IMG/VR virus record: IMGVR_UViG_3300042691_006817
Coordinates: 1 to 34,269 of that record
Reading direction: 5' to 3' (one strand)
Origin: a virus
Length of the DNA stretch: 34,269 bases
The notes under the pieces are model-generated. The model saw nothing but the letters and a program-made list of their open reading frames with translations, did not search any database and was not told where the DNA came from. Positions 1 to 34,269 of the stretch are shown here, one piece after another. How positions within the stretch are numbered: position 1 is the stretch's first letter; every line of letters starts with the position of its first letter. The translations under genes were made by a program, and so were the position numbers.

Positions 1-69
1 GCGTTGTCCCTGAAGTCGTCCCCAAACTAACCGAAACCGTGGCTGAACCAATGTTAATCAGCGCAACGT
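1..69. repeat. Terminal direct repeat, left copy (circular assembly overlap)
   Basis: These 69 bases are identical to the last 69 bases of the window. The minus-strand gene that ends at 34034 continues in frame across this point to a start at 175, so the two ends join into a circle. A headful-packaging phage with a gp3-type small terminase would be circularly permuted, so the overlap is more likely an assembly overlap than a biological terminal repeat. Confidence 0.95.
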
Positions 70-175
70 AATTGTTTTCGACGTTGGTATTGGGGTTGAT
101 TTGCAGGGGGGTCGTGGCCGTTGCCGCGACAGTAATGCGGCTTGTCGGGCCGTTGGGTCTGAAATTAGGCAGCAT
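1..175 (-). CDS. Virion structural protein, N-terminal part (split by the window ends)
   Basis: The gene starts with ATG at 175, behind a strong ribosome binding site (AGGAAAGGGG at about 10 bases upstream). It runs off the left edge and continues at 34200 down to a TAA at 34034. Joined, it has 114 codons (113 aa). The protein is rich in Thr, Ser, Pro, Val and Asn with no cysteine, and looks like a beta-rich virion protein. It follows the coat and decoration genes after a terminator and precedes the large tail fibre gene, so a role in the head-tail or fibre region is inferred from position. I do not recognise a named family. Confidence 0.85.
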   Translation of the reverse strand, partial: MLPNFRPNGPTSRITVAATATTPLQINPNTNVENNYVALINIGSATVSVSLGTTSGTT

Positions 176-198
176 AAGTGTTCCCCTTTCCTTGCGAA

Positions 199-204
199 AT
201 TATA
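199..204 (-). promoter_or_regulatory. Consensus -10 box of a possible tail-operon promoter
   Basis: Read on the minus strand this is a perfect TATAAT, just after the terminator and 24 bases upstream of the ATG at 175. A transcript starting about 7 bases later would carry the AGGAAAGGGG ribosome binding site. The -35 region is poor at 16-18 bp spacing and lies in the terminator stem, so an activator or a weak promoter is possible. Confidence 0.4.
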
Positions 205-210
205 GGCTTC

Positions 211-245
211 AAAAGCGAAAAAGCCACCCCTTTTGGGGCGGCTTT
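211..245 (-). terminator. Intrinsic terminator after the head genes
   Basis: On the minus strand the sequence forms a stem of about 10 bp around an AAAA loop (arms at 221-230 and 235-244), followed by a U-rich run. One position is G-U in minus-strand RNA but would be A-C in plus-strand RNA, which supports leftward termination. It sits 25 bases after the stop of the decoration-like gene and separates head genes from the tail module. Confidence 0.8.
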
Positions 246-269
246 CCCAGTTCATTATTTCATTTCCGA

Positions 270-695
270 TTAGGAAAGGAAAGTCAGGTCGTAACCATAA
301 ATGAACACGTCGGCGGTAGCCGCCGCACCCTGTGCAGTGGTGCAACGAATGTAGAGTTGATCCACAGTAATTGCATCCGTGTCAGTAGCCGCGGTAATCA
401 CCACTTTGTCGTTGGCCGAATTACCGGTCAGCGCATAAGCGGTTTTGATTGCCGTACCAGTCGCGCCTGGGCCAGTGTAAACGGCCAGTTGTGCGGTGGT
501 CAGGTCAACGCTGGCGTTCGCAACAATAATGCTTTGAACGCTAATGTTGCCAATACGGTTGATGATATTGGCAACCGTGTCAGCGACGGAGTTAAGGTTT
601 ACACCCTGGGCGCTAGCCAACAGGCGCAATGCCTGGTTGGTAGCTAGATTCGACGGGTGCGCTGTTTGGGTTGATGCTGGGCCTGGATTGCTCAT
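270..695 (-). CDS. Putative head decoration or minor capsid protein
   Basis: This 141-aa protein follows the coat protein gene by 25 bases and has a good ribosome binding site (GAAAGGA). The first half (residues 1-50) is polar and Ala/Asn-rich with predicted helices. The second half (about 50-141) is rich in Thr, Val and Ala with alternating hydrophobic residues, as in beta-sandwich decoration or spike proteins. I cannot name a Pfam family. The assignment rests on position immediately downstream of the major capsid gene, small size, and being the last gene before the terminator at 211-245. It could also be a head fibre subunit. Confidence 0.6.
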   Translation of the reverse strand: MSNPGPASTQTAHPSNLATNQALRLLASAQGVNLNSVADTVANIINRIGNISVQSIIVANASVDLTTAQLAVYTGPGATGTAIKTAYALTGNSANDKVVITAATDTDAITVDQLYIRCTTAQGAAATADVFIYGYDLTFLS

Positions 696-720
696 GTCAA
701 TTTCCTTTCAATGTTGATAT

Positions 721-1977
721 TTAGGCCGCGACACGGCAAGCGAGTTCCTGATACAGGGGCGCCCAGCCATACAGCACGTCCAGACGGGTCGGGATACTGT
801 CGTTGTTGATCGTGTACTGACGAACAACACGAATCGACAGGCCCAATTCCTTATCGGACGCACGGCCAGCAAAATGCACGCCGTCAGGCAATTCCAGGTC
901 AGCGGTAGCCAGCGTGAATGCGTTTTTGTGCATCACGATGTTTTGTGCGCTGACAGTGCCAGTTGCCGACGTGCCGATGCTGAACGGGGTGACCGTTGCA
1001 GTTGCGGAAGTAGTCGGGATGGTGACGTTTTGGAACTGGCCGCCAGTGATGATGGCCGGAACCACGGTCACTTGCATTGTGGACGAACCGGAACCAGTAA
1101 CGGTCGACTGAACCACAAAGTTGCGGGCCTTGTTGGAACCGTATGCCTGGCGGCTCTGTGGGTTGACTGCGAACACGTTGGCAATCTGAATCACGTCGCC
1201 TTGGCGCAGTGTCAGACCGGCGCTGTGGGTCAGGGTGATCGTCGACGACGATGCCCAGCCGGTAGCAATACCGATGCTTTGGGTGTTAGCGGTCAGGGTG
1301 CCAGCAGTGGTTGTCCATGCACCGAACTGTTGCGAAATAACGTTCTGATCCATTTTCCAGTTCATGCCACCGGAATCACGGCCCATCAGACCCTTTTGGT
1401 ACTGGGTGCTGACCTGGCTTTGTGGGTTGAACAGACCTTTCAGGCTGTCAACGATGGTTGCGCTGGTGAATGGCTCAATGATGCACGAACGACGGCCATC
1501 GCGTGGTGCGCCTTCCGAATCCAGATATGCCTGGGCGGTCAGATAAGTAATCAGACCAGTCGGGGGAACACCGGCGGTGCCGACAATGTTAGCCGTGCTG
1601 TTTTTTGCCATGGTCAGACCGTCAAAGTCGATCTTGTTGGCAATAGCAGCAATGGCGGGCTTCAGTACGCGGTCGCTGAACATATCAAGCGAAAGTGCCA
1701 GGTCTTGGGTCGTGAACTGGGTATCGACGTGGAACTGGGTCGAAAGTGTCACTGGGACGCTGGTTTCGTTGAAGTCTTCAACGTTCAGGGCTGGGCCAGT
1801 CGTACCGATGAAACGACCAGGACGACGGACGTTCAGAGTATTACCGATTTTTGCGCCCACGACGGCAAACTGGTCGTCGTACTCGCGGTTTACTTCTGAC
1901 GTGAAGGTCAGTTCGTTTTCCAAGACCATCAACGCTTCGTTGGTGATCTTGCTGATGGTTAGCAGATTATTAGACAT
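721..1977 (-). CDS. Major capsid (coat) protein, P22 coat family
   Basis: The 418-aa product forms the icosahedral shell. Its N-terminus (SNNLLTISKITNEALMVLEN), the RRPGRF motif at about residues 51-56 and the following TQFHVDTQFTTQDLALS segment are typical of the P22 gp5-like coat family. Length fits that family (P22 gp5 is 430 aa). It lies after portal and scaffold genes in P22 order. A Thr/Ser/Val-rich region at about 225-350 probably contains an insertion-domain-like beta segment. The start has the ribosome binding site AAGGA at a good distance. P22-type coats need GroEL/ES for folding, which is notable because this phage also encodes a GroES-like protein at 8547-8813. Confidence 0.93.
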   Translation of the reverse strand: MSNNLLTISKITNEALMVLENELTFTSEVNREYDDQFAVVGAKIGNTLNVRRPGRFIGTTGPALNVEDFNETSVPVTLSTQFHVDTQFTTQDLALSLDMFSDRVLKPAIAAIANKIDFDGLTMAKNSTANIVGTAGVPPTGLITYLTAQAYLDSEGAPRDGRRSCIIEPFTSATIVDSLKGLFNPQSQVSTQYQKGLMGRDSGGMNWKMDQNVISQQFGAWTTTAGTLTANTQSIGIATGWASSSTITLTHSAGLTLRQGDVIQIANVFAVNPQSRQAYGSNKARNFVVQSTVTGSGSSTMQVTVVPAIITGGQFQNVTIPTTSATATVTPFSIGTSATGTVSAQNIVMHKNAFTLATADLELPDGVHFAGRASDKELGLSIRVVRQYTINNDSIPTRLDVLYGWAPLYQELACRVAA

Positions 1978-2005
1978 TTCAATTTCCTTATTAAAGGGTT
2001 AGTTG

Positions 2006-2959
2006 TCAGCGGATTTTCTTTGCCATGCGGGCGGCTTTCCACTGCTGAAACGTGCCATGGAAATTGCCGTCGGCATCCAGGCCCGCATCAACTGTGTTTA
2101 CCGCGCCGCGCAGCGGATTAATCGGCGCTGGCGCTTTCGACTTCCCAACAACAGCTTTCACTTCAGGATTAGTCGCCTTTGAATCCTTGTCGAAACGGGC
2201 TTCAATCTTGCCAATTTCACGAACGGCGGAAACTAATGACATATCGCCCAACTTTTTTGCAAACTCGTTGTTTTCCGCCAAGTAATACAAAATTTTTGGG
2301 CCATGCTCTGATTCCATGATGGCATCGCGTACAGGGTCAGAAACCCTTACATCGCTGCTTTGCACCAGGTCATCAAAGTCGGGTAACTCATTCTTGGCTG
2401 CGTTCACGCGGTCTGCCCAGGCTTGAAACTTCGCTTCCTGTTCAGCTGCGGCCTTGCGGGCCTTGTCCTGGTTATCCCGTTCCATTAGCTTTTTGTCAGC
2501 GGTATATTCGGCTAACGCTTTCGCGTATTCGTACATATCGCTGAACTGTTCCGGCCTGGGTTCCTCGCCAAGTTCGTTGTCAGGCGCGGGCGCCGACGGT
2601 TCGTTCCTTGACTTCAGTTCCCTTAACTCGGCTTCCAAGCGTTCACGCTGCTCACGTTCTTGGCGGGCTTCCTCGCGGGCCGTTTCACGCTGCTTTGTGA
2701 TCTCTGAAAACCGCCGTTCCAGCTTCGGATTCGGCTTCTTTTCCTTCTGATCCTCTGTTGTTGTCGCGTCCTTCCCTTCCCCGTCTTGTTCACTTTGATC
2801 GGCGTCAACATCCGGCTCGGCTGCGGCGCTGTTCGCGTCATCGCTTACCGCCTCGGATGCTGGCTCTGAATCAACTAAACCAAGTTTTTGGGCCGTGAAT
2901 TCCGCTAAATTATCACTGGTGACGATATTCGCCGCCAGACGTTCTTGCACTTCCGACAT
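2006..2959 (-). CDS. Capsid scaffolding protein
   Basis: This 317-aa highly charged protein sits between portal and coat genes, the P22 gene 8 position. Residues 30-75 are strongly acidic. Residues 75-115 form an Arg/Glu-rich coiled coil, followed by a Pro/Glu linker and further helices. The C-terminus ends in a basic amphipathic helix (QQWKAARMAKKIR). P22 scaffold uses a basic C-terminal helix-turn-helix to bind coat, and this tail fits the same job. Upstream of the start, AGGGG can act as a ribosome binding site. Sequence identity to known scaffolds is probably low; the call rests on composition, position and C-terminus. Confidence 0.88.
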   Translation of the reverse strand: MSEVQERLAANIVTSDNLAEFTAQKLGLVDSEPASEAVSDDANSAAAEPDVDADQSEQDGEGKDATTTEDQKEKKPNPKLERRFSEITKQRETAREEARQEREQRERLEAELRELKSRNEPSAPAPDNELGEEPRPEQFSDMYEYAKALAEYTADKKLMERDNQDKARKAAAEQEAKFQAWADRVNAAKNELPDFDDLVQSSDVRVSDPVRDAIMESEHGPKILYYLAENNEFAKKLGDMSLVSAVREIGKIEARFDKDSKATNPEVKAVVGKSKAPAPINPLRGAVNTVDAGLDADGNFHGTFQQWKAARMAKKIR

Positions 2960-3040
2960 AGGTAACCCCTACGAATTAACCCGATGAAAACCCATCGGTA
3001 GGCATTGGGTTATTGTCAACCCGAATACATTACGTGTCAA

Positions 3041-5278
3041 TCACATCATCCCAGGCGCCATGCCTGGCTGGCCTTGCATTTCAGGCGGCATTGGCGGCTG
3101 CGGTTGCATTGGCTGTTCCATCGGCTGGCCCATGGGCTGACCCATCGGTTGCGCCATCAATTCCTGACCGGCCTGAAGAAACGGGTTTTGGGTCTGGTTG
3201 ACTTCCATTTCCGCAAATGCCGCGGCTTCCTTTTGTTCCTGGTTGCGGCGCTCAATCTCAGCGGCCAACGCACCGACCGGCAGCCCGCCCAGCACCAGCC
3301 GAACCAAGGCATCCAGTTCCATCTTATTCTGGTCGGTCACGCCCTTCATGTTGGTCTGGTTGACCTTGGCTTCGTTGATCGTGTCGGTGTTGTAGGCGCG
3401 GCTAATAACATCCATCAGCTTGCGACGGTTCTGGCCTTCCTCACGAATCGACGCCACCTGGCCGCGGTTGTTGATCTCCAACTGCATAGCAATCATTTGC
3501 TGCTGCATATCGGCAACGGTCTTTTCCGCTTGCATTAGCTTCATTTGGAACTGCGGCGGCACGTCAATGTCGGGGTTGATCTGCGCCAGCGGGTTCATGG
3601 CCGCCAGGCGGTCGGCAATCACGTCCGCGCCTGGGAAGTCCATGTTGCGGAACAGCAAATCGCCCGCGGCCTGGAACACATTGGGGTCGGCCATCAGCGG
3701 CATCATGGTTTCCACTGCCTGTTCACGCTTGCTGTTGTAGCCTGGGCCGGTGTCCATCACCACGTCATACAGGCCGACCGTGACGTTGTTCATCACTTCG
3801 CCGGTGGCCTGAACCTCGTTGATGGTCACCATGTCCGGCTTGCCATCCACGCCAATGATCCGCAGCACCCGCTGGGTGTCGTAAATCTTCGGAATTAGGT
3901 CAAGAATGATTTTGCCCGTGTGCTTAATGCTGCGGGTCATGTTGTCGTAAAAGTGGAAATTCGACAGGTCGACCTGCTGCTGCTGACCCTGCAACGCCTT
4001 GCCCGAAATGTTGCCAGGCAGAGCTTGCGACGGGTCAAAGATACCCAACACGGTTTTCAGGTCGTCAGCAATTGCGCCCGCGGCCACCATAATCCCATCG
4101 GGCGGCGGCTCTGGCTGGATGCGGGTCGGCACCGGCGCGGGTACGCCCTCAATGTCTTTTTGCTTGTACCGCAACACAGGCGTCGACTTGATATTGGCCA
4201 TCGCCCATTCAGATTCGTGGCCCTCATCCTGCCCTTCGGCCAGCAGCCACTTGGGCTTGGGTGCCAGCGCAATGCTCTCGGTCATGCTGGTGCGCCAAAA
4301 GTTGTACATCCGCTGCGGGTCTTTGGCGAACCGCACCAGGCCATACTTTTTACGCTTACCCTCGACCACCACCTGGGCGCCGTAGCACGGGATGATCGGG
4401 ATATATTTCCCTGGCCACTCGCGTTCTTCCAGCACTTCCATGGCGGTCAGCTTGCACCATTTGACCTTTTTGCGGAACGTTGAACGGGTATCCATGATGG
4501 TGATATTGCCCGCGTCCAGCACTTCAGCCGACGGCAGCTCATCCTCAAACACCTTGGTGCCGTCAGACAACATGACCAGCTTGGCTTTCTCGCGCTCGAC
4601 GTACCAGTATTCGGCAATGCGGATGTCCTCTTTGGTAACCCATTCCGCGTCCGAATCGCCCGTCGACCTGGCACTAAAATTGGCGCCGTCATCCGCACCA
4701 GGGTATTGCTGCCGGAAGTCGTGCTTCGCCATTACGCTGGTCACCAGGCAACGCTCTGCGTCCGATCCATCGGGGGAAACGCTGTTCGGGTCAAAGTAAA
4801 CCGAAAACGGGTCATCGACCGGCTCGATGTAAATTTCCTGGTCGAACGAATCCTCTGACACGTAATTGGTCGTGATGCGCCAGTAACCCCAGCCCATCTT
4901 GACCGCGTACTCAAACGCGGTGTCGTAAGCGGTGTCGGCGTTGGAATTGACTTCAATGTGGCGGGTAATGCCTTCGATCACCTGGGCAATCTTCAGGTCG
5001 CCTTCATTGTTGACGGGGTGAACCTTGATGCGGGGGCGCTGCTGGCGCTGTTGGTTGGTGACCTGGCGCACATAAGCGTCGATCTTGTTGATGGTCAAAC
5101 ACGGGCGGGATTCTAGGTTGCGGCTGTTTTGTATCTCGACCGGCCACTGGTCACCGGCTGCAAACTTCAGGTCGCCCAGTGCCTCGGCTCGGTTTTGGGA
5201 ATCGGCTTCGCCAACCAAGCGCAAAAACTTAATCGCTTCGCCGATGCGGCCATCCATGTCTGTGTCTTGCCATGCCAT
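3041..5278 (-). CDS. Portal protein, P22 type
   Basis: The 745-aa protein forms the dodecameric channel at the packaging vertex; P22 portal is 725 aa. The early region (GDQWP at about 46-50 and a RPCLTINKID segment) and the regions around residues 80-170 resemble P22-like portals, which act with terminase and the gp4/gp10 tail proteins. After about residue 595 comes a helical, Gln-rich barrel-like region. The last ~35 residues are a low-complexity Met/Gln/Pro tail made of MxQP repeats. Start ATG follows AAAGGA. It lies 12 bases downstream of the large terminase gene, the usual packaging order. Confidence 0.93.
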   Translation of the reverse strand: MAWQDTDMDGRIGEAIKFLRLVGEADSQNRAEALGDLKFAAGDQWPVEIQNSRNLESRPCLTINKIDAYVRQVTNQQRQQRPRIKVHPVNNEGDLKIAQVIEGITRHIEVNSNADTAYDTAFEYAVKMGWGYWRITTNYVSEDSFDQEIYIEPVDDPFSVYFDPNSVSPDGSDAERCLVTSVMAKHDFRQQYPGADDGANFSARSTGDSDAEWVTKEDIRIAEYWYVEREKAKLVMLSDGTKVFEDELPSAEVLDAGNITIMDTRSTFRKKVKWCKLTAMEVLEEREWPGKYIPIIPCYGAQVVVEGKRKKYGLVRFAKDPQRMYNFWRTSMTESIALAPKPKWLLAEGQDEGHESEWAMANIKSTPVLRYKQKDIEGVPAPVPTRIQPEPPPDGIMVAAGAIADDLKTVLGIFDPSQALPGNISGKALQGQQQQVDLSNFHFYDNMTRSIKHTGKIILDLIPKIYDTQRVLRIIGVDGKPDMVTINEVQATGEVMNNVTVGLYDVVMDTGPGYNSKREQAVETMMPLMADPNVFQAAGDLLFRNMDFPGADVIADRLAAMNPLAQINPDIDVPPQFQMKLMQAEKTVADMQQQMIAMQLEINNRGQVASIREEGQNRRKLMDVISRAYNTDTINEAKVNQTNMKGVTDQNKMELDALVRLVLGGLPVGALAAEIERRNQEQKEAAAFAEMEVNQTQNPFLQAGQELMAQPMGQPMGQPMEQPMQPQPPMPPEMQGQPGMAPGMM
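3110..3157 (-). repeat. Four tandem 12-bp repeats encoding MxQP at the portal C-terminus
   Basis: Read on the minus strand, four consecutive 12-base units encode MAQP, MGQP, MGQP and MEQP. The units differ mainly at third positions, so the repeat has aged. It lies in the disordered C-terminal tail of the portal. Confidence 0.85.
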
Positions 5279-5289
5279 AGTTAATCCTT

Positions 5290-6576
5290 TCAGCCCATCC
5301 AGCCGCCAGCGTGGGCCATCACCGGTCGTTTCTTAGGCTTGGCTGGTTCCTTAATCATTAATCCAATGTACCGGAACGCGTCGGCGCCGTGCGAATACTG
5401 GTCGTGCAGCGGTTGTTTGCTGAATTGGCCAGTTTCGGGGTCAACCTCGTACCGATAATGACGCAAACAGTTTAACCCGTCCGCGGTGTTTTCTCTATCA
5501 AAATAGCAGTTTGGGAACACGGTTCGGGCTGCGTTGATGGAATCGACCACCGGCACCCGATCCAGTATGCGGGTTTTAAACCCAGCATTTCGCACAATGT
5601 CTTCAATCGACCGGCCCGCAGCCGCCAAGGTTTTGGATTGCGCGTCGTGCGGCAACCAAATGGTGTCGTACACGTAACCGTAGGTTTGCAACTGCGCCAA
5701 GTAGCTGGTCATTGTGCGCTGGCTGTCCTCAAAATACCGGATCAAATGCGTTTCCATCCCGACGAACTGAATAAACCACCAGGCAGTGGCGTCGGCCCAG
5801 CCAAGGTCGCACACTGCGTGAACCGGCTTGGTCGGGTCATACGGCACCTTCGTGATCCGGTCTTCGGCTTCGGCTTTCATCATTTCGTTAGCAAAGATAG
5901 CGCCGTCGACCGTCTGGCGGCACATTCCTTCCCACACCTGGTTGTACGCTTGCGGGTCACGGGCCTTCAGGGCTTCCATTTCCAATTGCAAGGTTTCAGG
6001 AAACCACGGGTTGTCATAGAAATTGATCTTGATGCTGATGCAGTCCCGCGGCGGCTTCAGCACAAACCGCTGATACGTTTCATCGGTTTCCAGTTCAGGG
6101 TTAAAACTGACCCAAATCTCGCTGCCTTGCTTACGGATGGTCGGAATCAGGATGTTCCAGGACAACCGGCTGACCGTCTGCGCTTCCTCAACCCAGCAAA
6201 TGTCCACGCCTTCAAACGACTTGATGTTGGTGGGATTGTTCTTCAGGCCGATAAATGCAAACTCAGTGCCGTTGGCGCCGCGGATGGTGGCTTGGGTGAT
6301 CTCATAGAACCCCAGCAGCCCCAGGGCTTCGATCTGGTCGCACAGCAGCTTGTGGACGGAATCCTTAATGCTGGTCTGATACTCCCGCGCACACAGGATT
6401 CGCATTTGCTTCTTTGCGCCTAAGATCAACAGCGCCCTGGCAATGCCCCACGACTTGGCGCCACCCCGCCCGCCGTACAAAACCTTGTACCGGCTCTTTT
6501 TGAACAGACCTTCCAGTTTGACTGGAAACTCTGCCTTGGCTATCGCCTGGTCAATGTTCGGTGCGGTCAGTTCCAT
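5290..6576 (-). CDS. Terminase large subunit (packaging ATPase/nuclease)
   Basis: This 428-aa protein pumps DNA into the prohead and cuts concatemers. The ATPase domain has Walker A GGRGGAKS (35-42), Walker B DICWVEEA (125-132) and a coupling motif around SFNPE (157-161). The C-terminal RNase H-like nuclease has an Asp in CDLGWADATA (about D257) and a late HGADAFRY motif near residue 405. It belongs to the Terminase_3/6 (PBSX-like) group. Its start overlaps the small terminase gene by 26 bases, indicating translational coupling. Length is normal for the family. Confidence 0.95.
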   Translation of the reverse strand: MELTAPNIDQAIAKAEFPVKLEGLFKKSRYKVLYGGRGGAKSWGIARALLILGAKKQMRILCAREYQTSIKDSVHKLLCDQIEALGLLGFYEITQATIRGANGTEFAFIGLKNNPTNIKSFEGVDICWVEEAQTVSRLSWNILIPTIRKQGSEIWVSFNPELETDETYQRFVLKPPRDCISIKINFYDNPWFPETLQLEMEALKARDPQAYNQVWEGMCRQTVDGAIFANEMMKAEAEDRITKVPYDPTKPVHAVCDLGWADATAWWFIQFVGMETHLIRYFEDSQRTMTSYLAQLQTYGYVYDTIWLPHDAQSKTLAAAGRSIEDIVRNAGFKTRILDRVPVVDSINAARTVFPNCYFDRENTADGLNCLRHYRYEVDPETGQFSKQPLHDQYSHGADAFRYIGLMIKEPAKPKKRPVMAHAGGWMG

Positions 6577-7042
6577 CGGGGTTCACAAACATAACCTGAA
6601 TGCCAGCCAGCGGGCTGCCGTCTTTGCCAGTGATCTCTTGCTCAACCTTGTCGCGCCAGCCCAGCACATTCTTGGCCGTAAAGATGGCGAACGTCGGGTT
6701 GTACACGCCAGTTAGCGCCCCTCTGACCAGGTTTTGCTCTTGCAAATCCTTGGCCTTTTTATAGGCGTCGGAAAAAATGGGGTTACGTAAGTCCCCACTA
6801 ACATTCTTGGCGTGTGACCAATCGTGCAACGTGTCCCGTGAAACGCCGATGCTGGCCGCAAAGCCAGCTAACGTTGGGAAGTCGCCGACGGACGAATCAA
6901 AATACTTCATCATGGCGTCGGCCATCCAGTCTTCGTATTTGGTGGGTCTGCCAAGGGTTGGCTTTGGGCGTTCGAGTGCCGTACCAAGCTCAGTGGGCGC
7001 CTTCGTCCGCCCCCGTTTTTTGACGGGTGCGTCGGTAGTCAT
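6551..7042 (-). CDS. Terminase small subunit, P22 gp3-like
   Basis: This 163-aa DNA-recognition subunit has a basic N-terminus and a helix-turn-helix region at about residues 58-78 (FAASIGVSRDTLHDWS). It then carries the NPTFAIFTAKNVLGWRDK segment (about 116-133), typical of the gp3-like DNA-packaging family. It presumably binds a pac site, often within this gene, and recruits the large subunit. The start overlaps the stop of the upstream small gene (ATGA). This type of terminase implies headful packaging and a circularly permuted virion genome. Confidence 0.9.
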   Translation of the reverse strand: MTTDAPVKKRGRTKAPTELGTALERPKPTLGRPTKYEDWMADAMMKYFDSSVGDFPTLAGFAASIGVSRDTLHDWSHAKNVSGDLRNPIFSDAYKKAKDLQEQNLVRGALTGVYNPTFAIFTAKNVLGWRDKVEQEITGKDGSPLAGIQVMFVNPDGTDRTEH

Positions 7043-7188
7043 TTCTTTCCCTTGGACGGTTTTGCAGCGGCTTCCCGCTTGACCGAATAAGCAATGGCGA
7101 CAGCCTGTTTGACGGGCTTACCTGCTTTTACTTCGGCCTTGATGTTTTTCTCAAACGCTTTGTTCGATGTCGATTTGGTCAGCGGCAT
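7039..7188 (-). CDS. Small basic phage protein (49 aa)
   Basis: The product begins MPLTKSTSNKAFEKNI and continues with a GKPVKQAVAIAYSVKREA core before a Lys-rich tail. Short proteins of this pattern (K..F..NI...GKP.KQA.AIA) are common next to packaging genes in podoviruses; their function is unknown. The stop overlaps the small terminase start, and GGAG-like bases (AAGGAG) precede the ATG. The high Lys content suggests nucleic acid or virion association, which is inference. Confidence 0.8.
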   Translation of the reverse strand: MPLTKSTSNKAFEKNIKAEVKAGKPVKQAVAIAYSVKREAAAKPSKGKK

Positions 7189-7333
7189 TGTCGGCTCCTT
7201 TGGATTGGCTTATTTCAGCCAGTACACGGTTGTACTCTTGGATAGCGCCGCTGATCTGCAACAAGATGGATTCGTGTTGCTTCGCCAGTTCTTGCAGTTC
7301 AGCCAGGCGTTTAGCAATTTGGTCAGGTGTCAT
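7151..7333 (-). CDS. Small coiled-coil protein of unknown function (60 aa)
   Basis: The 60-aa product is almost entirely helical with heptad-like hydrophobic spacing (residues 5-45), suggesting a coiled coil. Its ATG overlaps the stop of the upstream gene (ATGA), and its 3' end overlaps the next gene by 38 bases. The large overlap and lack of a clear ribosome binding site lower confidence, but the tight chain of overlapped genes supports translation by coupling. No family recognised. Confidence 0.6.
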   Translation of the reverse strand: MTPDQIAKRLAELQELAKQHESILLQISGAIQEYNRVLAEISQSKGADNAADQIDIEQSV

Positions 7334-7494
7334 TTGGTCTTTGCCGTTTTGGCACTTTGTTTAAAGGATTTGGATGTTGGGGCGCCTGGGTCACCAGGGC
7401 TTCGCATTCGTTCGGGGGTTTTGCCCGCCGCTTTCTGGCGTTCGATTCGTTCACGCTTGGCGTGGATGTTTGCGTACAGTCCTTTGGCAGCCAT
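7330..7494 (-). CDS. Conserved-type small basic phage protein (54 aa)
   Basis: The product starts MAAKGLYANIHAKRERIE and contains a SPGDPGAPTSKSFKQSAKTAK tail region (20 or so residues near the C-terminus). Proteins with a GLYANIHAKR start and a PG..GAPT..AFK.SAKTAK end are frequent near portal and terminase genes of podoviruses; their role is unknown. Stop and start codons overlap on both sides (ATGA downstream, TAATG upstream), so it is part of one translationally coupled run. Confidence 0.8.
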   Translation of the reverse strand: MAAKGLYANIHAKRERIERQKAAGKTPERMRSPGDPGAPTSKSFKQSAKTAKTK

Positions 7495-7664
7495 TAGTCA
7501 GTTCCCCCTGGGTTTTCGATTACTTCTGCCCCGTCCAGCTTAGCCAGCAACATGGCGTAAATCGCCAGTGAAGTTTCAGCCTGAATCACAAAAGTTTTGG
7601 CTTTTTGCAATTCACGCTGAACCTCACTGATTTCAGCTTCGATAAACTCTCGGCTGATTTCCAT
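7494..7664 (-). CDS. Small helical protein of unknown function (56 aa)
   Basis: This 56-aa acidic product (MEISREFIEAEISEVQREL...) is predicted to be one long helix to about residue 45 with a polar tail ending in GGTD. Its TAA overlaps the ATG of the downstream gene, and its ATG overlaps the stop of the upstream 197-aa gene (TAATG at each junction). No family is recognised. Amphipathic character suggests an oligomerising helper or a virion accessory factor, which is inference. Confidence 0.7.
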   Translation of the reverse strand: MEISREFIEAEISEVQRELQKAKTFVIQAETSLAIYAMLLAKLDGAEVIENPGGTD

Positions 7665-8257
7665 TAAGCAACCGTACTGACCATAACGTAATAGGTTGTG
7701 CCGCCGCTAGTGATTGGGATTGTGTGGGTCACAACTGGCGAACCAACCTTGGCACGGAACACACCGGTTGCGCTAACCGCTGGCATAGCAGCAAAGTTAC
7801 CGACTTCACCAGTGCCGCTGTTGGTCACGCGCAGGAATGATGCGTTCGACCAAGTGCCACCGGATGCAAAGTCCGAATCCAGTTGCAGTGCAGCCAGGGT
7901 GCCACCAGGATTAGTCGACGAACCACCGATGGTTGCACGGATGGCGTTAGCTGCACCGCTGATCGTGCCGCCGGTGTTTACCGACAAGCTAATGTGTGCG
8001 CCGTTGGTGGTCTGGCCAGCGCCTTGGGCGGCGGTCACTTGCGACAGCGCCCGCAGAGTTTCACCAGCGCCAGCGCCAGCAAAGTTCACGCGGGAATACA
8101 GGCCACGCATATCACCCGACGTGTGGGTGGTGGTGGAATAAATCTGGTTCAGGTTGCCCGATGCAGTGTTGGCAATCGGCGCGGACGCCGTACCAACTTC
8201 AAAGCTATTCAGGGCGGGGTCAGCGTATGCAACGCCAATGGCTTGGGTATTAGACAT
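7664..8257 (-). CDS. Putative virion structural or decoration protein (197 aa)
   Basis: The 197-aa protein is rich in Gly, Ala, Ser and Thr, with beta-type alternation, no cysteine and a single charged cluster, all typical of virion surface proteins. It lies upstream of the small terminase within the morphogenesis block. The last 35 residues (GSPVVTHTIPITSGGTTYYV) resemble a C-terminal beta domain of capsid-attached proteins. I do not recognise a named family. It could instead be a head fibre or a secreted protein. Confidence 0.55.
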   Translation of the reverse strand: MSNTQAIGVAYADPALNSFEVGTASAPIANTASGNLNQIYSTTTHTSGDMRGLYSRVNFAGAGAGETLRALSQVTAAQGAGQTTNGAHISLSVNTGGTISGAANAIRATIGGSSTNPGGTLAALQLDSDFASGGTWSNASFLRVTNSGTGEVGNFAAMPAVSATGVFRAKVGSPVVTHTIPITSGGTTYYVMVSTVA

Positions 8258-8269
8258 GATATGTTCCTT

Positions 8270-8545
8270 TTAACAATTCCAATTCTTTAGGGATGCCTTG
8301 GCTCGTTCGGCTGGGCCTTTGGCGTTTTTAACCACCCCTTCCATTCTCGCGCAAAAACTCGCCTTACGTCCAGCGTCGGCTTTGGTTTTGGGATGTGGTG
8401 CTGGTGGTTTTAAATTTGCGTCGTTCTTGCGGTTGTATTCCGCACGGCCTTTGGCCGTCATGCCCGCACCTTTTTCGGTGGGGTTGTATGTCTTGCCCTT
8501 GCCCGTCGTGGTCTTGGGGATCGGCTTGTCGTGTGCTTTGGCCAT
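8270..8545 (-). CDS. DUF6321-like small basic protein (91 aa)
   Basis: The pattern KGAGMTAKGRAEYNR in the middle and GRKASFCARMEGV with a final LKNWNC end matches the small DUF6321-type proteins common in phage morphogenesis blocks; the function is unknown. I chose the ATG at 8545 (MAKAHDKPIPK) over an upstream in-frame start, which would overlap the GroES-like gene heavily. It starts immediately after the stop of that gene. Two cysteines, one in the FCARM motif and one at the C-terminus, are as in the family. Confidence 0.8.
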   Translation of the reverse strand: MAKAHDKPIPKTTTGKGKTYNPTEKGAGMTAKGRAEYNRKNDANLKPPAPHPKTKADAGRKASFCARMEGVVKNAKGPAERAKASLKNWNC

Positions 8546-8546
8546 A

Positions 8547-8813
8547 TTAATCGTCCACAACCATGCAAATGTCGGCTTCCTGGATAATTTGGTAATCCAC
8601 GCCATCAATGTGCTGAATGGGCCAGTCCAAATAAGTGCCGTTGCCGTATTTAATAAATTCGCCGACCCTGACATCACGCACTGCTGGGCCAACAGCAACA
8701 ATTCTACCTTCGTTCATTTTTTCATTATTGACAACGTACAGAATGTCAGACATTTTTCTGACGTGCGGTTTGACAATAACGCGGTTACTCAGCGGTTGCA
8801 GCGGGCAGGTCAT
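8547..8813 (-). CDS. GroES-like co-chaperonin
   Basis: The 88-aa product has the Cpn10 start PLQPLSNRVIVKPHVR and a flexible segment at about 20-33 in the position of the mobile loop that contacts GroEL. It then has GRIVAVGPA (about 36-45), VGEFIKYG (about 50-57) and a C-terminal EADICMVVD strand matching the GroES core. It likely replaces or modifies host GroES so that the host chaperonin folds phage proteins, as T4 gp31 does. The coat protein here is of the P22 family, whose folding is GroEL/ES-dependent. The start lies inside the end of the upstream gene (29-base overlap). Confidence 0.85.
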   Translation of the reverse strand: MTCPLQPLSNRVIVKPHVRKMSDILYVVNNEKMNEGRIVAVGPAVRDVRVGEFIKYGNGTYLDWPIQHIDGVDYQIIQEADICMVVDD

Positions 8814-9015
8814 TTTTTGGCTTCCTTCCTCGTTTTTTTGGCTCGACCATCTCGTCGGTCATGATGTCGTAGACCGGCATTGGAATTACCGCGGACAGCT
8901 CATGCTCTCCGCACCAGTCCATTTCGTGTTTATTTTGAGTTTCGGGGAATCTACGGCACAGGCCCATGACTTGGGCCTGGGAAAAGAAACGACAGCTTTT
9001 GCAATGCACAGTCAT
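8785..9015 (-). CDS. Small Cys-rich putative zinc-binding protein (76 aa)
   Basis: The N-terminal half contains CKSCRFF (C5/C8), a further Cys near residue 20 in GLCRRFP, and DWCGEHE near residue 35. Together these give a four-cysteine arrangement with nearby His, typical of small phage zinc-ribbon-like proteins. The C-terminal half is basic (EPKKRGRKPK, like an AT-hook). Function unknown; nucleic acid binding is plausible. It begins on ATGA with the upstream mini-gene and overlaps the GroES-like gene by 29 bases. Confidence 0.75.
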   Translation of the reverse strand: MTVHCKSCRFFSQAQVMGLCRRFPETQNKHEMDWCGEHELSAVIPMPVYDIMTDEMVEPKKRGRKPKNDLPAATAE

Positions 9016-9107
9016 CTCACAGGCTTTCCAGCACGGACGGCTGTGTTTAGGGCGGCGGCCATTTCTTCGGCAATGGTGTGGACAGCCTTTTCGTGCATCC
9101 GCTTCAT
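9012..9107 (-). CDS. Possible mini-gene (31 aa)
   Basis: A 32-codon frame (MKRMHEKAVHTIAEEMAAAL...) fills the gap between the zeta-like gene and the Cys-rich gene. Its stop overlaps the next start in ATGA form, matching the style of the neighbours. There is no clear ribosome binding site and no recognisable family, so it may simply be spacer sequence. The predicted product is one amphipathic helix. Confidence 0.4.
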   Translation of the reverse strand: MKRMHEKAVHTIAEEMAAALNTAVRAGKPVR

Positions 9108-9114
9108 ACGATGT

Positions 9115-10026
9115 TCAGCGGGGCTTGCCACGCGTTCCCTCGTAGACGGCTTGGCTGATCTTTCCAGTTCGGTATGCTTCTTCGAGTGCATTGTTCAGCT
9201 CCTTTCTAACCACAGTATGGTTCAACCTGGGCAACTTGTCAAGACCGCTTACAACCCTAGCGTTCCCAGGGCCGCGACTGTTGTCAACAACCATCAAATG
9301 GAATCGGTGGTCATTGCCGTATTTGGCTTGCAGCTTTTCCATAACGTCCCGCACACCCGCATGGGTGCGGAAATGCTCGTCGATAGGAACAGTTCGCCCA
9401 GTTCCCATTTCGGCTTCCATGCGGCTAGCGCGGCTCAAATTGCCGTTTTTCAGGGCTTCCACGGGGTCGCGGTAGGTGTAGACAATACCAACCTTGCGGC
9501 CAGCAGCTAAGGCTTGCTTGACCTTTTTGTCAGCCGATTCAAACGAATTCATGTTGGTGTCGTACACCATTTCAGCGTTTTGAATGCCCTTCGACTGCTG
9601 GGCTGCGGCTTGCAAACTGGTGGTCTTACCGGCACCAGTGCCGCCCGCGGTAAACAGGACAGTGTTGTCCCGCCCAGGCGGCGTCGGCTGCATCAACTTT
9701 TCAGCGTACATTTGCTTCACAAATGCCGACGACGGCTCATGGACATCAGCCGATTTGGTGCGGTCAGCACGGTATTCAGGGGACATTTCGCGGGCATCAT
9801 CCGTGTTTAGGATGCGCCCACCGTCGGTCGACGGTAATGCGGCGTATTCGCGGGCCAGCCCTTGGTAGTCCTGGGACAGCCGGTCAAAATACGATTGCTC
9901 AATCGGATTGCCCGACTGGGCTGGCATATTGGGCTGCGGCACCATTCCCGCCAGGGCGGCTTGGGTGCCGCCCCCAGCAGGGGGCTGCTGGCCCGCTGTG
10001 GCCATTTGCGACAGCGGGATGGCCAT
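9115..10026 (-). CDS. Zeta-toxin-like P-loop kinase
   Basis: The 303-aa protein contains a Walker A FTAGGTGAGKTTSL (126-139) and a preceding ADRTKSADVHEPSS motif (87-100). A later YTYRDPVEAL and a basic RASRM segment match zeta-toxin family kinases. Bacterial zeta toxins phosphorylate UDP-N-acetylglucosamine and block cell-wall synthesis. The first ~45 residues are a low-complexity Gln/Pro/Gly/Ala tail, unlike free toxins. No epsilon-type antitoxin is seen beside it. Being in the morphogenesis block it may be made late and even packaged; whether it inhibits host wall synthesis or aids lysis is unknown. Confidence 0.75.
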   Translation of the reverse strand: MAIPLSQMATAGQQPPAGGGTQAALAGMVPQPNMPAQSGNPIEQSYFDRLSQDYQGLAREYAALPSTDGGRILNTDDAREMSPEYRADRTKSADVHEPSSAFVKQMYAEKLMQPTPPGRDNTVLFTAGGTGAGKTTSLQAAAQQSKGIQNAEMVYDTNMNSFESADKKVKQALAAGRKVGIVYTYRDPVEALKNGNLSRASRMEAEMGTGRTVPIDEHFRTHAGVRDVMEKLQAKYGNDHRFHLMVVDNSRGPGNARVVSGLDKLPRLNHTVVRKELNNALEEAYRTGKISQAVYEGTRGKPR

Positions 10027-10248
10027 TTATTTCTGGTACGACTTGCGTTCGTGGGTGTAGCAAACGCCCTTGGAACGGCCACCGTCGTACATATGGTTGC
10101 TGCCAGTTGCGTCAGCTTTGCCCATGCCAACACCGTTGACAACTTTGCCGTGGCGCTCGCCGGTCATGTCGCTGCCGGTCGCACCAGCGGGGGCTTTAGC
10201 CGATGTGCCGTAACCGGCGGGCTGCTTGCTTGCGTTATCGTGTTTCAT
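10027..10248 (-). CDS. Small conserved-type phage protein (73 aa)
   Basis: The product is polar, Gly/Lys-rich and without long hydrophobic segments. It carries the motifs GMGKADATGS and GRSKGVCYTHERKSY near the C-terminus. Short proteins with a GKADATG...YDGGRSKGVCYTHER pattern recur next to morphogenesis genes in podoviruses; the function is not known. The ATG lies 10 bases after the upstream stop, with AGAGGAAA as ribosome binding site. Confidence 0.75.
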   Translation of the reverse strand: MKHDNASKQPAGYGTSAKAPAGATGSDMTGERHGKVVNGVGMGKADATGSNHMYDGGRSKGVCYTHERKSYQK

Positions 10249-10258
10249 GGATTTCCTC

Positions 10259-10618
10259 TCAGTCTAGGAATTTCAGTTTATACAACGTTGAATCAATCAA
10301 TTGGCTGATTTCATCAATAATATTTTGAATTTCGGAATCTTGGGGCAAATCTTCGCGGGTGTCGTCCACAAACTTTTGCATTGTCTTTAGGTATTTCACA
10401 GGATCGGTGCTGGCGTGAAACTCAGACGGATACCTTTTAATCTTGTTGTACCGGCCCTGGTAGGCTTCCGCAAAGTCGTCAGCCAGTTCAATGATGTCCT
10501 CGTAATAATGCCCCAGCGCCTTGTGCGCCGAATACGAATCGGTGGACAGGTGCATAAAATGCGTTACCGTGCTGCTATGCAACAAGGTGGCTATAAATTC
10601 GGCGGCGTCATCATCCAT
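10259..10618 (-). CDS. DUF5856-like ferritin-fold protein
   Basis: The 119-aa helical protein has THFMHLSTDSYSAHKALGHY (about 19-38) followed by EDIIELADDFAEAYQG. This pattern of His, Asp and Glu on long helices resembles Dps/ferritin-like proteins and the phage DUF5856 family. It is the first gene after the terminator at 10635-10664. There is no clear ribosome binding site, and the bases just upstream read TATGAT, 6 nt, ATG. That arrangement could give a leaderless message, although no -35 is evident. Role unknown; DNA protection or virion assembly are guesses. Confidence 0.75.
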   Translation of the reverse strand: MDDDAAEFIATLLHSSTVTHFMHLSTDSYSAHKALGHYYEDIIELADDFAEAYQGRYNKIKRYPSEFHASTDPVKYLKTMQKFVDDTREDLPQDSEIQNIIDEISQLIDSTLYKLKFLD

Positions 10619-10634
10619 GGGCTAATCATAGTCG

Positions 10635-10664
10635 AAAAAAACGGGGGCGCACAGTCCCCCGCAA
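10635..10664 (-). terminator. Intrinsic terminator between replication and late genes
   Basis: On the minus strand a G+C-rich stem (CGGGGG paired with CCCCCG, extendable by one G-U) is followed directly by seven T residues. It lies in the 54-base gap after the YbcO-like gene and before the DUF5856-like gene. It would stop or attenuate leftward early transcription, so late genes need read-through, antitermination or their own promoter. Confidence 0.88.
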
Positions 10665-10672
10665 GCTGATGG

Positions 10673-11050
10673 CTACTGCAAAAAAGAAAAAAGCCGCTGC
10701 CATTCTGTATCGTTTGGCACCGGTACGTCAATAGGCCAACGGCCAGAATCCACCAACAATTCCACAGTTTTGCGGTGCGCTGCCCACCAGGCTTGCTGGC
10801 GTTCTTTTTTTGACCACTTGCTGCCCTGGTCTATGTCGAAGTGACAAGTAAAGCACAGGGCTGCAATTAGGTTGTCGTCAGACTTGATCGACCGGCCCTT
10901 GCCGCCGCCCCAGTTGGTGTGCGACGCTTGGACGCCAACGCCGCAACCGCACAGCTGGCAATCCAGTTCAGCGACCAGCTTTAACAGTTTTTTAGACCGA
11001 ACGTAATTTCTTTTGGGTATTTGCATTTGTCGTTTTCGCCATAGGGTCAT
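10673..11050 (-). CDS. YbcO/DUF1364-like nuclease
   Basis: The 125-aa protein has paired cysteines (CQLCGCG, about 31-37), an ASHTNWGGGKGRS segment and a CFTCHFDID motif (about 66-74). This is the Cys/His arrangement of the YbcO family of small HNH-like phage nucleases. YbcO of the DLP12 prophage is a DNase. The start overlaps the NinB stop (ATGA), and NinB plus a YbcO/NinG-type nuclease is a common lambdoid recombination pair. A shorter start (MQIPKRNYVRS) cannot be excluded. It is the last gene before the terminator. Confidence 0.8.
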   Translation of the reverse strand: MTLWRKRQMQIPKRNYVRSKKLLKLVAELDCQLCGCGVGVQASHTNWGGGKGRSIKSDDNLIAALCFTCHFDIDQGSKWSKKERQQAWWAAHRKTVELLVDSGRWPIDVPVPNDTEWQRLFSFLQ

Positions 11051-11448
11051 ATCTCAATGCCTTTTTCCACCGACCAGGCATACAGCCATTCGATGAATTC
11101 GCTGGCGTCCGCGGTGCTGAATTTGCGGCTCTGCCAGCCCAATTGCACGACGCGTTCGCCGTCCAGGCTGGGGGCTACGCGGCCAATCTTGCGACCCGTT
11201 TCGTGCGCCCATTGGTCAATCAACAGGCGTTTCCAGTCGTCATCCGACCAGGTGGAACCGGCTGTCCGCATCATGGCGCCGACCTGGCTAATCATGGCGT
11301 GGAATTTGGCGTTTTGATCCAGGCTGCGGGTCATGGGTTTTAATTCCATCCGCATTTTGTTGCCCGCATCCAGGTTGGTTTTGATGTCCGGCCACAACCG
11401 ACCCAACAAAATTTTGGCTTGTTCAGGGCTAAACAGTTCGTAAATCAT
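11047..11448 (-). CDS. ninB: NinB-like recombination protein
   Basis: The 133-aa product matches the NinB/Orf family that in lambda binds SSB-coated ssDNA and acts as a recombination mediator. It has the family segment RSLDQNAKFHAMISQVG (about 41-57), the SDDDWKRLLIDQW region and an S.EF.EW core near the C-terminus (SEFIEWLYAWSVEKGIEI). Length is close to lambda NinB (146 aa). It overlaps both neighbours by 4 bases, forming a VRR-NUC, NinB, YbcO cassette. Confidence 0.9.
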   Translation of the reverse strand: MIYELFSPEQAKILLGRLWPDIKTNLDAGNKMRMELKPMTRSLDQNAKFHAMISQVGAMMRTAGSTWSDDDWKRLLIDQWAHETGRKIGRVAPSLDGERVVQLGWQSRKFSTADASEFIEWLYAWSVEKGIEI

Positions 11449-11735
11449 TTCAACACCCCCAGTATTCGCAACGCAGCGTCAGGCCCATCGACCACCGCCA
11501 ACGGGCCACCGCGCCAGGCGCCGCGCCATTTCAATTGATCTTCCGTCAGCCGCCGTTTCGACGGCGATTTGTTGCCGTCCTTAACTTCAAGCAACAGGGT
11601 TTTCCCTTGGTAACCCACCAGCAAATCAGGGACGCCTTTGCCAATTGCCGCGAGAGTTTGTACTGAAGCACCCACGGCACGAAGTGCCTCGACCACTTGT
11701 TCTTGGTTTGCATCAACTCTCGCCGCCCGCCGCAT
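11445..11735 (-). CDS. VRR-NUC domain nuclease
   Basis: The 96-aa protein is a stand-alone VRR-NUC domain of the PD-(D/E)XK nuclease superfamily, related to the FAN1 nuclease core and to phage Holliday-junction resolvase-like enzymes. The catalytic pattern is GVPDLLV (D37) followed by LLLEVKDG (E50, K52). Next to NinB and a YbcO-like gene it probably processes branched recombination intermediates. ATG follows AAGGA. It overlaps the upstream gene by 23 bases and NinB by 4. Confidence 0.9.
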   Translation of the reverse strand: MRRAARVDANQEQVVEALRAVGASVQTLAAIGKGVPDLLVGYQGKTLLLEVKDGNKSPSKRRLTEDQLKWRGAWRGGPLAVVDGPDAALRILGVLK

Positions 11736-11952
11736 CTTTTTCCTTTTTTATGTCATCCAGCAACATGGCCAACTTGACCTTGCCCCTGGCGCGTTCAATG
11801 TCCAGCTTGGTCATTGACCACCAACTGTCAGCGGCGCGTTTGCCTTTTTTCTTGACCTGGTAGTTGTAGCGTTTAATCCAATCCCGCGCTTCGCAAACGC
11901 GGCGCCATTCGTCACCATAGGTGTGCGGCAGTTTTTCGTCAGTCATGGTCAT
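11713..11952 (-). CDS. Small basic protein of unknown function (79 aa)
   Basis: The protein is highly charged and helical, with the motif DEWRRVCEARDWIKRYN near the N-terminus and a KLDIERARGKVKLAMLLDDI segment near the end. I have seen this type of small early phage protein without a known function. Two in-frame ATGs, at 11952 and 11946, are both possible; neither has a strong ribosome binding site, and coupling to the upstream membrane-protein gene is likely. It overlaps the VRR-NUC gene by 23 bases. Confidence 0.7.
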   Translation of the reverse strand: MTMTDEKLPHTYGDEWRRVCEARDWIKRYNYQVKKKGKRAADSWWSMTKLDIERARGKVKLAMLLDDIKKEKDAAGGES

Positions 11953-12055
11953 TGATGTCGATGTAAACCATTAATGCAATTAAAAGAATAATCAAAAAAA
12001 ACCCAGCGCCAATCATAGCCGCGCCAATAAACGTGATGATGTTATAAATCGTCAT
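11939..12055 (-). CDS. Tiny membrane protein (38 aa)
   Basis: The product (MTIYNIITFIGAAMIGAGFF...) has a single hydrophobic span from about residue 6 to 31 and an acidic C-terminus (DINDHD). It overlaps both neighbours, by 14 bases at each end. No family is recognised. Small single-span proteins in phage early regions often act on host membrane proteins or exclusion, but nothing in the sequence shows which. Confidence 0.6.
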   Translation of the reverse strand: MTIYNIITFIGAAMIGAGFFLIILLIALMVYIDINDHD

Positions 12056-12248
12056 CTTGTTTCACTTCGTGCCTGGCTTTCAGCTCGCGCATATCCATGG
12101 CCAAATCAGCGACGCCGTGCCAGTCTTCCATGGCGATCATTACTTGCAGGTATTCAAGAAAAACGCGGCGTTGCACTTCATAAGTAGCATAATAATTTTT
12201 GTTGTTCATCCTCTCTCTCCAAACTGCCGATGTTTCTTGGTCGTTCAT
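12042..12248 (-). CDS. Small early protein (68 aa)
   Basis: Starting at the ATG at 12248 the product begins MNDQETSAVWRERMNNKNYY and is acidic and helical. AAGGAAAG precedes this ATG, so it is preferred over a longer frame opening 75 bases upstream. It overlaps the next upstream gene by 4 bases. A repeated pattern of Asp/Glu with Met and Leu in residues 25-60 suggests two amphipathic helices. No family recognised. Confidence 0.7.
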   Translation of the reverse strand: MNDQETSAVWRERMNNKNYYATYEVQRRVFLEYLQVMIAMEDWHGVADLAMDMRELKARHEVKQDDDL

Positions 12249-12457
12249 AGTTCTTTCCTTGCGTTTTCCGCTGCGTTCATGCCCGACAAAAAGATAGCCG
12301 CCAAACTTTGCTGAAACGTGCATCCACCGTTTGTCATCGTTGTGAAGATGTCAATTGCCTCGGTTTCAATAAACTCCCGCATCTCCCTGCTGCCTAGTCT
12401 TACCATTTCCATGCCTCGCGGTGCGCGTTTAGCTAGTGTTGGTTTAATCGCGGTCAT
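12245..12457 (-). CDS. Small early protein (70 aa)
   Basis: The 70-aa product (MTAIKPTLAKRAPRGMEMVR...) has a basic N-terminus and then a helical region with the segment TFQQSLAAIFLSGMNAAENA. It overlaps the genes on both sides by 4 bases (ATGA type), which strongly supports translation. No family recognised and no catalytic motif is visible. Confidence 0.75.
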   Translation of the reverse strand: MTAIKPTLAKRAPRGMEMVRLGSREMREFIETEAIDIFTTMTNGGCTFQQSLAAIFLSGMNAAENARKEL

Positions 12458-12708
12458 GACTGACCCCTTGCGCGGATAGTTATTGCAGCTACTTGATAAT
12501 AGTTAGACAGCTTGTCCTTCGCTGCCATCTCATCAAGCACTTTGGCACACGCTTCGCGTTCGCCCTGCACACCCTTCACTAACGCCCGTGTCCAGTTTTC
12601 AACAATCTGTATGTCAAGCTCGACCAGCAAATCTTCAATCGTGTCACCGTGGCCTGTTGCATATCCATGCTGAATCATCCAGGCTGCCAAAATTTCTTTG
12701 TCACTCAT
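12454..12708 (-). CDS. Small early protein (84 aa)
   Basis: The 84-aa product has the segments EREACAKVLDEMAA and a final AAITIRARGQS. This pattern is frequent in small phage early proteins of Burkholderiales and enteric phages, without known function. It is embedded in a chain of 4-base overlaps. Predicted to be all helical. Confidence 0.75.
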   Translation of the reverse strand: MSDKEILAAWMIQHGYATGHGDTIEDLLVELDIQIVENWTRALVKGVQGEREACAKVLDEMAAKDKLSNYYQVAAITIRARGQS

Positions 12709-12887
12709 AATTTATGCCCCCTTATCAATCGGCATTTCTGGCGATCAGCGTGTGAATAGTCAGGGCTAATTTCAGCCACCGCGCAATTTAATTCTGCCTT
12801 GGGTCTAGCTTCAATGGCTAGGGCGGCCATATACAAAACCAGCATTCCAACGACAGAAACGTAAACGTAGATTAAAAGTTCTTTCAT
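12705..12887 (-). CDS. Small membrane-anchored protein (60 aa)
   Basis: Residues 3-26 form one hydrophobic helix (LLIYVYVSVVGMLVLYMAAL), followed by a polar region containing ELNCAVAEISPDYS and a second Cys near RQKCRLIRG. The topology suggests an N-terminal membrane anchor with a short periplasmic or cytoplasmic tail holding two cysteines. Starts and stops overlap both neighbours by 4 bases. Similar small proteins occur in other phage replication operons; the role is unknown. Confidence 0.75.
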   Translation of the reverse strand: MKELLIYVYVSVVGMLVLYMAALAIEARPKAELNCAVAEISPDYSHADRQKCRLIRGHKL

Positions 12888-13270
12888 TTCATCCTCATTT
12901 TTTCCAGCATTTCCGACAGTTTTTTCCTGGCTTCCTCGCCGCGTTGCTTTTCTTGCGCCAGTTCGGCCTGGGTCTTTTGCTGGGCAATGTGAAAGTCCGG
13001 TTTGTCAGGAATCCGCGGTGCTTCGTTCAGCAGCTTGGCAAATTGCAGGGCTGACGGCGGGCGTTCTGGATTCATGTATTGCAGGGCGTAATCCATCTTG
13101 GGCCGATATGTCAGACCGATTCCGCATATTTCCTTCCAAGTCTGTCGAATAATGTCAGCATCGACGTTTTTCCAATTGTTTTGGAACATAGCGCCATAGA
13201 CTGCATTCATCCTGGCAAACACATAATCAAATCCCGTGTCGGCATCACAAAAGTCGCTTTGTTTCCACAT
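12884..13270 (-). CDS. Putative helicase loader, lambda P-like (128 aa)
   Basis: The segment IRQTWKEICGIGLT (about 41-54), followed by an ALQYMNPERPPSALQFAKLL core (62-81), fits the W..L.GL...I...L......PPS...F pattern of lambda P-type proteins, which recruit host DnaB to the origin. The C-terminal ~35 residues are a charged coiled coil. It lies directly downstream of the O-like initiator gene, overlapping it by 26 bases, the same order as lambda O-P. It is shorter than lambda P (233 aa). The call is inference from pattern and position. Confidence 0.6.
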   Translation of the reverse strand: MWKQSDFCDADTGFDYVFARMNAVYGAMFQNNWKNVDADIIRQTWKEICGIGLTYRPKMDYALQYMNPERPPSALQFAKLLNEAPRIPDKPDFHIAQQKTQAELAQEKQRGEEARKKLSEMLEKMRMK

Positions 13271-14048
13271 GGATCACCTCGTTGGTTTCGTCGATTGTTT
13301 TTTCCCAAAAGTTTTTCGGTTTAGGCGTGGCCATGCCCCTGGTCAGTTCGGCCATGTGTTCACGGGCGCGTTCGGATTCGGTTACTTTTTCGACAACCCA
13401 CTTAGATTTAAAACTGGCCCAGTTTCGCAAGCAACATTCTTTTATTGCGTCTTCAGTTGACCAACCAGCTTTTGCGGCTTCGTTGCAAAACAAACTCCAA
13501 GCTGTTTGGGTCAGTGGCGAATTTTTCTTGGCTCTAATGACAAGCCAGTCATTCCAAATTTGCTGGTCAATAAAATCAGGCCGCGTCACGACGGCGCTTT
13601 CCTTATTCCCCTTCCTTTTCCCTTCCCTTCCTTTCCCTTCCACTTGAGTATGCACAAGCGGCGTGAGTGACGCGTCATCCACGCGTGGCTCACGCGTGTA
13701 AATGGTAGATTCTTCAGGTGGTGGAATAATTGACTCTGATTCTCTATTGTTAATTACCTGGTGAATATTCCAAGACGGTATGCAACCATAATCCTTGCCA
13801 TCTTTTGAATATTTGACAATAAAACCACACGTCAACAACGCGTCAAGCACGCGTGAAAAGTCCAATTCATCATAGGGAAGAACGTCCAATTTCAGTGCGC
13901 GTGGCAGCCATTTAAAACGGCCTTCTCTGTCGCAAGCCGTCCATAAACCGGCAAACGAAATTCTTAAAGGAAGTTTGTATTTGACCTCAGCCTCGTACAA
14001 ACCCTCATGCCGAAAAAAATCAGGTTTTATTGTTCTAATTCTTGCCAT
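13245..14048 (-). CDS. Replication initiator, lambda O-like winged-helix protein
   Basis: The 267-aa protein begins MARIRTIKPDFFRHEGLYEA, and its N-terminal domain (about 1-110), with LPLRISFAGLWTACDREGRF, is the winged-helix type found in phage replication proteins. A charged linker follows (about 136-152, GKGREGKRKGNKE), then a helical C-terminal domain with WNDWLVIRAKKNSPLTQTAW. The gene contains two 11-bp-periodic ACGCGT arrays flanking an A+T-rich stretch, the layout of an origin inside an O gene. It overlaps the upstream HNH gene by 14 bases and the downstream P-like gene by 26. Confidence 0.8.
   Translation of the reverse strand: MARIRTIKPDFFRHEGLYEAEVKYKLPLRISFAGLWTACDREGRFKWLPRALKLDVLPYDELDFSRVLDALLTCGFIVKYSKDGKDYGCIPSWNIHQVINNRESESIIPPPEESTIYTREPRVDDASLTPLVHTQVEGKGREGKRKGNKESAVVTRPDFIDQQIWNDWLVIRAKKNSPLTQTAWSLFCNEAAKAGWSTEDAIKECCLRNWASFKSKWVVEKVTESERAREHMAELTRGMATPKPKNFWEKTIDETNEVIHVETKRLL
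13659..13702. repeat. Iteron array A: four 11-bp units, three perfect ACGCGT
   Basis: ACGCGT starts at 13670, 13681 and 13692, exactly 11 bases apart, with a degenerate unit (CGGCGT) at 13659. Eleven is not a multiple of three, so the units fall in all three reading frames and cannot come from a repeated peptide. Spacing of one helical turn places the sites on one face of the DNA. Confidence 0.8.
13827..13859. repeat. Iteron array B: three 11-bp units
   Basis: ACACGT at 13827, ACGCGT at 13838 and ACGCGT at 13849 are again 11 bases apart. Units share a GTCAA or GTGAA right flank. The array is separated from array A by about 125 bp of A+T-rich sequence. Confidence 0.75.
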
Positions 14049-14415
14049 TTTCTTTCTCCATAAAAAGACGATCTAAATCATCTTTTGATATTTTTGAAAG
14101 AATGTCGCAAAGATTGTCAAAATCAAAACTTGTGACAAACCCCTTTTTGACAAGCGTCAAAATTACATTTGCTTTTGACGCATTTAAGCCATTGTGTTCG
14201 TCAGAATGGCATTCAGCACACAAGGTAATAATTGTTTCTGGCTCATAGTCCCACGGCCCCTCTGCCAGCGGGTGGTAGTGAACATGATGAGCATTCAAAG
14301 TTCCATTTCTGTTGCCGCAGTTTCGGCACGTCCAGTTGTCACGCTCAAAAACGCGTAACCGCAACTGTTGCCAGCGCGGGTCTAAAAGCAATTCAGCATA
14401 GGTTTTCTTGTGCAT
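14035..14415 (-). CDS. HNH endonuclease (126 aa)
   Basis: The product starts MHKKTYAELLLDPRWQQLRL. It has CRNC (C30/C33), NAHHVHYHPL (HH at 43-44) and CAECHSDEHNG (C66, C69, H70, H74), a full HNH fold with structural zinc cysteines. A frame open upstream is ignored because ATG at 14415 follows GGAGAG and matches the usual N-terminus of such proteins. The C-terminal ~45 residues are helical. Between cro and the initiator it may be a free-standing homing-type or early nuclease; its target is unknown. Confidence 0.88.
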   Translation of the reverse strand: MHKKTYAELLLDPRWQQLRLRVFERDNWTCRNCGNRNGTLNAHHVHYHPLAEGPWDYEPETIITLCAECHSDEHNGLNASKANVILTLVKKGFVTSFDFDNLCDILSKISKDDLDRLFMEKENGKN

Positions 14416-14515
14416 AGCACTCTCCGCAAATCTCCCAGGAAGGAAACAACGGCAGGCGGGGAGTTCGCTTTTCGGCCAGGGGATCAATCCCAGCCTATCC
14501 GTGTCTCGCACAACT

Positions 14516-14674
14516 TTACTCTCTAAACCACTCAGGACGCAAGGCCCGCAGCTGCCAAACCCTAGCCTGGGGAATCGTTTTGCCCCATAGGCTAATGGCT
14601 TGGCGCGTGATCCCCAGCAGCTTTGCCAGGGCGACCGCCGATCCCGCTTTTTCGATTGCTTGCTGTTTGTCCAT
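14516..14674 (-). CDS. cro: Cro-like repressor (52 aa)
   Basis: The product (MDKQQAIEKAGSAVALAKLL...) has a helix-turn-helix spanning about residues 14-34, with GITRQAISLWG as the recognition helix region, and ends RPEWFRE. This is the small Cro/YdaS type that represses divergent early promoters. I prefer the ATG at 14674. A longer frame from 14752 would run through the promoter and operator region. The -10 box TACCAT ends only 6 bases before this ATG and there is no ribosome binding site, so the message may be leaderless. Likely targets are the TTGAC/GTCAA dyads at 14737, 14989 and 15761. Confidence 0.82.
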   Translation of the reverse strand: MDKQQAIEKAGSAVALAKLLGITRQAISLWGKTIPQARVWQLRALRPEWFRE

Positions 14675-14680
14675 GCTCGC

Positions 14681-14709
14681 ATGGTAAGCTAACTTTCGTT
14701 TTTTTGCAA
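14681..14709 (-). promoter_or_regulatory. Leftward early promoter for cro
   Basis: On the minus strand TTGCAA (14709-14704), a 17-base spacer and TACCAT (14686-14681) form a sigma70-like promoter. Initiation 7 bases after the -10 box would fall on the A of the cro ATG at 14674. The GCTTACCAT at the -10 is shared with the rightward promoter at 14989. Confidence 0.65.
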
Positions 14710-14736
14710 CACCCCAAAAATATTTTGAAAGTGTGC

Positions 14737-14765
14737 TTGACATATCGGTCAAGCGGGCTTAACAT
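14737..14765 (+). promoter_or_regulatory. Rightward early promoter 1 with operator dyad
   Basis: Consensus TTGACA (14737-14742), a 17-base spacer and TAACAT (14760-14765). The dyad TTGAC-N6-GTCAA (14737-14752) covers the -35 box. It is the first of three related cassettes and drives the 55-aa gene at 14816. It lies about 28 bp upstream of the cro -35 box. Confidence 0.75.
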
Positions 14766-14787
14766 GGGAACCGTACTAAATGACAAC

Positions 14788-14799
14788 GCCCGCAAGGGT
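14788..14799 (+). promoter_or_regulatory. Leader hairpin 1
   Basis: GCCC-GCAA-GGGT forms a 4-bp stem (last pair G-U) with a GNRA tetraloop. It is followed by CTTTTA and the AAGGA ribosome binding site of the 14816 gene. The same leader layout occurs at 15027 and 15799. Confidence 0.55.
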
Positions 14800-14815
14800 C
14801 TTTTAAGGAAAAAAA

Positions 14816-14983
14816 ATGGAAAATCAAACACTCATCCCAAACGCAAACTGGCAGACCCAGCAACGCGGAACCAATGACCAGGAATATCAAATTTACCTGG
14901 TTTGTGCAGATAACGGTCAAGGTGGCGATATTACTCGCAACGGTGCGCCTTTGTTGACTTATAACCAATGGTTGGCCGCATAA
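14816..14983 (+). CDS. Small early protein (55 aa)
   Basis: The 55-aa product starts MENQTLIPNANWQTQQRGTN and contains the segment EYQIYLVCADNGQGGDI, with predicted short beta strands. AAGGA lies 6 bases before the ATG. It is the first gene of the rightward operon, directly under early promoter 1, and ends 5 bases before promoter 2. No family recognised. Its position suggests an immediate-early regulator or host-takeover protein, which is inference. Confidence 0.75.
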   Translation: MENQTLIPNANWQTQQRGTNDQEYQIYLVCADNGQGGDITRNGAPLLTYNQWLAA

Positions 14984-14988
14984 ATTTG

Positions 14989-15018
14989 TTGACAGCCAGC
15001 GTCAAGCTGGCTTACCAT
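14989..15018 (+). promoter_or_regulatory. Rightward early promoter 2 with two overlapping dyads
   Basis: TTGACA (14989-14994), an 18-base spacer and TACCAT (15013-15018). A 17-bp dyad TTGAC-N7-GTCAA (14989-15005) covers the -35 box. A second perfect dyad, AGCCAGC-gtcaa-GCTGGCT (14994-15012), fills the spacer. A 29-base stretch is identical to promoter 3. It drives the LPD29 gene. Confidence 0.8.
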
Positions 15019-15026
15019 TTGTCCAT

Positions 15027-15038
15027 GCCCTAACGGGT
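15027..15038 (+). promoter_or_regulatory. Leader hairpin 2
   Basis: GCCC-TAAC-GGGT, same position and stem as leader hairpin 1, followed by CTTTTACGAAAGGA, which carries the ribosome binding site of the gene at 15060. Confidence 0.5.
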
Positions 15039-15059
15039 CTTTTACGAAAGGAAGTCCAA

Positions 15060-15647
15060 ATGTCCAAGCAATATCTCTCCTGCGCTGACACTGCCAAACT
15101 GGTTCGTGCCGCGCTCAAAGAATCATTCCCAGGCGTCAAGTTCAGCGTCCGCAGCAGCGTGTACAGTGGCGGCGCCAGCATCAATGTGTCCTACACCGAC
15201 GGCCCGTCCTACGATCAGGTCAAAGGCATTGTCGGCGCGTTTGAAGGCAGCTACTTTGATGGTATGACCGATTACAAGGGCAGCAACTACGGCAGCCTAG
15301 ACGGTCAGGAAGTGCGGTTTGGCGCTGACTTTATTTTTGTCAACAGGCAAATTTCTGCGCCAATGTTGACCAGGGCCGCCAGCTTTGTTTTGAACTACTT
15401 TGGCCTGGACAATGAAGTGACCATCGACAGCGGCAACAAGTACAGCGGCGCGTACATCAAGTCGGTCAACAACCTGGCCGCCAGTGAAGCGCGGGGTTTT
15501 AGTGCTTACGAAATTCAGCGCAGAATTAATGAGGAAGCCAGCAAGTACAGCATGGACGACGCCGCAGAAAGCGCCACGCTCAAGCGGGTGGCGTTCCTGG
15601 GTGACGATGGATACGGTTACGGCGCCGTTGGCCGGATTGCAGCATAA
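15060..15647 (+). CDS. LPD29-domain protein
   Basis: The 195-aa product matches Large Polyvalent Protein Associated Domain 29 over about residues 5-75. It has YLSCADTAKLVRAALKESFP followed by VKFSVRSSVYSGGASINVSY, a TDGPSYDQVKGIVGAFEG segment and FDGMTD. The remainder (80-195) is less conserved and helical. LPD29 occurs alone or within polyvalent proteins of phages and conjugative elements, and its biochemical role is not known; counter-defence or replication have been considered in general for such domains. It has its own promoter (14989) and an AAAGGA ribosome binding site. Confidence 0.85.
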   Translation: MSKQYLSCADTAKLVRAALKESFPGVKFSVRSSVYSGGASINVSYTDGPSYDQVKGIVGAFEGSYFDGMTDYKGSNYGSLDGQEVRFGADFIFVNRQISAPMLTRAASFVLNYFGLDNEVTIDSGNKYSGAYIKSVNNLAASEARGFSAYEIQRRINEEASKYSMDDAAESATLKRVAFLGDDGYGYGAVGRIAA

Positions 15648-15657
15648 GGGGAAAATC

Positions 15658-15756
15658 ATGGATCAAGACCCAAAAGACTGGCAAATCATCCTTATGGCCA
15701 TCATTGCAGCACCGTGCCTTTTTGTGCTGCTGTGGGTTGCAATGGCTTTGTTTTAA
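15658..15756 (+). CDS. Tiny membrane protein (32 aa)
   Basis: The 32-aa product (MDQDPKDWQIILMAIIAAPC...) has an acidic N-terminus and one hydrophobic helix from about residue 9 to 32, so it would insert with the N-terminus in the cytoplasm or as a C-tail anchor. AGGGGAAAATC precedes the ATG. It lies between the LPD29 gene and promoter 3. No family recognised. Confidence 0.6.
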   Translation: MDQDPKDWQIILMAIIAAPCLFVLLWVAMALF

Positions 15757-15760
15757 TGTG

Positions 15761-15790
15761 TTGACAGCCAGCGTCAAGCTGGCTTACAAT
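15761..15790 (+). promoter_or_regulatory. Rightward early promoter 3 with two overlapping dyads
   Basis: TTGACA (15761-15766), an 18-base spacer and TACAAT (15785-15790), the best -10 of the three cassettes. The same 17-bp (15761-15777) and 19-bp (15766-15784) dyads as in promoter 2 are present without change. It drives 15831 and probably the whole recombination operon downstream. Confidence 0.82.
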
Positions 15791-15798
15791 CAAACCAT

Positions 15799-15810
15799 GC
15801 CGGAAACGGT
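15799..15810 (+). promoter_or_regulatory. Leader hairpin 3 (compensatory stem change)
   Basis: GCCG-GAAA-CGGT keeps the stem of the other two leaders while changing one pair from C-G to G-C, and has a GNRA loop. It is followed by CTATTACGAAAGGA and the ATG at 15831. The paired change argues that RNA structure is maintained. Confidence 0.55.
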
Positions 15811-15830
15811 CTATTACGAAAGGAATCAAA

Positions 15831-16031
15831 ATGAATGCAAATCAAATTGCCGCCTTCCCAAACGCCGAATATGGCGTCACTTCCCTGGTCACCAAAATTT
15901 CTAAAGGTTACGCCGTCACGCTGATTGACGACGACGCGGAACTGGCTGTTGGATACGTGACCATCTATCCGTTCAACATGATGGCCCAGGCCATTAACTA
16001 CGCAAAGCAAATTGCAGGGGTGCCAGCATGA
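15831..16031 (+). CDS. Small early protein (66 aa)
   Basis: The 66-aa product (MNANQIAAFPNAEYGVTSLV...) shows a beta-rich first half with DDDAELAVGYVTIYP, then a short helix. It follows promoter 3 with AAAGGA as ribosome binding site and overlaps the next gene by 4 bases (ATGA). No family recognised; it is the first gene of the recombination operon and may regulate or assist it. Confidence 0.75.
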   Translation: MNANQIAAFPNAEYGVTSLVTKISKGYAVTLIDDDAELAVGYVTIYPFNMMAQAINYAKQIAGVPA

Positions 16032-16189
16032 AATTAAAACTTCGCTCTGTCAAACCGGTAGACGATCTGCCGGTTTTTAATATTCTGGATCGGCGCTTCA
16101 AATACGTGCCAGCGTCCAAAACCAACATCCTGAAACGTTTTCGCGCCATGGGCTGGGTGCCACCGTCCGAACGCAAAATCATCGCATAA
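16028..16189 (+). CDS. Small basic early protein (53 aa)
   Basis: The product (MKLKLRSVKPVDDLPVFNIL...) is strongly basic, with VPASKTNILKRFRAMGWVPP near the C-terminus. The pattern suggests a small nucleic-acid-binding domain. It overlaps the previous gene by 4 bases and precedes ERF by 15 bases. No family recognised. Confidence 0.7.
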   Translation: MKLKLRSVKPVDDLPVFNILDRRFKYVPASKTNILKRFRAMGWVPPSERKIIA

Positions 16190-16204
16190 CTGAAAAGGCA
16201 AATC

Positions 16205-16819
16205 ATGGAAAATTCATTCACTAAAGTTGCGGCGGCATTTGTCAAAGCCCAAAAGGAATTTGGCCCTGCGCTCAAATCCGCAATTAATCCAGCGTTTCAA
16301 AGAAACGGCAAAGGTGGCCGTTATGCTGACCTGGCCGCTTGTGTTGAAGCGGTTATTGATGCGCTCAACAATAACGGCATTGCTTTGACCCAGCGCCTTA
16401 GTCCATGCGACAACGGCGTTATTATTGAAACCGTGTTTATTCACGAATCGGGCGAAGTAATGACCAGCGGCCAACTACACGTACCAGCCGCCAAACAAGA
16501 CCCCCAGGGTTACGGCAGCGCCTTAACCTACGCCCGCAGATACAGCCTGATGGCGGCTTGTGGCATCGCCCCTGAAGACGACGACGGCAACGCAGCAAGC
16601 GGAAAACCAACCCCGCCCGCGGCACCGGTGCCAGACATTACCGACCATTTGTCAGCCATTGAAGCCAGCGCCAACAGTGAAGAATTGGCCACCGTGTACG
16701 CCGCAGCCATCAACGCTTGCCAGGGTAATCAGCAGCTTCAGACCAAAGTAATAGCCGCCAAAAAAGCCCGCATTGAACGCGCAAAAAAGGAAAAAGCAAA
16801 TGAAAAACAAGGAAATTAA
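16205..16819 (+). CDS. erf: ERF-family single-strand annealing protein
   Basis: The 204-aa protein belongs to the ERF superfamily of phage recombinases (P22 Erf), which coat ssDNA and promote annealing. Family segments include INPAFQRNGKGGRYADLAAC (about 28-47), a GSALTYARRYSLMAACGI motif (about 102-119) and EDDDGNAA just after it. The C-terminus after residue 125 is a Pro/Ala linker and a Lys-rich helix that probably mediates oligomer or partner contacts. It pairs with the YqaJ exonuclease downstream as a Red-like two-component system, with a small coiled-coil gene between. Confidence 0.93.
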   Translation: MENSFTKVAAAFVKAQKEFGPALKSAINPAFQRNGKGGRYADLAACVEAVIDALNNNGIALTQRLSPCDNGVIIETVFIHESGEVMTSGQLHVPAAKQDPQGYGSALTYARRYSLMAACGIAPEDDDGNAASGKPTPPAAPVPDITDHLSAIEASANSEELATVYAAAINACQGNQQLQTKVIAAKKARIERAKKEKANEKQGN

Positions 16820-17015
16820 AGCACTCGAAAAAGAATACAACGAAACGGTTGAAAAAGGCCGCGAGTTGTGGGATCAACTTATTCCAATGGCCAATCGTTG
16901 CAATGAAATTATAAAAATACTCCGCGACAACAAAATTGAATTTGATGAAATTGCGTTAATTTTTGGTGGCGAATTGGAAATTGAAACCGCAGGTAAAGAT
17001 GAGGACAATTATTAA
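16800..17015 (+). CDS. Small acidic coiled-coil protein (71 aa)
   Basis: I chose the ATG at 16800 (MKNKEIKALEKEYNETVEKG...), preceded by AAAAGGA; an upstream in-frame start would lie within the ERF gene. The product is a long helix with heptads over residues 4-50, then an acidic end (ETAGKDEDNY). It overlaps ERF by 20 bases and the exonuclease by 1 (TAATG). Sitting between annealing protein and exonuclease, it might bridge them; that is a guess from context. Confidence 0.7.
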   Translation: MKNKEIKALEKEYNETVEKGRELWDQLIPMANRCNEIIKILRDNKIEFDEIALIFGGELEIETAGKDEDNY

Positions 17016-17641
17016 TGGATAACATTGAACAACGTACTCATAACTGGTTTACCGCCCGCCTGGGCAAAGTAACCGCCAGCAGCTTGCACAAAGTGCTGGC
17101 CCGCACCAAAACCGGTTACGGCGCCGACCGCGCCAATTACCTGACCCAGCTGGTGCTGGAACGCGTCACCAACAGCAAGGCCGAAGGCTACATCAACGCC
17201 GAAATGCAATGGGGCATTGACCAGGAACCATTCGCACGGGCAGCCTACGAAGCCCACACGGGCGTTTTGGTCGACGAAGTAGGGTTTATGCCACACCCGA
17301 CAATTGAAATGTCTGGTGCCTCGCCTGACGGCTTGGTGGGCGATTCTGGCATGGTTGAGATTAAATGCCCCAGCAGCAAAACCGCCCTGGAATGCTGGTT
17401 GTCGGATGTTCCGGTCGAATCCAAGTATTTTGCTCAAATGCAGTGGCAAATGGCTTGCGCTGACCGCAAATGGTGCGACTACGTGGTGTTCGACCCGCGG
17501 ATGCCGCAAAAGGCCCAGCTATTCATTCACCGCGTCAACCGTGACAACGAATGGCTGGCCACCACCGAAAAGGAAGTCGTAAAGTTTTTGGCTGAAGTCG
17601 ATGCCAAAGTTGCAGCACTCAGAAAAATCATTGGGGAATAA
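17015..17641 (+). CDS. YqaJ-type (lambda exonuclease-like) recombination nuclease
   Basis: The 208-aa product is a PD-(D/E)XK alkaline exonuclease of the YqaJ/lambda-Exo family, which resects dsDNA 5' ends to give ssDNA for the ERF protein. Visible active-site residues are E71 in WGIDQEPFARAAYE, D105 in GASPDGLVG, E115 and K117 in VEIKCPSS, and Q141 in YFAQMQWQM. Length fits the family (lambda Exo is 226 aa). It is followed after 3 bases by the SSB-like gene. Confidence 0.93.
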   Translation: MDNIEQRTHNWFTARLGKVTASSLHKVLARTKTGYGADRANYLTQLVLERVTNSKAEGYINAEMQWGIDQEPFARAAYEAHTGVLVDEVGFMPHPTIEMSGASPDGLVGDSGMVEIKCPSSKTALECWLSDVPVESKYFAQMQWQMACADRKWCDYVVFDPRMPQKAQLFIHRVNRDNEWLATTEKEVVKFLAEVDAKVAALRKIIGE

Positions 17642-17644
17642 ATC

Positions 17645-17908
17645 ATGTCCAAAATTACCAAAGAAATTACCTGTATCACCGGCACCTACGTCAACGCCCA
17701 AGGCCAGCAAAAGAACCGCTACCAACGCATTGGGTCGATCATCGACACCAAAAACGGGCCAATGCTCAAACTGGATGTCATACCGCTGAAGGAAGGGTCT
17801 TGGGACGGTTGGGCCTACATCAACGACCCGCAACCGCGGGAAGACAAACGACCGCAACGCCAGGCTGACGATTTCCCGCCTGACAGCGATTTCCCTGAAT
17901 TTCCATAA
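17645..17908 (+). CDS. Candidate ssDNA-binding (SSB-like) protein (87 aa)
   Basis: The 87-aa protein has a beta-rich core at about residues 5-60 (ITCITGTYVNAQGQQKNRYQ, then PMLKLDVIPLKEGSWDGWAY). A basic Pro/Arg/Gln linker and an acidic, Phe/Pro-ended tail (ADDFPPDSDFPEFP) follow. That order of fold, linker and acidic tip is like bacterial SSB, whose DDDIPF end binds repair proteins. It follows a nuclease and annealing protein in a recombination operon. I do not recognise a named SSB family, and a compact OB fold of this length needs structural testing. Confidence 0.5.
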   Translation: MSKITKEITCITGTYVNAQGQQKNRYQRIGSIIDTKNGPMLKLDVIPLKEGSWDGWAYINDPQPREDKRPQRQADDFPPDSDFPEFP

Positions 17909-17917
17909 GAGGCCATC

Positions 17918-18067
17918 ATGGGATATTTCTTTGTTATTGTGTTTTTGCTTGCTTGGCTAACGCACATTTTTACGTGTTTTGCCGATTCAATGTGGGGCTT
18001 TTTGGTAGCCGGTGCAATATTCTTTCCCATCGGGATTTTGCATGGCTTTTATCTTTGGTTTAATTAG
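17918..18067 (+). CDS. Small two-helix membrane protein (49 aa)
   Basis: The product (MGYFFVIVFLLAWLTHIFTC...) has two hydrophobic segments, about residues 2-20 and 26-47, separated by FADSMWG. It lies 9 bases after the SSB-like gene, with AGAGG upstream, and just before the winged-helix gene. Small hairpin membrane proteins in early operons can act in superinfection exclusion or host inhibition, but nothing here shows a specific function. Confidence 0.65.
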   Translation: MGYFFVIVFLLAWLTHIFTCFADSMWGFLVAGAIFFPIGILHGFYLWFN

Positions 18068-18075
18068 GAAGCCAC

Positions 18076-18282
18076 ATGAATTCAGCGAACATTGAAAAGT
18101 CCGAACGCTTGCAGCGTGTCTATAAATTGCTGGCCAAAGGGGGGGAATACACCACCTTGGACATCATTTATAAAGCCGGTGTGTGCGCGGTCAACAGCAT
18201 TGTCAGCGAACTGCGGGCCAACGGTTACAACATCCGATGCGAACGCCGCGCCAATAAGTGGTTTTATCGGATGGTGAAGTGA
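18076..18282 (+). CDS. Small winged-helix DNA-binding protein (68 aa)
   Basis: The 68-aa product fits a compact winged helix-turn-helix: helix 1 ERLQRVYKLLAKG, helix 2 TTLDIIYKAG, a recognition-like helix AVNSIVSELRANG and a basic wing ending IRCERRANKWFYR. The ribosome binding site is AGGAAG. As the last gene of the early operon it may control late transcription or shut down early promoters. It ends 1 bp from the stop of the convergent HNH gene. Confidence 0.75.
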   Translation: MNSANIEKSERLQRVYKLLAKGGEYTTLDIIYKAGVCAVNSIVSELRANGYNIRCERRANKWFYRMVK

Positions 18283-18283
18283 T

Positions 18284-18775
18284 TTAAATTTGTTTTGCAA
18301 ACTGGCCGAAATATTGCATTTCGGCTTTTTTTCTTGCGGCAATTGCTTCTTCTTTAGTGTTAAACAAACCCAAATTATTGTTTTTACGGTTAAGCATAAT
18401 TTGTGCAAACCATTTTTTTGCTTTTGCATGATAACTAACGCCAGTAACTCCTGACGTATTGTTTTTGCTCAATTTGCAATTTCTAGAATTTTCAGCATTG
18501 CTGGCAAGTCGCAAATTTTCAATGCGATTGTCCAATCGATTACCATTAATGTGGTCAATTTGTTGATCTGGCATTTGGCCATAAAACAAAGCCCAAACAA
18601 CACGATGCGCTCTATATTGCTTGCCATCAAAACAAACTCGGCCATAGCCTTTGCTGTCAATATTGGCACCGCAAAGCGCACCGGATTTTGTCCGATTGCT
18701 TAAAACTTTTTTCCAAATTAAAACACCAGTAACGGGGTCATAATGTATAAATTCTTGCAACTTTTGAATGTTCAT
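18284..18775 (-). CDS. HNH/AP2 homing-type endonuclease (163 aa)
   Basis: The HNH core lies at about residues 53-95: H57 in RAHRVVW, then QQIDHINGNRLDNRIENLRL with D74-H75, N78, N83 and N87. An AP2-like DNA-binding domain follows at about 105-150 (SGVTGVSYHAKAKKWFAQ) and the end YFGQFAKQI is typical of the group. Its base composition is visibly A+T-richer than neighbours, as expected of a mobile gene. It sits between the lysis genes and the convergent early operon, with a possible own promoter and a hairpin at the start codon. It also carries the rightward terminator (18305-18332). Confidence 0.92.
   Translation of the reverse strand: MNIQKLQEFIHYDPVTGVLIWKKVLSNRTKSGALCGANIDSKGYGRVCFDGKQYRAHRVVWALFYGQMPDQQIDHINGNRLDNRIENLRLASNAENSRNCKLSKNNTSGVTGVSYHAKAKKWFAQIMLNRKNNNLGLFNTKEEAIAARKKAEMQYFGQFAKQI
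18305..18332 (+). terminator. Rightward intrinsic terminator embedded in the HNH gene
   Basis: GCCGAAAT (18305-18312), a 5-base loop and ATTTCGGC (18318-18325) form a perfect 8-bp stem, followed by seven T residues on the plus strand. It lies 23 bases past the stop of the winged-helix gene and inside codons 148-157 of the opposite-strand HNH gene. It would end the rightward early operon. No T-run follows the stem on the minus strand, so it is one-directional. Confidence 0.85.
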
Positions 18776-18811
18776 GGCACACCCTTTTGAAATGTGCCCC
18801 AGTTTATAACA
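18776..18811 (-). promoter_or_regulatory. Possible own promoter and start-site hairpin of the HNH gene
   Basis: On the minus strand an extended -10 box TGTTATAAA (18811-18803) lies just upstream. A 6-bp stem (GGCACA at 18776-18781 with TGTGCC at 18793-18798) abuts the ATG. The ribosome binding site AAAAGGG lies in the loop. Start-site hairpins that time expression are known for T4 homing endonuclease genes. No good -35 box is seen. Confidence 0.45.
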
Positions 18812-18814
18812 GTT

Positions 18815-19267
18815 TTAACTTAACTCAAAGTGCCCCGAATCTAAAAATATTTTTTGGCGTTGCTTGCGGCGCAAATCAATATACGAATTTTGCGCCGATT
18901 CCATGCTGCCTTGCCAGCGTCGAATGTCTTTGACAGTCCATGCCCCGCCCCATCGAATACCTACATCCATTTCGATGGCGGCGGCTTTCATGGCGTCAGC
19001 CAAGTCGTCGTATAGATTCAATTCCCACGACGCCCTGGTGCCAATGTAGGCCATCAAATCCACCGCCCTGCCTTGGACGTGTTTGCTGTCCATGGTGTGA
19101 CTGGCGCCCTTGTTGACCAGTTCCCGCTGGCGCTCGACAGTTCGCAAACCCTCGATCACCGCAAAGTCGGTTTTGGTCAACTCAATGGCCCGCTTGACAA
19201 CTTTGACCAGGCGCTCATCAACGCCTTCCAAATTACCTAGCGACCTCTGCGACAGTTTGAACGTCAT
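18815..19267 (-). CDS. Endolysin, M15-family peptidase (L-Ala-D-Glu type)
   Basis: The 150-aa protein is a zinc peptidase of the Peptidase_M15_4 type, like T5 Lys, cutting the peptide stem of peptidoglycan at lysis. Visible metal ligands are H63 and D70 in SKHVQGRAVDLMAY and H146 in DSGHFELS, with D143 as a probable catalytic acid. A ~30-residue basic stretch (112-142) between WGGAW and the last ligand is longer than usual. There is no signal peptide, so it needs the holin. It overlaps the holin candidate by 4 bases. Confidence 0.92.
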   Translation of the reverse strand: MTFKLSQRSLGNLEGVDERLVKVVKRAIELTKTDFAVIEGLRTVERQRELVNKGASHTMDSKHVQGRAVDLMAYIGTRASWELNLYDDLADAMKAAAIEMDVGIRWGGAWTVKDIRRWQGSMESAQNSYIDLRRKQRQKIFLDSGHFELS

Positions 19268-19431
19268 TTGTCTTTAGCAACAACGCCGATCAAACCAGTA
19301 ATCGCCAGGCCAGCGGAAATAATGGCTTCAGTCAAACCAGGCGCCATAGGGATGCCAATGGCGGTCAGAAACAGCGTAATACCACGCCAAGTCGATGCTT
19401 CTTTCAAACGGTCAAAAATGTAAGATTTCAT
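19264..19431 (-). CDS. Putative holin (55 aa)
   Basis: I chose the ATG at 19431 (MKSYIFDRLKEASTWRGITL...) because GAGGAAACC directly precedes it; a longer in-frame start would overlap the upstream gene. It has two short hydrophobic segments, about 17-30 and 34-50, and a charged end (AKDK). The TWRG...LTA...P...EAI..AGLA..GLIGV pattern resembles small phage holins. It is coupled to the endolysin by ATGA, the usual lysis cassette order. Confidence 0.75.
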   Translation of the reverse strand: MKSYIFDRLKEASTWRGITLFLTAIGIPMAPGLTEAIISAGLAITGLIGVVAKDK

Positions 19432-19438
19432 GGTTTCC

Positions 19439-19669
19439 TCATTTATGCCAAACACTGGTGAAATACCCGACTGCACTTGATGCGGCTGAAACTAGGGCCA
19501 TGCCAGCCCAAAACCCGCCTCGTCCTTGGTTGGCCAACGCCACCAATTTTTCAAGATTGGATTCCATTTTATCCATCTTTTTTTCCATGTCGTCAAACCG
19601 GCGCTGGTAGTCTTCAACCCTTTGCCATAACACACCATATTTGACTGGATCAATTTCTGGAGCCGACAT
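19439..19669 (-). CDS. Coiled-coil, C-tail-anchored lysis protein candidate (76 aa)
   Basis: The product has a coiled coil at about 14-46 (WQRVEDYQRRFDDMEKKMDK) and one hydrophobic segment at about 52-72 (GFWAGMALVSAASSAVGYF). The shape resembles gp-type holin/antiholin proteins such as those with an N-terminal coiled coil and a C-terminal span. It begins one base after the ejection-protein gene ends and lies 7 bases before the holin candidate. It could be the holin itself or an antiholin; a spanin was not found. Confidence 0.65.
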   Translation of the reverse strand: MSAPEIDPVKYGVLWQRVEDYQRRFDDMEKKMDKMESNLEKLVALANQGRGGFWAGMALVSAASSAVGYFTSVWHK

Positions 19670-19670
19670 T

Positions 19671-22253
19671 TTATTTCTTCCCCTCGCTAATATCTTTAAG
19701 TGTGCTGCCTGCCCCAGGTTCTAACGCCCGTTGCGCCCTAGTTTTAGCCTTCGATTCTTGCACTCTTTGGCGAACCATGGTGCCAACCGGAATACCGCCC
19801 ATAAACTTAAATCCGGCCACATTACCCATCGTTTCCGCACCGCCAGCCGCTTTATTTGCCAAATACCCAACAAGTGTATTGGAATTGTTAATGTAATGGC
19901 CACGTGGCTGAAACTGCGTATATGCTGCCACATTCCCCAAAGTTTTTAAACGTAATTGGTTTTCAGGGTCAAAAATTGCCCCAAAATTATTTACGTCATC
20001 CAGTTTTTTTAATGTTTTGTTGTAATTGGCCTGGCTAAAATTGCCACGGCCATCTATAACACCAGCCTTGTCGGACAGATAATTAATTGTTCCGGCTTTC
20101 ATGTGCTGATGTGCCAACGAATCACGGCCCAACGTGTCAATCATGGTGTTGATGTTTTTGTTCACACCATTAATGACAAACTTGTCAAAATACTTGTCTG
20201 CTGGAATAGCATCTTCAATCGCGGCTTTATACGCTGGGTCTTTCTTTAATGCTTCAAAACGTTGTCTAGCCAAAGTACGGGCTTGGTCAGCAATTGGCTT
20301 TAGTTGTGCTGTTTCATTTTCCAGTGGCAACTTGTCCAATTCCTCAACCATCAACCGCGCCGCTTGGCGAATATTTCCATCTTTCGATTCGGCAGATAAA
20401 CGGCTTGCGTTACGACGCATCGCCAAATAATTGTCGAACGTCATGCTGCCAAATGTATCTGCTAAAGATTTAAGTTCTTTGTATTGCGAAATGCTCTGAC
20501 CGTCAGTTGTCAGCAATTCTTTTTTCAAACGGTCATCAATATTTTTGATAAGTGTTTTTGCATCAACCGGCAATTCCCCACCGGCCATATCACGCAATTC
20601 TTTGTATTTGGCGTCAATGACTGTGTTGCGGTTTTGATCCAGTTTTTTGTATGCGTCAATAATGGCTTGGCTGGATTCAATGGTTTTGGTCGCGTATACA
20701 TCGGGCGCTGCCAGTTCCTTAATTGCTGGGATATTTTCTATCAACGCTTGATTGGCTTGATTTTTTGCCATTGCAAGGTCTGGAAATTTGCCGCGCAAAT
20801 TGGCTTCCTCAGACAACAAAACAGGATTGCCGGTTGCTTCGCCTTCAGTTAAACGCACCGGTATCGGCAGCGAATCGCCCTCAAGATGGCGCAACACAAC
20901 AGGTGTGTTGACCTTGTTTAAATCCATCTTGCCGTACAACTGCTGAAATTCAGGCGTAGCTGTTTGCAATGCTTGTTGAATAATTGACGCATCCGGCACC
21001 GCAGCCGCACCTACGCTGGCACGGCCAGACTGGAATGGCGGCACATTTGCGGGCTGGGGCGCAAGCGTGGCTGGTGCTGGCTTGGGTTTGATGGTGCCAG
21101 GCGCAATTGCCTCAACCGTGCCAGCGGCGGCCCGCTGAAGTGCTTGTGGTGTTGCTTCGCCCACGGCGCCTAAAACTTTGCCGCCAGCTTGTTTAAGAGC
21201 TTCGCCAGCTAACCCAATTTCACCGCTTACTGCTTGGCCAACTTTGGTTTGTTTGCCCGCTTTTAACATACTGGGCGCACCAGCCAAAGTCACATTAATC
21301 ATGTTCTCGGCATCGGCTTTGCTGACGCCCAGCGTTTTACTTAGCCAGTCTGCGCCCTTGTTGATGTTTTCGCCCACAAATTGCATCAATGCTTGGCTAG
21401 CTTCGGCCTTGTATTCTGGCGTTTCAGTGACGCCCATGGCCTCACCAACCGGTCTTTGGTACGGCTCAACAAACTGTTTGTATACCGCGGTGCGGCCACG
21501 TTCAGCACGACCCGGTTCCACAATACCCAAGGCTTCGCCAGCCCGCACAATTGGGTAACCAACTTCAGCAATCGCCATGCCTGGCAATGATTGAATGCCA
21601 CCAATAACGGTATCGGCTAGTCCCGCGCCCGACCGCAGCAAACTTTCAACCCTGCCCGCAACCTTGCCTTTTTTGGGCGGCTCTTTTACAGCCTGATCCA
21701 CCGCAGCGTTAATCGCTTCGGGGTTCATTAGTTCATCGACACTTTCAATGCCAGTGTCATCTCGTGATGCGGTCACCACAACTTCAGGCAAAGATTGTTC
21801 TTGCGTAGTCGTGGCTGGCGCTGCGTTGACCGGCGGCGCTTTGGCCATTAATACCGCGTGAACTGGGTCTTTGCTACCCAAAGGCCGGTGAATGCCAAAT
21901 TCATTCAAGAAACTTTCAGGCACCGACGTGGCAATGTCTACCGCATCGGAATGGAACGTTTTTTGTTTTGGATAGTCTGCTGGATTGATTGGTTGATAAA
22001 TACCTTTTTCGCCAGCTTTCCAGCGGTTGTACAAATCTTGTTGCTGTTCGCGAGTGCGAACGCCGCTAGTAATTTGTAAATCTTTGCCAAATCGTTGGCG
22101 GTGCGCTTCCTGCGCTTGCTGCAAACGCTGCGCCAAATCAGGATTCAACCCTTCCAAATTTGGGTCAGCAGTCGGCGCTTTTGCTGGGGTTGGTTTGCGG
22201 CCAAGCGCCCTATCAACCGCAGCATCAATTTTGGTTGGGTCAAAGTCTTCCAT
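19671..22253 (-). CDS. Ejection (DNA transfer) protein with N-terminal M15-like peptidase domain (860 aa)
   Basis: Residues about 55-135 resemble a peptidoglycan M15 peptidase: ITSGVRTREQQQDLYNRW (61-78), FHSDAVDIA with H101 and D106, and DPVHAV with H132. The H-to-D spacing is 5, not the usual 7, so activity needs proof. The middle is Pro/Ala-rich and the last 400 residues are long helices, as in large podovirus ejection proteins (P22 gp16 position). It is the third protein after gp7-like and 585-aa proteins. Likely carried in the virion to cut wall and form the trans-envelope channel. Confidence 0.8.
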   Translation of the reverse strand: MEDFDPTKIDAAVDRALGRKPTPAKAPTADPNLEGLNPDLAQRLQQAQEAHRQRFGKDLQITSGVRTREQQQDLYNRWKAGEKGIYQPINPADYPKQKTFHSDAVDIATSVPESFLNEFGIHRPLGSKDPVHAVLMAKAPPVNAAPATTTQEQSLPEVVVTASRDDTGIESVDELMNPEAINAAVDQAVKEPPKKGKVAGRVESLLRSGAGLADTVIGGIQSLPGMAIAEVGYPIVRAGEALGIVEPGRAERGRTAVYKQFVEPYQRPVGEAMGVTETPEYKAEASQALMQFVGENINKGADWLSKTLGVSKADAENMINVTLAGAPSMLKAGKQTKVGQAVSGEIGLAGEALKQAGGKVLGAVGEATPQALQRAAAGTVEAIAPGTIKPKPAPATLAPQPANVPPFQSGRASVGAAAVPDASIIQQALQTATPEFQQLYGKMDLNKVNTPVVLRHLEGDSLPIPVRLTEGEATGNPVLLSEEANLRGKFPDLAMAKNQANQALIENIPAIKELAAPDVYATKTIESSQAIIDAYKKLDQNRNTVIDAKYKELRDMAGGELPVDAKTLIKNIDDRLKKELLTTDGQSISQYKELKSLADTFGSMTFDNYLAMRRNASRLSAESKDGNIRQAARLMVEELDKLPLENETAQLKPIADQARTLARQRFEALKKDPAYKAAIEDAIPADKYFDKFVINGVNKNINTMIDTLGRDSLAHQHMKAGTINYLSDKAGVIDGRGNFSQANYNKTLKKLDDVNNFGAIFDPENQLRLKTLGNVAAYTQFQPRGHYINNSNTLVGYLANKAAGGAETMGNVAGFKFMGGIPVGTMVRQRVQESKAKTRAQRALEPGAGSTLKDISEGKK

Positions 22254-24010
22254 TACTGACCCCCAAGCAGTTTTTTGGTTTTGGAAATGTTGTCAATTAA
22301 TCGTTTGTACCCAGGCGAATCCTTGCCGCCAGCTTCTTTTACTATTTCGCGGATAGCTTCGTTATCACTGTTTTTCATGGCGTCATACAAACGAATGGCA
22401 TTGATGTCCACAGTCTGCGACCATTTGTTTTGGAAGTCACGCGCACTGAACGGGTCTTTGTTTTTCTCAAAGGCTTTTTGAACGCCCTGATTAAACAGTT
22501 CCGTTGCCGTTGTCAGCGCACGGTTGACGCGGGCAGTTTGTTTAATAGCTGGTGCTGTCCATTCAGTCGTGCCAGAAATTTCACCGGCGATACCGCGGGC
22601 CGCATCCGTGCCGCCAAGTCCTGACGACGCGGACAGCGACGCAGTTTGCAGCGCCATGTAATGGCCCAATTGATTCAGGTTGGTTGCGTTGTCAGTTGTA
22701 AACGGCAGACCAGCATAACCACCAGTCAACGCACCCACAAAGTTTGCGCCGCGTCCGGTAATAACATCATCGGCCAGCTTGATGATTTTGTTATTGTTGA
22801 ACGTTTGCATCGGCACTTCCCTGGCTGCGTTCGACGCATCCAGACGAATTTTGTCTGCGGCCTGGCGCGTTTCGGTTGTTTCGCCAGCGGGCAAACGCGC
22901 AACCGGCTCGGCTGCCGGTGCTTGCGACGTGACAACAGGGCGCTGACCGCCTGGCGCTTCTGCTGGCGTACCCGATACCGTAAACTCGCCCAAATAACGA
23001 CCGTCAGGGCCATACCTAAAGAAGGTTGGTTGATTGTTGATGTCCAACCTTCCGGTCGGCTGTTCACGCTGCCCAGGCGGCAGTTGTGTTGTGACTAGGG
23101 GTTTTTCAGCCACAGAAACGGTCGGTGCTTCACCGGCCATTGATGGCCTAGTTGTAGTGACAAACGTTGCGGCACCGGTGTCAGCCGTACCGGCTCTTGG
23201 CGCAAATGCTTCTTGTTGGGCGCCAACAGTTAATAATGAGTTAGCCGCAGAAATTGCCAACGACGGCAAATTAGCGCCTTCTGGCAGAGTTTGCAAAGTC
23301 ATTTTGTAGGCGTCAACCAACTTTGCAAAACTTGGGTTATTTGGGTTTTTAAGAACCAAATCATCCAATTCTGCAATGTAAGCGTTTTTGTTTGTAATGC
23401 CCAAACGACCCATAAGCCCCAAAGCGGAACCAATAATTTGCCGTTGTTCTTGGTTTAAATTTTGTGCGGCTTGTTTGGCTTGTGTGTTTGCCGTTTCTAA
23501 TGCGGAAACTTTTGATACGTAATCCGGCCCCGTTAATGGTGCAATCGCAAGAATGTCTTTTGTTGCAGCATCAACATTTAAACCGGTATCAGTTTGATGT
23601 CGACCAATGCCCTTTTCTTTGTCTACTATATATTGCTCAATTCTTTTTCGTTCCGCTTCTTTTTGTTGTTCCAACGTCAATGCAATTGCAGATGTCCCAG
23701 ATTGCGATTGCGCGGTTGACAAACCTGTCAACGAACTAATATATTCAGCGCCCGTCAATGGCGCAATTTTTGGAATTTCAGCGTTTAGTTTGTTAATGTC
23801 AACTCGGCCATCGGTTTGGAAATTTTCTGGCCTAGACAAAAATTGCGTCATAGCATTACGCTCACGCTCTTTTTGTTGTTCAAACGAAAGGGTAATGCCG
23901 CCTTGTTGATATGCTTGTGCGCCGCGGGCAAAGTTAATCATCTCGCCCAGGCTCATAGTGGGCATTGGTTTAATGTCTGCGCCGATAGGCTTTACGCTTA
24001 AATCTGCCAT
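22253..24010 (-). CDS. Ejection (DNA transfer) protein, P22 gp20 position (585 aa)
   Basis: The protein is Ala/Gln/Thr-rich with long predicted helices. It holds a tandem duplication: residues about 41-105 and 111-175 share L.(F/L)EQQKE.ER....Q, then IAPLTG(A/P)(E/D)Y(I/V)S, then a L.TA.(S/T) end. A low-complexity Pro/Thr region follows (about 265-390), then a compact C-terminal domain starting near TFNNNKIIKLADDVITGRGA. It is adjacent (1-base overlap) to the M15-bearing ejection protein. Identity to known ejection proteins is not visible; the call rests on order and composition. Confidence 0.7.
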   Translation of the reverse strand: MADLSVKPIGADIKPMPTMSLGEMINFARGAQAYQQGGITLSFEQQKERERNAMTQFLSRPENFQTDGRVDINKLNAEIPKIAPLTGAEYISSLTGLSTAQSQSGTSAIALTLEQQKEAERKRIEQYIVDKEKGIGRHQTDTGLNVDAATKDILAIAPLTGPDYVSKVSALETANTQAKQAAQNLNQEQRQIIGSALGLMGRLGITNKNAYIAELDDLVLKNPNNPSFAKLVDAYKMTLQTLPEGANLPSLAISAANSLLTVGAQQEAFAPRAGTADTGAATFVTTTRPSMAGEAPTVSVAEKPLVTTQLPPGQREQPTGRLDINNQPTFFRYGPDGRYLGEFTVSGTPAEAPGGQRPVVTSQAPAAEPVARLPAGETTETRQAADKIRLDASNAAREVPMQTFNNNKIIKLADDVITGRGANFVGALTGGYAGLPFTTDNATNLNQLGHYMALQTASLSASSGLGGTDAARGIAGEISGTTEWTAPAIKQTARVNRALTTATELFNQGVQKAFEKNKDPFSARDFQNKWSQTVDINAIRLYDAMKNSDNEAIREIVKEAGGKDSPGYKRLIDNISKTKKLLGGQ

Positions 24011-24013
24011 GTC

Positions 24014-24658
24014 TTACCCCTTGTTGAGCAGCGAATACATCATGGCGGTGTTTCCAATGTTGCCCATAGCACCCGCATACGCATTTGCTGCGCCGATCTG
24101 ACCAGCCCCCAGCGCCGTTGCGCCGCCGATAGCCGCTTGGCCAATGTTGCCCGCCACGTTTTGTGCCAAATTGCTTACTTGACCTTGCGCTGTCTGGCCG
24201 ATGCCCGCAATACCTGCCAATGTGTTGTAAATGTTTTGCCGCTGGGCAATGACTTGCGGCATCGCCGTTCCCAAGGTGTAGTCAACCGCAAACTTTTGGG
24301 CTGCGCGATCAACGTTCGACCCACCGCCGCCAACGTTCATCATTTGCCGCGCTGCGCCAGTCCCTTGTTCCATGGCGAACTGGTAGCCAGGTAGGCCCAT
24401 AATTTCTTCACGGGACACCGGCGCCGTTAGCCCTGGCAATAATTGGCCAATGCGGGTCAGGGCGCCATAGCCAGCCTCACGGTATGGGCCTTGCTGTTTG
24501 TTCTGGATGTCGAACATTTGCTTTTGAATGTCCGCAGCGTAGCGGGTCGATTCGGCTTGCATTCCCGCCGCATCTTTGGCGGCGCCAGCTTGCATACTGG
24601 AACCGACCAAACCGGCGCCAGCCCCCAAAAGTAAAGCGGTTCCTGTTCCGATTGCCAT
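24014..24658 (-). CDS. Ejection protein, P22 gp7-like (214 aa)
   Basis: The Gly/Ala-rich N-terminus (LLLGAGAGLVGSSMQAGAAK) is followed by a QQGPYREAGYGALTRI segment (about 55-70), typical of gp7-like DNA transfer proteins in podoviruses, and by helical repeats rich in Ala, Gln and Asn. Such proteins enter the host with the DNA. It lies between the GNAT gene (1-base overlap) and the 585-aa ejection protein, the P22 order 7-20-16. Confidence 0.8.
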   Translation of the reverse strand: MAIGTGTALLLGAGAGLVGSSMQAGAAKDAAGMQAESTRYAADIQKQMFDIQNKQQGPYREAGYGALTRIGQLLPGLTAPVSREEIMGLPGYQFAMEQGTGAARQMMNVGGGGSNVDRAAQKFAVDYTLGTAMPQVIAQRQNIYNTLAGIAGIGQTAQGQVSNLAQNVAGNIGQAAIGGATALGAGQIGAANAYAGAMGNIGNTAMMYSLLNKG

Positions 24659-25116
24659 TATTTCAACTCCTTAATAAACGTCCGTTCAAGCGGTCGAAAG
24701 CCAGCCCGACAATAAACTTTTTCCATTGCTGCTGCGCGGTCATCTTCCAACGCGATCATAAACAGCGCCTTTGCGTCTTTGGCCTTTGCCCAGGCTTCAA
24801 TTGCCTTAAACATGGCCTGGCCCACTCCACTGCCCCTGGCCGCTGGGGTCAACCACCACCACAATTCTTGCGCCACCTGGTAATCAGGATTGAAATACAA
24901 CGGGTAAAGTAAGCAGGAAGTCACGCCCACAATCTCGCTGTCCAATTCCCCGACCAGCAACAAAATACTGTCATTTTCCAACGATGCTGACAAAAATGCA
25001 CGGGTTTTTGGGCCATTAAAGTCGGCCACGCCGGTCATTGGCGACGCCTGGTGAAAGTCGTCCAGCAGTTCAATGTATCTGTCCAAGTCCGCGGCGGTAG
25101 CTGGCCTGACGTTCAA
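24658..25116 (-). CDS. GNAT-family N-acetyltransferase
   Basis: This 152-aa protein has the GNAT fold: an N-terminal VRPATAADLDRYIELLDDF, a strand LLVGELDSEIVGV, then motif A LTPAARGSGVGQAMFKAIEA. The acetyl-CoA loop is R94-G-S-G-V-G99. The end (YCRAGFRPLE) gives motif B. Translation probably starts at TTG 25116, which overlaps the upstream stop (TTTTGA). The substrate is unknown. Its place inside the tail-machine and ejection block suggests modification of a virion or host-surface component made late. Confidence 0.85.
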   Translation of the reverse strand: MNVRPATAADLDRYIELLDDFHQASPMTGVADFNGPKTRAFLSASLENDSILLLVGELDSEIVGVTSCLLYPLYFNPDYQVAQELWWWLTPAARGSGVGQAMFKAIEAWAKAKDAKALFMIALEDDRAAAMEKVYCRAGFRPLERTFIKELK

Positions 25117-25343
25117 AATGTCCCCCCACCAATTCCGTTCAAGGCCGTCAACAAAGTAAATTTACCGGCGGCTGGCACCGACAAACCAATCGTTGTATTG
25201 TTAATTTCGCCGCCATTAATTATTTGGTAATCCACTGTTTGGCTAACCACTTGCGGGTTTTGCAGCCATTGAATCCACTCACGCGAAGGCCGTCCGGTAG
25301 CTTGTTCAATAAATGGTGATGTTGGGAATCGAATGTTGGCCAT
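25113..25343 (-). CDS. Mini tail-fibre-like protein (76 aa)
   Basis: The N-terminal half (IRFPTSPFIEQATGRPSREW) precedes a fibre-repeat-like segment, INGGEINNTTIGLSVPAAGK, resembling the NGG.INNT.IG..TPAAG.FT motif of tail fibres. The last residues are GIGGGTF, nearly the same as the end of the large tail fibre (GIGGGAF). It lies where P22 has its tail needle (gene 26) but is far shorter than a needle. It could be a tip or adaptor subunit. It overlaps the gp10-like gene by 1 base. Confidence 0.65.
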   Translation of the reverse strand: MANIRFPTSPFIEQATGRPSREWIQWLQNPQVVSQTVDYQIINGGEINNTTIGLSVPAAGKFTLLTALNGIGGGTF

Positions 25344-26815
25344 CAGTTGTCCCCTGCGGACGCCTTCAGGTTCGCCGACACAATTACCGCCTTCACTGGA
25401 TCGGTAATGACCACCTCAAAAATGCGGTCACGCGCCCAGCCCAAACGGCGCCAAAGGGCGCGATTGGTGTAATTGCCTTGGCGGCCAATACTGACCCAAT
25501 GCTCGTTCGACCAAGTAGAACCGCCGTCATTTGACCAGCGCAACATGGCCTGGGGATTGTCGCCCTGGCCGGTCGTCAGCCCTACTCCAGGCTGGAATTG
25601 AATCTGGAATTCTTCAAAATATTGGCGCTGCAAATCCGTCGTAATGTGCGGGGCGCGGCGCAAGCGACGTATCGGATTACCTGCGTCGGTGTACGTGTCA
25701 AAATCCAAACTATAAATCTTGCCGTTCTCATAATCGCCCACCAAGTTTTTGTTGGCAAATGCCATCGCACACTGGCCGCGGTGGCGCTTATAAACAGCGT
25801 TCGGCGCATCCCACCACAGCCATTTAAACCATTGCTGGGTGGCCAAGTCGTAAACCCAGGTCAGGTCAATCGACGGAAAGTTAATAACGTAAAACTCATG
25901 GCCTTCAATCTGAAACGCCCAAGCGCGGGCGTTTGTCACATCAAAGCCAACCAGGCTGTTTTCTACCGCGTGGGTCGAAACCCGCTGGTATTCGTAGCCT
26001 TTCATTTGGCCAATTGTCGCGGTTCCCAGCGTGTCGCGGGACAAAAACATGAACGTGTCAGAAAAACGGGCAATCGAAAATGGTGCGCCGCAGCCATTCT
26101 GGCTGGACGTGCCGCTGACCCGCTGAAACGGAAAAGTAATCAGCCCAGGAATAACGCTGCCCACATCCGTCCAAACTTCGGTGGTCACCTCGCCCAGCAA
26201 GTAAACCTGACGGTGGTCGACAATCAAAGCCACTAAGGTGTCTGGTGACCCGTCCTTTGCCCCGTACAGCCCAGTGGTGGACAAGGGTGACCCCAAGTCA
26301 GTCACGGCCCAGTTTTGCGTATTTGGCTCGTTGTAGGCCACATAATTGTCCACGGTGTCCACCATAGTGGCACCTCGCCAATCGCCGTCGGTTGATGGCA
26401 GCGTCACAAACGTGTTGGTGGCCACGACGTAGTAGTACCGATTGACCCCATCAACCAGGTAAGCGGTCAGCCCTTGGGCGCTCATTACGTTGTCCGTGAT
26501 TGACACCGGCCCCGTGCTGGTGGTCAGCGTTCCGACCTGGGTAAATGCCAGGCTTGTGTCAATACGGTATACACGGTTTCCGCAGACGGCAATTGCGTAC
26601 TGAAGTCCAGACAAAGCCCGCATCCCGCGCACTTCCGCGGGGATCGGAAATTGAATTTCGGTGACCAGCCCAGGCGTTGGGTACAGCGCCACCACGCCCC
26701 GCTCGCCTGGCTGTTTTGTCGGGTCGATTTCGGGGTAATAATTGATGCACTCCTGGTCGTTTTGATAAATCGACCTGGTGGTGTACGACGCGCCGACAAA
26801 ACCAAAATCCGGCAT
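25343..26815 (-). CDS. Tail accessory / packaged-DNA stabilisation protein, P22 gp10-like
   Basis: The 490-aa protein matches the P22 gp10 (tail hub, 472 aa) family in length and start. It opens GFVGASYTTRSIYQNDQECI with NYYPE next, then ends with beta-propeller-like repeats typical of the family. It closes the portal channel with the gp4-like protein and holds the fibres. Its ATG overlaps the gp4-like stop (TAATG), and the GGGGGA upstream within the gp4 codons serves as ribosome binding site. Confidence 0.9.
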   Translation of the reverse strand: MPDFGFVGASYTTRSIYQNDQECINYYPEIDPTKQPGERGVVALYPTPGLVTEIQFPIPAEVRGMRALSGLQYAIAVCGNRVYRIDTSLAFTQVGTLTTSTGPVSITDNVMSAQGLTAYLVDGVNRYYYVVATNTFVTLPSTDGDWRGATMVDTVDNYVAYNEPNTQNWAVTDLGSPLSTTGLYGAKDGSPDTLVALIVDHRQVYLLGEVTTEVWTDVGSVIPGLITFPFQRVSGTSSQNGCGAPFSIARFSDTFMFLSRDTLGTATIGQMKGYEYQRVSTHAVENSLVGFDVTNARAWAFQIEGHEFYVINFPSIDLTWVYDLATQQWFKWLWWDAPNAVYKRHRGQCAMAFANKNLVGDYENGKIYSLDFDTYTDAGNPIRRLRRAPHITTDLQRQYFEEFQIQFQPGVGLTTGQGDNPQAMLRWSNDGGSTWSNEHWVSIGRQGNYTNRALWRRLGWARDRIFEVVITDPVKAVIVSANLKASAGDN

Positions 26816-27795
26816 TAGTTAAATCCCCCATCGAGAATGAACGCGGCATCTTTGGGCCGTCCGGTCATCAGCACGTCAGGGTATCTACTGACCTGCGGCG
26901 GCTTCATGTTGGTACGCTTAATTGTAGCTTTGGCTTGGGCCGCGTAGGCAGATACTTGCGCGATCTGCACCTGGTTGACCTTGCCGTACATGGGCATCAG
27001 GCGTTCAGCTAGGCACCAGCGCAGACACATATTGTATCCCTGGGGAAACTGGATGGTGCCGTACAGATCGCCAAACTCGCGGAAAATGGTCTGCGTGAAC
27101 AGGTGCATTTCGCCCTGGGCGGGGTTGGGCCACAGATAAATTGTTCCCAGCAGCTCCGACGGCTGGTAATACAGCGACTTCGGCCATGGGCCATTCAGAG
27201 TTTTTAGGCCAATGGATTCGTATTCTTCCAGGCTCAGAATGGCGATTGGATAATCCAACCCGCCACCGTAGATTGGCACCCCGTTGGACGTGGTAGTAAC
27301 CCGCACAAAGGCCGATTCGATGGTCAACGGGCGCTCGTAGTAAGAATCAATGATTTGGGCCACCACAGGCGTCGTATGCCCGCGGCTGACCGTATATGTG
27401 CCGCCCTCGTTGACGTTACCGCCAGCGCCAGTTCCAAACCCCACGATGGTCGTGCCAGGCAGCACACCAGGGCCGGTCAGGGTCATGCCCATGGTAATGG
27501 CGCCTTTGGTCACGCCGTCCACCGGCACGGTCAAGGTGGTGCCGCTAATCGACCCAACAAACCGCGCCGACACATTACCCGATGGCCCGATGGTGTACTG
27601 CACCTGGTTTTGGACGCACGGAAAAATAATTTCGGTGCGGTAGAACACCATCATGTTTTCGTTTGACCACTGGGCAATCATGTCGTTCAGCATATCCAGC
27701 CCGTCCTGGGCTTCGTCTGCTGTCGGGATTTCGCCCGCGGCCAACGCGCCGATGTCCTTCATGGCGCGGGTGATAATGTCGTAAGGTGTGGTCAT
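26815..27795 (-). CDS. Head-tail connector, P22 gp4-like tail accessory protein
   Basis: The 326-aa protein begins MTTPYDIITRAMKDIGALAA and has DGLDMLNDMIAQWSNENMMV, hallmarks of the P22 gp4 family that binds the portal ring. It is about twice the length of P22 gp4 (166 aa): an extra Gly/Thr-rich beta insert occurs at about 80-150 (VPVDGVTKGAITMGMTLTGP). Such inserts are common in environmental podoviruses. It is the first of the gp4-gp10 pair. Confidence 0.88.
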   Translation of the reverse strand: MTTPYDIITRAMKDIGALAAGEIPTADEAQDGLDMLNDMIAQWSNENMMVFYRTEIIFPCVQNQVQYTIGPSGNVSARFVGSISGTTLTVPVDGVTKGAITMGMTLTGPGVLPGTTIVGFGTGAGGNVNEGGTYTVSRGHTTPVVAQIIDSYYERPLTIESAFVRVTTTSNGVPIYGGGLDYPIAILSLEEYESIGLKTLNGPWPKSLYYQPSELLGTIYLWPNPAQGEMHLFTQTIFREFGDLYGTIQFPQGYNMCLRWCLAERLMPMYGKVNQVQIAQVSAYAAQAKATIKRTNMKPPQVSRYPDVLMTGRPKDAAFILDGGFN

Positions 27796-27796
27796 C

Positions 27797-28054
27797 TTAT
27801 GCCTCTATAGGCTTGTTGGCTTCCAGCATGGCTTGATAAGCCGCCACAACTTCTGGCGTATGCACCGCCGCGCAGATAGCTTGCACTTTGGCATCTTCGT
27901 TGCTGTAATCATTACCTGGCGCAACGACATGGCGGTGAAACTTGCTGCTAATTTCTTCGCCGTCTTCCATAATGGCGGTCTTAGTACGGACTTGAACGCA
28001 GCCATTTTCAATGACTTCAATCAAATCAACAAAAATAACTTTTTTTAGCGCCAT
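27797..28054 (-). CDS. Small protein in the tail block (85 aa)
   Basis: I chose the ATG at 28054 (MALKKVIFVDLIEVIENGCV...), preceded by GGAAAT, over a TTG 12 bases upstream. The first ~30 residues form beta strands with a TKTAIMEDGEEIS segment; the rest is a helix (TPEVVAAYQAMLEANKP). Small proteins of this kind often occur next to fibre genes. It lies between the S74 fibre and the gp4-like gene. No named family recognised. Confidence 0.7.
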   Translation of the reverse strand: MALKKVIFVDLIEVIENGCVQVRTKTAIMEDGEEISSKFHRHVVAPGNDYSNEDAKVQAICAAVHTPEVVAAYQAMLEANKPIEA

Positions 28055-28078
28055 TTTTATTTCCAATCAAAATTAAGT

Positions 28079-29659
28079 CTAGTCAGCCTGACCAGCAAAG
28101 GTTTTTAATTTATTTACTTCGGCTGACAATTCTTGTACAGCCGTAATAAGCATAGGAACAAACACGCTGTATTTAACAGCTTTTGTTTTTGTACCAGTTG
28201 GCACTTGTTCTTTCACCGTTATTTGCTCAATGTATTTTTCCATGCGCGGTACGCGGTGCGTCTTGTGGTAGGAATAAGCCGGAGTTACCGAACCATCCTC
28301 GTTGAGGCATTCGGAAACCTCAACAATGATCGGGTTTCCAGATTCGTCATATAACGGGTGTTCATCAAACATAGGAACGGAAAGTTCTTCGCTTTTAACA
28401 ATTTTTTGCTCAACCCATTTACCATCAATTTCAACAATTTCATTAATTGTAGATTCGACCAGTTTGCGCTCAGTAACTTGACGGGTTTTTTCAATTTCAA
28501 CAATTTTTTCAACTTCTTCGTAATCATCAATTTCCTCAATCATTCCTGGAAATATCTGCTCTAATTGTTGTGCGATTACGCCCAACTGGGTTGCTTTCTT
28601 AGATTTTTCGTTTTTAAGGCTGTATTTAACTACCTCGACATTGTTTAAATCATTCAAATATCCGCGAGCCGGCTCAATGTTTTCTTTAACTTTAATATCA
28701 GAGATTGCGCCGTAACTGTTATTTGTGTTTTGAACATCACCGTTAGCAAGCACTTGATAATTAAAACCAGTACCAGTTAAAAATCCTCGATAGTGATAAC
28801 CAGTTGATCCGGTTGGCAATGCGCTATGAAATCCAGCAACAGAACTTCCAGTGTTAGAGCAAAAACTAATTAAACAACTTTGGTTTTGATTACTAAAAAA
28901 AGCGTGATATGGCTGATCTGATCTATCAGTTCCATCCGCAACATACGATGCGTTATTAGTAAATTTTGTAAATCCATTTGTCAATCCAATGCGACCACGC
29001 TCATTGGTTGAAAGTGCCGAACCAGTAGTAAAACGAATACCAGCGTTTCCATCAATAACCAAAGGTTTTGTGCCAACCCCAACAATGTGCGATGCGTCTG
29101 CATAAGCACCAGAATCAAAAGCAAATGTGCTTGAATAATGTCGCAACGACAAAAAATTTACGCCGTCACCATTAATCGTCATATCGGTATATGCCGATGA
29201 ACCTGACGAATAGTTTTTAAACAACATATACCTACGGCCATTTACGCCAGGATTTGCCCCAATCTGTATATTTTCGTCAGCAAATATAGCAACAATCGCT
29301 TTGCCACCCAAAGTAAAATATACAGGTTTTGGTGACGCGCCGTTAAATGCGCGGCTGCCAAACTCGACATTAGTTCCTGTAATGCCAACCCGCGCCGCAT
29401 TTAGCGGCGGGTTAGTGGTTTGAACATCGGTATCGCAAACATCTATCCATGCAAAACCGTTTGTGCCAAATTCAGCGGGTGTACCATTTGGAACAATGTC
29501 AACAGCAATGACGGTATCGAGTGTCGTTGGTCTGACGCACGGAACAGGAAAACTCGTAATAGCAGTGCGAGTATCCATCCGAAAATCTTGATCTGTATTG
29601 TTAGTTGTTGCACCAACAACATCCTCAATCATATTGCTTGTAACTTTGGTCAAAGACAT
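28079..29659 (-). CDS. Tail fibre or spike with C-terminal S74 autoprocessing chaperone
   Basis: The 526-aa protein has a beta-rich body (about 1-315), and near residue 320 the motif AISDIKVKENIEPARGYL starts a Peptidase_S74 intramolecular chaperone domain. That domain trimerises the fibre and cuts itself off at the Ser before DIKVK. The following LGVIAQQLEQIFPG fits the same domain. An unusually long charged insert (about 375-490, e.g. EEVEKIVEIEKTRQVTERKL) precedes the last helix. The gene is A+T-richer than the packaging genes, suggesting acquisition. A perfect AAGGAG precedes the ATG. Confidence 0.88.
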   Translation of the reverse strand: MSLTKVTSNMIEDVVGATTNNTDQDFRMDTRTAITSFPVPCVRPTTLDTVIAVDIVPNGTPAEFGTNGFAWIDVCDTDVQTTNPPLNAARVGITGTNVEFGSRAFNGASPKPVYFTLGGKAIVAIFADENIQIGANPGVNGRRYMLFKNYSSGSSAYTDMTINGDGVNFLSLRHYSSTFAFDSGAYADASHIVGVGTKPLVIDGNAGIRFTTGSALSTNERGRIGLTNGFTKFTNNASYVADGTDRSDQPYHAFFSNQNQSCLISFCSNTGSSVAGFHSALPTGSTGYHYRGFLTGTGFNYQVLANGDVQNTNNSYGAISDIKVKENIEPARGYLNDLNNVEVVKYSLKNEKSKKATQLGVIAQQLEQIFPGMIEEIDDYEEVEKIVEIEKTRQVTERKLVESTINEIVEIDGKWVEQKIVKSEELSVPMFDEHPLYDESGNPIIVEVSECLNEDGSVTPAYSYHKTHRVPRMEKYIEQITVKEQVPTGTKTKAVKYSVFVPMLITAVQELSAEVNKLKTFAGQAD

Positions 29660-29668
29660 AATATCTCC

Positions 29669-30739
29669 TTAAACAGCGTAAGACGCTGTGTATACTAAAC
29701 CGCCAGCCGCATCCATTGGAACAACGGTTGTTGCACCGCCGCCAGTTGGTGTTTGATACACCCATGCTTGGCTTGAATTTGCAAAAGTAAAAGCTGTTAA
29801 AACATTGCCAGCCGTAAGCGCAATATTATCTACAAAACCAAATGAAACACCGCTATAAAGACTTGTCGTATTTTTTGTTGTAAACGGCAAACTTATCCTT
29901 AAATTTCCTGTGCCTGTATGCCCAGACCATGCAATATAGGCTTGAGCATGAACAATATTTCCAACCTTTACATAAAATCCAACCTGTTGAGTGTAGGTTG
30001 CAGTGCCATTACTAGTTGAGCCTTGTGCAACAGGCGTCCAAGTGCCTTCTTCGTAATCAGCCAGCAATTCGCTAGTGCCTGTGCCAGCCGTAGCAGAAAA
30101 GTCGATGCCTTTGCCGGATGTAGCAATTACAACGTTGCCGCTTACCGACAAGTTTGCCGCGCCTGGATCGGTTGTGTTGCCGATGGAAACGCCAGTGGAC
30201 GAAAAAAGCCGCATTGCTTCCGCACCATCATTTGCAAACGCTATCGTATTTGCTGCCGGAAAGAAAATACCTGTGTTGGTATCACCTGATGTTGTAATTG
30301 CTGGAACAGATACAGTACCAGCTTGCACAGTTGTTACACCTGTTGCTGATAAAGTAGTAAACGCGCCCGTGTTTGGTGTTGTTTGGCCAACGGTGCCATT
30401 GATGTTAATCGACGCCGTTCCGGTCAAGTTAGTTACGGTGCCGGAAGATGGCGTACCAAGCGCACCGCCGTTAACCACGAAAGAACCTGCCGTGCCAACG
30501 TTGACCCCAAGCGCCGTTAAAACGCCTGTTCCAGCTCCAGCAAGAGTGCTGATTGGAACATTTTTCCAGCCAATGACTTGAATTGCGTTAGCATTGTCTT
30601 TGTAAAAAAGTTTGCCATCGGTGATGTTGATGGCAAGCTCTGACCCTAATGTGTTGTTAGTTAAACTACCAGCAGTAGGCGCAGCAGCAGCCGTGCTGCT
30701 GCTGTAAATCAGGATTGGTGTGTAACCAGTTTGCGCCAT
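29669..30739 (-). CDS. Tail fibre-type protein (356 aa)
   Basis: The product is Gly/Thr/Ser/Ala-rich with motifs such as TPSSGTVTNLTGTASINING and TPNTGAFTTLSATG, which are beta-repeat units of phage tail fibres. Its C-terminal ~130 residues, from YEEGTWTPVAQGSTSNGTAT, form a distinct domain like the C-terminal receptor or trimerisation domains of fibres. It directly follows a 163-aa head-binding-like protein and precedes the S74 fibre, so two or more fibre chains are encoded. Confidence 0.82.
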   Translation of the reverse strand: MAQTGYTPILIYSSSTAAAAPTAGSLTNNTLGSELAINITDGKLFYKDNANAIQVIGWKNVPISTLAGAGTGVLTALGVNVGTAGSFVVNGGALGTPSSGTVTNLTGTASININGTVGQTTPNTGAFTTLSATGVTTVQAGTVSVPAITTSGDTNTGIFFPAANTIAFANDGAEAMRLFSSTGVSIGNTTDPGAANLSVSGNVVIATSGKGIDFSATAGTGTSELLADYEEGTWTPVAQGSTSNGTATYTQQVGFYVKVGNIVHAQAYIAWSGHTGTGNLRISLPFTTKNTTSLYSGVSFGFVDNIALTAGNVLTAFTFANSSQAWVYQTPTGGGATTVVPMDAAGGLVYTASYAV

Positions 30740-30741
30740 AG

Positions 30742-31233
30742 TTATACCTGCGCTTCAATAATTGAATTAAATGGCGGCGCTTGCGTAAATACAATATTCC
30801 CGCCTGTTACTGAATAAGTATTTTTATTTTGGTAAACCCCATTAATATAAATATTAAAAACAGTTGTTACGCCTACTGGTAAAGCAAAAGATACTGTTGA
30901 TCCGTTGCCTGTGTAGTTTTGAACATTTAACCCAACGCTAATACCGCCAATATTGTCAAAAGTTCCAATTAATACATTAGCAGAATCTTTTACAATAAAT
31001 TTGTATGAAGTATTAAACAGCAGCCAAATTTCACCACTCGGGATACGCCCTGCGGCGTCTAAAACAATTGGATTTGTATGCGCGATATTTCCATTACTAG
31101 TGGTATATGTAGCTGCATTAGTTGTTGTGCCAGCAAGATATGTATTAATTGTGCCACCAGCTAACGGATTGCCGTTGTTATCAAATAATTGACCACCAAC
31201 GCCTAGAAACGGTGAAAGATTTACAGCAGCCAT
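30742..31233 (-). CDS. Tail spike N-terminal (head-binding-like) protein (163 aa)
   Basis: The protein resembles the particle-attachment domain of podovirus spikes: GGQLFDNNGNPLAGGTINTY (about 13-32) and an IVLDAAGRIPSGEIWLL segment. The second half, ending QAPPFNSIIEAQV, contains a small beta domain. It is a stand-alone attachment protein, not fused to a receptor-binding body, and would anchor fibres encoded downstream. Spacing to neighbours is 2 bases. Confidence 0.8.
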   Translation of the reverse strand: MAAVNLSPFLGVGGQLFDNNGNPLAGGTINTYLAGTTTNAATYTTSNGNIAHTNPIVLDAAGRIPSGEIWLLFNTSYKFIVKDSANVLIGTFDNIGGISVGLNVQNYTGNGSTVSFALPVGVTTVFNIYINGVYQNKNTYSVTGGNIVFTQAPPFNSIIEAQV

Positions 31234-31235
31234 AA

Positions 31236-31538
31236 TTAATCCTCAAATTTTGGGGTAAAAACGGGCGGCGACCACGGTAACGACATCGGAACCTGCGTTG
31301 CCAAATTATCCATTTGCTCGGCCAACCGGCCCTCAATGTCAGCTTGGCCTTTGATCCAATCCACAACCATTTCCTCGGTCACATCGGCAATCGAGGTGAC
31401 AAGCTGCGGGTCTTTGAAAAACCAAGTGCCTTCGGTGTCCACAATCCCGTTGCGATTGATGGCGCGGCAATAGTATTTTGCGGCAGTAATCAACCCATCA
31501 TCGGCCTGAACGCCCTCAATTTTCCATTCATAATTCAA
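31236..31538 (-). CDS. Tail-fibre-associated small protein (100 aa)
   Basis: The product starts MNYEWKIEGVQADDGLITAA and contains a TSIADVTEEMVVDWIKGQAD segment. It is acidic and likely an alpha-beta protein. Such proteins follow phage tail fibre genes and may aid fibre assembly. It starts at TTG (31538), overlapping the fibre stop in TTTTGA, with GGTGGGGG in the fibre codons as ribosome binding site. The same overlap style is used by the GNAT gene. A -1 frameshift extending the fibre into this gene is a less likely alternative. Confidence 0.75.
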   Translation of the reverse strand: MNYEWKIEGVQADDGLITAAKYYCRAINRNGIVDTEGTWFFKDPQLVTSIADVTEEMVVDWIKGQADIEGRLAEQMDNLATQVPMSLPWSPPVFTPKFED

Positions 31539-34030
31539 AATGCACCCCCACCAATGCCGCCAGTCGCAGTCATTGCGCCGCTGGACGGGTTAAATTTAAG
31601 TTTAGTGCTGGTTACCTTGGCGGGCAAGTTTCCCATGCTGTTGGTCACCCAAACAGGATAATAGTCTGCGTTTGTGGACGTGTCGTCAGTGATGGCAATG
31701 TTGTTTGCGTTAGTGGCCGTGCCGGCCGTCGTGGCCGATCCTGCGCTGCCGTCAATCGACACGCCCGTCAGGCTTTGGCTGGCGCTGGCGCGGTTTAAGG
31801 CAATCGACGTGGTGCCGATAAACAGGCTGGAATTACCCAACACCGCCGACGGGATGGTGCCAGACAGTTGGCCCGCGGGCAAACTGGTTAAGTTTGCGCC
31901 CGATCCACTGAACCCCGTGGCCGTCATCAGACCAGTGGACGGATTAAATTGCAGTTTGGTGGACGACGAATAAGTCGTCGTCAGGTTGCCCGCGGTCTGA
32001 TTGGCCAGCAGCGGGTAATACGTGGCGTTGGTAGTGGTGTCGTCGGTCACTGTGGCATAAGCCACTGGCGTCACCCAGGACGGGGCCGACGTGCCGTTGC
32101 TTTGCAGCACTTTACCGGCGTCACCAGCTGCGGACGCCAAAAACGTTGTTGCGCCAGCACCAGACTGATACGGAATACTGGCGGCTGCGCCACCAGCCAG
32201 GTTGGTTGCGGTTATTGCGTTTGTTGCGTTTGTTGCGTTTCCAACCGTGATGCTGGCCGGATCAGTCCAACCTGGGGCGCTGGCGCCCGCGGTCATAATG
32301 TAATTCAGGGTGCCAAGACCAAGGAAAGTTGTCGCCCCTGCGCCGGTTTGGTACGGCACACTGCCCGTTGCCCCGCCAGCCAAGTTAGTCGCCGTTCCCG
32401 CCGTTGTGGCGCTTCCTGCGCTGCCAGCGGTGGCGGCATAGCTGACCGACAGGCCGCTGGCAGGTACATTTGTCCAGTATTGGCCGGTGCCGTTGTATTG
32501 CAGCACGTCCAAGTTGTTTAGGGTGCCAAACTGAACGTTGCCATCCGTACCACCCAGCACCGACCCATACGTAACCCGCACAAATAAAATGCCGTTTGAC
32601 GTCCCAACGTTGACCACCGCAGCCATTAAAACAATGGCGTTTGGAACCGCTGGCTTGATTTTCGTTAAGCCGCCGGTTACCGCTGGGTTGTAATACAGTT
32701 CATCGCCCTGTACCCAATTTTCAGCGCCGCCGGTGGTGTTGATGTTCTTAACCTCACCAAACGACACCACAAAAATCCAGTCGTTGTTATTGCCGGATTC
32801 TGCTGCCAAGCCCAAAACATATTGCGCTTGATCTTTGGTCAGCCCAGTTGCGGCCTTGCCTACCAGCCCACCCGACGCGCCCAGCGTACCGGCAAATGAC
32901 ACAACTTGCCCTTTGGCAATCGCGCCCTGGCATTTGATTCGGTAAAACTGTTCTTCACCAATTCTTTGCACCACGTTGCCGTTCATTTGGAACGATAACG
33001 TTTGGAATTGATCGGTGTAATCGTAATAAATGCGCCCTGTCGCGTTGGTCGGCAGCGGGTTTTGCGTGGTGTTGAACTGAATGTACGTCGGCGTCGCAAT
33101 CGACCCCGTAATGGCCGACATACTGGTGATGTCGTTGTTGGCCCCCAAAACCGCAGCCGACAAATTTAGCCTGGCGTTTGCTGCGTCCGATGCACCTGTG
33201 CCGCCATGCGCCACGCCAACGTCGGAACCTTCCCAAACGCCCGTGCCGATGGTTCCCAGCGTAGTAATGCTGGTCTGCCCTGGCCACGTCGTCGAAATGC
33301 GTAAGCCGCTGCTGCTGGCGTCCAAGCTGGTGCCGTTTAGCTTGACCGAAAACGCGTTCGAAATAAGTTGCAACCCGTTCCCAGCGGTATACGTTCCCGC
33401 CCCCGAAAACTGCGTCCAGGGCATATTGGTCACGCCAATCGTGCCGGTTGATCCCGCGGTTGTCACCCAGCCGGTGGCCGAAAGTGTCGCGCCGTCCTCA
33501 ATAAACGTGAACGCGCCAGGCACTTCGGCCCAGTTATTCATGTCTGCGGTGCGCGTCCAGCCGCTTGATGCCGCCGCATAAATACCGTTTTGTGCCTGGT
33601 TTGTCTGGTTCTTGACCAAAATACGGTCGCCCGCGGTCAGGGTCGATGGCCAGTCACCATTGGCCTGGGTAGCCAAACCCGACAGCGTGATGTTGCCGGT
33701 CGTGGTGTACAAACACGACGCTTTAATGTCCAAACCCTGCGCGACTGAATCGACGTAGGCTTTATTGGCCACGTCTTGGTCGGCAGTTGGCGTTGCAGCT
33801 ACCTGGGCGGTCGTAAAATACGCGGCTGCGGGGGCATTGCCACCAATAATCGACGAATCAATCGTTGAATTGGTAATGGTCAAACCCGACTGAATAGGGT
33901 TTGTTGGCGCATAAAACGGCGTTCCAGCAGGGCCAACCAAATATTGGATGGCAAACGTCGGCTCAGGGTCAAAAACGCCCTGAACCGGTACGATATTCGT
34001 CGTCTGCTGGTTGGCGACCTGGTTGGTCAT
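31535..34030 (-). CDS. Large tail fibre protein (831 aa)
   Basis: The N-terminus (about 1-60) precedes a phage-fibre domain with QDVANKAYVDSVAQGLDIKA (about 84-103) and ILVKNQTNQAQNGIYAAASS. Later parts are Gly/Ala/Thr repeats: NLAGGA...(S/T)(V/I)PYQ.GAGATTFL occurs at about 540-570 and 600-630. A DDT.TNA.YYP...GNL...STKL.FNPS module occurs at about 660-710 and again at the C-terminus, ending GGIGGGAF. It follows the 113-aa structural gene. Likely the main host-range fibre. The repeats diverge at third positions, so the duplications are old. Confidence 0.88.
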   Translation of the reverse strand: MTNQVANQQTTNIVPVQGVFDPEPTFAIQYLVGPAGTPFYAPTNPIQSGLTITNSTIDSSIIGGNAPAAAYFTTAQVAATPTADQDVANKAYVDSVAQGLDIKASCLYTTTGNITLSGLATQANGDWPSTLTAGDRILVKNQTNQAQNGIYAAASSGWTRTADMNNWAEVPGAFTFIEDGATLSATGWVTTAGSTGTIGVTNMPWTQFSGAGTYTAGNGLQLISNAFSVKLNGTSLDASSSGLRISTTWPGQTSITTLGTIGTGVWEGSDVGVAHGGTGASDAANARLNLSAAVLGANNDITSMSAITGSIATPTYIQFNTTQNPLPTNATGRIYYDYTDQFQTLSFQMNGNVVQRIGEEQFYRIKCQGAIAKGQVVSFAGTLGASGGLVGKAATGLTKDQAQYVLGLAAESGNNNDWIFVVSFGEVKNINTTGGAENWVQGDELYYNPAVTGGLTKIKPAVPNAIVLMAAVVNVGTSNGILFVRVTYGSVLGGTDGNVQFGTLNNLDVLQYNGTGQYWTNVPASGLSVSYAATAGSAGSATTAGTATNLAGGATGSVPYQTGAGATTFLGLGTLNYIMTAGASAPGWTDPASITVGNATNATNAITATNLAGGAAASIPYQSGAGATTFLASAAGDAGKVLQSNGTSAPSWVTPVAYATVTDDTTTNATYYPLLANQTAGNLTTTYSSSTKLQFNPSTGLMTATGFSGSGANLTSLPAGQLSGTIPSAVLGNSSLFIGTTSIALNRASASQSLTGVSIDGSAGSATTAGTATNANNIAITDDTSTNADYYPVWVTNSMGNLPAKVTSTKLKFNPSSGAMTATGGIGGGAF
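32215..32241 (-). repeat. Three 9-bp tandem repeats in the tail fibre gene
   Basis: On the plus strand TTGCGTTTG occurs twice, then TTGCGTTTC, at 9-base spacing. On the coding strand this encodes repeated NAT units linking two fibre modules. Nearly identical units suggest a recent slippage expansion. Confidence 0.8.
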
Positions 34031-34033
34031 GCT

Positions 34034-34269
34034 TTACCCCGCGGACAATGGCGTTACATAAACGTCGCCGTTTGCGGCACTGCCGATCAAAGACACGAAA
34101 AAACCATTGCGGGGCGCTGGCACCACAATTGGGTAAATCATGTTGGGTGGCAGCACTACACCAGGCGTTGATGCGGTGGTCAGCGGAATGACCGGCGTTG
34201 GCGTTGTCCCTGAAGTCGTCCCCAAACTAACCGAAACCGTGGCTGAACCAATGTTAATCAGCGCAACGT
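34034..34269 (-). CDS. Virion structural protein, C-terminal part (split by the window ends)
   Basis: This is the C-terminal portion of the 113-aa gene whose start is at 175 on the circle. The frame reads through the right edge; bases 34201-34269 duplicate 1-69. The protein ends VYVTPLSAG, with the GCGGGG codons at the end acting as part of the ribosome binding site of the fibre gene at 34030. Family not recognised; virion role inferred from position. Confidence 0.85.
   Translation of the reverse strand, partial: VALINIGSATVSVSLGTTSGTTPTPVIPLTTASTPGVVLPPNMIYPIVVPAPRNGFFVSLIGSAANGDVYVTPLSAG
34201..34269. repeat. Terminal direct repeat, right copy (circular assembly overlap)
   Basis: Identical over all 69 bases to positions 1-69; removing one copy gives a circle of about 34,200 bp. 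Confidence 0.95.

Follow-up and report, generated by a model that had tools for sequence, protein, structure and literature searches.

Phased ACGCGT arrays inside a phage initiator gene as a very probable origin of replication

A viral contig of 34,269 nucleotides (IMG/VR virus record IMGVR_UViG_3300042691_006817, analyzed over its whole length and called the window below) carries two arrays of the hexamer ACGCGT, repeated every 11 bp, inside the gene of its own replication initiator. About a hundred other phages and prophages have kept this layout, which makes it very probable that the segment is the site where the initiator binds to start replication. As we read the sequences, it would be a phage origin embedded in the initiator's gene, with iterons one helical turn apart bound by the N-terminal domain (N-domain) in cooperative filaments, melting of an A+T-rich stretch, and recruitment of a helicase loader.

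Arrays, initiator and neighboring genes in the window

The total count of ACGCGT in the window is ordinary (11 seen, 11.8 expected); its arrangement is not. Three pairs lie exactly 11 bp apart, compared with none in 298 of 300 simulated windows and one in the other 2, and 5000 synonymous-codon shuffles of the initiator gene gave a mean of 0.008 such pairs and a maximum of 1. The coordinates reported in the preliminary description were verified, and the pattern is confirmed as real and far beyond chance. In gene orientation, array 1 reads ACGCGTgcttgACGCGTtgttgACGTGT and array 2 reads ACGCGTgagccACGCGTggatgACGCGT; alignment of the two 33-bp array blocks (13670-13702 and 13827-13859) gave 76% identity. 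The further degenerate unit proposed at 13659 has two mismatches in the window (CGGCGT), and most relatives have a one-mismatch fourth unit at that place.

Table 1. Positions of the arrays, the initiator and adjoining features in the window
Feature	Position	Strand	Description or basis
Array 1	13827..13854	(-)	Three units at 11 bp: ACGCGT 13849-13854, ACGCGT 13838-13843, one-mismatch ACACGT 13827-13832
Array 2	13670..13697	(-)	Exact units at 13692, 13681 and 13670; 11-bp spacing; degenerate fourth at 13659
A+T-rich stretch between arrays	13698..13826	no strand	129 bp, 35% GC; candidate unwinding element
Polypurine tract	13606..13641	(-)	GGGAA-like repeats on gene strand; 36 bp uninterrupted; directly after array 2
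Initiator gene, 267 aa	13245..14048	(-)	PHROG matches and AlphaFold2 model
N-terminal winged helix	residues about 10-95		AlphaFold2 model, confident
Disordered linker	residues about 112-155		AlphaFold2 model
Small helical C-domain	residues about 160-236		AlphaFold2 model
Predicted recognition-helix codons, residues 64-73	13830..13859	(-)	AlphaFold2 secondary structure; almost coincident with array 1
C-domain codons (O-like)	13341..13571	(-)	Common to initiators with other N-domains; no clear fold match
Next gene, 128 aa	12884..13270	(-)	Overlaps initiator gene end; phrog_109 E 0.042 (weak) and position

The gene had been described as O-like, and PHROG searches bear out its identity as an initiator. 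The best of several matches to replication initiation families was phrog_16167 (E 2e-41, residues 1-123), and phrog_678, “replication initiation O-like,” matched the C-domain only (E 7e-15, residues 117-249); the N-domain falls in replication-initiation PHROGs other than phrog_678. Pfam and NCBIfam gave no match for the 267-aa protein, and a search by sequence found no solved structure for it. In the AlphaFold2 model, the stretch coding for the disordered linker contains array 2 and the purine tract, and the codons of the N-domain helix of residues 64-73, which is predicted to read DNA, nearly coincide with array 1. The top Foldseek match of the winged-helix model was the plasmid initiator 4pt7 (weak, E 0.04), and in a second fold comparison the Rep-DNA complex 5kbj had a middling Z of about 6; the scores of 4pt7, 4pql, and 5kbj, which we take to be RepA N-domain structures, are within the range of unrelated winged helices. 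TubR (3m8e) was also among the Foldseek matches, weakly. For the C-domain, a DnaD-like or DnaT-like fold was considered and set aside, as neither matched clearly and DnaD entries appeared at noise level only.

Most fold neighbors of the winged-helix model are regulators, and many small winged-helix proteins are repressors. An alternative hypothesis is that the arrays are operators, at which the initiator or another phage regulator represses or paces transcription of the replication genes, and that the origin lies elsewhere; intragenic sites could act as a roadblock. We consider this improbable. The arrays are 195-400 bp inside the initiator coding sequence, away from the promoter, they lie around an A+T-rich stretch as in known origins, and they follow the initiator's own N-domain (see below). 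Lambda-type origins, which sit in the middle of the O gene (PMC7466680), provide a precedent for an origin at this location.

The stretch between the arrays is A+T rich, as previously described, with 35% GC compared with 46% for the gene. Of 119 relatives with both arrays, 116 had lower GC between the arrays than in the remainder of the gene; compared with synonymous shuffles, inter-array GC was only slightly lower (57 of 81 genes). The low GC follows in part, and indeed to a large extent, from the protein sequence. The polypurine/polypyrimidine tract beside the arrays is real but shorter than the 50 bp first given (36 uninterrupted bases, 44 with one interruption), and in 60 of 101 array-bearing genes it was longer than in all 50 synonymous shuffles. 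Most array-bearing genes, and some genes with other motifs, keep tracts of the GGGAA type more strictly than their codons require; these tracts could be unwinding, triplex, or G4-prone elements. The next gene had been labeled P-like; its weak phrog_109 match and its position suggest that it is possibly a helicase loader of this kind. GC skew, a check that the preliminary description had proposed, was uninformative, with no turning point at the arrays and no origin signal.

The window also carries ERF, YqaJ, and NinB phage genes. Beside the ERF and YqaJ recombination genes we found a 195-aa LPD29-domain protein (PF18847, E 8e-25) on the plus strand at 15060-15647. Three genes of the HNH endonuclease type occur in the 34-kb contig (14035-14682, 10673-11050, and 18284-18775), one of which lies directly upstream of the initiator gene and overlaps its start.

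Relatives of the initiator and exchange of N-domains

Searches with the N-domain in viral contigs and bacterial genomes, together with a few GenBank phages, yielded 201 distinct genes, whose loci are best hits, mutually related, and mostly metagenomic. Removal of redundancy left 162 initiator genes, including a few taken for their C-domain. The initiator protein used as a direct query had no match in bacterial genomes, but the N-domain alignment did find relatives; no GenBank phages with DNA similar to the window were found.

At least one exact 11-bp ACGCGT pair was present in 101 of the 162 nonredundant genes. Among the first 74 relatives, pairs up to 60 bp apart fell at lags of 11 (195), 22 (81), 33 (20), and 44 (7), with few scattered others, and synonymous shuffles of these 74 genes averaged 1.35 pairs at lag 11. 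Initiator genes held 275 lag-11 pairs in 128 kb, compared with 4 in 706 kb of flanking DNA, and those four were confined to two loci (L161 and L175). Downstream of the initiator gene, at a distance of about 180 bp and within the next gene, both loci have an extra array of three 11-bp-spaced units (4899-4945 in L161); they belong to a branch of Curvibacter prophages without array 1.

Where the N-domain is at least 60% identical to that of the window, array 1 is present in 76 and array 2 in 77 of 93 genes (window counted). In relatives generally, array 1 occupies the same codons as in the window, and array 2, of 2-7 units, lies in the linker. At 30-49% identity, array 2 alone persists, in 15 of 50 genes. 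Both arrays are present in the isolate phage VvAW1 and array 2 in Vibrio phage 1.176.O; in ct4oC223, seven units form a single chain. Relatives that kept the protein while lacking the arrays had been named as the finding that would refute the probable origin; such genes exist, but as a minority. Among those with an N-domain as in the window, array 1 is missing from L048 and L086, both arrays are missing from L060, L068, L069, L070, L093, L127, and L130, and L104 retains array 1 without an ACGCGT array 2. Several of the exceptions carry another phased motif, GTGCATGCAC, at the same place. In L060, L068, L069, L070, L093, and L104, the linker (gene position about 340-380) has GTGCATGCAC / GCACGTGCAT repeats of 10-bp period in place of ACGCGT; L104 combines them with ACGCGT array 1. 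Searches of the open-access literature turned up no report of ACGCGT repeats or 11-bp arrays within initiator genes of this kind, and an earlier account in a subscription journal is possible.

The ACGCGT motif tracks the N-domain, not the C-domain. The arrays occur with 29 C-domain clusters (defined by single-linkage BLAST, which may miss distant relatedness), always under the N-domain family of the window. In the window's own C-domain cluster, 16 of 17 genes with this N-domain had an array, but none of the 8 genes with another N-domain did (p = 8e-6, for genes that are not independent). The other N-domains attached to the C-domain shared with the window, DUF1376 and others, come with short linker repeats of other sequence, in many cases also 11 bp apart. 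These include GTTSAAC (five copies in L011), GGGTACATGAT (L017), GATATC (three copies in L029), and ATAGCC (L027). Other branches of the window's N-domain family have either GGGAAGCA in four to five copies (L152, L169, and L182) or repeats that resemble GTGCATGCAC and recur every 10 bp.

Phased repeats are not restricted to the ACGCGT motif. In genes without ACGCGT pairs, 7-mer pairs exceeded those in synonymous shuffles at lag 11 (113 versus 9.3), lag 22 (90 versus 7.3), lag 10 (48 versus 6.4), and lag 21 (104 versus 20.7). Lag 14 was also in excess, from a different repeat, and is probably accounted for by CCTGATTC. That repeat, with 7- and 14-bp spacing, lies between the linker and the C-domain in L120 (1684-1715), L122, and L123, the initiator genes of HK639, Vibrio 1.232, and yong1. 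We are evenly divided on a broader proposal, in which tailed phages with initiators of several unrelated N-domain families would generally build their origins from short sites phased at one turn (11 bp, sometimes 10 bp) in linker-coding DNA. On this view each N-domain would have its own motif at a constant pitch, implying that all of them bind by forming filaments with one binding unit per turn, and in one branch the sites would fall within codons of the very helix predicted to recognize them.

Array-bearing prophages were detected in Alpha-, Beta-, and Gammaproteobacteria, in Acidobacteria, and in one Planctomycetota MAG. The motif is a palindrome of the type that host proteins read, and it might be bound, for packaging, recombination, or regulation, by a factor of the host such as a nucleoid protein or one linked to methylation. 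This explanation seems very unlikely to us, since the spread over several phyla and the absence of the motif from phages that share the C-domain but have another N-domain point to a phage protein.

Codon choice at array positions

The codons of array 1 are nearly frozen only where ACGCGT demands it and are free between units. Serine 65 is encoded by TCA in 76/77 cases (99%), compared with 19% elsewhere in the same genes. Comparable biases were found for R66 (CGC, 80/83 versus 29% elsewhere), D69 (GAC, 81/87 versus 56%), A70 (GCG, 88/95 or 93% versus 29%), T73 (ACG, 74/75 or 99% versus 28%), and R74 (CGT, 64/67 or 96% versus 15%). The spacer codon L68 varies freely (CTT 43, CTC 42). The unit consensus across relatives is SACGCGTS followed by a 3-bp spacer, and alignment of homologs, the check that the preliminary description had suggested, showed that the ACGCGT spacing is more conserved than the codons.

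The reading frame of array 2 relative to that of array 1 differs among genes (distances of 157 and 158 and of 169 and 170). The distances between the arrays cluster at 157/158, 169/170, and 181/182, with a resultant length of 0.8 near a period of 11.5-12 and 0.55 at 10.5; we do not claim helical phasing between the two arrays, because the coding frame admits only indels divisible by 3 and the genes share ancestry. Avoidance of stray sites was also considered: ACGCGT is depleted in phages (0.48 of expectation in viral contigs), but several other palindromes are likewise depleted, and the effect is therefore not specific.

That the repeats are a by-product of a conserved or repetitive peptide or of codon bias is scarcely credible: array 1 does encode a conserved helix (SRVLDAL), but a spacing of 11 bp does not fit whole codons, synonymous shuffles erase the pattern, the extreme codon choice is confined to array positions, and the frame of array 2 relative to array 1 is not constant. 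The earlier argument that an 11-bp spacing could not come from a repeated peptide was sound.

Proposed mechanism and comparison with known origins

We postulate that the winged-helix N-domain recognizes the short palindrome SACGCGTS. Given the exact 11-bp spacing of the units, neighboring protomers or dimers would lie on nearly one face of the helix, in contact and stacked, and would build a short cooperative nucleoprotein filament on each array. Two such filaments could strain open the intervening A+T-rich stretch. The C-domain, which is exchangeable and hangs on the disordered linker, would recruit the helicase loader (possibly the product of the next gene) and the helicase. Binding, cooperativity, melting, and loader recruitment are steps that we infer. 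A point against the scheme is that palindromes of 6-8 bp at 11-bp intervals leave little room for winged-helix dimers of the ordinary kind, a steric problem that an intertwined dimer like that of TubR would ease. TubR binds tubC as a winged-helix dimer with both recognition helices in the major groove and forms a filament on short repeats (PMC5016525). TubR-tubC is a partition system, not a replication system, and its likeness to the arrays is a mechanistic analogy only, perhaps useful as a structural model. In iteron plasmids, displacement by half a turn abolishes iteron cooperativity (PMC4980987).

The best reading of the comparisons is that the arrays would work like a lambda-type intragenic origin. 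As in lambda and the Stx phages, the repeats lie in the linker-coding middle of the initiator gene, next to an A+T-rich region; the gene that follows, which in lambda is of the loader type, may be so here. Both arrays are intragenic, array 1 in N-domain codons and array 2 in the linker-coding part, and the relationship to O runs through the C-domain (phrog_678). Iteron length, spacing, and the one-cluster layout differ. In the lambda O gene, which we compared directly, four 18-bp iterons about 20-24 bp apart are grouped together to one side of the A+T-rich tract; here, palindromes of 6-8 bp recur at 11-bp intervals and form a cluster on either side, one of the two in predicted recognition-helix codons. 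The earlier suggestion of lambda-like logic with an unlike core and one-turn phasing agrees with this comparison.

Other replicons share single features of the layout. Origins of PICI/SaPI elements always have two sets of short iterons around an A+T-rich region, a layout described as unique to PICI islands (PMC6092414), and the window has the same flanking arrangement. PICI origins, however, lie in an island, 3' of the pri-rep module with its rep gene, whereas the arrays here are inside the initiator gene of a window with phage genes. RepA_N plasmid replicons (pAD1 group) have iterons inside the rep coding sequence (PMC9743546), and pAM373 repA, like the initiator here, has three repeats between its domains; those are about 54 bp long and in codon phase, whereas the repeats here are 11 bp and out of codon phase. 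The Pfam RepA_N model did not match the window initiator or the members of our alignment A1 that have its N-domain. In the RepA of Vibrio PLE, N-domain and origin are exchanged jointly while the C-domain stays, a covariation proven experimentally (PMC8263062). The initiators here resemble it in that a predicted DNA-binding N-domain and repeats are exchanged together and the C-domain is kept, but the PLE origin is intergenic, with three semi-palindromic iterons of roughly 30 bp, in contrast to intragenic 11-bp arrays.

If the origin reading is true, the origin of a very large set of uncharacterized phages and prophages would be locatable by one simple pattern, which here covers over a hundred genes from hosts of several phyla. 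The site of each initiator N-domain would be readable from its own gene, and natural domain swaps would offer a testable protein-DNA specificity code. The two-array layout, described as restricted to PICIs, would be much wider. A recognition helix with its own codons as binding site would place overlapping protein and DNA constraints on the same stretch of the gene.

Follow-up and report, generated by a model that had tools for sequence, protein, structure and literature searches.

Repeated promoter cassettes with candidate Cro-type operators as putative recombination joints in the early operon of a P22-like podophage

Analysis of a 34,269-nucleotide virus record (IMG/VR IMGVR_UViG_3300042691_006817, positions 1 to 34,269; hereafter the window, meaning this whole stretch at its full length) revealed three rightward promoter cassettes in the early operon of a P22-like podophage, and comparison with relatives suggested that a single 52-aa protein of the P22 Cro family very probably controls all of them. 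At a probability of roughly 0.8, we favor a model of Cro-type self-control in which operators lie in all cassettes, the cassettes act as joints, and hairpins form in read-through RNA.

The 34-kb contig carries P22-like portal, scaffold, coat, head-closure, and ejection genes, consistent with a P22-like podophage (a water phage). Its rightward early operon encodes, downstream of the cassettes, an Erf-type single-strand annealing protein (16205 to 16819, + strand; Pfam ERF, PHROG 2324) and a YqaJ-type recombination exonuclease (17015 to 17641, +; profile matches), and HNH, replication, and NinB-type genes are read leftward. Neither an integrase nor an HTH_3-type CI (C2-type) repressor was found in the sampled record, which is possibly incomplete. 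The gene for a 195-aa LPD29-domain protein (15060 to 15647, +; Pfam LPD29, E = 8e-25) served as the marker by which 80 relatives were fetched. A megablast search with the region found nothing among named phages, and tblastn with the LPD29 protein found just three distant matches, and none in genome_contigs, so that no named host or cultured relative emerged. Moreover, Rfam had no match within 14600 to 16100, and the small genes had no match among defence families. Several ORFs on the minus strand were also recorded: a 163-aa HNH-type ORF (18284 to 18775) that lies where the rightward early operon ends, on the other strand, and looks homing-endonuclease-like by eye, a 119-aa ORF (10259 to 10618) assigned to PHROG 858, starvation-inducible transcriptional regulator (E = 1.8e-28), and a 303-aa ORF (9115 to 10026) with a GxxxxGKT nucleotide-binding motif (TAGGTGAGKTTS) that resembles a zeta-toxin kinase by eye and has no PHROG match.

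Three promoter cassettes and their leaders

Promoters P1 (14737 to 14765, +; TTGACA-17-TAACAT), P2 (14989 to 15018, +; TTGACA-18-TACCAT), and P3 (15761 to 15790, +; TTGACA-18-TACAAT) start exactly where the original prediction had placed three rightward TTGACA promoters. In a mechanical scan of 4 kb, they were the top three sigma-70-type matches (10 to 11 of 12 positions), with nine sites found in total against 4.1 expected. P3 occurs at the same place in relatives L006, L007, and L008, and P2 is absent from its place in L006 and L008. The longest stretch shared by cassettes 2 and 3 is exactly the 29 bases that had been claimed, TGTTGACAGCCAGCGTCAAGCTGGCTTAC. P3 is preceded by the gene for a 32-aa membrane-like small protein (family F7; 15659 to 15757, +), which is kept in relatives, and is followed by a 66-aa gene (family F3; 15831 to 16031, +), in whose slot L006 and L008 have other genes.

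A leader hairpin and a Shine-Dalgarno sequence stand behind each promoter, again as predicted: CCC-GCAA-GGG (14789 to 14798, +) followed by AAGGA in cassette 1, CCC-UAAC-GGG (15028 to 15037, +) followed by AAAGGA in cassette 2, and CCG-GAAA-CGG (15800 to 15809, +) followed by AAAGGA in cassette 3. Among relatives, the pairing is kept and the sequence varies (CCC/GGG, CCG/CGG, CCGC/GCGG), with caps that are often UNAC or GAAA, and the stems have only 3 to 6 pairs. In a shuffle test, pairing was scored in 70 of 106, a figure that is too low, as the parse of the third pair is ambiguous where four G residues follow. Each rightward cassette would thus be a complete expression start with its own 5' leader, made of the short hairpin and the Shine-Dalgarno sequence. 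A leader mini-ORF (AUG CCC stop, with all three stop codons occurring) was dropped, since other leaders read CCC UCA, CCC CAG, or CCG GAA. The sequence GGUCUUUUAA, which stands after the leader hairpin, was also considered as a possible boxA-like element. A transposon-like origin was ruled out, because the cassettes occur only before early genes.

Candidate operators and the 52-aa Cro-type protein

The element kept by relatives between the -35 and -10 boxes is the palindrome AAG-N4-CTT (TTAAGCNNGCTTAA), and an alignment of their first promoters showed TTAAG-C-NN-G-CTTAA at this position in nearly all. The window carries this core in cassette 1 (TCAAGCGGGCTTAA, 14749 to 14762) and, with 8 of 10 matches to TTAAG-N4-CTTAA, in cassettes 2 and 3 (TCAAGCTGGCTTAC, 15002 to 15015 and 15774 to 15787). 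Two further candidate operators, each with 7 of 10 matches, overlap the -35 box of P1 (GAAAGTGTGCTTGA, 14727 to 14740; position kept in relatives) and the -10 box of the gene for the 52-aa HTH protein (GTAAGCTAACTTTC, 14684 to 14697). Five AAG-N4-CTT sites are thereby found within 1.1 kb and one elsewhere in the 34 kb, where 3.5 would be expected over the whole length; the latter site (9239 to 9252) lies inside the frame of the kinase-like gene described above, with neighbors conserved as coding sequence, and was not counted. Relatives have 5.7 such sites per kb between the HTH and LPD29 genes and 0.26 per kb elsewhere, an approximately twentyfold difference in which the "elsewhere" count takes in the downstream cassettes. 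The motif is also matched by the annotated OR and OL operators of phage ES18, which has P22 immunity and carries Cro and C2 of the P22 type. Five relatives (L082, L084, L085, L028, and L036) have a similar HTH protein, yet few or weak operator sites.

The 52-aa protein (14516 to 14674, - strand) matched Pfam P22_Cro with 44.8 bits (cut-off, 30.2), PHROG 409 (transcriptional regulator), and the P22 Cro structure PDB 1rzs (E = 0.001), and is presumed to repress both the cassettes and itself. Its gene has a leftward promoter (14681 to 14709, -; TTGCAA-17-TACCAT) whose -10 box ends 6 nt before the ATG, a spacing that almost every one of about 50 distinct relatives shares, so that the mRNA is probably leaderless. 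The lambda cI mRNA made from PRM is likewise leaderless. Made leftward from this promoter, the protein would bind the P22-type operators as a dimer. These overlap the spacer and -10 box of the leftward promoter and of its three rightward counterparts, a further site lying upstream of P1, and by binding them the protein would shut off itself together with the early recombination operon.

Relatives with the P22_Cro-type recognition helix TR(Q/A)A(I/V)S-W carry the AAG-N4-CTT operator. L046 and L074 encode a clearly different HTH protein, with the recognition helix KQSVVSNW, and have TCAC-N4-GTGA, with the same gap, both at the leftward promoter and in their first and second cassettes; the -35 box, leader hairpin, and Shine-Dalgarno sequence are retained. 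This coordinated swap, which counts as one evolutionary event since L046 and L074 are closely related contigs, strongly supports the pairing of HTH protein and operator and is the best nonexperimental evidence that the divergent HTH protein may control all cassettes. In addition, the distant relative L058 has two different repeated promoters before and behind LPD29 (4926 and 5570), with TTGACA-TTGTCAA and then GTTGAGATAATCTCAAC at the -10 box, possibly the same design with another operator.

The original prediction had one small repressor acting on three promoters through dispersed operators, and this idea is sustained by the P22_Cro-type protein, by sites at all three promoters over about 1 kb, and by the swap in L046 and L074. 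The operator that it named, TTGAC-N6/7-GTCAA over the -35 box, could not be upheld. This sequence is present in all three window cassettes, with the half-sites unequally spaced (N6 in cassette 1, N7 in cassettes 2 and 3). Of 75 distinct cassette cores only 4 contain it, and relatives whose HTH proteins are nearly identical have GTTAA or GTAAA in place of GTCAA. Moreover, TTGAC is the -35 box itself, and GTCAA arises where the operator GTTAAG reads GTCAAG, all of which makes it scarcely credible that the Cro-like protein recognizes this dyad. It is also very unlikely that AAG-N4-CTTANNAT is a mere promoter feature, a spacer or extended -10 element kept for RNA polymerase. The overlap of the element with the -10 box in every cassette would suit such a role, but the element is palindromic, occurs also upstream of P1 at a site without a -10 box, matches known P22-type operators, and, in the phages that have another HTH protein, gives way at all three places to another palindrome that keeps the N4 gap.

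Gene exchange at the cassettes and the AGCC dyad

Seven pairs of relatives were found to differ by one small gene plus a cassette (in the L053 pair, plus hairpin and leader only), and in each pair the homology ended either within the leader or at the start codon. For instance, L076 differs from the closely related L075 by an inserted 73-aa gene and cassette, the break falling within the leader (GGGGTCTATTT / AGGAAATCAAAATG), and the L053 unit consists of a GGGGCC/GGCCCC hairpin and a leader, without a promoter. The order in the window is cassette 1, 55-aa gene, cassette 2, and LPD29, and that in L006 is cassette 1 and LPD29. The original prediction had counted on close relatives with the same genes also keeping the cassettes; this holds for cassettes 1 and 3 in L006 and L008, and cassette 2 is missing from both together with the 55-aa gene (14816 to 14983, +), a joint absence that points to the gain of a module and not to an artefact. 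Homologues of this gene occupy other slots in L010 and in L016/L017 (88 to 89% identity for those of L010 and L016), the 73-aa family precedes LPD29 in L015 and follows it in others, and the gene orders behind the cassettes differ among relatives. Family F15 (L015, L061, L062, L072, L076, L028, L031, and L036) comprises proteins of 72 to 73 aa whose N-terminal part varies and whose C-terminal end is almost invariant (S.YDIALSGGEPYSVW).

These differences suggest that homologous recombination in the leader may insert or remove a unit of one small gene and the next cassette, whereby the newcomer would take the resident promoter and the old gene would receive the new cassette; cassette 2 and the 55-aa gene would be one such unit. 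Erf may drive this recombination, considering its place in the operon. A tandem duplication giving rise to extra cassettes, with gene content drifting independently and without any role as joints, is improbable: the 29 identical bases make it quite plausible that cassette 2 has its promoter half from cassette 3, but in the seven pairs a whole unit of gene and cassette (or gene, hairpin, and leader) is either there or missing, its junctions lie in the leader, and the inserted genes are found in other slots elsewhere. Taking the joints together with the control circuit, we lean modestly toward an operator-bearing mobile cassette that unites promoter, operator, RNA boundary hairpin, leader, and Shine-Dalgarno sequence in one joint, so that a gained gene would come under the repressor in the same step and a change of repressor would entail a common change of all cassette operators.

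The boundary hairpin is the probable role of a second dyad, AGCCAGC-N5-GCTGGCT, which had been predicted for cassettes 2 and 3 and occurs there (14994 to 15012 and 15766 to 15784) and not in cassette 1. The predicted fold in cassette 2 has about -13 kcal/mol, and the dyad of cassette 3 likewise has a predicted fold and co-variation. A search that left both inner dinucleotides free found complementary arms in 21 of 23 distinct AGCC cassettes, with four pair types (AG/CT, CG/CG, CA/TG, and AA/TT); shuffled arms gave a mean of 7.4 and a maximum of 16, a contrast that is inflated by relatedness. As RNA, these cassettes averaged about -12 kcal/mol, versus about -3 kcal/mol in other cassettes. Moreover, the dyad is a feature of internal cassettes (9 of 38, versus 1 of 41 first cassettes, the lone exception, L051, being internal on inspection) and usually starts a few bases past the stop codon that ends the preceding gene. 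Judged from these alignments, it appears to be no operator of fixed sequence, its arms changing in step as in a base-paired hairpin, and internal cassettes of this type, including 2 and 3, would form an RNA hairpin behind the previous gene's stop codon in read-through transcripts. The absence of a U run after it speaks against a role as a strong terminator.

A less favored reading of the AGCC dyad, as a second operator at the DNA level or as a palindrome maintained through template-switch mutation, still deserves some weight, since the arms lie inside the promoter and templated mutation can perfect palindromes without selection. Unlike in a protein site, however, the arm sequence varies while the pairing is kept across four complementary types, and, where T opposite G closes the loop, this pair forms only as RNA (G-U). 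The restriction to internal cassettes, which are read through, and the promoterless GGGGCC/GGCCCC-type hairpin at the same place in L053/L118, L100, and L105 also argue for the RNA hairpin. The leaders in which such a hairpin replaces the promoter lie at -90 to -1 from LPD29 in L053 (identical in L118), at about 600 (-) in L100, and at about 8680 (-) in L105.

Comparison with known systems

Dispersed operators are already known from the stoperators of cluster A mycobacteriophages (L5 type), where one repressor has many sites across the genome (PMC9283540). The stoperator is an asymmetric 13-mer to which a monomer binds, and many of these sites are intergenic and serve to stop elongation (PMC9283540). 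The phage described here would share with them the principle of one repressor and dispersed sites, and differs in its palindromic sites at the promoter -10 box and its 52-aa single-HTH regulator, as opposed to asymmetric sites and a monomeric two-domain repressor. It offers a natural case in which a repressor and its operators at several dispersed places have changed in concert; how many sites can change at once is a long-standing puzzle in the evolution of immunity specificity, which recombination might solve by homogenizing the cassettes.

With OR and OL of P22 and ES18, the cassettes have in common an operator core, TTAAG-N4-CTTAA, that overlaps early promoters, and a Cro of the same Pfam family. 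The sites lie here one per promoter over 1 kb, whereas those of P22 and ES18 are clustered in OR and OL (tripartite and shared with C2/CI). In further contrast to these phages, the Cro-family gene is transcribed from the would-be PRM position, and its transcript is probably leaderless; the C2-type repressor and integrase, as noted, did not turn up in the possibly incomplete record.

The SAS/ESAS elements of cluster K mycobacteriophages are repeats before the start codons of various gene families, with a Shine-Dalgarno-like part and upstream inverted repeats (PMC3203893). The ESAS inverted repeats are 17 bp long, and PMC3203893 shows no link to a regulator. The present cassettes resemble them in standing before the starts of different gene families and in having a Shine-Dalgarno-like part and upstream inverted repeats, and the sequence differs.

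Of the known systems, the PeSL cassette of T4-like phages, reportedly described by Arbiol et al. in 2010 and by Comeau et al. in 2014, comes closest. PeSLs are short repeats, each with a strong sigma-70-type promoter and a stem-loop, that lie between small early genes and mediate gene gain, loss, and shuffling (PMC4503421). Both features recur here, namely, a repeated strong sigma-70-type promoter between small early genes and gene shuffling that appears to proceed by recombination at the cassettes, as judged from the leader junctions in seven pairs. A limited search of the open literature found no description of a joint that shuffles genes and also contains an operator for the Cro-type protein of the phage itself. 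With such a joint, which brings its own repressor-controlled start, a small phage could take up genes while its control circuit stays undisturbed. In contrast to PeSLs of T4-like phages, the cassettes belong to a 34-kb P22-like podophage, carry a leader hairpin and Shine-Dalgarno sequence with the crossovers there, and have their AGCC hairpin within the promoter and not beside it, and each promoter has a putative operator for the phage's own Cro-type repressor.
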